A model generated the notes under the pieces. The model had not been told where the DNA came from. It made no database searches and saw only the letters and a program-made list of their open reading frames with translations. From NCBI RefSeq assembly GCF_000455205.1, contig NZ_AUWQ01000091.1, forward strand, positions 1-44,188: a stretch of 44,188 bases of DNA, written 5' to 3'. The DNA comes from Mycobacterium sp. UM_CSW (GTDB lineage Bacteria; Actinomycetota; Actinomycetes; Mycobacteriales; Mycobacteriaceae). Positions 1 to 44,188 of the stretch are shown here, in pieces (the first letter of the stretch is position 1; each line of letters opens with the position of its first letter). The translations under genes and the position numbers were made by a program.

Positions 1-448
1 CGCCGTTGCCGCCGCTACCGATCAGGAATCCGCCGGGCGCGCCGTCCGCCCCGCTGAGAGGTGCGGCGTTGGCGCCGTTACCGATCAGCGGGCGGCCGAA
101 CAGCACCTGGGTGGGCGTATTGATCACGCCGAGGATTTCCTGCTCGACGGCCTGCAATGGCGACGAGCTGGCCGCCTCCGTGGCCGCGTACGAGGCGGAG
201 CCGGCGCTCAGCAGCTGTACGAACTGGGCGTGGAAGGCGGCCGCCTGGGCGCTGAGCGCCTGATAGGCCTGGCCCTGCGCGCCGAACAACGCCGCGATGC
301 CTGCCGACACCTCGTCGGCGCCGGCCGCCAGCAGTTCGGTTGTCGTGGCCGCGGCGGCCGCGTTGGCCGTGCCGAGTGTCGCCCCGACATTCGCCAGATC
401 CGTTGCGGCCGCTGTCACCAGTTCCGGCGTCGCGATCAAGAACGACAT
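1..448 (-). CDS. PE_PGRS-family protein, N-terminal part (cut by window edge)
   Basis: Reading leftward from the ATG at 448 gives about 149 codons that run off the window. The protein begins [20 protein letters not shown], a classic PE domain: two helices, then a YAATEA motif near residue 90 that fits the YxxxD/E type VII secretion signal. From about residue 118 it passes through a linker ([14 protein letters not shown]) into the first Gly/Ala-rich steps ([11 protein letters not shown]) that open a PGRS domain. A GGGAGGTG-like ribosome binding site lies just upstream of the start. PE_PGRS proteins are exported to the cell surface by ESX-5; individual roles are mostly unknown. Its position beside an Rv0953c-type gene differs from H37Rv, where sucCD lies there. 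The repeat domain and stop codon are outside the window. Confidence 0.9.
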
Positions 449-529
449 GGGACACCTCCCAGCACGTCACGATCCGGACGTGAAGGAGCAAATCGTATCG
501 GCTCGGGTGTGCGAGCCGCTGGGGTTTGG

Positions 530-1378
530 CTAGACCGCGGCGGCCAGCTTGCCGGCCAACCGCTCCACATAGGCGGCGATCTCGTCTTCGGGGCGGTCCG
601 GCAAACCGAACAGCACCTCGGTCACCCCCAGCTCGGCCCAGCGCGCCAGCTTCTCGGGGATCGGCTTGAAGTCCAGCGCGACGATCTGCGGGGCGCCGTC
701 GCGCCCCGCGGCCGCCCAGGTGTCCTGCAGCAGCCTGACCGGCTCGTCGATGTCGAAGTCGCGCGGCGTGGTGATCCAGCCGTCGGCGCTGCGCGCGATC
801 CACTTGAAGTTCTTCTCATTGCCGGCCGCGCCCACCAACACCGGAATGTGCGGCTGCACCGGCTTCGGCCAGGCCCAGCTGGGACCGAACTTGACGAATT
901 CGCCGTCGTAGGCGGCCTCTTCTTCCGTCCACAACGCACGCATCGCCTCGATGTACTCGCGCAACATGGTGCGCCGGCGGCCGGCCGGCACCCCGTGATC
1001 GGCGAGCTCGTCGGTGTTCCACCCGAACCCGACGCCGACGCTGACGCGGCCCCCCGACAGATGGTCAAGGGTGGCAATGCTTTTCGCCAGCGTGATCGGG
1101 TCGTGCTCGACGGGCAGTGCGACGGCAGTCGACAGCCGCACCCGGGAGGTGACGGCGCATGCCGCGCCCAGGCTTACCCATGGGTCTAGCGTGCGCATGT
1201 AGCGGTCGTCCGGCAGCGACGCGTCGCCCGTCGTGGGATGGGCCGCCTCACGCTTGACCGGGATGTGGGTGTGTTCCGGCACGTAGAAGGTGTGGAAGCC
1301 GTTGTCGTCGGCAAGCTTGGCGGCGGCCGCCGGGGAGATGCCACGATCGCTGGTGAAAAGCACGAGCCCGTAATCCAT
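530..1378 (-). CDS. LLM-class F420-dependent oxidoreductase (Rv0953c-like)
   Basis: 282 residues, the same length as H37Rv Rv0953c. It has the luciferase-like monooxygenase (TIM-barrel) layout: an N-terminal strand MDYGLVLFTSDRG, the glycine-rich GGRVSVGVGFGWNTDEL segment near residues 107-123 typical of F420 users, and a PHIPVLVGAAGNEKNFKWIARSADGW block near 175-200. Family members use reduced deazaflavin F420 (sometimes FMN) to reduce or oxidise small molecules or lipids; the substrate cannot be read from sequence. The upstream neighbour is divergent, and a KstR-like operator sits 10-23 bases before the ATG, so control by cholesterol or fatty-acid signals is likely. The PE_PGRS gene follows 81 bases downstream on the same strand. 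Confidence 0.9.
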   Translation of the reverse strand: MDYGLVLFTSDRGISPAAAAKLADDNGFHTFYVPEHTHIPVKREAAHPTTGDASLPDDRYMRTLDPWVSLGAACAVTSRVRLSTAVALPVEHDPITLAKSIATLDHLSGGRVSVGVGFGWNTDELADHGVPAGRRRTMLREYIEAMRALWTEEEAAYDGEFVKFGPSWAWPKPVQPHIPVLVGAAGNEKNFKWIARSADGWITTPRDFDIDEPVRLLQDTWAAAGRDGAPQIVALDFKPIPEKLARWAELGVTEVLFGLPDRPEDEIAAYVERLAGKLAAAV

Positions 1379-1387
1379 GCACAGGAT

Positions 1388-1401
1388 TAGAACGTGTTCT
1401 A
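1388..1401. promoter_or_regulatory. KstR-type operator (TAGAAC-GT-GTTCTA)
   Basis: Perfect 6-base inverted repeat with a 2-base spacer, matching the TnnAACnnGTTnnA consensus of the TetR-family cholesterol-catabolism repressor KstR. It ends 10 bases before the start codon of the oxidoreductase gene at 1378, where bound repressor would block transcription or its start. Confidence 0.75.
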
Positions 1402-1595
1402 CCGATGCGGGGCAAGCTACCGGGGCGCGGCGTCCCGGCGCGCCCGTCCGGACGTGCGCTAGCGTGGGTGATCGATCGCGCCGCTACGCGACATGGGGAA
1501 GGTGTTTCGAAGCGGCGCGCCCAGCGGCACCGCGTCGCGCTTGAATGTGACACCGCCGAGACACTTCAAGACCACGGGAAGCAACAGGAGGAGTC

Positions 1596-2501
1596 ATGAC
1601 CTACTCGCCCGGTAGCCCCGGATATCAACCCCAGCAGCCCGCCGGCTCCTACGCGGGCAGCACACCGTCGTTCGCCAAGACCGACGACGGCGAAAGCAAG
1701 CTTCCGCGGATCCTGAACATCGCGGTCGTGGTGCTCGGCATCGCGGTGTATCTGCTGAACTTCGGCCCGACGTTCACCATCGGCGCCGACCTGGGCCCGG
1801 GCGGTGGACGCGCCGGCGATGCCGGCACCGCGGTCATCGTCGCGGTGCTGGCTTCCCTGCTGGCCGCAATCAGCTTGCTGCCCAAGGCCAAGAGCTACGT
1901 AGGAATCGTCGCGGTGATCGCGACGCTGGGTGCGCTCCTGGCCATCACCGAGACCGTCAACACGCCCGCCGGTTTCGCGATCGGCTGGGCGATGTGGCCT
2001 CTGGTGGCCTGCAGCATTTTCCAGGCGATCGCCGCCATCGGTGCGTTGCTGCTGGACGCCGGCGTCATCACCGCACCCGCCCCGCGGCCCAAGTACGACC
2101 CGTACGCGCAGTACGGCCAGTACGGCCAATACGGCCAATACGGGCAGTACGGACAGCAACCGTCCTACTACGGGCAGCAGCAAGCGGGACACCAGGAGCC
2201 GCCGCGGCCGTCCGGGTACGGCGCGCAGTACGGGGGCTATCCGTCGAGCCAGGACGTGACCCAGCAGGCGATCCCCACGTCGACCGGCGGCTTCGGTGCA
2301 CAGCCCTCGCCGCAGTCGGGTCCGCAGCCGACCGCGCAGCATCAGCAGGGACCGTCGACGCCACCCACCGGTTTTCCCAGCTTCAGCCCGCCTCCGTCGT
2401 CCAACGAGTCGCAGGCGGGTTCGGCCCCGGCCGAGCAATCCAGCCACACCGGCGGCCAGGAGCAGCAGTCGCCGTCGTCCGGGCCGGCGGCACCGGCCTA
2501 A
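1596..2501 (+). CDS. DUF5336 membrane protein (Rv0954-like, 34 kDa antigen family)
   Basis: 301 residues, close to the 303 of Rv0954. A short soluble N-terminus is followed by four predicted membrane segments (about residues 37-58, 76-96, 101-117, 128-155) and a long cytoplasmic or periplasmic tail rich in Gln, Tyr, Gly, Pro and Ser. The tail starts with five QYG units (residues 172-186). An AGGAGG ribosome binding site precedes the ATG. Homologues are known as a 34 kDa antigen and, as I recall, Rv0954 has been reported as a cell-division-complex member. It is followed 39 bases later by perM, another division-linked gene, so the two may be co-transcribed. No enzymatic motif is visible. Confidence 0.9.
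2109..2153 (+). repeat. Five 9-base tandem units encoding QYG
   Basis: CAGTACGGC and near copies (CAATACGGC, CAATACGGG, CAGTACGGA) are repeated five times in frame within the Rv0954-like gene. They encode Gln-Tyr-Gly steps in the disordered tail. Such short in-frame arrays often vary in copy number between strains. Confidence 0.9.
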
Positions 2502-2540
2502 ACGTGCGCTCTCGCGCGTAGTCGGGCACGTGCGCCAAGA

Positions 2541-3878
2541 GTGACAAGGGTGTCGGAAAGCGCGGACAACCGGGCGGCAGGCGCTCGCCAGGCGCGCGAC
2601 CTTGTCCGGGTGGCGTTCGCGCCGGCCGTGGTGGCGTTGGGCATCATCGCCGCGGTCACGTTGCTGCAGTTGCTGATCGCCAACAGCGACATGACGGGTG
2701 CGCCGGGCGCCATCGCCAGCATGTGGCTCGGAGTGCACCAGGTGCCGATCTCGATCGGTGGCCGCGAACTGGGCGTGCTGCCGCTGCTGCCGGCCCTGTT
2801 GATGGTGTGGGGCACCGCGCGCACCAGCGCAAGGGCGACCTCTCCCTCTTCGTCATGGCTGGTCGTCCGGTGGGTGATCGCCTCCGCGCTGGGTGGGCCG
2901 CTCCTGATGGCGGCGATCGCGCTCGCAGTCATTCACGACGCGTCGTCGGTGATCACCGAGCTGCAGACGCCCAGCGCCCTGCGGGCGTTCGCGAGCGTGC
3001 TGGTGGTGCACGCCATCGGCGCCGGGATCGGCGTGTGGTCGCGGGTGGGCCGGCGCGCGCTGGCGGCATCGCCGCTGCCCAACTGGCTCGGTGATTCGCT
3101 GCGCGCGGCGGTGGCCGGTGTGCTGGCGTTGCTCGGGCTTTCCGGCCTGGTGACCGCGGGCTCGCTGGTCGTGCACTGGTCGACGATGCAAGAGCTCTAC
3201 GGGATCACCGATTCGATATTCGGAGAGTTCAGCCTCACGGTGCTGTCGGTGCTGTACGCACCGAACGTCATCGTCGGCACGTCGGCGATTGCGGTCGGGT
3301 CTTCGGCACACCTCGGTTTCGCGACGTTCAGTCCGTTCACCGTGTTCGGCGGTGACATGCCCGCGCTGCCGATCCTGGCCGCGGCTCCCACGCCGCCACT
3401 GGGTCCGGTCTGGGTCGCGTTGCTCATCGTGGGCGCCTCGTCCGGTGTTGCCGTGGGACAACAATGCGCCCGGCACGCGCTGCCGGTGCTGCCGGCGCTG
3501 GCCAAACTGCTGGTCGCATCGGTCGCCGGCGCGTTGGTGATGTCGTTGCTGGCTTACGGCGGCAGCGGCCGGCTGGGCAACTTCGGTGACGTCGGCGTCG
3601 ACCAGGGGGCCCTGCTGATCGGCGTGTTCTTCTGGTTCGCGGTGGTGGGCTGGATAACCGTGGTGATGGCCGGCGGGATCCGCCCCATCCGGCTCAGGAG
3701 GCCCCGGCGACCGAGAGCCGCACCGGTGGAGGAGCCGGTGCTGTTCGAGGACCCGGAGGACGAGATCGACGACGAGCCGGCCGGCGAGTCCGTCGAGGAG
3801 GAGCCGACGATCAGCGAGGACGACGAGCCGGCCCGCGAGTCGGCCGCCGAGGACGACGAGGCTCCGCGCCCGGAGTGA
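2541..3878 (+). CDS. perM: PerM-like integral membrane protein (DUF6350, Rv0955-like)
   Basis: 445 residues with many hydrophobic segments from about residue 25 to 385, then a strongly acidic tail (residues 397-445, for example [15 protein letters not shown]). Size and layout fit Rv0955/PerM (455 residues), reported to support cell division through FtsB and persistence in chronic infection. The start used is GTG 2541; GTG 2550 is equally plausible and no clear Shine-Dalgarno sequence separates them. It follows the Rv0954-like gene by 39 bases. The acidic tail is low-complexity and probably cytoplasmic. Confidence 0.88.
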
Positions 3879-4011
3879 TCGAGACTGCGCTGAGCGCGCC
3901 GACACGCCGAGCGATATAGCGCTGGACGCAGAGTCGGCGCGGCGATACCTCCGACTAGGTCTGATTGTCGGGCTTCTCAGCGCGCCGTGCCGGCGCGCAT
4001 CGTCGCCCGAC

Positions 4012-4017
4012 TAGGCT
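4012..4017 (+). promoter_or_regulatory. -10 box TAGGCT for leaderless purN
   Basis: TAGGCT fits the mycobacterial TANNNT -10 consensus and lies 7 bases before the GTG start of purN. Transcription would then begin at or next to the start codon, giving a leaderless mRNA. No ribosome binding site is visible. Confidence 0.55.
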
Positions 4018-4024
4018 CCCCGTT

Positions 4025-4654
4025 GTGCCCCAACCGCTTCACGTGCCCCCGAGCGCGCCGGCGCGGGTGGTGGTGCTGGCGTCCGGCACCGGTTCATTGC
4101 TGGGCTCGCTCATCGAAGCCGCCGCGGGTGACTATCCGGCGCGCATAGTCGCGGTCGGCGTGGATCGCGAATGTCGGGCCACCGAGGTCGCGGCGGCGGC
4201 GTCGTTGCCGGCGTTCACGGTCCGCCTCGGCGACTACCCCGACCGCACGGCCTGGGATGCGGCCATCACCGAGGCGACTGCCGCGCACTCGCCGGATCTC
4301 ATCGTCTCCGCGGGGTTCATGAAAATACTTGGGCCGCAATTTCTTTCACGATTCTGCGGCCGAACGCTCAACACCCATCCGGCGCTGCTGCCGGCCTTCG
4401 CCGGGGCGCATGCGGTGCCCGACGCGCTGGCTTACGGTGTGAAGGTCACCGGCTGTACGGTGCACCTGGTAGACGCCGGTATGGACACCGGGCCGATATT
4501 GGCGCAGGAGCCCGTTCCGGTGCTCGACGGCGACAACGAAGAGACACTGCATGAGCGCATCAAGGTCATCGAACGGCGACTGTTGGTGGATGTGGTGGCC
4601 GCGATCGCAACCCGCGGCGTGACCTGGACCGGACGAAAGGCGAGCATAGGATGA
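4025..4654 (+). CDS. purN: Phosphoribosylglycinamide formyltransferase
   Basis: 209 residues from GTG 4025, which aligns with the known PurN start ([19 protein letters not shown]). PurN moves a formyl group from 10-formyl-THF to GAR in step 3 of purine synthesis. The catalytic block [10 protein letters not shown] (about residues 116-125) supplies the Asn and His, and the Asp lies in [12 protein letters not shown] near residue 152. A start at 3965 would add 20 residues absent from the family and would ignore the -10 box at 4012. The stop overlaps the purH start by 4 bases (ATGA), so the two genes are translationally coupled. Confidence 0.97.
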
Positions 4655-6219
4655 GCGACGAGTCAAGAAGGGCGATTCGCCGCGCGTTGATCAGCGTGTA
4701 CGACAAGACGGGGCTGATCGAGCTCGCCGAGGGCCTGAGCGCGGCGGGCGTGGAGATCGTCTCCACCGGTTCCACCGCGAAAACCATTGCCGACAAAGGA
4801 ATTTCGGTCACGCCAGTGGAGGAGCTGACCGGCTTCCCCGAGGTGCTCGACGGGCGGGTCAAGACGCTGCACCCGCGGGTGCACGCCGGGCTGCTGGCCG
4901 ACCTGCGCAAGCCCGAGCACGCGGCGGCGCTCGAGGAGCTCGGGATCGCGGCGTTCGAACTGGTCGTCGTCAACCTGTATCCGTTCAGCGAGACCGTCGA
5001 TTCCGGCGCGGGCATCGACGAATGCGTCGAGCAGATCGACATCGGCGGCCCGTCGATGGTTCGGGCGGCCGCCAAGAACCATCCCAGCGTGGCGGTCGTC
5101 GTCGACCCGCTCGGGTATGACGGCGTCCTCGCGGCGGTGCGCAACGGCGGATTTACCCTCGCCGAGCGCAAAAGGCTGGCGTCGCTGGCGTTTCAACACA
5201 CCGCGGACTACGACATCGCCGTAGCCGGCTGGATGGAGTCGACGCTGGCACCCGAGCATCCCCCTACGGCGTTCCCGCAGTGGCTCGCCGGCAGCTGGCG
5301 GCGCACGACGATGCTGCGCTACGGCGAGAACCCGCACCAGCAGGCGGCGCTCTACAGCGACCCCGGCGCCTGGCCGGGCCTGGCCCAGGCCGAGCAGCTG
5401 CACGGAAAAGAGATGTCCTACAACAACTTCACCGACGCCGACGCGGCGTGGCGGGCCGCCTTCGACCACGAAGAGACGTGCGTGGCAATCATCAAGCACG
5501 CCAACCCTTGTGGGATCGCGATCTCGTCGGTGTCGGTCGCCGACGCGCACCGCAAGGCCCACGAGTGCGATCCGCTGAGCGCCTTTGGCGGCGTGATCGC
5601 GTCGAACACCGAGGTCAGTGTCGAGATGGCGGAATACGTCAGCACCATCTTCACCGAGGTGATCGTGGCGCCGGCCTACGCGCCGGGCGCCGTCGAGGCG
5701 TTGACGCGCAAGAAGAACATCCGCGTGCTGGTGGCCTCCGAGCCGCTGGCCGGCGGCACCGAGCTGCGACCGGTCAGCGGGGGACTGCTGGTGCAGCAGC
5801 GCGACCAGCTCGACGCGCACGGCGACAACCCGGTCAACTGGACCCTGGCGACCGGGTCACCGGCCGACCCGAACACCTTGACCGATCTGGTGTTTGCGTG
5901 GCGGGCCTGCCGCGCGGTCAAGTCCAACGCGATCGTGATCGCCGCCGACGGCGCCACCATCGGCGTCGGCATGGGGCAGGTCAACCGCGTCGACGCGGCC
6001 CGGCTGGCCGTCGAACGCGGTGGCGACCGGGTGCGCGGCGCCGTCGCGGCCTCGGACGCGTTCTTCCCGTTCCCCGACGGCCTCGAGACGCTGACGGCCG
6101 CGGGCGTGAAGGCGGTGGTGCACCCGGGCGGATCGGTGCGCGACGACGAGGTCACCGCGGCCGCGGCCAACGCCGGCATCACCCTGTACCTCACCGGGGC
6201 CCGTCACTTCGCGCACTAG
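4651..6219 (+). CDS. purH: Bifunctional AICAR transformylase/IMP cyclohydrolase
   Basis: 522 residues, the normal full length. The N-terminal IMP cyclohydrolase domain (about 1-200) starts [15 protein letters not shown] and includes the STGSTAKT loop. The C-terminal AICAR transformylase domain carries KHANPCG (near 280) and [12 protein letters not shown] (near 467), both diagnostic. The enzyme performs the last two steps of IMP synthesis and acts in the cytosol. It overlaps purN by 4 bases and forms a two-gene purine operon. Confidence 0.98.
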
Positions 6220-6252
6220 GCCGCTTAGCGGGTGGCCGTAGCGGGTTACGCG

Positions 6253-6258
6253 TAGCGT
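6253..6258 (+). promoter_or_regulatory. -10 box TAGCGT for leaderless ATPase gene
   Basis: TAGCGT fits TANNNT and ends 6 bases before GTG 6265, suggesting a leaderless transcript. It supports GTG 6265 over the adjacent in-frame GTG 6262. Confidence 0.45.
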
Positions 6259-6264
6259 GGAGTG

Positions 6265-7647
6265 GTGCCATCACCGAGCAACATGCCCCGCACGGTCGGC
6301 GAACTGCGCGCCGCCGGCCACCGCGAGCGGGGAGTCAAACAGGAAATCCGCGAAAACCTGCTGACCGCGCTGGCTGAGGGGGACGAGGTCTGGCCCGGCA
6401 TCCTGGGCTTCGACGACACCGTGTTGCCCCAGCTGGAGCGCGCGCTGATCGCCGGTCACGACTTCGTGCTGCTGGGCGAACGCGGCCAGGGCAAGACGCG
6501 GCTGCTGCGGGCGCTGGTCGGGCTCCTCGACGAGTGGACACCCGTCATCGACGGCGCCGAGCTGGGCGAGCACCCGTACCGGCCGATCACGCCCGAGTCG
6601 ATCCGGCGGGCCGCGACCCTGGGCGACGACCTGCCGGTGGCGTGGAAGCACCGCAGCGAGCGCTACACCGAGAAGCTGGCCACACCGGACACCAGCGTCG
6701 CCGACCTGGTCGGCGACATCGACCCGATCAAGGTCGCCGAGGGCCGCAGCCTCGGTGACCCGGAGACCATCGCCTACGGGCTGATCCCGCGCGCACACCG
6801 CGGCATCGTCGCGGTCAACGAGCTGCCCGACCTGGCCGAGCGCATCCAGGTGTCCATGCTCAACGTCATGGAGGAGCGCGACATCCAGGTCCGCGGCTAC
6901 ACGCTGCGCCTGCCGCTGGACGTGCTGGTGGTCGCCAGCGCCAACCCCGAGGACTACACCAACCGCGGCCGCATCATCACCCCGCTCAAGGACCGGTTCG
7001 GCGCCGAGATCCGCACCCACTACCCGCTGGAGCTCGACGCCGAGGTGGGCGTGATCGTCCAGGAGGCGCACCTGTCCGCGCAGGTGCCCGACTATCTGAT
7101 GCAGGTGATGGCGCGGTTCGCCCGATACCTGCGCGAGTCCAACTCGATCGACCAGCGATCCGGGGTGTCGGCGCGGTTCGCGATCGCGGCGGCCGAGACC
7201 GTCGCCGCCGCCGCCCGGCACCGCGGCGCGGTGCTGGGGGAGACCGACCCGGTGGCCCGGGTGGTCGATTTGGGCACGGTCATCGACGTGCTGCGCGGCA
7301 AGCTGGAATTCGAGTCCGGCGAGGAGGGCCGCGAACAGGCCGTGCTGGAGCACCTGTTGCGCCGCGCGACCGCCGACACCGCGGCCCGCGTGCTGGGCGG
7401 CATCGACGTCGGCGCGTTGGTGGCTGCGGTCGAAGGCGGCTCCGCGGTCACGACGGGCGAGCGGGTGTCGGCCAAGGACGTGCTGGCCGCCGTGCCCAAC
7501 TTGCCCGTCGTGGACAAGATCGCCGCCAAGCTGCACGCCGAATCCGAGGGCGAGCGGGCGGCGGCATTGGAGTTGGCGCTCGAGGCGTTGTATCTGGCCA
7601 AGCGGATCGACAAGGTGTCCGGGGAGGGCCAAACCGTTTATGGCTAA
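6265..7647 (+). CDS. MoxR/ChlI-type AAA+ ATPase (Rv0958-like)
   Basis: 460 residues. It carries a Walker A motif GERGQGKTR (near residues 71-79), a Walker B-like stretch GIVAVNELPDL with Asn-Glu in place of Asp-Glu (near 178-188), and the sensor region VVASANPEDYTNRGRIITPLKDRFG (near 225-249). Relatives are magnesium-chelatase ChlI subunits and MoxR chaperones that pair with a VWA-domain partner. The next gene overlaps by 8 bases and encodes exactly such a partner. There is no chlorophyll or cobalamin chelatase context, so a MoxR-like protein-remodelling role is more likely than metal chelation. The target is unknown. GTG 6262 is an alternative start. Confidence 0.88.
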   Translation: MPSPSNMPRTVGELRAAGHRERGVKQEIRENLLTALAEGDEVWPGILGFDDTVLPQLERALIAGHDFVLLGERGQGKTRLLRALVGLLDEWTPVIDGAELGEHPYRPITPESIRRAATLGDDLPVAWKHRSERYTEKLATPDTSVADLVGDIDPIKVAEGRSLGDPETIAYGLIPRAHRGIVAVNELPDLAERIQVSMLNVMEERDIQVRGYTLRLPLDVLVVASANPEDYTNRGRIITPLKDRFGAEIRTHYPLELDAEVGVIVQEAHLSAQVPDYLMQVMARFARYLRESNSIDQRSGVSARFAIAAAETVAAAARHRGAVLGETDPVARVVDLGTVIDVLRGKLEFESGEEGREQAVLEHLLRRATADTAARVLGGIDVGALVAAVEGGSAVTTGERVSAKDVLAAVPNLPVVDKIAAKLHAESEGERAAALELALEALYLAKRIDKVSGEGQTVYG

Positions 7648-9640
7648 ACCTGTTTCGAGAGGCCATTCGTCGCGATACTCCGCGTACACCGGCGGGCCCG
7701 ACCCGCTGGCGCCGCCGGTAGATCTGCGCGAGGCGCTCGAACAGATCGGGCAGGACGTCATGGCCGGCACCTCGCCGCGGCGCGCGCTCTCGGAGTTGCT
7801 GCGCCGCGGCACCAAGAACATGCCCGGCGCCGATCGGCTGGCGGCCGAGGCGAACAAGCGCCGACGGGACTTGTTGCGCCGCAACAACTTGGACGGCACC
7901 CTACAGGAGATCAAGAAGCTGCTCGACGAGGCCGTGCTGGCCGAGCGCAAGGAGCTGGCCCGCGCGCTGGACGACGACGCCCGCTTCGGCGAGCTGCAGC
8001 TGGACGCGCTTCCGGCGTCGCCCGCCAAGGCCGTCCAGGAGCTTTCCGACTATGACTGGCGCAGCGCCGAGGCACGCCAAAAATACGAGCAGATCAAGGA
8101 TTTGCTCGGCCGCGAGATGCTGGACCAGCGTTTCGCCGGGATGAAGCAGGCCCTGGAGGGCGCCACCGACGAAGATCGCCAGCGCGTCAACGAGATGCTG
8201 GACGACCTGAACGAACTGCTGGACAAGCACGCCAAAGGCCAGGACACCCAGCAGGACTTCGAAGACTTCATGGACAAGCACGGCGAGTTCTTCCCGGAGA
8301 ACCCGCGCAACGTCGACGAGTTGCTGGACTCGCTGGCCAAGCGCGCCGCGGCGGCGCAACGCTTCCGCAACAGCCTGAGCCCCGACCAGCGTGCCGAGCT
8401 GGATGCGTTGGCGCAGCAGGCGTTTGGTTCACCGGCGTTGATGGAGGCGTTGGGCCGACTCGACGCCCATCTGCAGGCGGCGCGGCCGGGCGAGGACTGG
8501 ACCGGCTCCGAGCAGTTCTCCGGCGACAACCCGTTTGGCATGGGCGAAGGGACGCAGGCGATCTCGGACATCGCCGAGCTGGAGCAGCTGGCCGAGCAGC
8601 TGTCGCAAAGCTATCCGGGCGCCACCATGGATGACGTTGACCTGGACGCGCTGGCGCGCCAGCTCGGCGACGAGGCGGCCATCGACGCGCGCACACTCGC
8701 CGAATTGGAACGCGCCCTGGTCAATCAGGGCTTCCTGGACCGTGGTTCCGACGGCCAGTGGCGGCTCTCTCCGAAGGCGATGCGCCGGCTCGGCGAGACG
8801 GCGCTGCGCGATGTGGCGCAACAGCTTTCGGGTCGCCACGGCGAGCGCGACCATCGGCGCGCGGGCGCTGCGGGCGAGTTGACCGGCGCGACGCGGCCCT
8901 GGCAGTTCGGTGACACCGAGCCGTGGAACATCCCACGCACGCTGACGAACGCGGTGTTGCGGCGGGCGGGAACCGCTCCGGTCAAGGGGGCGGACGGCGC
9001 TGTCTCGCTGCGGATCACGGTCGACGACGTCGAGGTGTCCGAGACCGAGACCCGCACCCAGGCCGCCGTGGCGCTGTTGGTCGACACGTCGTTTTCGATG
9101 GTGATGGAGAATCGCTGGCTGCCGATGAAGCAGACGGCGCTCGCGCTCAATCACCTGGTGTGCACGCGTTTTCGCTCGGATGCCTTGCAGATCATTGCCT
9201 TTGGGCGGTACGCCCGGACGGTGACGGCCGCCGAGCTGACCGGCCTGGAGGGTGTCTACGAGCAGGGCACCAACCTGCATCATGCGCTGGCGCTGGCGGG
9301 TCGCCACCTGCGCCGGCACCCCAACGCACAGCCCGTCGTGCTGGTGGTGACCGACGGCGAGCCGACCGCTCACCTGGAGGACTTCGACGGCGACGGTTCG
9401 GCGGTGTTCTTTGATTACCCGCCGCATCCGCGGACCATCGCCCACACGGTGCGCGGATTCGACGACATGGCGCGGCTCGGCGCGCAGGTGACGATCTTCC
9501 GGCTGGGCGACGACCCCGGTCTGGCCCGGTTCATCGACCAGGTCGCGCGGCGCGTCGAGGGCCGCGTCGTGGTGCCCGACGTCGACGGCCTGGGGGCCGC
9601 CGTGGTGGGCGACTACCTGCGGTCGCGGCGGCGTCGGTAA
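7640..9640 (+). CDS. VWA-domain protein, partner of the AAA+ ATPase (Rv0959-like)
   Basis: 666 residues. The first two thirds are largely helical and charged, including a long coiled-coil-prone stretch (about residues 60-230). The C-terminal third is a von Willebrand A domain with the metal-ion-dependent adhesion motif DTSFS in VALLVDTSFSMVMENRW (near residues 480-496) and a later VVTDGEPTAHLED. This ATPase-plus-VWA layout is shared by MoxR/VWA and ChlI/ChlD pairs, in which the VWA subunit binds the substrate and the ATPase remodels it. The gene overlaps the ATPase gene by 8 bases, indicating coupled expression. Confidence 0.88.
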   Translation: MAKPVSRGHSSRYSAYTGGPDPLAPPVDLREALEQIGQDVMAGTSPRRALSELLRRGTKNMPGADRLAAEANKRRRDLLRRNNLDGTLQEIKKLLDEAVLAERKELARALDDDARFGELQLDALPASPAKAVQELSDYDWRSAEARQKYEQIKDLLGREMLDQRFAGMKQALEGATDEDRQRVNEMLDDLNELLDKHAKGQDTQQDFEDFMDKHGEFFPENPRNVDELLDSLAKRAAAAQRFRNSLSPDQRAELDALAQQAFGSPALMEALGRLDAHLQAARPGEDWTGSEQFSGDNPFGMGEGTQAISDIAELEQLAEQLSQSYPGATMDDVDLDALARQLGDEAAIDARTLAELERALVNQGFLDRGSDGQWRLSPKAMRRLGETALRDVAQQLSGRHGERDHRRAGAAGELTGATRPWQFGDTEPWNIPRTLTNAVLRRAGTAPVKGADGAVSLRITVDDVEVSETETRTQAAVALLVDTSFSMVMENRWLPMKQTALALNHLVCTRFRSDALQIIAFGRYARTVTAAELTGLEGVYEQGTNLHHALALAGRHLRRHPNAQPVVLVVTDGEPTAHLEDFDGDGSAVFFDYPPHPRTIAHTVRGFDDMARLGAQVTIFRLGDDPGLARFIDQVARRVEGRVVVPDVDGLGAAVVGDYLRSRRRR

Positions 9641-9665
9641 ATCCCTTCAGTGGAATAGATACTTC

Positions 9666-9683
9666 CCCGACCGGGTAGTCGGG
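9666..9683. promoter_or_regulatory. Inverted repeat CCCGAC-N6-GTCGGG before aldo-keto reductase
   Basis: Perfect 6-base arms around CGGGTA, ending 29 bases before the start at 9713. The size and position fit a repressor operator, for example TetR-type, but no dedicated regulator is adjacent. A short hairpin is the alternative. Confidence 0.35.
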
Positions 9684-9712
9684 CGGAGAGGTGCGAAGAG
9701 GTAAGGAGACGC

Positions 9713-10561
9713 ATGAGCAACGTTCCAACGATCGAACTCAACGACGGTGTGCGCATCCCACAGCTGGGCTTCGGCGTGTTCCAGATCAAGCCGGACGAGA
9801 CGGCTGCGGCCGTCAAGCGCGCCCTCGACATCGGATATCGCCACATCGACACCGCGGAAATGTACGGGAACGAAAGGGAAGTCGGCCAAGGGATCCGCGA
9901 CGCGGGCTTGGACCGCGCCGACGTTTTCGTTACCAGCAAGCTCAACAACGGCTTCCACAAGCCCGACGATGCGCGCCGCGGATTCGACAAAACGCTGGAG
10001 GCCCTGGATTCCGATTACGTGGACCTGTTTCTCATTCATTGGCCGCTGCCCACCCTCTACGGCGGGGACTTCGTCTCCACCTGGAAGGTCCTCGAGGAGT
10101 TCGCGAAAGACGGCCGCGCTCGCAGCATCGGCGTGTCGAACTTCCAGGTCGAGCATCTGGAGCGCCTCGCCGCGGAAACCGAAACGGTCCCGTCGGTCAA
10201 CCAGATTGAGGTTCATCCGTACTTCACCAACGAGCAGGTTCGCGGCTACGGGCGCGATCACGGCATCGTCACAGAGGCGTGGTCGCCGATCGCCCAGGGC
10301 AAGGTGCTCGGCGACCCCGTGATCAACCGCATCGCCGACGCGCGCGGCAAGTCGCCGGCGCAGGTGGTGTTGCGCTGGCACGTTCAGCGCGGCGACATCA
10401 TCTTCCCGAAATCGGTCACGCCGGAACGGATCAGGGAGAACTTCGAGCTGTTCGACTTCGAACTGGACGGCTCCGACATGGACGCGATCACGGCATTGGA
10501 CAAGGGGGAAGCAGGCCGCAGGGGCCCCAATCCCGACAAGTTCGATTACATTCCGGGCTAG
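9713..10561 (+). CDS. Aldo/keto reductase
   Basis: 282 residues, a full-length AKR (alpha/beta)8 barrel. It shows the family signature GYRHIDTAEMYGNEREVG (near residues 41-58) with catalytic Asp and Tyr, the Lys in VFVTSKLNN (near 75), the His in LFLIHWPLP (near 110), and the NADPH-binding FPKSVTPERIREN segment near 228-240. It is closely similar in type to H37Rv Rv2971. It reduces carbonyls with NADPH; the substrate is unknown. A GTAAGGAG ribosome binding site precedes the ATG. The gene fills the position held by Rv0960-Rv0965c in H37Rv and converges with the DUF1707 gene. Confidence 0.93.
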   Translation: MSNVPTIELNDGVRIPQLGFGVFQIKPDETAAAVKRALDIGYRHIDTAEMYGNEREVGQGIRDAGLDRADVFVTSKLNNGFHKPDDARRGFDKTLEALDSDYVDLFLIHWPLPTLYGGDFVSTWKVLEEFAKDGRARSIGVSNFQVEHLERLAAETETVPSVNQIEVHPYFTNEQVRGYGRDHGIVTEAWSPIAQGKVLGDPVINRIADARGKSPAQVVLRWHVQRGDIIFPKSVTPERIRENFELFDFELDGSDMDAITALDKGEAGRRGPNPDKFDYIPG

Positions 10562-10592
10562 AAGCGCTCAGAGCGGTTGGGACGCAACGCGT

Positions 10593-11201
10593 TTAGCGGG
10601 GCCGGCGGGCCTTACGCTTGATGCCCACCCCGCCCCAGAGCGAGAAGCCGCGAATGTTCACCTTCGGCGCGCCGGGCGTGCCCTGGCCTAGTACCGTGTG
10701 GTCGAAGCCGCCCATCACGCCGCGGCCGTGGATCTCGACGTTGACCTCGGGTGGCAGCAAGATGTTCTGCGCGCCCATGATCGAGATCGCGTGGATGTCG
10801 ACCTCGGTGGAGGTGAAGTCCGCGTAACGCAGGTCCACCACCCCGGTGCCCCAAAAGGTGAAGGTGGTGAGCTTCTTCGGGACGTTCCACCGGCCGCGCC
10901 GCTCGAAATTGCTCATCAGGGCGAGCAGCAATGTCGACGGCGCTGGGTTGGGCTTGCCGCCCCGGCGGGGGCTTAGCATCGTGCCCGGCAGGTCGGCCCT
11001 GAGCTCGTCGAGCTCCTCATAGGTGGTCGCCGCGTAAGCCTTCGTCAGGCGGTCTTCGTAGTCCTTCATCTGCAGGCGGCCCTGCTCGGCCGCATAGGTG
11101 AGCAACTGCGCGACCTGGATGCGATCCGTGTCGGCCGCGCGGGACGGTACGTCGCGCGCGGCCTGCGTCTCGCCGGCGTCACGCTGCGCTGAGTTGCTCA
11201 T
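10593..11201 (-). CDS. DUF1707 / LiaF-like C-terminal domain protein (Rv0966c-like)
   Basis: 202 residues from ATG 11201, matching Rv0966c (200). Residues about 18-72 form a DUF1707 domain (DRIQVAQLLTYAAEQGRLQMKDYEDRL...YEELDELRADLP), also called SHOCT-like. The rest is a beta-rich domain like the C-terminus of cell-wall-stress proteins LiaF/YvqF (IHAISIMGAQNILLPPEVNVEIHGRGVMGGF). No membrane segment is evident. A TACGCT -10-like box a few bases before the tandem ATGATG suggests a leaderless message. In H37Rv the copper operon csoR-ctpV lies just upstream; here that block is absent. Confidence 0.85.
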   Translation of the reverse strand: MSNSAQRDAGETQAARDVPSRAADTDRIQVAQLLTYAAEQGRLQMKDYEDRLTKAYAATTYEELDELRADLPGTMLSPRRGGKPNPAPSTLLLALMSNFERRGRWNVPKKLTTFTFWGTGVVDLRYADFTSTEVDIHAISIMGAQNILLPPEVNVEIHGRGVMGGFDHTVLGQGTPGAPKVNIRGFSLWGGVGIKRKARRPR

Positions 11202-11316
11202 CATCCACGAGCGTACGACGTAGAAGTTTTGCTGCAAGGGGGTTGGCTAAACTGCAACGTTCGTCCCAGGTCAAGCTCGGGCCTGGCGGCTTGTTGCCGC
11301 AGGTCGCGCCGCCCCG

Positions 11317-12087
11317 TTAGACGTTTGCCCAACTGGGTGGGCGCTTCTGCAGGAACGCCAGCATGCCTTCGCGGGCTTCGTCGGAGACGAACAGCCGGGC
11401 CGATTCCTCGGCGAGACGGTCGGCGTCGCGGTCGAACCCGTCCAGGACTGCGGCGGTGGTCAGCGCCTTCGACGCGGCGAGGCCCTGCGGCGACCCACGG
11501 CTCACGTCGGCGATGACCTTCGCCACCGCGGCGTCCACGTCTTCGGCCGCGATGGTGACAAGACCGATCTCGGCGGCCACGGCCGCATCGAACGTCTCGC
11601 CGGTCAGGTAGTAGCGCGCCGCTGCGCGCGCCGACAGCTTAGGCAGCAGCGTCAGCGAGATGATCGCCGGCGCCACACCGATCCGGGCCTCGGTCAGCGC
11701 GAAGGTGCTGCGCGGCCCGGCGATCACAATGTCGCAGGCGCCAACCAACCCGAACCCGCCGGCGCGGACGTGCCCGTCGATCGCGCCGACCACCGGCAGC
11801 GGCGACGAGACAATGGCGCGCAGCAGCGCGGTCATTTCGCGGGCCCGCGCGACGGCCAACTCGAATGGGTCGCCGTCGCTTGCCTCGCCCAGGTCCGCCC
11901 CGGCGCAGAAGGTGCCGCCGGTGTGGCCCAGCACGACCACCCGCACGTGTGGGTCCGTGGCAGCGTTGCGGAGTCCCCGATGCAGTTGATCGACAAGGGC
12001 CGTCGACAGCGCGTTGCGGTTATGCGGCGAATTCAGCGTCAGCCGGGCGACATGCCCGTCGACCGAGTATTCGACGACGGCGTCCAT
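11317..12087 (-). CDS. echA7: Enoyl-CoA hydratase/isomerase
   Basis: 256 residues with the crotonase fold: the oxyanion-hole region FCAGADLGEA near residues 61-70 and the GAIDGHVRAGGFGLVGACDIVIAG block near 101-123. It hydrates enoyl-CoA intermediates in fatty or branched acyl-CoA breakdown. The ATG shares one base with the fadE12 stop (TGATG), so it is the last gene of the six-gene operon. Order and sequence match H37Rv Rv0971c. In a carboxylase-containing pathway it may act on a glutaconyl-type intermediate, as LiuC or AtuE do; that is inference. Confidence 0.92.
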   Translation of the reverse strand: MDAVVEYSVDGHVARLTLNSPHNRNALSTALVDQLHRGLRNAATDPHVRVVVLGHTGGTFCAGADLGEASDGDPFELAVARAREMTALLRAIVSSPLPVVGAIDGHVRAGGFGLVGACDIVIAGPRSTFALTEARIGVAPAIISLTLLPKLSARAAARYYLTGETFDAAVAAEIGLVTIAAEDVDAAVAKVIADVSRGSPQGLAASKALTTAAVLDGFDRDADRLAEESARLFVSDEAREGMLAFLQKRPPSWANV

Positions 12088-13253
12088 CAGTACGACCGGG
12101 GCAGGCCCAACGACGTCTGCGCGACGAAGTTCAGCACCATCTCGCGGCTGACCGGGGCGATCCGTCCAAGCCGGGCCGAGGCGAGCATCGCCGCCACCCC
12201 GTACTCCTTGGTCAACCCGTTGCCGCCCATCGATTGCACGGCCTGGTCGACCGAGCGGGTGGCCGCCTCGGCCGCGGCGTACTTGGCCATGTTGGCGGCC
12301 TCGGCCGCGCCCCCGTCGTCGCCGTTGTCGTAGAGCGTCGCGGCCTTCTGCATCATCAGCTTGGCGAGCTCGACCTCAATGTGGCACTGCGCCAACGGAT
12401 GCGACAGTCCCTGGTGCGCCCCGATCGGCGTGGACCAGACCTGTCGCGTCTTGACGTAGTCGACGGCCTTGCTCAGCGCGCACCGCGCCATGCCCACCGA
12501 GCTGGCCGCGCCCATGATCCGCTCGGGGTTCAGCCCGGCGAAAAGCTGTGCGATGGCGGCATCTTGGGCTCCGACGAGGGCATCGCTAGGCAGCCGGACG
12601 TCGTCCAGGAAGACCTGGAACTGGCGCTCGGGGCTGATCAGCTCCATCTCGATCGGGGTATAGGTGAAACCCGGTGCATCGGTCGGCACCACGAACAGCG
12701 CCGGGCGCAGCTTGCCGGTCTTCGCTTCCTCCGTGCGGGCCACCACCAGCACCGCCTGCGCCTGGTCGATGCCGGAAATGTAAACCTTTTGGCCCTTGAG
12801 GATCCAGTCGCCACCGTCGCGGCGTGCGGTCGTGGTGATCCTGTGCGAGTTGGACCCGGCGTCGGGCTCGGTGATCGCGAAGGCCATCGTCAGGGTCCCG
12901 TCGGCGATGCCGGGAATCCAGCGCTTTTTCTGCTCCTCGGTGCCGAACTTACTGATGATGGTGCCGTTGATAGCGGGTGACACCACCATCAGCAACAGCG
13001 CGCTGCCCGCGGCCGCCATCTCCTCCATCACCAGCGACAGCTCATACATGCCGGCGCCGCCGCCGCCGTATTCCTCGGGCAGGTTCACCCCGAGGAAGCC
13101 CAATTTGCCCGCCTCGGACCACAATTCGTTGGTGTGTTCGTGCGCGCGGGCCTTCTCCAGGTAATACTCGGCGCCGTAGTTGGACGCCCACTCGGACACC
13201 GCCTTGCGCAGCGCCCGGCGCTCCTCGTTTTCGATGAAGCTGCTGTCGGTCAC
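12087..13253 (-). CDS. fadE12: Acyl-CoA dehydrogenase FadE12
   Basis: 388 residues from a GTG start that overlaps the accA2 stop (GTGA). It has the acyl-CoA dehydrogenase fold, with the FAD/substrate motif AFAITEPDAGSNSHRI near residues 134-149 and QSMGGNGLTKEYGV near 343-356. The loop that in MCAD-type enzymes carries the catalytic Glu (YEGT) reads RIAPVSREM here. A Glu sits instead in LNPERIMGAA near residue 244, the position used by isovaleryl-CoA dehydrogenase. This suggests a branched acyl-CoA substrate. FAD-dependent, cytosolic. Confidence 0.93.
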   Translation of the reverse strand: MTDSSFIENEERRALRKAVSEWASNYGAEYYLEKARAHEHTNELWSEAGKLGFLGVNLPEEYGGGGAGMYELSLVMEEMAAAGSALLLMVVSPAINGTIISKFGTEEQKKRWIPGIADGTLTMAFAITEPDAGSNSHRITTTARRDGGDWILKGQKVYISGIDQAQAVLVVARTEEAKTGKLRPALFVVPTDAPGFTYTPIEMELISPERQFQVFLDDVRLPSDALVGAQDAAIAQLFAGLNPERIMGAASSVGMARCALSKAVDYVKTRQVWSTPIGAHQGLSHPLAQCHIEVELAKLMMQKAATLYDNGDDGGAAEAANMAKYAAAEAATRSVDQAVQSMGGNGLTKEYGVAAMLASARLGRIAPVSREMVLNFVAQTSLGLPRSY

Positions 13254-15247
13254 TGTGAATCTCCTTCTGCTTCGGGCGCTTCCACTCTTGCCAGGACGGC
13301 GCCCACTTCGACTTGTTGACCGGTTTCGACGTTGAGCTCGGCGAGCACCCCGTCCGACGGCGCGGTGATGGTGTGTTCCATCTTCATCGCCTCCAGCCAG
13401 ATCAGTGGCTGGCCGATCGCGACGGTGTCGCCGACGGCGGCGCCGACGCGGATGACGTTGCCGGGCATGGGCGCCACCAGGGAACCCTTTTCGACGGTCG
13501 AGCCCGGCTCCGGGAAGCGGGGCAGCGCGACCAGGTGAACGGGCCCGCGGGCCGAATCGACGTAGACGTCTTGAAGGGTGGGGCCGTACCGCCGCACCGC
13601 GAAGGTGAGTTCCACCCCGTCGGCGGCGAGCACGACCCGATCCGCCGCGGCGGAGATCAGCCCCACGGAAGGGTGGTCAGGCAGCGTCAAACCAGTTCTG
13701 GTGAAGCGGTATTCGACGTGGTGCTCGGTGTCGCCGTCGTCGCGGTAGTCCTTGGCCTGATAGCCCGAAGCCAGGTTGCGCCAGCCGCTGGGCAGAGACC
13801 CGAGGACTCCGGAGGTCTTCGCGGTGGCTCGGTTGTGCGCGGCGTCGGCAAGGGCTGCGGCGACGGCGGACAGCCGGATCGTGGCGTCGTCGGCCAGCGG
13901 TGCGGACAGTTCCGCCAGGCCGTGCGTGTCGAAGAACGCGGTGTCGGTGGCGCCGTCGAGGAACGCTGGATGGCGCAGCACGTTCACCAGCAGTTCGCGG
14001 TTGGTGCGCACGCCGTGGAGGCGGGCGCGGGCCAGCGCGTCGGCCAGCACCAGCGCGGCTTGCCGCCGCGTCGGGGCGTAGGAGATGACCTTGGCGAGCA
14101 TCGGGTCGTAGTGGATCGACACCACCGATCCGTCGACGATCCCGGAGTCCAGCCGGATCCCGGTCCGGTGGCCTAGCGCCCCGAACTCGGCCCGGACCGC
14201 CGGCACGTCGATCGCGTGCACCGGCCCGGCCTGCGGCTGCCAGCCTTGCGCGGGGTCCTCGGCATAGAGCCGGGCCTCGATCGAATACCCCTGGGCCACC
14301 GGGGGTTCGGCCGGTAGGCGACCACCGGCGGCGACGTCCAGCTGCAGTTCGACCAGGTCCAGCCCGGTGGTCTCCTCGGTGACCGGGTGCTCGACCTGCA
14401 GGCGCGTGTTCATCTCGAGGAAGTAGAACTCACCGTCGTCGTCGGCGAGGAACTCGACCGTGCCGGCGCCGGTGTAGCCGATCGCGCCGGCGGCCAGCCG
14501 GGCCGCGTCGAACAGTTTGGCGCGCATGCCCGGCGTGCGTTCGACCAGGGGTGAGGGCGCCTCCTCGATGATCTTCTGGTGGCGGCGCTGGATCGAGCAT
14601 TCCCGTTCGCCCACCGCCCACACGGTGCCGTGGGTGTCGGCGAGGACCTGGACCTCGACGTGGTGTCCGGTGGGCAGGTAGCGCTCGCAGAACACGGTCG
14701 GGTCGCCGAACGCCGACTGGGCCTCGCGCCGCGCGGCCGCGACTTCGCCCGCCAGGGCGGACAATTCGCGCACCACCCGCATGCCGCGACCGCCGCCGCC
14801 CGCCGACGCCTTGACCAGCACCGGGAGCTGAGCGTCCGTGACCGTGTCGGGGTCCAGTTCCTCGAGCACCGGAACACCGGCCGCGGCCATGAGCTTCTTG
14901 GACTCGATCTTGGAGCCCATCGCGCGCACCGCATCCACCGGCGGACCCACCCAGGTCAGGCCGGCGGCCTGCACGGCGGCGGCGAATTCAGCGTTCTCCG
15001 AGAGGAATCCGTAGCCGGGGTGGACCGCGTCGGCGCCGGCCGCGCGGGCCGCGGCGATGATCGCCTCGGCGTTCAGATAGTCGTTGGTGTTGGGTAGCCG
15101 CACCCGGGCGTCGGCCTCGGCGACGTGCGGCGAGGCGGCGTCGGGGTCGGTGTAGATGGCGACGGTGCCCAGGCCCAGCCGACGGCAGGTGGCGAACACC
15201 CGCCGGGCGATCTCGCCCCGGTTGGCGACCAGCACTCGAGTGACCAT
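13250..15247 (-). CDS. accA2: Acyl-CoA carboxylase alpha subunit (biotin carboxylase + BCCP)
   Basis: 665 residues from ATG 15247. GTG 15256 is an in-frame alternative that would overlap the accD2 stop (GTGA). The order is: biotin carboxylase N-domain (VTRVLVANRGEIARRVF), ATP-grasp loop KASAGGGGRGMRVV near residue 160, EMNTRLQVEHPVTEE near 285, and a C-terminal biotinyl domain with EAMKMEH near 625 whose Lys carries biotin. It carboxylates biotin using ATP and bicarbonate, and AccD2 transfers the carboxyl group to an acyl-CoA. Length fits H37Rv AccA2 (667). Confidence 0.96.
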   Translation of the reverse strand: MVTRVLVANRGEIARRVFATCRRLGLGTVAIYTDPDAASPHVAEADARVRLPNTNDYLNAEAIIAAARAAGADAVHPGYGFLSENAEFAAAVQAAGLTWVGPPVDAVRAMGSKIESKKLMAAAGVPVLEELDPDTVTDAQLPVLVKASAGGGGRGMRVVRELSALAGEVAAARREAQSAFGDPTVFCERYLPTGHHVEVQVLADTHGTVWAVGERECSIQRRHQKIIEEAPSPLVERTPGMRAKLFDAARLAAGAIGYTGAGTVEFLADDDGEFYFLEMNTRLQVEHPVTEETTGLDLVELQLDVAAGGRLPAEPPVAQGYSIEARLYAEDPAQGWQPQAGPVHAIDVPAVRAEFGALGHRTGIRLDSGIVDGSVVSIHYDPMLAKVISYAPTRRQAALVLADALARARLHGVRTNRELLVNVLRHPAFLDGATDTAFFDTHGLAELSAPLADDATIRLSAVAAALADAAHNRATAKTSGVLGSLPSGWRNLASGYQAKDYRDDGDTEHHVEYRFTRTGLTLPDHPSVGLISAAADRVVLAADGVELTFAVRRYGPTLQDVYVDSARGPVHLVALPRFPEPGSTVEKGSLVAPMPGNVIRVGAAVGDTVAIGQPLIWLEAMKMEHTITAPSDGVLAELNVETGQQVEVGAVLARVEAPEAEGDSQ

Positions 15248-15252
15248 GGGGC

Positions 15253-16854
15253 TCACATCCGGAAGACGCCGAAGTTCGACGTCCCTTTGATCGGGCCATT
15301 GGCGATGGCGGACAAACACATTCCCAGCACGGTGCGGGTGTCGCGGGGGTCGATCACGCCGTCGTCGTAGAGCATGCCGGAGAGCACCAGTGGGAGGGAC
15401 TCGGCCTCGATTTGGCCCTCGACGGCGGCCCGCATCGCGGCGTCGGCCTCCTCGTCGACCTGTTGCCCGCGGGCTTCGGCGGCCGCCCGGGCCACGATCG
15501 ACAGCACGCCGGCGAGTTGTGCGCCGCCCATCACCGCGGATTTGGCGCTGGGCCAGGCGAACAGGAATCGAGGGTCGTAGGCGCGCCCGCACATGCCGTA
15601 ATGTCCGGCGCCATAGGACGCGCCGATGATCAGCGAGATGTGCGGCACGGTCGAGTTGGACACGGCGTTGATCATCATCGAGCCGTGCTTGATCATCCCG
15701 CCCTCTTCGTAGTCCTTGCCGACCATGTAGCCGGTGGTGTTGTGCAGGAACAACAATGGCGTGTCCGAGCGGTTCGCCAGCTGGATGAACTGGGTGGCCT
15801 TCTGGGACTCCTCGCTGAACAGCACCCCGCGCGCGTTGGCCAAAATTCCGAGCGGGTAGCCATGCAGCCGGGCCCAGCCGGTCACTAGCGACGACCCGTA
15901 CATGGGCTTGAACTCGTCGAAATCCGAACCGTCGACGATGCGGGCGATCACCTCACGCGGGTCGAAGGGGATGCGCAGGTCGGCGGGCACGATGCCGATC
16001 AGTTCCTCGGCGTCGAACAGCGGCTCGGTGATGGGCCCGGGCGCGGGCCCCTGTTTGACCCAGTTCAGCCGCGACACGATGCGCCGCCCGATGCGGATCG
16101 CGTCCAGCTCGTCGACGGCGAAGTAGTCCGCCAACCCCGAAGTGCGGGCGTGCATTTCGGCACCGCCGAGCGACTCGTCGTCCGACTCTTCCCCGGTGGC
16201 CATTTTGACCAGCGGGGGACCGGCGAGGAACACCTTCGAGCGTTCCTTGATCATCACCACGTGGTCGGACATGCCGGGGATGTAGGCGCCGCCGGCGGTC
16301 GAGTTGCCGAAGACCAGCGCGATGGTCGGGATGCCGGCCGCCGAGAGCCGGGTCAGGTCGCGGAACATCTGCCCGCCGGGGATGAAGATCTCCTTCTGGG
16401 TGGGCAGGTCGGCCCCGCCGGATTCCACCAACGAAATCACCGGCAGCCTGTTCTGGAAGGCGATCTGGTTGGCGCGCAGGATCTTTCGCAGCGTCCACGG
16501 GTTGCTGGTGCCGCCCTTGACGGTCGGGTCGTTGGCGACGATCAGGCATTCCACGCCCGACACCACGCCGATGCCGGTGACGGTGCTGGCGCCGATCTGA
16601 AACGCACTGCCGTACGCGGCCAGCGGGCTGAGCTCCAGGAACGGCGAGTCCGGGTCGACGAGCAGCTCGATGCGTTCCCGGGCGGTGAGCTTGCCGCGGG
16701 CGTGGTGGCGCTCGACGTACTTCGCGCCCCCGCCGGCGAGCGCCTTGGCCAGCTCGGCGTCGATCTCCTCGAGCCGTTCGGCCGCGGTCGACGCCGCGTC
16801 CGTGAACGCGGCGGAGTTGGGGTCGAGAGTGGACTGCAGGACGGTCACAGCCAC
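15253..16854 (-). CDS. accD2: Acyl-CoA carboxylase beta subunit (carboxyltransferase)
   Basis: 533 residues from GTG 16854. It has the carboxyltransferase fold with two crotonase-like halves: IVANDPTVKGGTSNPWTLRK near residues 99-118, GGADLPTQ, FGNSTAGGAYIPGMSDH near 184-200, and GASYGAGHYGMCGRAYDPRF near 415-434. The sequence is of the methylcrotonyl-/geranyl-CoA carboxylase type. It is nearly identical in pattern to H37Rv AccD2. The accA2 start lies 5 bases past (or overlaps) its stop, giving a matched alpha-beta pair. The true substrate of AccA2/AccD2 is not established. Confidence 0.96.
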   Translation of the reverse strand: MAVTVLQSTLDPNSAAFTDAASTAAERLEEIDAELAKALAGGGAKYVERHHARGKLTARERIELLVDPDSPFLELSPLAAYGSAFQIGASTVTGIGVVSGVECLIVANDPTVKGGTSNPWTLRKILRANQIAFQNRLPVISLVESGGADLPTQKEIFIPGGQMFRDLTRLSAAGIPTIALVFGNSTAGGAYIPGMSDHVVMIKERSKVFLAGPPLVKMATGEESDDESLGGAEMHARTSGLADYFAVDELDAIRIGRRIVSRLNWVKQGPAPGPITEPLFDAEELIGIVPADLRIPFDPREVIARIVDGSDFDEFKPMYGSSLVTGWARLHGYPLGILANARGVLFSEESQKATQFIQLANRSDTPLLFLHNTTGYMVGKDYEEGGMIKHGSMMINAVSNSTVPHISLIIGASYGAGHYGMCGRAYDPRFLFAWPSAKSAVMGGAQLAGVLSIVARAAAEARGQQVDEEADAAMRAAVEGQIEAESLPLVLSGMLYDDGVIDPRDTRTVLGMCLSAIANGPIKGTSNFGVFRM

Positions 16855-16865
16855 CGCCGACGACG

Positions 16866-16909
16866 CAGTGGGGGTACCTCCCGCTTGCGGGGGACGGAGC
16901 GATGAGGAG
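16866..16909 (-). repeat. MIRU-like intergenic repeat with hairpin
   Basis: Between the fadE13 stop and the accD2 start is a short sequence type found many times in mycobacterial genomes: on the minus strand CTCCTCATCGCTCCGTCC, then CCCGC-AA-GCGGG, then AGGTACCCCC. The paired arms (16880-16884 with 16887-16891) form a short stem. Such units sit within operons and may affect mRNA stability or reflect past transposition. Identification is from memory of similar copies in other mycobacteria. Confidence 0.55.
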
Positions 16910-16921
16910 AAGGCGGTGCAA

Positions 16922-18070
16922 TCACGATTGGAATCCCAGTGTTTTGGCGGCCAGTGCGGTCAGGATCTCAGTGGTTCCCCCGCCAATGCCCAGGATCCGC
17001 ATGTCCCGGTATTGGCGTTCGACTTCGGATTCGGCCATGTAGCCCATGCCGCCGAACAGCTGCACGGCCTGGTTGGCCACCCATTCGCCGGCCTCGACGG
17101 CGGTGTTCTTGGCGAAACACACGGACGCGATCAGGTTCGTCTCGCCCGCGAGCTCGCGCTCGACCACATTGCGGGCATACACGCGCGCCACGTCGATGCG
17201 GCGGGCCATCTCGGCCAGCGTGTTCTGCACCGACTGCCGCGAGATCAGCGGCCGGCCGAACGTCTCCCGGTCGCGGCACCAGGCCACCGTGATGTCCAGG
17301 CACCGCTGGGCGCTCGAATACGCCTGCGCGGCAAGGCCGATCCGCTCGGACACGAACGCCTGGGCGATCTGAGCGAATCCGCTGTTCGGCGCGCCGATCA
17401 GGTTGGCCGCCGGCACCCGCACGTCTGTATAGGACAGCTCGGCGGTGTCGGAGGACCGCCAGCCCATCTTGTCGAGCTTGCGGGTCACCTCGAAACCGGG
17501 CGTTCCCTTCTCGACCACCAGCAGCGAAACCCCTGCGGCGCCAGGGCCTCCCGTGCGCACCGCGGTCACGACGTAGTCGGCGCGGACCCCGGAGGTGATG
17601 TAGGTCTTGGCGCCGTTGACGACGTAGTGGTCGCCGTCACGCACCGCGCTGGTCCGCAGGTGCCCGACGTCCGAACCGCCGCCGGGCTCGGTGATGGCCA
17701 GCGAACCGATCTTCTCGCCGGCCAACGTGGGCCGGACATAGGTGTCGATCAGCCGCGCGTCGCCGGAGGCGATCATGTGCGGCACCGCGATCCCCGAGGT
17801 GAACAGCGACGCGAAGACGCCGCCGGGGGCGCCGGCCTGGTGCACCTCCTCGCAGATGACCACCGCGTCGGCGCCGTCGCCGCCACCGCCGCCGACCGAT
17901 TCGGGAAAGCTCGCGCCCAGCAGCCCGGCCGCCCCGGCCCGGCGGTGCAGGTCGCGCGGCAGGTCGCCGGTGCGCTCCCACTCGTCCGCGTGCGGCAGGA
18001 TCTCGCGTTCGGTGAAGGCGCGCACCGTCTTTCGCAGCTGTTCGCGCTCGGGGGTGGTCCAGATACTCAC
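16922..18070 (-). CDS. fadE13: Acyl-CoA dehydrogenase FadE13
   Basis: 382 residues from a GTG start that overlaps the upstream stop by 4 bases (GTGA). Motifs: SLAITEPGGGSDVGHLRTSAV near residues 126-146 and QLFGGMGYMAESEVERQYRDMRI near 338-360. The usual YEGT Glu loop reads GIGGGTTEI, so that Glu is Gly. A Glu in FVSERIGLAA near residue 243 stands at the isovaleryl-CoA dehydrogenase position. Together with FadE12 this suggests oxidation of branched or isoprenoid acyl-CoAs. Second gene of the operon that begins with the AtuA-like gene. Confidence 0.93.
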   Translation of the reverse strand: MSIWTTPEREQLRKTVRAFTEREILPHADEWERTGDLPRDLHRRAGAAGLLGASFPESVGGGGGDGADAVVICEEVHQAGAPGGVFASLFTSGIAVPHMIASGDARLIDTYVRPTLAGEKIGSLAITEPGGGSDVGHLRTSAVRDGDHYVVNGAKTYITSGVRADYVVTAVRTGGPGAAGVSLLVVEKGTPGFEVTRKLDKMGWRSSDTAELSYTDVRVPAANLIGAPNSGFAQIAQAFVSERIGLAAQAYSSAQRCLDITVAWCRDRETFGRPLISRQSVQNTLAEMARRIDVARVYARNVVERELAGETNLIASVCFAKNTAVEAGEWVANQAVQLFGGMGYMAESEVERQYRDMRILGIGGGTTEILTALAAKTLGFQS

Positions 18071-19770
18071 AAGAGGCTCTCCGGGATGTCTAGGTAGCGG
18101 CCGCGCAGCCATTCGCCCAGCCCCTTGGCCTGCGGATCGAATCGCGCGTTGTAGGCGACGCCCTGGCCCAGGATGCCGTCGATGACGAAGTTCACCGCGC
18201 GCAGGTTGGGCAGCACGTGCCGGGTGACGTCGAAGTCGGCCGCCTCGGGCAGCAACTCCTTGAGCTTCTCGACGGTCAGGGTGTGGGCCAGCCAACGCCA
18301 TTGGTCGTCGGTGCGCACCCAGACGCCGACGTTGGCCGACCCGCCCTTGTCGCCGCTGCGGGCCCCCGCGATGCGGCCCAGCGGCGCCCTGCGCACCGGA
18401 CCGGCCGGCAACGGCTCGGGCAGCGGTGGGGGTGCGGCGGGAGCCAGTTCCAAAGTGTCGGTGGCGCAAGGAATGTGGACGCGGGCGCCGTCGGCGTGCA
18501 CGGCGACGTGCGGGACCTCCTTGGCGTCGACGTAGCCCGGGGTGAACACGCCGTAGACCTGGCCGTCGCCGGGCGGGGCCGTCACGTGGAAGCCAGGATA
18601 ACTGGCCAGCGCCAGTTCCACTGCCGCAGAGGAGAACTGGCGTCCCACGTTGGCGGGGTCGGGGTCGCGGACCACGCAGTGCAGCAAGGCGCTGGCGGCC
18701 TCTTCGGTGTCGGCGTCGGGTTTGTCGGTGCGCGCCAGCGACCACTGCAGTTCCGCCGGCTTCGCCGTCAAAGCGGACTCGAGCTGCCGGCGCATCAGGT
18801 TGGCCTTGGCCTCGATGTCCAGGCCGGTCAGCACGAACGTCATGGCGTTGCGGAAACCGCCGATGCTGTTCAGCGAGACCTTCAGCGTGGGCGGCGGCGG
18901 TTCGCCGCGCACGCCGCTGATGCGCACCCGGTCGGGGCCGTCCGCGGTCAGTTCGACGGTGTCCATGCGGGCGGTGACGTCGGGATTGGCGTAGCGGGCG
19001 CCGGTGATCTCGTAGAGCAATTGCGCGGTGACGGTGTCGACGCTGACCAGTCCGCCGGTGCCGGGATGCTTGGTGATGACCGAGGAGCCGTCGGCGTGGA
19101 CTTCGGCGAGCGGGAAGCCGGCGTGGGTCAGGTCCGGAATCTCCGTGAAGAACGAGTAGTTGCCGCCGGTGGCCTGCACGCCGCATTCGATCACGTGGCC
19201 CGCGACGACGGCGCCGGCGAGCCGGTCGTAGTCGGAGGGGGCCCAGCCGAAGTGGGCCGCCGCCGCCCCGACGATCACCGAGGCGTCGGTGACCCGGCCG
19301 GTGACGACGACGTCGGCGCCGTCGTTCAGGCAGTCCACGATCCCCCACGCGCCGAGGTAGGCGTTGGCGGTCAGCGGCGTGCCCAGGCCCAGCTCCGCCG
19401 CGCGGGGCAACAGGTCGTCGCCCTCGACGTGCGCGACGCGGGCCGGGACGCCCAGGCGCTCGGCGAGCGCCCGTATCGCGTCGGCCAGCCCGGCGGGGTT
19501 GAGGCCGCCGGCGTTGGCGACGATCCGCACCCCGCGGTCGCGGGCCTCACCCAGGCAGTCCTCGAGCTGCGTCAGGAAGGTCTTGGCGTAGCCGCGCTCC
19601 GGGTGCTTCATCCGGTCGCGGCCCAGGATCAGCATGGTCAGCTCGGCCAGGTAGTCGCCGGTGAGGTAGTCGACGTCCCCGCCGGTGAGCATCTCGCGCA
19701 TGGCCGAAAGCCGGTCGCCGTAGAAGCCCGAACAGTTCGCGATGCGGACAGCGCCGGAAGCAGAGGCCAT
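18067..19770 (-). CDS. AtuA-like acyclic terpene utilisation family protein (Rv0976c-like)
   Basis: 567 residues from ATG 19770, with a GGAGGAC ribosome binding site upstream. It has the AtuA-family layout (DUF1446): an N-terminal domain beginning VRIANCSGFYGDRLSAMREMLTGG, the central FEC-like VIECGVQATGGNYSFF near residue 191, and a C-terminal ARSGDKGGSANVGVWV domain near 475. Members occur in Pseudomonas atu (citronellol/geraniol) and leucine-related clusters with a biotin carboxylase, but their reaction is unproven. It is first in the six-gene operon, with a palindromic operator-like site 41-60 bases upstream. Starts further upstream add residues not seen in the family. Confidence 0.85.
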   Translation of the reverse strand: MASASGAVRIANCSGFYGDRLSAMREMLTGGDVDYLTGDYLAELTMLILGRDRMKHPERGYAKTFLTQLEDCLGEARDRGVRIVANAGGLNPAGLADAIRALAERLGVPARVAHVEGDDLLPRAAELGLGTPLTANAYLGAWGIVDCLNDGADVVVTGRVTDASVIVGAAAAHFGWAPSDYDRLAGAVVAGHVIECGVQATGGNYSFFTEIPDLTHAGFPLAEVHADGSSVITKHPGTGGLVSVDTVTAQLLYEITGARYANPDVTARMDTVELTADGPDRVRISGVRGEPPPPTLKVSLNSIGGFRNAMTFVLTGLDIEAKANLMRRQLESALTAKPAELQWSLARTDKPDADTEEAASALLHCVVRDPDPANVGRQFSSAAVELALASYPGFHVTAPPGDGQVYGVFTPGYVDAKEVPHVAVHADGARVHIPCATDTLELAPAAPPPLPEPLPAGPVRRAPLGRIAGARSGDKGGSANVGVWVRTDDQWRWLAHTLTVEKLKELLPEAADFDVTRHVLPNLRAVNFVIDGILGQGVAYNARFDPQAKGLGEWLRGRYLDIPESLL

Positions 19771-19810
19771 GCGTGTCCTCCATTCGTGGGCATACCGGTG
19801 ACCGCGAACC

Positions 19811-19830
19811 AACCAACCACTCGGTAGGTT
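19811..19830. promoter_or_regulatory. TetR-type operator AACCAACC-N4-GGTAGGTT
   Basis: Near-perfect inverted repeat (7 of 8 bases pair) around ACTC, 41-60 bases upstream of the first gene of the acyl-CoA operon. Size and symmetry fit a TetR-family repressor site of the kind that controls mycobacterial fad operons. No regulator gene is adjacent, so the binding protein is unknown. Confidence 0.5.
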
Positions 19831-19998
19831 AGCGGGTACCCGCGGTGCCGCGTCAAGGACGCCCGGTCGACGGCGGGCGCCGTTTTGGCGACCAGCAGGC
19901 CACCGACTATCCTGATAGGCAATCGTCGCACGTTCGGCCTCACCGGCCACGCCCCGCGACATGCCCCATCAAGCCCGAACGAGGAGTTAGGCCCGACC

Positions 19999-20172
19999 AT
20001 GGCCACACCCAAGCGCAGGATGTCGCGCGCGAATACCCGAAGCCGGCGCTCGCAGTGGAAGGCCACGAAGACCGAACTCGTCGGCGTGAACGTCGCAGGC
20101 CAGAAGCACAAGGTGCCCCGCCGGCTACTCAAGGCGGCCCGCCTCGGTCTCATCGATCTCGACAAGCGCTAA
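19999..20172 (+). CDS. rpmF: 50S ribosomal protein L32
   Basis: 57 residues beginning [20 protein letters not shown], a standard L32 start and length. It has no Cys residues, so it is the zinc-free form of L32. A GAGGAG ribosome binding site lies about 12 bases upstream; an in-frame start at 19885 would add 38 residues not found in L32. It lies just upstream of mprA, as in H37Rv, but without PE_PGRS18 in between. Confidence 0.97.
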
Positions 20173-20195
20173 TCTCGGCAAATACCCGGCGCGCC

Positions 20196-20212
20196 TCTCA
20201 GCCCGCTCTCAG
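20196..20212 (+). promoter_or_regulatory. MprA box before mprA (TCTCAG-N5-TCTCAG)
   Basis: Two direct TCTCAG repeats, 11 bases apart from start to start, end 17 bases before the mprA GTG. This fits the direct-repeat MprA box known upstream of mprAB and its targets, and predicts autoregulation. Confidence 0.75.
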
Positions 20213-20229
20213 GCGCTAGGACGAAACTA

Positions 20230-20922
20230 GTGGCCGTGCGCATACTTGTCGTCGACGACGATCGCGCGGTGCGCGAGTCGCTGCGCAGGTCGCTTTCGTT
20301 CAATGGCTATTCGGTAGAGCTCGCCCACGACGGGGTCGAGGCCCTCGACATGATCGCCAGCGACCGGCCCGATGCCCTCGTCCTGGATGTGATGATGCCG
20401 CGTCTGGACGGCCTCGAGGTGTGCCGTCAGCTCCGCAGCACCGGAGACGACCTGCCGATCCTGGTGCTCACCGCCCGCGATTCGGTTTCCGAGCGGGTCG
20501 CGGGCCTGGACGCCGGCGCCGACGACTACCTGCCGAAGCCGTTCGCCCTCGAAGAGCTACTGGCCCGCATGCGGGCGCTGCTGCGACGCACCAAGCCCGA
20601 CGACGCCGCCGAGTCGGTGGCGATGACGTTCTCCGACCTGAGCCTGGACCCGGTGACCCGCGAGGTCACCCGCGGGCAGCGCTGCATCAGCCTGACCCGC
20701 ACCGAGTTCGCGTTGCTGGAAATGCTGATCGCCAACCCGCGCCGGGTGCTCACCCGCAGCCGCATCCTCGAGGAGGTCTGGGGATTCGACTTTCCCACCT
20801 CGGGCAACGCGCTGGAGGTCTACGTCGGCTACCTGCGCCGCAAAACGGAAGCCGACGGTGAGCCGCGACTGATCCATACTGTCCGAGGGGTGGGATACGT
20901 CCTTCGGGAGACGCCACCGTGA
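20230..20922 (+). CDS. mprA: Response regulator MprA
   Basis: 230 residues, almost identical in pattern to H37Rv MprA (Rv0981). The receiver domain (1-120) has acidic residues in VVDDD, the phosphoacceptor Asp in [15 protein letters not shown] (near residue 48), Thr in VLTARDS and Lys in YLPKPF. The C-terminal OmpR-type winged helix has [13 protein letters not shown]...VWGFDF...YVGYLRRK. It responds to envelope stress and controls sigE, sigB, pepD and itself. GTG 20230 and GTG 20236 are both possible starts. mprB follows after 16 bases. Confidence 0.97.
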
Positions 20923-20938
20923 TGAGCCAGCACCAACG

Positions 20939-22513
20939 ATGATCCGGCTCCGTCGGCGCCGGCGCGCACCGCTGCGCCCCACCAGCTCGTTGTCGCTGCG
21001 GTGGCGGGTGATGCTGCTGGCGATGTCGATGGTCGCGATGGTCGTCGTGCTGATGTCGTTCGCCGTGTACGCCGTGATCTCGGCCGCGCTCTACAACGAC
21101 ATCGACAACCAACTGCAGAGCCGGGCGCAGCTGCTGATCGCCAGCGGCTCGCTGGCCGCCGACCCGGGCAAGGCGATCGAGGGCACCGCATACTCGGACG
21201 TCAACGCCATGCTGGTGAACCCAGGCCGGTCCATCTACACCGCCAACCAGCCAGGCCAGATCCTGCCCGTCGGGACCGCCGAGAAGGCCGTCATCAACGG
21301 CGAGCTCTTCATGTCCCGCCGCACCGCCTCGGATCAGCGAATCCTCGCCATCCACCTGCCCAACGGCAGTTCACTACTGATCTCCAAGAGCCTCAAGCCC
21401 ACCGAGGCGGTCATGACCAAGCTGCGCTGGGTGCTGCTGATGGTCGGCGGCGTCGGCGTCGCGGTCGCGGCGGTGGCCGGGGGCATGGTCACCCGCGCCG
21501 GGCTGCGTCCGGTGGCCCGGCTGACCGAAGCCGCCGAGCGGGTGGCGCGCACCGACGACCTGCGGCCCATCCCGGTGTTCGGCAGCGACGAATTGGCAAG
21601 GCTCACAGAGGCTTTCAACTTGATGCTGCGAGCGCTGGCCGAATCGCGGGAGCGCCAGGCGCGGCTGGTCACCGACGCCGGCCACGAACTGCGCACCCCG
21701 CTGACCTCGCTGCGCACCAACGTCGAGCTGCTGATGGCCTCGATGGAACCGGGGGCGCCGCGGCTGCCCGACCAGGAGATGGTCGACCTGCGGACGGACG
21801 TGATCGCGCAGATCGAGGAATTGTCCACGCTGGTGGGCGATTTGGTCGACCTCACCCGCGACGACGCCAGTCAGGTGGTGCACGAGGTCGTCGACATGTC
21901 CGAGGTGATCGATCGCAGCCTCGAGCGAGTCAGGCGGCGGCGCAACGACATTCGCTTCGACGTCGAGGCGATCGGCTGGCAGGTCTACGGCGACGCCGCG
22001 GGTCTGTCGCGCGCGGTGCTGAACCTGATGGATAACGCGGCCAAATGGAGCCCCTCCGGTGGGCGCGTCGGCGTCAGGCTGAGGCAACTCGACCCGACGC
22101 ACGCGGAGCTAGTGGTCTCCGACGAGGGCCCGGGCATCCCGGTGCACGAGCGCCGCCTGGTGTTCGAGCGCTTCTACCGGTCGACGACGGCGCGGGCGAT
22201 GCCAGGCTCGGGGCTGGGGCTGGCGATCGTCAAAAAGGTGGTGCAGAGCCACGGCGGGTTGCTCCGAGTCGAGGACACCGTGCCGGGAGGCCAACCCCCG
22301 GGCACATCCATCTATGTGCTGCTTCCCGGCCGCCCGGTGCCGGTTTCGGGATACCCGCCGGCCGATGCCGATACTGCGAATCTCGGTGCGGAAGCGAATC
22401 TCGGTGCGGAAGCCAAGACAGAACCGGCCGTGCCGCTCGCGAGGAGTGCGGAGAACTCTCGGGATTCGGCGAACGTTATCTCAGTGGACTCTCAGTCCGC
22501 GCGGGCAAGGTAG
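20939..22513 (+). CDS. mprB: Sensor histidine kinase MprB
   Basis: 524 residues (H37Rv 504). Layout: membrane segment near 26-48, an extracytoplasmic sensor domain (about 49-160), a second membrane segment (about 163-186), HAMP linker (GLRPVARLTEAAERVARTDD), H-box VTDAGHELRTPLTSLRTN with the phosphorylated His near residue 246, N-box LNLMDNAAKWSP, and G-boxes VSDEGPGIP and GSGLGLAIVKK. It phosphorylates MprA under detergent or envelope stress; DnaK binds the sensor domain in M. tuberculosis. The C-terminal tail has a duplicated 6-residue segment. The 3' end of the gene contains the MprA box for pepD. Confidence 0.96.
   Translation: MIRLRRRRRAPLRPTSSLSLRWRVMLLAMSMVAMVVVLMSFAVYAVISAALYNDIDNQLQSRAQLLIASGSLAADPGKAIEGTAYSDVNAMLVNPGRSIYTANQPGQILPVGTAEKAVINGELFMSRRTASDQRILAIHLPNGSSLLISKSLKPTEAVMTKLRWVLLMVGGVGVAVAAVAGGMVTRAGLRPVARLTEAAERVARTDDLRPIPVFGSDELARLTEAFNLMLRALAESRERQARLVTDAGHELRTPLTSLRTNVELLMASMEPGAPRLPDQEMVDLRTDVIAQIEELSTLVGDLVDLTRDDASQVVHEVVDMSEVIDRSLERVRRRRNDIRFDVEAIGWQVYGDAAGLSRAVLNLMDNAAKWSPSGGRVGVRLRQLDPTHAELVVSDEGPGIPVHERRLVFERFYRSTTARAMPGSGLGLAIVKKVVQSHGGLLRVEDTVPGGQPPGTSIYVLLPGRPVPVSGYPPADADTANLGAEANLGAEAKTEPAVPLARSAENSRDSANVISVDSQSARAR
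22376..22411 (+). repeat. Perfect 18-base tandem duplication in mprB
   Basis: GCGAATCTCGGTGCGGAA occurs twice in a row, in frame, encoding the repeated ANLGAE in the tail of MprB beyond the kinase domain. It partly explains why MprB is longer than in H37Rv. Confidence 0.9.
22479..22495 (+). promoter_or_regulatory. MprA box before pepD (TCTCAG-N5-TCTCAG)
   Basis: Same architecture as the box before mprA: two TCTCAG units separated by 5 bases (TGGAC). It lies inside the last codons of mprB, 107 bases before the pepD ATG. It predicts a separate MprA-driven promoter for pepD-moaB2 in addition to read-through from mprAB. Confidence 0.75.
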
Positions 22514-22519
22514 TTCTGC

Positions 22520-22540
22520 GGCTAGGGTTAGAACCTAGCC
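22520..22540. promoter_or_regulatory. Palindrome GGCTAGG-N7-CCTAGCC between mprB and pepD
   Basis: Perfect 7-base arms start 7 bases after the mprB stop. It contains TAGGGT, which could act as a -10 box at a suitable distance from the MprA box. It may be an operator, part of the pepD promoter, or a short hairpin in the mprB 3' end; no T-tract follows. Confidence 0.4.
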
Positions 22541-22602
22541 ACGTCGAGCCGAAGAGCCCGAACGCCGATAACGCCGAGATAGAGGAAGAGCGACGTAGCG
22601 AC

Positions 22603-24111
22603 ATGACGAATGACCCGAGGTATTCGCCACCGCCGCAGCAGCCGGGATACCGTACGGGGCCTAATCAGCCTGTGCCCCCCGCGTATGCCCAGGGGCAGCA
22701 GCCGTACAACCAGCAGTTCGACTGGCGCTATCAGCCGTCCCAGCCTGCCCAGCCGTCGCAGCCGTCCGCGCAGTACCGCCGGCCCTACGAGCCGTTCGCC
22801 GGCACCGGGCCGGGCCGGGTCCCCGGCGGCACCGGGCCGGTTCCGCTCACCGGGGGCACCGGGCCGGGCCCGATCCCCGGGGGCACCGGGGCGGGGTCCA
22901 TTCCGCCGGGCACCGGCACCGGGCCGATTCACATGCTGCCGCCGATGCCCCCGGGGCCCCCGCCGGTTCCCCAGAAGCGTTCCCGCGCAGGGCTATTGAC
23001 CGCGGGCGCGCTGGCGATCGCGGTGGTGTCGGCCGGTATCGGTGGTGCCGCGGCCACGGCCGTCGAGCTGAGCACGCACTCCGCGGGCAATAACGGAGGC
23101 AGGATATTCGCGGGCGCTCCCAGTGTCCCGGCCGCGAACATGCCGCCGGGGAGCGTCGAACAGGTCGCCGCCAAGGTGGTGCCCAGCGTCGTGATGCTGG
23201 AGACCGACATGGGTCGCCAGTCCGAGGAGGGCTCCGGCGTCGTGCTGTCGGCCGACGGGCTGATCCTGACCAACAACCACGTGGTCGCGGCCGCGGTCAA
23301 GCCGGGCGGTCCCGGTGGGCCGCCGGGTGCGCCGCCGGGCGCTCCGCCACCGAAGACGACCGTGACCTTCTCCGACGGCCGCACCGCGCCGTTCTCGGTG
23401 GTCGGTGCCGACCCCACCAGCGACATCGCCGTGATCCGGGTGCAGGGCGTCTCGAACCTCACACCGATCACGATGGGTTCCTCGTCGGACCTGCGGGTGG
23501 GCCAGCCGGTCGTGGCGATCGGTTCGCCGCTGGGGCTGTCGGGCACCGTGACCACAGGGATCATCAGCGCGATGAACCGGCCGGTGTCCACGACGGGCGA
23601 GTCGGGCAACCAGAACACCGTGCTCGACGCGATTCAGACCGACGCCGCGATCAACCCGGGTAACTCGGGGGGCGCGCTGGTCAACATGCAGGGTCAGCTG
23701 GTCGGCGTCAACTCGGCCATCGCCACCCTGGGCGCCGATTCGCCGGATTCCCAGAGCGGCTCGATCGGCCTCGGCTTCGCGATCCCGGTCGACCAGGCCA
23801 AGCGCATCGCCGACGAGTTGATCGCGACCGGCAAGGCGACGCACGCGTCGCTGGGTGTGCAGGTGACCAGCGACAAGGGCACCCCGGGCGCCAAGGTCGT
23901 CGACGTTATCGCGAACGGCGCGGCCGCGACCGCCGGAGTGCCCAAGGGCGTGGTGGTCACCAAGGTCGACGACCGCCCGATCAACAGCGCCGACGCGTTG
24001 GTCGCCGCCGTGCGCTCAAAAGCGCCGGGCGACAAGGTATCGCTGACGTTTCAGGATCCCGGCGGCGGCAGTCGCACCGTGCAGGTCACCCTCGGCAAGG
24101 CGGATCAGTAA
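22603..24111 (+). CDS. pepD: HtrA-family serine protease/chaperone PepD
   Basis: 502 residues. Cytoplasmic N-terminus (1-125) is Pro/Gln/Gly-rich with GTGPG-like steps; one membrane segment (about 130-155); trypsin-like protease domain with His in LTNNHVVAA, Asp in DPTSDIAVIRV and Ser in INPGNSGGALVN (near residue 353); a C-terminal PDZ domain (about 405-490). PepD acts in the periplasm against misfolded proteins and is a known MprA/SigE target. ATG 22603 matches the conserved MTN-PRYSPPPQQPG; in H37Rv the annotated start is some codons earlier, which is also possible here. The N-terminal Gly/Pro region is longer than in H37Rv (464 residues). Confidence 0.95.
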   Translation: MTNDPRYSPPPQQPGYRTGPNQPVPPAYAQGQQPYNQQFDWRYQPSQPAQPSQPSAQYRRPYEPFAGTGPGRVPGGTGPVPLTGGTGPGPIPGGTGAGSIPPGTGTGPIHMLPPMPPGPPPVPQKRSRAGLLTAGALAIAVVSAGIGGAAATAVELSTHSAGNNGGRIFAGAPSVPAANMPPGSVEQVAAKVVPSVVMLETDMGRQSEEGSGVVLSADGLILTNNHVVAAAVKPGGPGGPPGAPPGAPPPKTTVTFSDGRTAPFSVVGADPTSDIAVIRVQGVSNLTPITMGSSSDLRVGQPVVAIGSPLGLSGTVTTGIISAMNRPVSTTGESGNQNTVLDAIQTDAAINPGNSGGALVNMQGQLVGVNSAIATLGADSPDSQSGSIGLGFAIPVDQAKRIADELIATGKATHASLGVQVTSDKGTPGAKVVDVIANGAAATAGVPKGVVVTKVDDRPINSADALVAAVRSKAPGDKVSLTFQDPGGGSRTVQVTLGKADQ

Positions 24112-24671
24112 TGAGAGTCGATGAGCCCTCGGCGGCCGGCCTGTCGGAGCTCGGATATACCGTTGCACCCATGGAAGCGGGTGCGGAGTTGGTAGTGGGC
24201 CGGGCGCTGGTCGTCGTCGTCGACGATCGCACCGCCCACGGGGACGAGGAGGACCACAGCGGGCCGCTCGTCACCGAGCTGCTGACCGAGGCGGGGTTCG
24301 TCGTCGACGGCGTCGTGGCGGTCGCGGCCGACGAGGTCGAGATCCGCAACGCCCTGAACACCGCGGTGATCGGCGGCGTGGACCTGGTGGTCTCTGTCGG
24401 CGGGACTGGCGTCACCCCGCGGGATGTCACGCCCGAGGCCACCCGCGAGATCCTCGACCGGGAAATCCTGGGCATCGCCGAGGCCATCCGCGCCTCCGGG
24501 CTGTCCGCGGGCATCACCGACGCCGGGTTGTCCCGGGGTCTGGCCGGAGTGTCGGGGAGCACACTTGTGGTCAACCTCGCGGGTTCCCGCTACGCGGTGC
24601 GTGACGGGATGGCGACGCTGAATCCGCTTGCCGCCCAGATCATCGGCCAGCTGTCCAGCCTGGAGATCTAG
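24111..24671 (+). CDS. moaB2: Molybdopterin-binding MoaB-type protein
   Basis: 186 residues with the MoaB/Mog fold, including DLVVSVGGTGVTPRDVTPEATREIL near residues 90-114, the family's GGTG and substrate-binding motif. Family members adenylylate molybdopterin in molybdenum cofactor assembly. The ATG shares one base with the pepD stop (TAATG), so it is translated with pepD as in H37Rv. MoaB2 has been linked to SigE/MprAB stress regulation rather than proven in cofactor synthesis. It converges with mscL with only 7 bases between the stop codons. Confidence 0.93.
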   Translation: MRVDEPSAAGLSELGYTVAPMEAGAELVVGRALVVVVDDRTAHGDEEDHSGPLVTELLTEAGFVVDGVVAVAADEVEIRNALNTAVIGGVDLVVSVGGTGVTPRDVTPEATREILDREILGIAEAIRASGLSAGITDAGLSRGLAGVSGSTLVVNLAGSRYAVRDGMATLNPLAAQIIGQLSSLEI

Positions 24672-24678
24672 GCGCGGG

Positions 24679-25146
24679 TCAGCGCGATTCGGCCTCCGCA
24701 CGCGGTCCGTATTCGGGCGGCGGTGTCGTGGCCACAGAGCCCCCGTGCCTACCGGACGACGAGTCCCCGTTGGTGGTTTGCGCCAGCAGGTCGCGGATCT
24801 CGGTGAGCAGGATGACCTGCGCGTCGTCCGCCTGTTCGACCTCGCCGCGCTTGAGCAGCGTGTTGTAGGGGAGCACGACGAAGAAGTACACGACGGCCGC
24901 GATCAGGACGAAGTTGATCGCGGCGGACAGCAGGATGTTCAGGTCGATCGTCTGGCCGCCGCCGATGCCGATCTTCAGGGCGCCGACGTTGGACTGCTGA
25001 TTGACCCCGACCCGATTGATCAGCGGCGTGATGATGCTCTCCGTGAACTTGGTGACCAATCCAGTGAAGGCAGTACCGATGACGACCGCGACGGCCAGGT
25101 CGACGATATTGCCCCGCGAGAGAAACTCCTTGAACCCCTTGAGCAT
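24679..25146 (-). CDS. mscL: Large-conductance mechanosensitive channel MscL
   Basis: 155 residues beginning [31 protein letters not shown], the highly conserved N-terminal helix and TM1 of MscL. TM2 ([18 protein letters not shown]) spans about residues 77-94, followed by the cytoplasmic helix with LLTEIRDLL. It forms a pentamer that opens under membrane tension. H37Rv MscL is 151 residues. It is followed on the same strand by nothing; upstream lies the SAF protein gene without the Rv0986-Rv0989 block of H37Rv. Confidence 0.98.
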
Positions 25147-25211
25147 GAGGACGCCCTTTCTGGTCTGGACCGAGTTTGCTATCGGTCACGTGCCCAACAG
25201 CGGCCAGATAC

Positions 25212-25880
25212 TCAATGCAGGGTGAGCGTCACCGTCTGACCCAGCGTCGAGCCTGCCACCGTGTTCGCCACGCGAGCCGGCAGCGCAACCAACACTACGC
25301 GGTCGGCGTCGGCGGCCTGGCCCTTCTGCTTGGCCGACACGACGACGACGACGGCGTCGGTGGCCACCACCCTGCTGGCCGGCGGAGCGCCCGCGGGCGG
25401 GTCGGTGGCCGGGGCGGCCAGCACGTCCACGACGTCGCCGACGCGGACCAGGTCGAGCAGGGCGCCGTCCGCCAGATGCAGCGGCACGATGCGGGCGCCG
25501 GGCCCGGCCGTCAACTCCGCCAGCCGGCTGCCGAGCAGCCGGACATCGGTGAGCACCTCGCCGCGCCGGGTGGGGCTGGCCAGCGTCGAACCGACGACCG
25601 CGGCGAGGTCCGCCTTCGATCCGTCGGGAACCGTTGTGGCCGAACGCTTTTCGATCAAGACGTCATCGGTGGTCAATGCGGCGCCCGGCGCCAGGTCGCG
25701 CGCCGCCACCACCACCTCGGCGTAATCGCCGTCGGGATTGGACCGCAGGGTCGCGACGCCGGCCAGCACGACGAGCCCGCCGGCGGCCACCCGCCGGGCC
25801 AGCACGGTGCGCGTCCAGTCGGGGCGTAACGACGCCGACAGGCGCCTGAAAACGTTGGGGTTCAACGAGGATTCGCCCAC
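25212..25880 (-). CDS. SAF-domain (CpaB/FlgA-like) membrane-anchored protein (Rv0990c-like)
   Basis: 222 residues from GTG 25880 (Rv0990c is 218). A short cytoplasmic N-terminus is followed by one hydrophobic segment (VAAGGLVVLAGVATL near residues 25-40) and a SAF domain (VVVAARDLAPGAALTTDDVLIEKR) extending into a RcpC/CpaB-like region. SAF proteins in pilus loci bind peptidoglycan or sugars, but no pilus genes are near. It lies 65 bases downstream of ruc and may share its heat-inducible promoter, as Rv0991c-Rv0990c do. Confidence 0.85.
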   Translation of the reverse strand: MGESSLNPNVFRRLSASLRPDWTRTVLARRVAAGGLVVLAGVATLRSNPDGDYAEVVVAARDLAPGAALTTDDVLIEKRSATTVPDGSKADLAAVVGSTLASPTRRGEVLTDVRLLGSRLAELTAGPGARIVPLHLADGALLDLVRVGDVVDVLAAPATDPPAGAPPASRVVATDAVVVVVSAKQKGQAADADRVVLVALPARVANTVAGSTLGQTVTLTLH

Positions 25881-25945
25881 GCCGCAACGGTAGGCGCGGC
25901 CGAGCGCCGACCGTTCCGGTCGGTGGTGGCGCTGTGGATAACCGG

Positions 25946-26272
25946 TTAGCTCGAGGCGCCCGCGGTGGCCGGGGCGGCGCTGCTGGACGACTTGTCGCTC
26001 GACGTGCTCTTGTCGGACCCGTTCTTCTCGCTCGAGCCCGAACTCGACGCCGCCTCGCCGGAGCCGTTGGACGAGCTCGTCGACTTCTTGCGCTCCTCGC
26101 GGCTGTCGGTGCGGTAAAACCCGCTGCCCTTGAACACCACGCCGACGGAGTTGAACAACTTGCGCAGCCGGCCCTGGCACTTCTCGCACGTGGTCAGCGC
26201 GTCGTCGGTGAAGGCCTGCACGACGTCGAAGCGGTCGTCGCACTGGGTGCACGCGTAGCTGTATGTCGGCAC
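25946..26272 (-). CDS. ruc: Zinc-ribbon redox-regulated chaperone Ruc (FmdB family)
   Basis: 108 residues from a GTG with a GGAGG ribosome binding site. It begins PTYSYACTQCDDRFDVVQAF and has CTQC and CEKC pairs (near residues 8-11 and 33-36) that bind zinc, the FmdB/CxxC-CxxC signature. The C-terminal half is a disordered Ser/Lys/Glu/Ala tail. The H37Rv homologue Rv0991c is a chaperone activated by oxidation that works with DnaK. A CIRCE-like HrcA site lies 29-55 bases upstream, matching heat-shock control. Confidence 0.92.
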   Translation of the reverse strand: MPTYSYACTQCDDRFDVVQAFTDDALTTCEKCQGRLRKLFNSVGVVFKGSGFYRTDSREERKKSTSSSNGSGEAASSSGSSEKNGSDKSTSSDKSSSSAAPATAGASS

Positions 26273-26300
26273 GAAAACCTCCGAATGATTACGGGTTGAA

Positions 26301-26327
26301 TTAGCACTCTACCGTCTCAAGTGCTAG
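26301..26327. promoter_or_regulatory. CIRCE-like HrcA operator before ruc
   Basis: TTAGCACTC, 9-base spacer, AAGTGCTAG. The canonical CIRCE is TTAGCACTC-N9-GAGTGCTAA; the left arm is perfect and the right arm matches 7 of 9. It lies just upstream of the ruc start, predicting repression by HrcA and heat induction. Confidence 0.85.
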
Positions 26328-26346
26328 AACCGCCACGTGATCGCGA

Positions 26347-26952
26347 TCATTCCCCCTCGGGAAGCGCGATCAGGCCCCGCTCCGGTGTCAGCGCGTGGGT
26401 CATCGGCACGTCGTGCGGTTCGGCGGGCAGCTCGTCGACGAATTCGGCGTCGCGCACCACCGCGATCAGCCGCGCCTGCGGGTTTCGCAGGCCCAGCGAG
26501 CGATCGTAAAAGCCGCGGCCCCGGCCCAGCCGCACGCCGCGACGGTCGACCGCCAGCGCCGGGACGATCACCAGGGCCGCCTCGGCCAGGGCCGACTCCG
26601 CCAGCAGCGGCCCGGCCGGCTCGAGCAGCCCCCACGGTCCGGGGACCAGCGCGCCCGGCCGGTATTCACCCCACCGCAGCGGCAACGGTGCCTTGCCCGA
26701 GCCGGTGCGCGCGACCGGCAACAGCACCCGCGCCGACCGGCGCAGCAACGCCTCGAGCAGCTCGGTCGACCCCGGCTCGGTGCCCACCGGCACGTACGCG
26801 CAGACCGTGGTCCCGCCCTCGACCACCGGCTCCAGGTGCTCGCGCAGCGCGCGCGCCTCGGCGGCGCGAACGTCGTCGGCAACGCAACGCCGGGCCGCCA
26901 GCAGGCGTTCGCGCAACGCGGCCTTGGTCGCGGTTGGCATGCCCTCAACCAT
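26347..26952 (-). CDS. 5-formyltetrahydrofolate cyclo-ligase (Rv0992c-like)
   Basis: 201 residues of the MTHFS family. It shows KAALRERLLAARR at the N-terminus, TVCAYVPVGTEPGSTELL near 49-66 and the ATP/Mg motif GVRLGRGRGFYDRSL near 139-153. It converts 5-formyl-THF to 5,10-methenyl-THF with ATP, salvaging stored folate. It is divergent from galU. The start could be ATG 26952 or the in-frame ATG 26940; neither has a strong ribosome binding site. Confidence 0.93.
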   Translation of the reverse strand: MVEGMPTATKAALRERLLAARRCVADDVRAAEARALREHLEPVVEGGTTVCAYVPVGTEPGSTELLEALLRRSARVLLPVARTGSGKAPLPLRWGEYRPGALVPGPWGLLEPAGPLLAESALAEAALVIVPALAVDRRGVRLGRGRGFYDRSLGLRNPQARLIAVVRDAEFVDELPAEPHDVPMTHALTPERGLIALPEGE

Positions 26953-27004
26953 GACAGGCCGGGGTTTCGCGCCGCCACATCGCGGTGGCGTGCCTCCTGG
27001 GGGT

Positions 27005-27010
27005 TATGGT
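27005..27010 (+). promoter_or_regulatory. -10 box TATGGT for galU (near-leaderless)
   Basis: TATGGT fits TANNNT and ends 7 bases before ATG 27018, so the transcript would start at or next to the ATG. No Shine-Dalgarno sequence is present. Confidence 0.5.
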
Positions 27011-27017
27011 TTGAACA

Positions 27018-27929
27018 ATGTCACGCCCGGATGTTCCGATCCCCTTCACGGCGATCGTCCCTGCGGCCGGCCTGGGTACGCGATTTTTGCCTGCGACGAA
27101 GACGGTGCCCAAGGAGCTGCTGCCCGTCGTCGACACTCCCGGCATCGAGCTGGTCGCCGAGGAGGCGGCCGCGGCCGGGGCGGAACGCCTGGTGATCATC
27201 ACCTCCGAGGGCAAGGACGGCGTCGTCGCGCACTTCGTCGAGGACCTGGTGCTGGAGGGGACCCTCGAGGCGCGCGGCAAGAAGGCCATGCTCGACAAGG
27301 TGCGCCGGGCGCCGCAGCTGATCAAGGTGGAGTCCGTGGTGCAGGCCGAGCCGCTCGGGCTGGGGCACGCCATCAGCTGCGTGGAGCCAAGGCTGGCGGC
27401 GGACGAGGACGCCGTCATGGTGCTGCTGCCCGACGACCTGGTGCTGCCGACCGGCGTCCTGGAGACGATGGCGAAGGTGCGCGCCGACCACGGCGGCACG
27501 GTGCTGTGCGCGATCGAAGTGACACCGGACGAGATCAGCTCCTACGGCGTTTTCGACGTCGAACCCGTTGCGGGCGGCGACAATCCGGACGTGCTGCGGG
27601 TCAAGGGCATGGTCGAAAAGCCCAAGGCCTCCGACGCGCCGTCGATGTACGCGGCAGCGGGCCGGTACGTGCTCGACCGCGCCGTTTTCGACGCGCTGCA
27701 CCGCATCGACCGCGGCGCGGGAAACGAAGTACAGCTCACCGACGCGATCGCGCTGCTGATCAAGGAGGGCCACCCGGTGCATGTCGTCGTGCATCGCGGA
27801 TCCCGACACGACTTGGGAAATCCCGGCGGCTACCTGAAGGCTGCGGTTGACTTTGCATTGGATCGTGACGACTATGGCCCGGATTTGCGGCGATGGTTGG
27901 TGGCGCGGTTAGGCCTGACCGAGCAGTAG
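27018..27929 (+). CDS. galU: UTP-glucose-1-phosphate uridylyltransferase
   Basis: 303 residues with the nucleotidyltransferase signature AAGLGTRFLPATKTVPKELLPVVD (near 12-35), a VMVLLPDDLVL Asp motif near 133-143, and VEKPKASDAPS near 199. It makes UDP-glucose for arabinogalactan linker, trehalose and glycolipid synthesis. It is the first gene of the galU-moeA1-rimJ-glpR string, all on the plus strand with short gaps. Matches H37Rv Rv0993. Confidence 0.97.
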   Translation: MSRPDVPIPFTAIVPAAGLGTRFLPATKTVPKELLPVVDTPGIELVAEEAAAAGAERLVIITSEGKDGVVAHFVEDLVLEGTLEARGKKAMLDKVRRAPQLIKVESVVQAEPLGLGHAISCVEPRLAADEDAVMVLLPDDLVLPTGVLETMAKVRADHGGTVLCAIEVTPDEISSYGVFDVEPVAGGDNPDVLRVKGMVEKPKASDAPSMYAAAGRYVLDRAVFDALHRIDRGAGNEVQLTDAIALLIKEGHPVHVVVHRGSRHDLGNPGGYLKAAVDFALDRDDYGPDLRRWLVARLGLTEQ

Positions 27930-27977
27930 CCGGGCGCCATCAAGGTCGCCGCCCGCCAAGGTCAGAGAGGCGCGCTC

Positions 27978-29258
27978 GTGCGTTCTGTTGAGGAGCAGCA
28001 GGCCCGGATAACGGCCGCCGCGGTGGCCCCGCGGCCGATCCGGGTCGCCATTGCCGAGGCCCAGGGTTTGATGTGCGCCGAGGAAGTGGTGACCGAGCGG
28101 CCCATGCCCGGGTTCGATCAGGCCGCCATCGACGGTTACGCGGTGCGCAGCGTCGACGTGCTGGGGGTCGGTGAGGTGGGCGCCGAAAGCCTCGGCGGGC
28201 CCTCGGACGACGAGGACCTGCGCGACGGGCTGGTGTTGCCGGTGATGGGGACGATCGAGGCCGGCTCGCGCACGCCCAGCCGGCTGCAGCCGCGGCAGGC
28301 GGTCCGGGTGCAGACCGGGGCCCCGCTGCCCACCCTGGCCGACGCCGTCCTGCCGGTGCGATGGACCGACGGCGGGATGTCGCGCGTGCGGATCCTGCGC
28401 GGGGCCCCGTCGGGCGCCTACGTGCGCCGCGCCGGCGACGACGTCCAGCCCGGCGACGTCGCCGTGCGCTCCGGCACCATCGTCGGCGCCGCGCAGGTCG
28501 GTCTGCTGGCGGCGGTGGGACGGGAACGGGTGCTGGTGCATCCGCGTCCGCGCCTGTCGGTCATCGCGGTGGGTGGCGAGCTGGTCGACATCTCGCGCAC
28601 CCCGGGCAACGGGCAGGTCTACGACGTCAACTCATATTCGTTGGCGGCGGCGGGCCGCGACGCCGGCGCCGAGGTCAACCGCGTCGGCATCGTCAGCAAC
28701 GACCCGAAAGAGCTGCGCGAGGTAGTCGAAGGCCAGCTCAACCGCTCCGAGGTAGTGGTGATCGCCGGCGCGGTCGGGGGCGCGGCCAACGAGTCGGTGC
28801 GGTCGGTGCTGTCTGAGCTCGGCGAGATGGAAGTGGTCCGGGTGGCCATGCACCCGGGGTCCGTGCAGGGTTTCGGGCAGCTGGGCCGCGAGGGTGTTCC
28901 GACATTCCTGCTGCCGGCCAACCCGGTCAGCGCGCTGGTGGTCTTCGAAGTGATGGTCCGGCCGCTGATCCGGCTGTCGCTGGGCAAGCGCCAGCCGATG
29001 CGCCGCATCGTGCAGGCCCGTGCGCTCTCGCCGATCACGTCGGTCGCCGGGCGCAAGGGGTACCTCCGCGGGCAGTTGATGCGCGATCAGGACAGCGGTG
29101 AGTATTTGGTACAGGCACTGGGCGGGGCCCCGGGGTCGTCGTCGCACCTGTTGGCCACCCTCGCCGAGGCGAACTGTTTGGTCGTGGTTCCCAGCGGCGC
29201 CGAGCAGATCCGCACCGGCGAGATCGTCGACGTCGCGTTCCTGGCCCAGCGCGGCTAG
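27978..29258 (+). CDS. moeA1: MoeA-like protein, probable division factor Glp (MoeA1)
   Basis: 426 residues from GTG 27978, with the four-domain MoeA layout: AAIDGYAVRS (near 52), GAPLPTLADAVLPV (near 115), RRAGDDVQPGD (near 151), GGELVDISRTPGNGQVYDVNSY (near 201-222). Two motifs needed by true MoeA are changed. The SGGVSVG..DY loop reads AGAVGGAANE, and KPGKP, which binds the cofactor, reads HPGSV. This fits Glp, a MoeA paralogue that in Corynebacterium binds FtsZ and the membrane receptor GlpR. A gene for the matching membrane protein lies two genes downstream. A molybdenum-cofactor role cannot be excluded from sequence alone. Confidence 0.85.
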   Translation: MRSVEEQQARITAAAVAPRPIRVAIAEAQGLMCAEEVVTERPMPGFDQAAIDGYAVRSVDVLGVGEVGAESLGGPSDDEDLRDGLVLPVMGTIEAGSRTPSRLQPRQAVRVQTGAPLPTLADAVLPVRWTDGGMSRVRILRGAPSGAYVRRAGDDVQPGDVAVRSGTIVGAAQVGLLAAVGRERVLVHPRPRLSVIAVGGELVDISRTPGNGQVYDVNSYSLAAAGRDAGAEVNRVGIVSNDPKELREVVEGQLNRSEVVVIAGAVGGAANESVRSVLSELGEMEVVRVAMHPGSVQGFGQLGREGVPTFLLPANPVSALVVFEVMVRPLIRLSLGKRQPMRRIVQARALSPITSVAGRKGYLRGQLMRDQDSGEYLVQALGGAPGSSSHLLATLAEANCLVVVPSGAEQIRTGEIVDVAFLAQRG

Positions 29259-29273
29259 GCGAAGCTACTGCAC

Positions 29274-29933
29274 ATGCTCGTGAACCTGTTGCGCGCGAAT
29301 CCCCGGCATCCGGGTTGGCCCTCGGATGTGGGTCCGCTGCGGGTCCCGGGTGGTGTCGTCCGGTTGCGGGCGGTGCGCATGCGCGACGGCGCGCAGTGGA
29401 GCCGGATCAGGTTGGCCGACCGCGCGCATCTGGAGCCGTGGGAGCCCAGCACGGATGGCGATTGGACGATCCGGCACACGGTCGCGGCGTGGCCGGCGTT
29501 GTGTTCCGGCCTGCGCGCGGAGGCCCGCAAGGGCCGCATGCTGCCCTACGTGATCGAGCTCGACGGGCGTTTCTGCGGGCAGCTGACCATCGGCAACGTG
29601 ACCCACGGGGCGTTGCGCTCGGCGTGGATCGGCTACTGGGTGCCCAGGTCGGCGACCGGCGGCGGGGTGGCGACGGCGGCGTTGGCGCTGGGTCTGGATC
29701 ACTGCTTCGGCCCCGTCATGCTGCATCGCGTGGAGGCGACCGTGCGTCCGGAGAACGCCGCGAGCCGGGCCGTGCTGGCAAAGGTGGGGTTCCGCGAGGA
29801 GGGGCTGCTGCGCCGCTACCTCGAGGTGGACCGGGCCTGGCGCGACCACCTGCTGATGGCGATCACTGTCGAAGAGGTGCAGGGCTCGGTCGCGGCGACC
29901 CTGGTCCGCTCCGGTCACGCGAGTTGGGCGTGA
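29274..29933 (+). CDS. rimJ: GNAT-family N-acetyltransferase (RimJ type)
   Basis: 219 residues with a GNAT fold of the RimJ/RimL group: RLRAVRMRDGAQWSRIRLADR-like N-terminal strand-helix, YVIELDGRFCGQLTIGN near 90-106, and the acetyl-CoA site with VEATVRPENAASRAVLAKVGFREEG near 156-180. Relatives acetylate the N-terminus of ribosomal proteins, but the substrate here is not known. It starts 15 bases after moeA1 and is followed by glpR, as in H37Rv Rv0995. Confidence 0.9.
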   Translation: MLVNLLRANPRHPGWPSDVGPLRVPGGVVRLRAVRMRDGAQWSRIRLADRAHLEPWEPSTDGDWTIRHTVAAWPALCSGLRAEARKGRMLPYVIELDGRFCGQLTIGNVTHGALRSAWIGYWVPRSATGGGVATAALALGLDHCFGPVMLHRVEATVRPENAASRAVLAKVGFREEGLLRRYLEVDRAWRDHLLMAITVEEVQGSVAATLVRSGHASWA

Positions 29934-29980
29934 ACTGTGGCTATCGCGACACGAGTGACATGTGGTGCTTGTGAGAGGCA

Positions 29981-29998
29981 AATTACAGGTGTGTAATT
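29981..29998. promoter_or_regulatory. AT-rich palindrome AATTACA-GGTG-TGTAATT before glpR
   Basis: Perfect 7-base arms with a 4-base spacer in the 143-base gap between rimJ and glpR, 79 bases before the ATG at 30077. It stands out in a GC-rich genome. It suggests a regulator-bound promoter of its own for glpR. I do not recognise the regulator. Confidence 0.55.
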
Positions 29999-30076
29999 GT
30001 GCTGGTCACCTCGGCCCAGCCGCATCGGCCACAGACGAGCCTCGCGGGGGTCGGGTCCAGTAAGGAGCAAGTCATC

Positions 30077-31090
30077 ATGCCAAGCATCCCGCAGTCGCTG
30101 TTGTGGATCTCGCTCGTGGTGCTCTGGCTGTTCGTCCTTGTTCCGATGCTGATCAGCAAACGCGACGCCGTGCGTCGCACCAGCGACGTCGCGCTGGCCA
30201 CCCGGGTGCTCAACGGCGCCGGCTCCCGGCTGGTCAGGCGCAGTGGGCCCGCCGCGGGCCATCGCAGCGACCCCGACTGGAAGCCGGAAGAGGACGCCGT
30301 CGACGACGAGCTCGCCGAGCCCGAGCACGACGAGGACGACGCCGAAACCGAGGAGGTGGCGCGTCCCGTCGTCGTGCGGGCCGCGGCCACCGAAGCGGCC
30401 GAGCCCGACTACCTGGACGTCGACGTCATCGAGGATTCCGGGGCGCTGCCGGCGGGGGCCGCGGCGGACGAGGCCGCCGGGGACGTCGAGGACGCCGATG
30501 CCGACGAGACCGAGCCCGTCGCCGAGCACTCCGAGACCGAGGAGGACCTGGACGACCGGTACGAATACGTCGAGGACTCTTCGGGTTTGGAGCCCGAGGC
30601 GGACCGCGAGGAGGACGAGGATCCGCGGGCGTACGTCGCGGCGGGCGCCTCGCGGCGGCGCCGGTTCGACCCCAAAGCCGCAGCCGCGGTCAGCGCACGC
30701 AAGTACGCCTTTCGCAAGCGGGTGCTGATGGTGATGGCCCTCGTGCTGACCGGCTCGGCCACTGCCGCGTTCGAGGTGACGCCGACGGCCTGGTGGGTGT
30801 GCGGAAGCGCGACCGCGGTGACCCTGCTGTACCTCGCCTACCTGCGTCGGCAGACCCGGATCGAGGAGCGGGTGCGTCGCCGCCGGATGCAGCGGATGGC
30901 GCGGGCACGGCTTGGCGTGGAGAACACCTACGACCGCGAATACGACGTGGTGCCCTCGCGGCTGCGGCGGCCCGGCGCGGTGGTGCTCGAGATCGACGAC
31001 GAGGACCCGATCTTCGAGCACTTGGACTACGCGATGCCGATGCGGACCTTCGGGTGGCCCAGGGACCTGCCGCGCGCGGTCGGCGAGTAG
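30077..31090 (+). CDS. glpR: Membrane protein GlpR-like (Rv0996-like)
   Basis: 337 residues from ATG 30077, chosen for the AAGGAG ribosome binding site at 30062-30067; a GTG at 29999 would add 26 residues. One membrane helix lies near the N-terminus (PQSLLWISLVVLWLFVLVPML, residues 5-25). A long acidic, Glu/Asp/Ala-rich cytoplasmic segment (about 70-190) follows, then two close membrane helices (about 215-260) and a basic tail ending VVPSRLRRPGAVVLEIDDEDP. This layout fits GlpR, the membrane receptor of the MoeA-like division protein Glp encoded two genes upstream. Assignment rests on layout and order. Confidence 0.75.
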   Translation: MPSIPQSLLWISLVVLWLFVLVPMLISKRDAVRRTSDVALATRVLNGAGSRLVRRSGPAAGHRSDPDWKPEEDAVDDELAEPEHDEDDAETEEVARPVVVRAAATEAAEPDYLDVDVIEDSGALPAGAAADEAAGDVEDADADETEPVAEHSETEEDLDDRYEYVEDSSGLEPEADREEDEDPRAYVAAGASRRRRFDPKAAAAVSARKYAFRKRVLMVMALVLTGSATAAFEVTPTAWWVCGSATAVTLLYLAYLRRQTRIEERVRRRRMQRMARARLGVENTYDREYDVVPSRLRRPGAVVLEIDDEDPIFEHLDYAMPMRTFGWPRDLPRAVGE

Positions 31091-31123
31091 CGCCGGCAGT
31101 TCGGCGGTTCGCCGCGCGGCTGG

Positions 31124-31129
31124 TAGCCT
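31124..31129 (+). promoter_or_regulatory. -10 box TAGCCT for tRNA-Ala
   Basis: TAGCCT fits TANNNT and lies 12-17 bases upstream of the mature tRNA 5' end, a normal spacing for a tRNA promoter with a short 5' leader. Confidence 0.4.
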
Positions 31130-31140
31130 GCTAGCGGTCA

Positions 31141-31216
31141 GGGGCTATGGCGCAGTTGGTAGCGCGACTCGTTCGCATCGAGTAGGTCAGGGGTTCGAAT
31201 CCCCTTAGCTCCACCA
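31141..31216 (+). tRNA. tRNA-Ala (anticodon CGC), CCA encoded
   Basis: 76 bases fold as a full cloverleaf: acceptor GGGGCTA/TAGCTCC with the G3-U70 wobble that marks alanine tRNAs, D stem GCGC/GCGC, anticodon stem ACTCG/CGAGT around TTCGCAT (anticodon CGC, reads GCG), T stem AGGGG/CCCCT with TTCGAAT, discriminator A, and a genomic CCA. It marks the right end of shared order with H37Rv Rv0996. Its 3' end recurs at 31515-31527. Confidence 0.98.
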
Positions 31217-31300
31217 GGTTTGACCACCGGTTTTGTCTTTCAATGGGCGTCACCCGGCGGGTCCGGTCCGCAGCGGGTGCGCAGGGAGGGGTTGAAGAGG

Positions 31301-31519
31301 ATGGCTGTTGATTCGGACAGGATCCGCGAATGGCGCGAGACTGCCCAAAAGTATGCCGACATGACTGTCGCCGTCGCCCAGGCGTTGCCCGAGGAACCGA
31401 CTGAACGCGATTACTCGAGGGTCGCGATGCTCGCGTCGATATCTTCGATGTATTACGCCACGGCGTTGGATGCCGATCACTTCGTTGACGCGCCGACTGA
31501 CGGTGGAGCAAAAGCTTAG
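31301..31519 (+). CDS. Small hypothetical protein, 72 residues
   Basis: Begins MAVDSDRIREWRETAQKYAD and ends FVDAPTDGGAKA. It is mostly helical and soluble, with no Cys, no membrane segment and no signal peptide. A GGGAGGGG or GAAGAGG ribosome binding site precedes the ATG. The stop codon TAG lies inside the second copy of the tRNA-Ala 3' end, so the gene occupies nearly all of the 298 bases between the two copies. I do not recognise a family. The codon bias looks like that of the host, with high GC at third positions. Confidence 0.6.
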   Translation: MAVDSDRIREWRETAQKYADMTVAVAQALPEEPTERDYSRVAMLASISSMYYATALDADHFVDAPTDGGAKA

Positions 31520-31526
31520 CTCCACC
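31502..31526 (+). terminator. Hairpin GGTGGAGC-N9-GCTCCACC overlapping the 72-aa gene stop
   Basis: Perfect 8-base arms with a 9-base loop, covering the end of the small gene. The right arm is part of the copied tRNA 3' end. No T-run follows, so termination is only possible, as is usual for mycobacterial hairpins. Confidence 0.4.
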
Positions 31527-31527
31527 A
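31515..31527. repeat. Direct copy of tRNA-Ala 3' end (att-like), CTTAGCTCCACCA
   Basis: Identical 13 bases occur at 31204-31216 (end of the tRNA gene) and 31515-31527. Weaker likeness continues to the right of both copies (nnTTTGnnC). Site-specific integration at tRNA 3' ends leaves such direct repeats. No integrase gene is present between or beside them in this window. Confidence 0.6.
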
Positions 31528-31701
31528 CATTTGGGCAGGTCAGCACGATTTCGGGCCGCGCTGCACAGCCCAAATTTCCGCTGCGGGCACGCTTTGGCGA
31601 GCTGTCCGACTGGAGACGCGGTAGTAGCGTTGTCACCAGCTCGGAAAGGGGATCGCGATGCGTTTCGATACAGATCCCCCGTACTCCGGACGGGCAGTGC
31701 G

Positions 31702-33630
31702 GTGCAGCTGCGCTACATAAGCGTGCCGGCCCTGATCGCCGAGGCCGGGGGAGATCCGTGGTTGATCAATCAGAGCCTCCAGGTCGGTCGCCCGGCGCAG
31801 ATCTCCGAGTTGGCGGAGGCGTTTCACGCAGCGGGTCGGTGCACCGCTGAGTCCGACGCTTCGTTCCAGGAAGCGCGCCGTCGCTTCGATGCGGCCTGGA
31901 ACCACCAGAACGGCGACCACCCGATCAACGACTCCGCCGAGGTGCAGCGGGTGACCACGGCGCTGGGCGCGCAGTCGTTGCAGCTGCCCAAGATCGGCGC
32001 CGACTTGGAAAACATCGCCGCCGCGTTGGCCGAGGCGCAGCGAACCGGCGCCGCGTTGATCTCGACGCTGGAGGGGCAGCTGCAGCAGCTCGACAACGAG
32101 ATCGGCCAGGCGGTGGAGGCGGAGAAAGACATCCACCTCACCGCGGGTGAGAGAAAGCTCTTGGAGCTGCACATCGCCGACCTTGAAAACGAAGCCATCG
32201 CCGACACCAAATCCGCTCTGGCACAGATCGATTCGGTACGCGACGGCTATTCGAACTACCTGCACGCAGCGATGGGCACCCTGCGCGCCGACGGCTACCA
32301 GCCCGACGTTCTCCAGGCGGTGGACGCCAAACCCGAGATTCCGCCGCCGGGAACGAGTCCGGAGGACGTGAACAGGTGGTGGACGTCGTTGACGCCGGGG
32401 GAGCGCCAGCAGCTCATCGCCGAGCACCCGGATCAGGTCGGCAACCTCAACGGTGTCCCGGTGCTCGCGCGCAGCGACGCCAACATCGCGGTGATGACGG
32501 CCGATCTCAACCGAATTCGCGACATCGCCGGCCGCTACGGCGTCTCCCCGGCCGACGTGCTGCGCGATCCGGCGAGGTACGGCCTGTCGGCCGCCGACGT
32601 CACCCGCTACCAGAACGCCGATCAGACCCAGCAGGGGCTCGATCGCGACGCCGACCATGGCCACAACCCGGTATTCCTATTCGCTTACGACCCAATGGCT
32701 TTCGGCGGCAAGGGGCGGGCGGCGATCGCGATCGGCAACCCCGACCTGGCGAAGAACACCGCGGTGATCGTCCCGGGCACCAGCAGCAGCGTGAAGGGCG
32801 GCTGGCTGCACGACGGCCACAACGATGCGCTCAACCTGTACGGCCAGGCCAACGCCGCCGACCCGAGAAACCCCACGGCGGTGATCGCGTGGATGGGATA
32901 CGACGCCCCCAACGACTTCAAGGACGTCCAGCGGATTTCCACCCCGGCGCTGGCGCGGACCGGCAGTCAGGCGCTGGCGCAAGACGTCAACGGTTTGTGG
33001 GCCACGCACCTCGGGGCCGGCCAGCATGTCACCGTGTTGGGCCACTCGTACGGCTCGACCACGGTGGCCGACGCGTTCGCGTTGGGCCACATGCACGCCA
33101 ACGACGCGGTGCTCATCGGTTGCCCGGGCACCGACCTGGCACCCACCGCCGCGAGCTTCCATCTCGACGGCGGGCACGTGTACGTGGGGGACGCGTCGAC
33201 GGATCCGGTCGGCATGCTCGGGGAGCTGAATGGCTTGAGCCACTACGTGAACCGGGACAACCTCGGCGGTCAGGTGCTCGGCTTGACCCCCGGCCTGGGC
33301 GCCGACCCCGCGGCCGACGGATTCGGGTCGGTGCGCTTCCGGGCCGAGGTGCCCGGCTCCGATGGCGTTGACCCGCATGACCATTCGTACTACTACCACC
33401 CCGGAAGCGAGGCGCTACACAGCATGGCCGACATCACCTCGGGCCACGGTGACGCGCTGGAATCCGACGGCCTGACGGCCCAACACCGTTACCAGCCGGG
33501 CAAGGTCACCATCCCGGGCCTGGGTCCGGTCGGGCCGGGCATAGGCGGGCTCGTCGTCGACCCCGAGTGGGACCGCGCGCCTGGATCTGTTACCGATGAT
33601 CATGTCTTCGATGACCAACACCATCACTGA
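31702..33630 (+). CDS. DUF1023 alpha/beta hydrolase with helical N-terminal domain
   Basis: 642 residues from GTG 31702, where the common family start (QLRYISVPALIAEAGGDPW) begins. Residues about 1-230 are helical with a coiled-coil-like stretch (ENIAAALAEAQRTGAALISTLEGQLQQLDNEIGQAV). The second half is a DUF1023 hydrolase with the nucleophile in VTVLGHSYGSTT (near residue 443; GxSxG) and a likely acid/His further on (HDHSYYYHPGSEA). No signal peptide is visible. The N-terminal helices resemble those of type VII secreted proteins, so export by ESX is possible but unproven. It overlaps the following lipoprotein gene by 35 bases, indicating co-expression. The ribosome binding site is weak. Confidence 0.8.
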   Translation: MQLRYISVPALIAEAGGDPWLINQSLQVGRPAQISELAEAFHAAGRCTAESDASFQEARRRFDAAWNHQNGDHPINDSAEVQRVTTALGAQSLQLPKIGADLENIAAALAEAQRTGAALISTLEGQLQQLDNEIGQAVEAEKDIHLTAGERKLLELHIADLENEAIADTKSALAQIDSVRDGYSNYLHAAMGTLRADGYQPDVLQAVDAKPEIPPPGTSPEDVNRWWTSLTPGERQQLIAEHPDQVGNLNGVPVLARSDANIAVMTADLNRIRDIAGRYGVSPADVLRDPARYGLSAADVTRYQNADQTQQGLDRDADHGHNPVFLFAYDPMAFGGKGRAAIAIGNPDLAKNTAVIVPGTSSSVKGGWLHDGHNDALNLYGQANAADPRNPTAVIAWMGYDAPNDFKDVQRISTPALARTGSQALAQDVNGLWATHLGAGQHVTVLGHSYGSTTVADAFALGHMHANDAVLIGCPGTDLAPTAASFHLDGGHVYVGDASTDPVGMLGELNGLSHYVNRDNLGGQVLGLTPGLGADPAADGFGSVRFRAEVPGSDGVDPHDHSYYYHPGSEALHSMADITSGHGDALESDGLTAQHRYQPGKVTIPGLGPVGPGIGGLVVDPEWDRAPGSVTDDHVFDDQHHH

Positions 33631-34186
33631 GCGGCAACGCATTTGGCCCCGGCAAGCACGGCTTGCCGCGTTAGTCGTCGCCGTCATGTTGCTAGGAGGG
33701 TGTTCGCTGGTGTTTCCGAAACCGCATTCCTCGGGCTCTTCCAACCCCTTTGACGATTCCGCCCACCCGCTAACGGATGATCAGACCAAGGCCCAGGTGA
33801 TCGAGCCGGCCAAGGAGATCGTCGCCGCCGCGGACCTGCAGGGCGTCGACGGCGGGTTTTCGTTCGCCTCCTGCAATGACCAAGGCGATCCGCCCTATCA
33901 GGGCAGGGTGACGATCGGGTTCCTGTTGCAGGGCGACCCGGATGCCTACTTCCAGCACATCCGCGCCGCGATGGTCGCGCACGGCTGGAGCGAGGGCGCT
34001 CCGCCGGGACAGCACTACCACGGCACCACCCTGAACAAGAACGGTGTGACTGCAAACATGAGCTTGTTGCCCTCGGACCACAGCCGCGGGCAAATCATCC
34101 TCTACGGCGAGTGCCGGGACACCACCGACCACCACCACGACCCGGGTGCCGGACTCGATATCACGAGCCAGTTGACCGCCCGCTGA
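33596..34186 (+). CDS. Lipoprotein
   Basis: 196 residues. A basic N-terminus (ERQRIWPRQAR) and hydrophobic stretch end in the lipobox MLLGGC (Cys near residue 36), so it should be lipidated and anchored outside the membrane. The mature part has a His-rich end (TTDHHHDPG) and two Cys, consistent with one disulphide. No enzyme motif is seen. ATG 33596, 33602 and 33611 are all possible starts; all overlap the hydrolase gene. The tight overlap suggests the two products act together, perhaps as enzyme and cell-surface partner or inhibitor. Confidence 0.8.
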   Translation: MIMSSMTNTITERQRIWPRQARLAALVVAVMLLGGCSLVFPKPHSSGSSNPFDDSAHPLTDDQTKAQVIEPAKEIVAAADLQGVDGGFSFASCNDQGDPPYQGRVTIGFLLQGDPDAYFQHIRAAMVAHGWSEGAPPGQHYHGTTLNKNGVTANMSLLPSDHSRGQIILYGECRDTTDHHHDPGAGLDITSQLTAR

Positions 34187-34209
34187 GCTCCGCTCCCCGG
34201 GTCATCGGG

Positions 34210-34443
34210 CTAGCTGGACTTCTTGCCGCCCGTGCGCCCTGCGGCCTTCTTCTGGGACTGGTTACCACCGCTGCCGCTACCGCTGCTACGGCTGCTTTGG
34301 CTGCTGCCTGAACTCTTGCCGCCCCTGCTGGAGGCGCCGGGCGAATTCGAGATCGCCGCCGCCCTGGACTTGCTCATCCCTTTTTTGCGCAGACCCTCGT
34401 ACTGCTTGTCGTTCTTGACGCTCGACCCATGATCTTTCGTCAC
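34210..34443 (-). CDS. DUF7218-type small basic protein
   Basis: 77 residues from GTG 34443, chosen for the AAAGGAG ribosome binding site upstream. The N-terminal half (SVKNDKQYEGLRKKGMSKSRAAAISNS) matches a short helical motif of DUF7218 proteins. The C-terminal half is Ser/Gly/Lys-rich and disordered, ending AGRTGGKKSS. High charge suggests nucleic acid binding; the function is unknown. It converges with the lipoprotein gene (23-base gap) and diverges from the M42 peptidase gene. Confidence 0.75.
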   Translation of the reverse strand: MTKDHGSSVKNDKQYEGLRKKGMSKSRAAAISNSPGASSRGGKSSGSSQSSRSSGSGSGGNQSQKKAAGRTGGKKSS

Positions 34444-34585
34444 TTTGGTCTCCTTTGCACCGTGCAGCTCGCATACCCACTTTTCGACCCCTGATCCGCG
34501 CGGGGCCGCGATCGGCCACCGCGTTGCCGACGCGCGATTTGGGTACTGGTCCAGTTGTCGACCCAGCAACGAGCGAGAGGACCCG

Positions 34586-35707
34586 ATGGCGCCCCGCGAT
34601 CCCGATGCGACCGAAGCGCTGCTGAAAGAACTTCTGTGGACCTATGGGCCGTGCGGCCAGGAGGACGAGGTCCGAGCCGTCTGCGCCCGCGAGCTGGAAC
34701 CCGTCGTCGACGACATGTGGACCGACGACGCCGGCAACCTGGTCGGCTACATCGCCGCGGGAGGTCCCCCCGACGACGCCGCCCACCGGTCGGCCGCAAT
34801 CGCCGGGCCCAGCACCGCGACGCGCGTCATGGCGCACATGGACGAGCTGTCCATGCTGGTCAAGCGGATCGAGCCGGACGGCTCGCTGCACGTGACGCAA
34901 CTGGGCACCATGTATCCCGGGAACTTCGGACTCGGCCCGGTCGCCGTCCTGGGCGAGCACGAGACGCTCACCGCGGTGCTCACGCTCGGCTCCGAACACA
35001 CCACCAAGGAGAGCCCGCGGATCTGGCAGACCAAACCCGATGCGGGTGATCAGGCGCTGGACTGGGAGCACGTCTACGTCTTCACCGGCCGCACCGAAAA
35101 GGAGCTGGCCGACGCGGGCGTGCGGCCCGGCACGCGGGTGTGCGTCGAGCGGAGCAAGCGGACGCTCGTCGAGATCGCGGACTACGTCGGCTGCTACTTC
35201 CTCGACGACCGAGCCGCGGTGACCGCGCTGCTGCGCGCGGCGCAATTGCTGCGCGAGCGCGGACAACGGCCCGCCGACGACGTCTACCTGGTATTCACGA
35301 CCAACGAGGAGATCGGCGGGGTGGGCGGCTCCTACGCCAGCGCCTCACTGCCGGGCACGCTCAACCTCGCCCTCGAGGTCGGACCCACCGAGCGGGAGTA
35401 CGGCACCACCGTCACCGGCGGTCCGATCGTCGGCTACAGCGATGCCCTCTGCGTCTACGACAAGGACGTCGCCGACCGGCTGATGGCCATCGCCTCCGAC
35501 CGGGGGCTGGAGCCGCAGGCCGCGGTGCTGGGCGCGTTCGAGTCCGACGCGTCCCATTCCAAGGCCAACGGGCTGTCGCCGCGGGCGGCCCTGCTGTGCC
35601 TGCCGACGCTGAGCACGCACGGGTATGAGGTCACGTCTCGGGGCGCCATCGACGCCATGGCCGACATCGTCGCCGACTTCGTGCTGCAGCCTGACGGCCA
35701 CGCCTGA
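34586..35707 (+). CDS. M42-family metallopeptidase-like protein
   Basis: 373 residues from ATG 34586 (GAGAGGA ribosome binding site); an earlier in-frame start adds 47 unrelated residues. Visible M42/M20 features: first metal His in RVMAHMDELSM (near 89), bridging Asp in FLDDRAA (near 208), catalytic Glu-Glu in TTNEEIGGVGG (near 241), and the last His in STHGYEV (near 347). The usual Asp ligand of the second metal (ALDV) is Glu here (ALEVGPTE). Such enzymes are dinuclear zinc or cobalt aminopeptidases or deblocking peptidases and often form dodecamers. Cytosolic; its substrate is unknown. Confidence 0.85.
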   Translation: MAPRDPDATEALLKELLWTYGPCGQEDEVRAVCARELEPVVDDMWTDDAGNLVGYIAAGGPPDDAAHRSAAIAGPSTATRVMAHMDELSMLVKRIEPDGSLHVTQLGTMYPGNFGLGPVAVLGEHETLTAVLTLGSEHTTKESPRIWQTKPDAGDQALDWEHVYVFTGRTEKELADAGVRPGTRVCVERSKRTLVEIADYVGCYFLDDRAAVTALLRAAQLLRERGQRPADDVYLVFTTNEEIGGVGGSYASASLPGTLNLALEVGPTEREYGTTVTGGPIVGYSDALCVYDKDVADRLMAIASDRGLEPQAAVLGAFESDASHSKANGLSPRAALLCLPTLSTHGYEVTSRGAIDAMADIVADFVLQPDGHA

Positions 35708-35740
35708 CCTCCTGGGCCCTGCCCGAAAGTCAGAGACCAA

Positions 35741-35810
35741 AAGTTGAGTAAATCTTTTGCGGTGTAATCCAATGGTATGTAAACTCGCCAATCAAGTGCA
35801 TCGCCGGTAT
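35741..35810 (+). promoter_or_regulatory. Three-copy 70-base control element, copy A (before GT2 operon)
   Basis: Aligns without gaps to 40894-40963 and 41792-41861. Shared blocks are AAGTTGA at the left, GTATG at 35775-35779, then 15 bases, then AGTGCATCGCCGGTAT at 35795-35810. TAAACT directly after GTATG fits a -10 box, so the conserved right part may lie in the transcript leader. Downstream likeness (CGCACCAGG, GTGACGCGC) continues to about 35842. A CAAAAG/CTTTTG inverted repeat lies at 35738-35759. Confidence 0.7.
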
Positions 35811-35872
35811 ACGCCGACGGCCCGCACCAGGGGGTGACGCGCAGCACTTCATTAGAGATTGGCGGCCCGAAG

Positions 35873-36703
35873 ATGACCAGCGTTTCATCACTAGACTCAG
35901 TCCAGACTTCCCTCTCTCGACGTCCTCGCTCTCGCCCGAAATCGAGCCCTTCGGCCCCGACGGTCAGCCTGGTCATTCCGGTGCGGAATGAGGCGCGCAA
36001 CATCGGCTGGGTGCTCGAGCAGCTCGCTGACGAGGCCACCGAGATCATCATCGTCGACGGCGATTCGACCGACGTCACGCTCATCACCGCGCGCCGATCC
36101 CGGCCCGACATCCGCGTCGTGCCGCAGCAGGGGCCCGGCAAAGGCAGCGCGTTGCGCACGGGGTTCCTGGCCGCAACCGGTGACATCATCGTGATGATGG
36201 ACGCTGACGGCAGCATGTCGCCCAGCGAGATCCCGCACTACGTGCATTTCATTGCGAACGGCTACGACTTCGTCAAGGGGTCGCGGTTCATCAGCGGCGG
36301 ATCGTCGTTGGACATCACGTGGTTCCGCCGGTTCGGCAACTGGTTTTTGCTCTCCGTGTTCAACTCGCTGTACCACGGCAACTTGACCGACCTCTGCTAT
36401 GGGTTCGTGGCTTTCGACCGCCGCTATCTTGATCACCTCCACCTCTCGGCGACCGGCTTCGAAATCGAGGCCGAGATGACGGTGCGGGCCATGCAGGCGG
36501 GGTTGCGAATTGCGGAGGTTCCCAGCGTGGAACTGCCGCGTCGCAGCGGAGCATCGAACCTGCATGCCATCCGCGATGGCATCCGCGTGCTGCGGACGGT
36601 GCTGCGTCACCACCGCTCGGGTGTTTCTGGGCACCTGTACCAGGCGGCACGACAGGCTGCAGGGCGACCGGCTGTCGGTATGTCAGCCGAAGTGACGGCG
36701 TGA
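35873..36703 (+). CDS. GT2-family glycosyltransferase
   Basis: 276 residues from ATG 35873. GTG 35834 is also in frame, but it falls inside the conserved leader shared with two other genes, so ATG 35873 is preferred. GT-A fold: VSLVIPVRNEARNIGWVLEQL near 31-51, IIIVDGDSTD near 58-67 and the metal-binding IVMMDADGS near 104-112. It is of the dolichyl/polyprenyl-phosphate mannosyl- or glucosyltransferase type. It likely moves a sugar from a nucleotide donor to a lipid carrier or surface lipid. No clear C-terminal membrane helix is visible. The stop overlaps the next gene by 4 bases (GTGA). Confidence 0.88.
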   Translation: MTSVSSLDSVQTSLSRRPRSRPKSSPSAPTVSLVIPVRNEARNIGWVLEQLADEATEIIIVDGDSTDVTLITARRSRPDIRVVPQQGPGKGSALRTGFLAATGDIIVMMDADGSMSPSEIPHYVHFIANGYDFVKGSRFISGGSSLDITWFRRFGNWFLLSVFNSLYHGNLTDLCYGFVAFDRRYLDHLHLSATGFEIEAEMTVRAMQAGLRIAEVPSVELPRRSGASNLHAIRDGIRVLRTVLRHHRSGVSGHLYQAARQAAGRPAVGMSAEVTA

Positions 36704-37839
36704 CTGGCAATGCCCGCCCGCCCGACCGGCTGATTGATGTCAACGACCTGCCGATCGGTTTCATTGACGTCGCGCTGAGCATGCCGCCGGCCGAGCTGGT
36801 CGGCGAAACGGTTGTGGTCCTGCTGCGTCCCGAGAAGGGACCCCCGACGGCGGTATTGAAGGTGGCGCGTGGCCAGCTCAGAGCCGCGAAATTGCGCATG
36901 CAGCGGCGCGTGCTCGCCGAACTCGCTGTCCACCAAGGACTTAACGACGAATGGCGCAAACTGCTACCGCGGATCCTGGCATTCGACGAGCGCGCAAATG
37001 CGGCCGTGTCCGTCGAGTCGTATCGCCGTGGAACGGACCTGGCCGAGGTTCTGGCGCGCCGCCCGAACCGTGTCGAGGAGCTGACCGCGGCGGCTCTCAG
37101 AGCCATCGCGCCCCTGCACCGCGGAACCGCGACGCCCGCCGTCGTCGACAACTTCTGCTTATTGCGGCGATGGGTCGTCGAACCCCTGGCGACCCTGACG
37201 GACGCGTGCCGGCGGCTGGATCCGCATCGGGTTCCCGACATGAACCGGCTTGGCACCGTGCTACGTCAAGCCCTTGTCGGCTGGCGCATGCCGGTGAGTT
37301 GGACCCATGGCGACTACACGCCCACCAACGTTCGGGTCGCCGGCATTCGCGGCCCGGTTACCGGCATCGTGGATTGGGGCGGGGCGCGGCCGGGCCAGCC
37401 TGCCTTCGTCGACGAGTACCTGATGATCCTGACGGCGAGTTCTCTGGTGGAGCGAACCGATCTGGGCACGGTCGTCGCTGACCGGCTGAGAGCGGGCGGT
37501 CTCTCGGTTCGCGAGCGTTCGGCGCTGCGTGCCGCGCACGACGAAGCAGAAGCGGACATCGAGCACACTGAGCCCATCGACGAGCGCATTGCCATCGTGC
37601 TGACCTGGCTGCGCCATGCTGCCGGCTCGTGGCGCAAGCGTGAAACCCCGCCAGACCACCACACCTGGTGGGCCACCGACGTGGCTCCGGTTCTCGACGC
37701 CGTCGCCGCGTGGCTCGAATTCGATGTTCCGAGCGTGGGTTCCCGCGCGGGCCGAGGCGCGGCAAGCGTCGTACCGATGACAAAGCCGACGCGCGTCGGG
37801 GACGCCCCGCAGGCCCGGAGGAACCGGACCGATGGCTGA
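36700..37839 (+). CDS. Aminoglycoside phosphotransferase (APH)-fold protein
   Basis: 379 residues from GTG 36700. The C-terminal lobe has the catalytic loop SWTHGDYTPTNVRV (HGDxxxxN, near residues 204-217) and the metal Asp in GIVDWGGARPG (near 225-235). The N-terminal lobe has VAVLKVARGQLR, a likely nucleotide-site Lys. APH-fold kinases also phosphorylate sugars, choline and lipids, so with GT2 and esterase neighbours a small-molecule or glycolipid kinase is as likely as drug modification. It overlaps the GT2 gene by 4 bases and leaves 2 bases before the esterase gene. Confidence 0.82.
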   Translation: MTGNARPPDRLIDVNDLPIGFIDVALSMPPAELVGETVVVLLRPEKGPPTAVLKVARGQLRAAKLRMQRRVLAELAVHQGLNDEWRKLLPRILAFDERANAAVSVESYRRGTDLAEVLARRPNRVEELTAAALRAIAPLHRGTATPAVVDNFCLLRRWVVEPLATLTDACRRLDPHRVPDMNRLGTVLRQALVGWRMPVSWTHGDYTPTNVRVAGIRGPVTGIVDWGGARPGQPAFVDEYLMILTASSLVERTDLGTVVADRLRAGGLSVRERSALRAAHDEAEADIEHTEPIDERIAIVLTWLRHAAGSWRKRETPPDHHTWWATDVAPVLDAVAAWLEFDVPSVGSRAGRGAASVVPMTKPTRVGDAPQARRNRTDG

Positions 37840-37841
37840 CC

Positions 37842-38924
37842 ATGCAAAACGGAGAACGAACGCCTAGAGATCGTGCACCCACTCGCCGGGGCACCGCGAT
37901 CATGTTCGACGCTCGGTGTTCAGCTGCCGCTCGGGAGGTCGTGGAGGATGAGCCGAGTGTCGCCGGCCGGCTTGTGTGGCTCTGCGCCCGGCTTACCATC
38001 CGGCCGGTTCTGACTGTTGGAAGCCACCTGGCGAACGCGCCGTGGCCGTGGGGTCTCGTCGATTTCGCCGCCCGGGCTGTGGCACCCGTGCCGGGCAGCG
38101 TTCGCCAGACGATTCGGTTGCCGCATTGCACCGCCCGATTGGTCCGCGCTGCCGGCGTGCTGCCTGCCGACGGCAGCCGGCGCGTCGTGTTGTACATGCA
38201 CGGCGGCGGCTTCTTGACCTGCGGCGCCAACACGCATGACCGGCTCGTCACCGCGTTGTCGAAGTACGCCGACGCCCCGGTCCTGGTGATGAACTACCGG
38301 ATGATGCCCAAGCACTCGATCGGTGAGGCGTTCGATGATTGCGACGACGGGTACCGGTGGCTGCGCACGCGAGGTTACGGCCCCGACCAGATCGTCTTGG
38401 CCGGCGACTCCGTGGGCGGCTACCTGTCACTGGCGCTGGCCGAACGGCTGCACGCCGAGGGTGAGGACGTCGCGGCCATCGTCTGCATGTCGCCTTTGCT
38501 GCGGATCGCGACGCGTGATGGACCGGTGCACCCCAACGACAGTCGCGATGCGATGTTCTCCGCCAAAGCGTTTGACGCATTCCGCCACCTGATCGCCAAA
38601 GCGGATCAGCGCCGTGTCGGGGACGGGCGCTGGAAGGAGATCTTCGAGCCGCTCGACCACATCGAGGCCGGTCTGCCCCGAACGTTGATTCATGTATCCG
38701 GCTGCGAGGTCCTGCTCGACGACGCTCGCGTGGCCGCGCAGCGGCTCGCCGAGGCCGGAGTGCCGGTGCAGCTGCGGGTGTGGCCCGGCCAGATGCATGT
38801 CTTCCAGATCGCAGCGTCGATGGTCCCGGAGGCCGATCGTTCTTTGCGCCAGATTGGGAACTACATCCGCGAGGCGACCGACACGCGGCGCCCAGAGAGG
38901 CCGCGATCGACAGTGGTGGGCTAG
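37842..38924 (+). CDS. HSL-type (family IV) esterase/lipase
   Basis: 360 residues from ATG 37842; GGAGG lies 18 bases upstream, and ATG 37902 is an alternative. Alpha/beta hydrolase with oxyanion motif YMHGGGFLTCG (near 108-118), nucleophile motif LAGDSVGGYLS (GxSxG, near 187-197), Asp in VSGCEVLLDD (near 290) and His in WPGQMHVFQ (near 318). It resembles mycobacterial Lip proteins that cut short to medium acyl esters. No signal peptide is seen. It is third in the GT2 operon. Its TAG stop shares CTAG with the stop of the convergent TetR gene. Confidence 0.87.
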   Translation: MQNGERTPRDRAPTRRGTAIMFDARCSAAAREVVEDEPSVAGRLVWLCARLTIRPVLTVGSHLANAPWPWGLVDFAARAVAPVPGSVRQTIRLPHCTARLVRAAGVLPADGSRRVVLYMHGGGFLTCGANTHDRLVTALSKYADAPVLVMNYRMMPKHSIGEAFDDCDDGYRWLRTRGYGPDQIVLAGDSVGGYLSLALAERLHAEGEDVAAIVCMSPLLRIATRDGPVHPNDSRDAMFSAKAFDAFRHLIAKADQRRVGDGRWKEIFEPLDHIEAGLPRTLIHVSGCEVLLDDARVAAQRLAEAGVPVQLRVWPGQMHVFQIAASMVPEADRSLRQIGNYIREATDTRRPERPRSTVVG

Positions 38925-39631
38925 TCGCCGGCGTGCGCCGCGGCGGTCACGGGGACCTCAAATGAGAGCGGTTCTGCGCAAACCTTTCTCACCGCGAGTG
39001 CGTGGCGTCGCTCCATGAACTTCTTGAAGTAGTCGATTCGATCGGGGTTGGTGAAGCTGGGCAGTGCCAGTATCCACGCCTTCTTGAAGTTATCGAGGTA
39101 GTCCTCGGGTTGGTCCGGATTGCTGATTCGGCGGACACCCACCCACAGGGCAATCAACATTTTGGCGACGTCCGCGGGATCCTGCTGGTGGATGACGTCG
39201 CCTTCCCTGGCTGCTTTCTCGATGAGGGTGATGACGAAGTCTTTCCTGGACTTCCACAGTGCGCGAGGCTCTGGCGTCGTGTTTTCCAGTGCGTCGAGCA
39301 GCCGCATGCCGGCTCGGGAGAGGTCGTACTGGGTGTCCTGAACGGCACGGAGGAAGACGAATTCGATGAGGGTCTCCAGGCCCGACATGTTGCGCTCAAG
39401 CAACTCGGCGACCGCCGAACGGGTCAGCTGGGTGAGTTCGTCGATGATCGTCAGCGCCAGCGCCTGCTTCGAGGAGAAGTGAAAATACATCGCCCCTTTG
39501 GTCAGCTCGGCCTCCGCGAGGATGTCATCGAGGCTGACGAGGTTGTACGGAAGCTGGGCGAACTGGCGTGCGGCGGCGGCGATGAGGCGATCGCGGGTGT
39601 TGTCGGGTCGCCGTTCGCTGTCATCAGTCAT
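38921..39631 (-). CDS. TetR-family regulator 1 (tandem pair)
   Basis: 236 residues from ATG 39631, with a GGCGGGG ribosome binding site. The N-terminal DNA-binding domain carries SLDDILAEAELTKGAMYFHFSSKQALA (near residues 28-54), a helix-turn-helix much like that of gamma-butyrolactone receptors of Streptomyces. The C-terminal ligand domain is intact. It is closely similar to the product of 40023-40664 over its whole length, including the start region. The last 25 residues (RKVCAEPLSFEVPVTAAAHAGD) have no match in the other copy. It faces the esterase gene tail to tail and may regulate the GT2 operon. Confidence 0.9.
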   Translation of the reverse strand: MTDDSERRPDNTRDRLIAAAARQFAQLPYNLVSLDDILAEAELTKGAMYFHFSSKQALALTIIDELTQLTRSAVAELLERNMSGLETLIEFVFLRAVQDTQYDLSRAGMRLLDALENTTPEPRALWKSRKDFVITLIEKAAREGDVIHQQDPADVAKMLIALWVGVRRISNPDQPEDYLDNFKKAWILALPSFTNPDRIDYFKKFMERRHALAVRKVCAEPLSFEVPVTAAAHAGD

Positions 39632-40022
39632 CGCCCCGCCTGTTCTCTTTGCGCCCGCCGCGCAGCGGGGACACCTTCTCGGCCCGAGAAAATAACACCG
39701 CCGCGTCGATGCCTTCGATGATAGGCCCCGCCGACACGCAGTGTCTGCAGGCCTGCCCGGCGTGGTGACCCTCAATTCATCCCGCGGCCGCCCCTGACCT
39801 TACACCCTGCGTTTACCGCGGCTTCTCCCGAAGTTACGCCCACGACGGGCCGCGGATGGTTGCTGGGAGATCCCCAGACCCCGGACGCCAGAGACGTGAG
39901 TCGGCCCCGGTCGACACTCGGAACCCAAGTCGTCGTCCGCTGCTCGATGCGAACACGGGTGGGGTGTGGAGGAGACGCTCTGCCGACAGGTCGTCGTGAG
40001 AGCGTCTGCGGCAGAACATCTT
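39632..40022. other. Gap between TetR genes
   Basis: 391 bases without a supported gene. It holds the upstream region of TetR-1 and the hairpin at 39973-40007 behind TetR-2. Short open frames here lack ribosome binding sites and protein-like composition. Confidence 0.6.
39973..40007 (-). terminator. Hairpin AGACGCTCT-N17-AGAGCGTCT behind TetR-2
   Basis: Perfect 9-base arms lie 16 bases past the TetR-2 stop on the minus strand. No T-tract follows. It is a reasonable mycobacterial terminator or 3'-end stabiliser that would separate the two TetR transcripts. Confidence 0.45.
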
Positions 40023-40664
40023 TCACGCAAGCGCTTGGCGGCGTTCGATGAACTTGGTGAAGTAGTCGATTCGATCGGGATTGGCGAAGCTGGGCAGTGC
40101 CAGCGTCCATATTCTTTGCAGGGTGTCGAGGTAATCCGCTGGTTTGTCGAGATTGCTGGTTCGGCGGATGCCCACCCACAGTGCCACCAACATTTTGGCG
40201 ATGTCTTCGGGATCGTGCTCGGCGATGACGTCGCCCTCGGCGGCTGCCTTTTGGATCAGGCTGGTGACGAACTCGATCCATGACTGCCACACCGTCGGGG
40301 GCAGGGAGGTCGGGTTGTCCAGCGTGTCGAGCAGTCGGACGCCGGCGCGCGCCACGTCGTCCTGGGTGTCTTGAGCGGCACGGGCGAAGACGAACTCGAT
40401 CAGGGTTTCCAGGCCCGACATGTTGCGGTCAAGCAACTCGGCGATCGACGAACGGCTCAGCTCGGTGAGATCGTCGATGATCGTCAGCGCCAGCGCCTGC
40501 TTCGAGGGGAAGTGAAAATACATTGCCCCTTTGGTCAGTTCGGCTTCCGCCAGGATGTCGTCGAGGCTCACGACGCTGTACGGGCGGTGGGCGAACTGGC
40601 GTGAGGCGGCGGCAATGATCCGCTGACGCGTCACGTCGGCTCGCCGTTCGCCGTCCTCATTCAT
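40023..40664 (-). CDS. TetR-family regulator 2 (tandem pair)
   Basis: 213 residues from ATG 40664. The helix-turn-helix SLDDILAEAELTKGAMYFHFPSKQALA is nearly identical to that of TetR-1, and long blocks such as ERNMSGLETLIEFVF-like and LPSFxNPDRIDYF are shared. The likeness continues upstream of both starts (GGCGGGGC), so the whole unit was duplicated. The C-terminal ligand domain is more diverged, suggesting the two may sense different ligands while binding related operators. It is divergent from the PAS gene, whose upstream region holds element copy B and an inverted repeat at 40867-40901. Confidence 0.9.
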   Translation of the reverse strand: MNEDGERRADVTRQRIIAAASRQFAHRPYSVVSLDDILAEAELTKGAMYFHFPSKQALALTIIDDLTELSRSSIAELLDRNMSGLETLIEFVFARAAQDTQDDVARAGVRLLDTLDNPTSLPPTVWQSWIEFVTSLIQKAAAEGDVIAEHDPEDIAKMLVALWVGIRRTSNLDKPADYLDTLQRIWTLALPSFANPDRIDYFTKFIERRQALA

Positions 40665-40866
40665 TGCCCCGCCTTGTCTTGTCGCGGTTGCCGCGCGAAA
40701 AACCGTCGCGGCGCGGCCAGGCAGTTCCGCGACCGAGTCAGTCCCTTCGGGGAGGGGGGCGATGGCACGCCGGGCGTGTGCACCCCCCTGGAGCGGCGTT
40801 GTGTTCGTCGAAAGTCTTCCGTTGGTCTGGCCTGGTCTGATCTGGAGCTGACGTCCTGACTTTAAT

Positions 40867-40901
40867 TCACACTTTACTTCGCGGGAAGACTCAAAGTGTG
40901 A
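40867..40901. promoter_or_regulatory. Inverted repeat TCACACTTT-N17-AAAGTGTGA
   Basis: Perfect 9-base arms in an AT-richer patch of the TetR-2/PAS intergenic region. The right arm overlaps the left end of element copy B. It is a candidate operator for one of the two TetR proteins; the 17-base spacer would place the arms about 2.5 helical turns apart. Confidence 0.45.
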
Positions 40902-40963
40902 TAATTTGGCCGCTACCATGCCAAAGAGTATGAAACTTGGCTGGTCAGGTGCATCGGCGGTAT
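40894..40963 (+). promoter_or_regulatory. Three-copy 70-base control element, copy B (before PAS gene)
   Basis: Ungapped match to copies A and C. GTATG is at 40928-40932 and GGTGCATCGGCGGTAT at 40948-40963, again with 15 bases between GTATG and the second block. The leader after it (GGTGACACG, CTTCCGTGAGGAGG) matches that of the PE gene, and the element ends 75 bases before the ATG (72 in copy C). Confidence 0.7.
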
Positions 40964-41037
40964 CTGTACACGATTGCGCCTCAGGCGTCGCGGTGACACG
41001 CCCGCCACAGGTCGGCTTTCTTCCGTGAGGAGGACAT

Positions 41038-41565
41038 ATGTCGGTCGTGACCAGACAACCGGATGTGGCGACGCGCCTGCCATCGAAGTCAAACGCGCCT
41101 CCGCCCACCGCGGTCTTACCCGACCCACCGCGCGACTGCCCTGGCATGGACGCCAGCGCGGCGGTCGAGCGGCGGCGTAATGGAGGTCCCGGCGATTCGC
41201 CGATGGACATCTTGAGCCGGTTGCCCGCCGTGGTGGTGTTGGAGCGGCTGCCGGTTCCTTCGCTCGCGATGGCGCGGGACGGCGTCATTTTGTTCGCCAA
41301 CAGGGCGTTTGCCGAGATGGTGGGTTACGAGCTGGAAGCGTTGGCGGGCTCGGTGTTTCCCGAGATGTTCCACACCGTGCCGGCCACCTTGTGTTCGGTT
41401 GCCGGCGTCGACGCAGTCGCGAATTTGATCGTCGAGCTGCGGCATTGTGAGGGTTGGACGGTGCGGGCCAGGATGAGCCAGACGGCGATGTTGCGCCAGG
41501 CCGACCCGGTCGTGCTGGTGACGTTCGACAATATGACGGAGCGGCTGTGGATGGACGAGCGCTGA
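41038..41565 (+). CDS. PAS-domain protein with PE-like first codons
   Basis: 175 residues from ATG 41038 with AGGAGG at 41028-41033. Residues about 65-170 form a PAS fold: VLERLPVPSLAMARDGVILFANRAFAEMVGYELEAL, then strands ending VVLVTFDNMTERLWMDER. There is no kinase, cyclase or DNA-binding domain, so it may be a free-standing sensor or partner. The first 60 residues are disordered and Pro/Arg-rich. The start MSVVTRQP mirrors MSFVTTLP of the PE gene, and the leader is also shared, so its 5' end was probably copied from a PE gene. Confidence 0.8.
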   Translation: MSVVTRQPDVATRLPSKSNAPPPTAVLPDPPRDCPGMDASAAVERRRNGGPGDSPMDILSRLPAVVVLERLPVPSLAMARDGVILFANRAFAEMVGYELEALAGSVFPEMFHTVPATLCSVAGVDAVANLIVELRHCEGWTVRARMSQTAMLRQADPVVLVTFDNMTERLWMDER

Positions 41566-41932
41566 GTCGGCGCCCTGGATATCCCCGCGTGCCGATTCGT
41601 TCCCAGGCAGCTGCGCCGTCGCCCGCGGCGACCTGGGTGTTCTAGACCGGCGCTGCGTTTCCCCAAGCGCGGGTGACGCGCTTGCCGCTGCCGTGACCCG
41701 GCTTCATGCCGTGGCACCGGCCTCAGCCTCGGCTCAGTGGGCAGTCTGTGCGAAGCCTCCTCGCGGCGAGTCCGCGACCTGCAAGTACTACAAGTTGACC
41801 AATTCCCTTACTAATGCTTCGATTAGTATGTATTCTGCTGAATGAAGTGCATTGCCGGTATCCACGGTCGCACCAGGCCCCGCGTAACGGCGTCCGGCCG
41901 ATGGCTCGACCTGCTTCCGCTAGGAGGAGCAC
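41566..41932. other. PE gene upstream region
   Basis: 367 bases without a supported gene. The right half holds element copy C (41792-41861), a 20-base palindrome (41809-41828) and the PE leader with AGGAGG at 41922-41927. The left half shows nothing notable. Confidence 0.6.
41792..41861 (+). promoter_or_regulatory. Three-copy 70-base control element, copy C (before PE-PPE-esx)
   Basis: Ungapped match to copies A and B. It has AAGTTGA at the left, GTATG at 41826-41830, TATTCT next to it as a possible -10 box, and AGTGCATTGCCGGTAT at 41846-41861. It contains the palindrome TACTAAT-GCTTCG-ATTAGTA at 41809-41828, which is only weakly kept in the other copies. Confidence 0.7.
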
Positions 41933-42232
41933 ATGTCGTTTGTGACCACGCTGCCGGCGATGTTGTCGTCCGCAGCCGACGAACTGCAAAACATCGGCGC
42001 CGCCGTGACCGCCGGAGACGCGGCCGCGGCTGCCCCGACCACCGGGGTGATTCCCGCAGCGGCCGACGAGGTGTCGGCGCTGACGGCGGCGCACTTCACG
42101 GCGCACGGCGTGCTGTACCAGGAGGTCAGCGCCCAGGCCGCCGCGATTCGTGAGCTGTTCGTCAGCACCTTGGCGACCAGCGCCGGTTCTTACGCGGCCA
42201 CCGAGGCCGCCAACGCGGCCGCGGTCCTCTGA
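41933..42232 (+). CDS. PE-family protein (PE domain only)
   Basis: 99 residues, exactly one PE domain: [22 protein letters not shown], a helical hairpin, and YAATE near residue 88, which fits the YxxxD/E secretion signal. It lacks a C-terminal extension, as expected for the partner of a PPE protein. The PPE gene starts 19 bases after its stop, so the two should form a secreted heterodimer through ESX-5, with EspG5 binding the PPE partner. Confidence 0.96.
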
Positions 42233-42251
42233 GCTGCGCAGCGGGGTCACC

Positions 42252-43667
42252 ATGGATTACGGGGCGCTACCGCCGGAGATCAACTCCGGGCGGATGTATG
42301 CCGGTCCGGGCGCGGGGTCGATGCTGGCCGCCGCAGCCGCCTGGAACGGGTTGGCCGCCGATTTGCGTTCTGGGGCGGCCGGCTACGACGCCGTGATCTC
42401 GGCGCTCACCGGTGGACCGTGGCTCGGCCCGTCGGCGATGGCGATGGCGGCCGCGGCCGCACCCTACGTGGCGTGGATGGGCGCGACCGCCGCGGAGGCC
42501 GAGCTGGCGGCTACTCAGGCTCAAGCGGCGGCGGCCGCCTATGCCGCGGCCTTCGCGGCGACGGTGCCGCCGCCGGAGATCGTGGCCAACCGCGCACTCC
42601 TGATGATGCTGATCGCGACCAACTTTTTCGGACAGAACACACCGGCGATCGCGGCCACCGAGGCCCAGTACGCGGAGATGTGGGCACAGGACGCCGCGGC
42701 GATGTACGGCTATGCCGCGAGTTCGGCGGCGGCCACAGCGCCGGTGACTCCCTTCGCTCCGGCGCCGCAGACCACCAACCTGGCCGGGTTGGCGGCGCAG
42801 GGGGGCGCGAGCGCCCAGTCGGCCGGCTCGGCGATTGGCGGCGCACAGCAGACGCTGTCCCAATTGACCTCGGCGATCACCGGGGCGCTGAACAGCCTCG
42901 CGTCACCCTTGTCCTCCGCACTGGGCGGAACTTCTTCGTCGGGCGCTGCCGTGGGCCCCTTCGGGAGCATCTTGTCCGACTCCTCGCTCGGAGGCATCGC
43001 GACCGGCCTGATCACCTCGTACGGCGCGATGCCAGGGTGGATGGGCTTGTCGGTGATGTCGACGATGTTGGGCACCGTTTTCGGTCCCCTCATCGGTGGC
43101 CCGATGAACATCGGCTTCGCATCCGCAGCCGCGGCCAACACGGCCGGCGCGGCGGGTGCGGCGGCGGGAGCCCTGGGGCCGATCGGCGCAGGCTTAGGCG
43201 GTATCCCTGGCTTGGGCGGCTTCGCGGGCCTGGGTGCGGCGACCTCCGTCGGCGGATTGGCGGTGCCGCAAAGTTGGGGCCTCGCGGCAGCGGGCGCTTC
43301 GCCGGGGATGCTCGGGACGCTGCCGATGGCTTCTCCGGCGGCGCTGCCGTTGGCGGGCGACGAAGTTGCCGCCGGACTGGGTTTCCCGGTGCCGCTCGGC
43401 GGGGTCGGCGGGCTCGGCCGAGCCGCGGCCGCGGGTGCCGGAGCCGGCGCGGCCATCGCGGCGGCCAAGTACGCACCGCGCCTCAGGTTCGTGTCGCGTC
43501 CACCAGCCGCCGGATACTCGGACGACGGGGAAACCCCGGCGGCCCCACCGGCGGCGGCGAAATACCCTGTGCCCGCGTCGTTTCCGACGAATGGCCATGC
43601 GCCCCCCGGGTATCAGGCGGCGGTCATATACGTGCCGACCAACGGAAACTCGTCGGCCAACGTGTGA
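42252..43667 (+). CDS. PPE-family protein, PPE-SVP subgroup
   Basis: 471 residues from ATG 42252: [20 protein letters not shown], the canonical PPE start. The PPE domain (1-180) includes [21 protein letters not shown] near 117-137. The C-terminal part is Ala/Gly-rich, with the SVP-type motif [12 protein letters not shown] near residues 335-346 and a terminal [10 protein letters not shown] segment. Paired with the upstream PE gene and two Esx genes, it forms the PE-PPE-esx-esx order of ESX-5a-like clusters. Secreted or surface exposed. Confidence 0.96.
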
Positions 43668-43762
43668 CGGCAGCACAAATCAATTGACTCGAGGTGTCCT
43701 GGCTCGCCGCACAAGCGAACCAGCCACCGACAGAACCCATCCAAGTGAGGTAAGGAGCCAAA

Positions 43763-44059
43763 ATGGCAACACGATTCATGACCGACCCGCATGAGATGCG
43801 GGCGATGGCGGGCCGGTTTGAGGTCCACGCGCAGACCGTTGAGGACGAGGCCCGCAAGATGTGGGCGTCGTCGCTCAACATCGCCGGTGCCGGCTGGAGT
43901 GGCCAGGCCCAGGCGACGTCCTACGACACCATGGGGCAGATGAATCAGGCCTTCCGCAACATCGTGAACATGCTGCACGGTGTGCGCGACGGGCTGATCC
44001 GCGACGCGAACAACTACGAGCAGCAAGAGCAGGCTTCCCAGCAGATCCTCGGCAGCTAG
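43763..44059 (+). CDS. WXG100 protein, EsxJ/K/M/P/W group
   Basis: 98 residues: [20 protein letters not shown], turn AGWSG (WxG, near residues 43-47), and the C-terminal YEQQE secretion signal near 85-89, ending QQILGS. This is the QILSS subfamily, the CFP-10-like partner secreted as a heterodimer with the next gene product. It has a strong GTAAGGAG ribosome binding site. It lies 95 bases after the PPE gene. Confidence 0.96.
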
Positions 44060-44107
44060 CCAGAAATACCTTCTGCCCCAAAACTTTTCAATCAAGGAGA
44101 CATGAAC

Positions 44108-44188
44108 ATGACCATCAATTACCAGTTTGGCGATGTGGATGCCCATGGTGCGACGATTCGCGCCCAGGCTGCGTCGTTGGAGGCCGAG
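44108..44188 (+). CDS. WXG100 protein, EsxI/L/N/O/V group (cut by window edge)
   Basis: 27 codons begin MTINYQFGDVDAHGATIRAQ, the start of the Mtb9.9-type ESAT-6-like proteins. ATG 44108 is preferred over ATG 44102 because AAGGAG at 44094-44099 is 8 bases away. It would pair with the preceding Esx product. The rest lies beyond the window. Confidence 0.95.
   Translation, partial: MTINYQFGDVDAHGATIRAQAASLEAE

Follow-up and report, generated by a model that had tools for sequence, protein, structure and literature searches.

A recurrent probable promoter element in Mycobacterium, linked to ScbR-type TetR genes and preceding PE/PPE and surface-glycan genes

The window analysed here, a stretch of 44,188 nucleotides from Mycobacterium sp. 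UM_CSW (contig NZ_AUWQ01000091.1), contains three copies (A, B and C) of an element with the anatomy of a promoter, each standing before different genes, and across the genus this element co-occurs and is physically linked with genes for TetR regulators of the ScbR type. With a probability of about 0.65 we take the element to drive a regulon of PE/PPE and surface-glycan genes that ScbR-type proteins would control directly; the binding is inferred. That the element represents a promoter class and a regulon at all is highly probable. The likely regulators are encoded by two ScbR-type genes that lie in the interval from copy A to copy B and went unmentioned in the initial annotation, and the element probably marks a signal-controlled set of cell-surface genes. 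The control of PE/PPE genes has been thinly mapped; the proposed regulon, if real, would place them under one common switch, and a promoter class that accompanies regulators of the A-factor-receptor type would provide assays with a receptor, its DNA target and a list of genes.

Anatomy of the element and the genes behind it

The initial annotation had described three gap-free copies of 70 bases, and pairwise comparison bears this out: 40 (A-B), 46 (A-C) and 37 (B-C) bases are identical, compared with a mean of 18.2 and a maximum of 30 when A was shuffled against C (2000 shuffles), and the 36-base core shares 27, 28 and 23 bases, respectively. The positions of all features are given in Table 1.

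Table 1. Elements, their parts and the neighbouring genes in the window
Feature	Position	Strand	Remarks
Element A	35736..35810	+	before glycosyltransferase family 2 gene
A, dyad	35736-35744	+	ACCAAAAGT
A, possible -35	35757-35762	+	TTGCGG, predicted
A, GTATG	35775-35779	+	
A, -10	35780-35785	+	TAAACT
A, predicted start	~35794	+	
A, right block	35795-35810	+	
Glycosyltransferase family 2, unit A	35834..36703	+	PF00535, E 8.3e-25; ATG 35873 also possible start
APH-fold protein, second gene of unit A	36700..37839	+	PF01636, E 3.3e-17
Alpha/beta-hydrolase (hormone-sensitive-lipase type), third gene of unit A	37911..38924	+	PF07859, E 2e-45
ScbR1, TetR gene of ScbR type	38921..39631	-	NF041196, 125.3 bits (cut-off 150); TetR_N
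ScbR2, TetR gene of ScbR type	40023..40664	-	NF041196, 150 bits, just at cut-off 150
Element B	40889..40963	+	before PAS-domain gene
B, dyad	40889-40897	+	ACTCAAAGT
B, GTATG	40928-40932	+	
B, at -10 place	40933-40938	+	AAACTT
B, right block	40948-40963	+	
PAS-domain protein	41038..41565	+	PF00989, E 8.8e-7
Element C	41787..41861	+	before PE-PPE-Esx unit
C, dyad	41787-41795	+	ACTACAAGT
C, GTATG	41826-41830	+	
C, -10	41831-41836	+	TATTCT
C, right block	41846-41861	+	
PE protein, first behind element C	41933..42232	+	PF00934, E 1.3e-29
PPE protein, PPE-SVP end	42252..43667	+	PF00823, E 1.4e-66; PF12484, E 1.5e-6
WXG100 (Esx) protein	43763..44059	+	PF06013, E 1.6e-19; TIGR03930

To describe the element across genomes, 86 matches were reduced to 83 used and 82 with full flanks, and then to 74 non-redundant sites after near-identical ones had been collapsed (an earlier alignment round had 58 matches, of which 57 were used, one being a duplicate, and 54 aligned). 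These sites can be read as a SigA-like promoter with a weak -35 box (its first two bases are T in 45% and 72% of the sites), a 17-base spacer and a -10 box TANNNT directly after GTATG, from which a transcription start can be predicted. The T, A and T of the -10 box occur in 97, 96 and 92% of the sites, and the earlier guess of a -10 box at this place holds, since the search pattern put no constraint on these bases and TANNNT is conserved nonetheless. In this strain copy B does not fit TANNNT (AAACTT); its relatives read TAAATT and TGATTT there. The block first noted as AAGTTGA-like forms the right arm of a dyad with the form ACY-N3-RGT, which is perfect in 55 of the 74 sites (1.2 in shuffles). 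A right block with CGGTnTG sits near the predicted start and is kept in 66 sites (shuffles 14.3), or in 48 under strict matching (shuffles 1.3). The distance from dyad to right block was measured in 62 sites and is 62-64 bp, equal to six helical turns, in 55 of them.

That the element stands before gene starts was supported. The genes behind it vary, and PE-PPE and surface-glycan genes account for many of those to which a name could be given; the Pfam naming covered the scanned downstream genes, and most PE, PPE, PAS and flavoenzyme-like rows were assigned by eye on the opening residues of the protein. Three assignments (the flavoenzyme-like L166, the flippase-like gene of copy D and the PIG-L-like L178) lie below the curated Pfam cut-offs, as do the NCBIfam matches of the unit A hydrolase below theirs, and the Pfam scan gave no match for the MKVVLFCGGYGMRMR protein (L125). 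The proposed joining of ESX-5 substrates with a glycolipid-type operon stands in the form of PE/PPE/Esx genes joined with a glycosyltransferase operon, the PE, PPE and PPE-SVP identities in unit C resting on family membership in Pfam.

Distribution of the element and linkage to ScbR-type genes

Within the 6.39 Mb genome, the pattern GTATG-N15-RGTGCATYGSCGGTAT with up to three mismatches was found at four places (reversed control pattern, 1), namely A, B, C and, on another contig, C124:31406-31441(-), the last with two mismatches. The right block alone, with at most one mismatch, returned the same four places and C37:54088 (control, 1 match). Profile model R2 gave six copies at E <= 0.001, A, B and C together with C124:31405(-), 22510(+) and 19346(-), and 8 at E <= 0.02, including C106:19277 (E 0.0012). 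In profile searches of the genus the promoter was present in 126 of 396 Mycobacterium genomes, and in the order-wide genome sample the R2 profile found it in no genus besides Mycobacterium. The small three-unit regulon first proposed is thus a shared set, but a larger one. An early pattern search had produced 25 places in 17 genomes, of which 17 in 9 genomes were kept and 8 dropped by eye as chance; its reversed-pattern controls gave 11 matches by count, and the 8 dropped places are absent among the later model R1 matches listed. Of a further nine stretches, those from Pseudomonas and Flavobacterium were set aside.

The two TetR genes in the window encode proteins 70.9% identical to each other, and ScbR2 is divergent from element B. 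The nearest solved structures to ScbR2 are CprB (5.8e-23), an unnamed TetR regulator (1.3e-22) and AvaR1 (6.8e-21), and its helix-turn-helix stretch TKGAMYFHF resembles TKGALYFHF of CprB. Upstream of both TetR genes, neither the dyad in the form RACY-N3-RGTYN nor an AvaR- or SfbR-form ARE with up to two mismatches was found, so self-control of the pair is without support.

A strong ScbR-type gene (best E <= 1e-30, a limit set after the list was seen) occurs in 125 of the 126 motif genomes compared with 250 of 396 overall, counts that ignore kinship; at 1e-20 the figures are 125/126 and 286/396. Outside the 24 genomes used to train the model, all 102 motif genomes carry a strong ScbR, compared with 227 of 372. 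The one exception, G384, is 80% complete and has no ScbR match. Linkage was assessed over at least 150 motif places in at least 81 genomes and the ScbR places listed. Among the matches listed, a copy lies no more than 3 kb from ScbR in 53 of the 55 genomes with both kinds of place, and all 61 such near places lie on the opposite strand. The gene beside ScbR changes between species (PE, PAS or flavoenzyme-like) while ScbR is constant. Also among the matches listed, the genomes with a listed ScbR contain 104 places, of which 43 fall outside this 3 kb range; one copy in G412 lies 864 kb from its listed ScbR.

A proposed switch and its alternatives

The arrangement suggests a SigA-like promoter bracketed by the ACY-N3-RGT dyad upstream and by the CGGTnTG-ending block, which covers the predicted beginning of the transcript. 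ScbR1 and ScbR2 would most likely bind both blocks, either of which could be the operator proper, and when bound would repress or otherwise gate transcription. A small ligand would release ScbR, upon which the PE-PPE/Esx, PAS and surface-glycan genes would switch together. The dyad lies at about -57 to -49 relative to the predicted start, which is unusual for the site of a simple repressor and counts against this reading. That two dimers meet across the promoter is a speculative idea, and we consider it rather unlikely.

The dyad also lies upstream of the -35 box, where activators often bind, and this favours the strongest alternative, that the shared promoter is read by a different factor, either a special sigma factor or an activator bound to the dyad, and that ScbR is a mere neighbour or acts indirectly. 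The departure from the Streptomyces ARE consensus speaks for it too, as does the absence of the motif, at this threshold, from 125 of the 250 strong-ScbR genomes. On the other side stand the near-complete co-occurrence with ScbR, also in the held-out genomes (again with kinship ignored), and the divergent layout at every near place among the matches listed, and the -10 box following GTATG is SigA-like. We judge this explanation to have perhaps one chance in a few, and prefer direct control by ScbR.

It is improbable that the copies are simply inherited upstream regions of PE genes, spread by PE/PPE duplication and lacking a specific regulator. A 99-residue product with a PE-like start (MSFV...) does follow the element in 17 of 83 rows, and the PAS proteins behind it begin PE-like by eye (MSVVTRQP). 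Of their 70 bases, however, the window copies differ from each other at 24 to 33, and a small set of positions nonetheless stays fixed over the 74 sites and in front of genes that have no relation to each other, a pattern that calls for selection. The copies may still have originated by duplication.

The least probable reading, which we regard as very unlikely, is that the right block, predicted to lie at +1 to +17, is a cis-acting RNA, as the initial annotation had suggested, or a leaderless leader peptide (GTG-CAT-NNN-CGG-TAT): structured RNA was rejected as the leading interpretation on fold (consensus -0.13 kcal/mol, 4 pairs), covariation (0 pairs changed on both sides) and an Rfam search in which nothing reached the gathering score and one match fell below it, and the peptide was rejected because, despite a GTG frame that stays open in 16 of the 18 close copies, GTG is replaced by GCG or GTA in the other 2, and codon 3 varies freely while CAT and TAT never become CAC or TAC, so that bases rather than residues are kept.

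Comparison with known receptor systems

The pair is of the same TetR type as the gamma-butyrolactone and butenolide receptors of Streptomyces (ArpA, CprB, ScbR, AvaR1/AvaR2 and SfbR/SfbR2), whose regulons likewise often have two homologues side by side. According to PMC7480387 and PMC5744401, receptor and pseudo-receptor there share their palindromic binding sites, which lie at -10 or -35 boxes, and the consensus of these sites (ARE) has the forms AAACVGNNBVNNCSGTTT and AWWCCRBBHDDNMSGTWT in the AvaR/SfbR literature. We rejected an ARE operator in the elements, as neither form of this 18-bp palindrome occurs in A-C with up to two mismatches; over the 74 sites and at the same limit the AvaR form is mildly enriched (12 sites, 4.3 in shuffles) and the SfbR form is not found. 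The dyad described here is about 5 bp shorter than the ARE, and its targets are PE/PPE, Esx and surface-glycan genes, whereas the Streptomyces regulons contain antibiotic genes.

In the related actinomycete Rhodococcus, the gbl system (gblA-gblR-gblE; PMC5735094) has a GBL-type receptor gene that is also divergent from its neighbours, with the AfsA-type synthase gene gblA beside it. The AfsA synthase of these and the Streptomyces systems (PF03756) was detected in none of the 24 motif genomes searched, whereas the same search, run as a positive control on 61 genomes from the order, gave matches in 8, one of them in the same genus; AMP-binding, ATP-grasp, PLP and GNAT protein genes near copy D encode enzymes that might make a ligand.

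The titles and abstract openings listed in literature searches describe neither an ScbR-type regulon nor this promoter in mycobacteria, and the main text of a mycobacterial TetR survey (PMC4482099) has no match for butyrolactone, ScbR, CprB or A-factor. The survey text does report the same layout, with TetR genes oriented divergently to their presumed targets, and counts 2 PPE proteins among the divergent membrane proteins; compared with the pairs given there, the present system has one promoter type repeated at many places per genome. We tentatively suggest, as a possibility somewhat short of even odds, that mycobacteria possess a widespread A-factor-receptor-like switch without AfsA, in which ligand-released ScbR-type pairs would control a dispersed set of PE/PPE, Esx and surface-glycan promoters, each bracketed by a two-block operator distinct from the ARE of Streptomyces.

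Copies of the element and their spread

The initial annotation had placed three gap-free copies of a 70-base control element (A, B and C) in the window, and both their positions and their alignment proved correct. Over the 70 bases, identity was 40 for A and B, 46 for A and C and 37 for B and C, whereas shuffled versions of A compared with C averaged 18.2 and never exceeded 30 in 2000 trials. The genome-wide search that it had also proposed gave, with the core pattern and up to three mismatches, four places in the 6,394,793-base genome, the fourth being copy D on contig C124, versus one match for the reversed control pattern. The right block alone (up to one mismatch) recovered the same four places and one further.

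With regard to related mycobacteria, where a search had likewise been proposed, the core pattern with up to two mismatches occurred at 25 places in 17 of 396 Mycobacterium genomes, from which 17 places in 9 genomes were retained. The relatives carrying copies include Mycobacterium sp. E796, M. paraense, M. sp. 852002-51057 and one metagenome assembly, and M. palustre has one additional copy. Since the four strong copies of E796 lie inside 25 kb on a single contig, its layout suggests that C91 (the window) and C124 are neighbours. A profile model built from 18 copies (R1) matched 24 of the 396 genomes at E <= 0.05, and a successor built from 54 sites (R2) found the element in 126 at E <= 0.02. 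At E <= 0.001, R2 matched 4 of 150 genomes of the order (55 genera sampled), all four being Mycobacterium.

Features in the window and at related loci
Feature	Position or locus	Strand	Remark
Copy A	35741-35810	+	GT2-APH-hydrolase operon behind it
Copy B	40894-40963	+	PAS gene behind it
Copy C	41792-41861	+	PE-PPE-Esx operon behind it
ScbR1	38921-39631	-	TetR gene between copies A and B, strand opposite to copies
ScbR2	40023-40664	-	TetR gene between copies A and B, strand opposite to copies
GGTCTG words	40665-40884		upstream of ScbR2
Inverted repeat	40867-40875, 40893-40901		overlaps dyad of copy B
PE-like starts	41038-41070, 41933-41965		also L116 6843-8009, L117, L113, L044
Enzyme gene group	L041 3524-19090 (contig C124); L040		near copy D
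Polysaccharide-flippase match below cut-off			protein behind copy D
AT3-SGNH acyltransferase	L123		behind copy E of the window's genome
GHMP kinase	L123		behind copy F of the window's genome
Sugar transferase (bacterial)	L114		behind element copy
Glycosyltransferase	L128		behind element copy
APH-fold protein	L109		behind element copy

Promoter anatomy

In columns that the search pattern had left free, C at -6 and T at +10 were present in all 18 copies, and T at +5 and A at +6 in most, giving GTATG-TANNNT; this conservation supports the -10 box earlier suggested to follow GTATG directly. Among 74 non-redundant sites, an upstream dyad, ACY-N3-RGT, was perfect in 55 (1.2 in shuffles) and started 37 to 39 bases upstream of the G in GTATG. 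C at -6 (95%) and mostly A from -4 to -1 preceded GTATGTA, with T at +10 in 92%. When the right block was aligned on GGTnT, conservation in the AnGTGnATnnnCGGTnTG frame was 82% for G, 73% for A and 67% for T; its CGGTnTG part matched in 66 of the 74 sites versus 14.3 in shuffles, and under a strict match in 48 versus 1.3. The position of the -10 box predicts a transcription start near the A preceding RGTGCAT, which would put the right block at about +1 to +17. In 55 of 62 measured sites, 62-64 bp separated the GT in the dyad from the GT in the right block, about six helical turns, a spacing that might conceivably allow two bound dimers to touch.

In two copies (L045 11145 and L047 3316), both upstream of a protein starting MSxKSxRRGIAAGL, the dyad position is occupied by a perfect palindrome of greater length, CCGGACTAGNAGTCCGG. 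The inverted repeat at copy B (TCACACTTT / AAAGTGTGA) is shared with E796 and M. paraense and is missing from copies A and C.

A leader peptide was considered and rejected: the frame GTG-CAT-NNN-CGG-TAT is present in 16 of 18 close copies, yet among these 18 CAC never replaces CAT, nor TAC TAT, while codon 3 varies freely. The cis-acting RNA of the initial annotation was also abandoned, as the consensus fold of 13 leaders reached only -0.13 kcal/mol, with 4 pairs and none changed on both sides, and the sole Rfam match in 35000-44188 fell far under its gathering score.

Linkage to ScbR-type regulators

Against the ScbR autoregulator-receptor model (cut-off 150 bits), ScbR1 and ScbR2 scored 125.3 and 150 bits, respectively; they are 70.9% identical, and among solved structures ScbR2 is closest to CprB, an unnamed TetR regulator and AvaR1. 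ScbR-type genes at E <= 1e-20 occur in 286 of the 396 genomes, 92 of these above the cut-off, and strong ones (best E <= 1e-30) in 250. A strong gene was present in 125 of the 126 genomes matched by R2 (Fisher 1.5e-30, kinship ignored), the exception (G384) being 80% complete in 740 contigs. Among genomes that had contributed no site to the model, a strong gene was present in 102 of the 102 with the motif, versus 227 of all 372; conversely, 125 of the 250 strong-ScbR genomes had no motif at the R2 threshold. Among the places listed, the motif lay within 3 kb of ScbR in 53 of 55 genomes having both, always on the opposite strand (61/61), and 43 of 104 places in these genomes were farther away or on another contig. 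The simplest reading is that the ScbR1/ScbR2 pair would bind the conserved blocks around the promoter and gate the gene set until a signal arrives.

In many species (L159-L170, L177, L178, L125-L127) the TetR pair consists of one close (E about 1e-44 to 1e-69) and one distant (1e-21 to 1e-31) relative of ScbR2, reminiscent of receptor and pseudo-receptor; the two in the window are close to each other. The two GGTCTG words upstream of ScbR2, a few bases apart, resemble a dyad half; they are present in E796 and partly kept in M. paraense.

Putative target genes and comparison with Streptomyces

The ScbR-adjacent gene, assigned mostly by eye, varies between PE-PPE pairs (e.g. L125, L160, L164), PAS proteins (window, L010, L039) and flavoenzyme-like proteins (L163, L166, L168, L169), and a 99-residue MSFV... 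PE-like protein follows the element in 17 of 83 rows. Together with the genes in the table, many of the nameable genes behind the element are thus PE-PPE or surface-glycan genes, in agreement with the earlier proposal of a set joining PE/PPE with glycolipid-type genes; the PPE-SVP protein behind copy C is presumably an ESX-5 substrate. By eye, some non-PE proteins behind the element also start PE-like (MSVVTRQP, PAS gene; MSLVTTQP, beta-eliminating lyase), as if other genes had captured the promoter, leader and first codons of a PE gene. The enzyme group near copy D (molybdopterin oxidoreductase, GNAT, AMP-binding, ATP-grasp, Cys/Met PLP enzyme, FAD-NAD(P)-binding protein) resembles a small-molecule pathway.

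ScbR-type proteins of Streptomyces act as repressors until a small ligand releases them, and receptor and pseudo-receptor share operators at -10 or -35 boxes (PMC7480387, PMC5744401). The mycobacterial element departs from the published ARE consensus and its dyad is about 5 bp shorter than that of the Streptomyces ARE, so we do not regard it as an ARE. AfsA was found in 0 of 24 motif genomes, the same search being positive for 8 of 61 genomes from across the order. For these reasons the TetR pair is best placed with or beside the ScbR family. Among the literature matches listed, no mycobacterial regulon of ScbR type is described; the component parts are of known kinds, and what looks new is their combination, together with the two-block layout and the targets.
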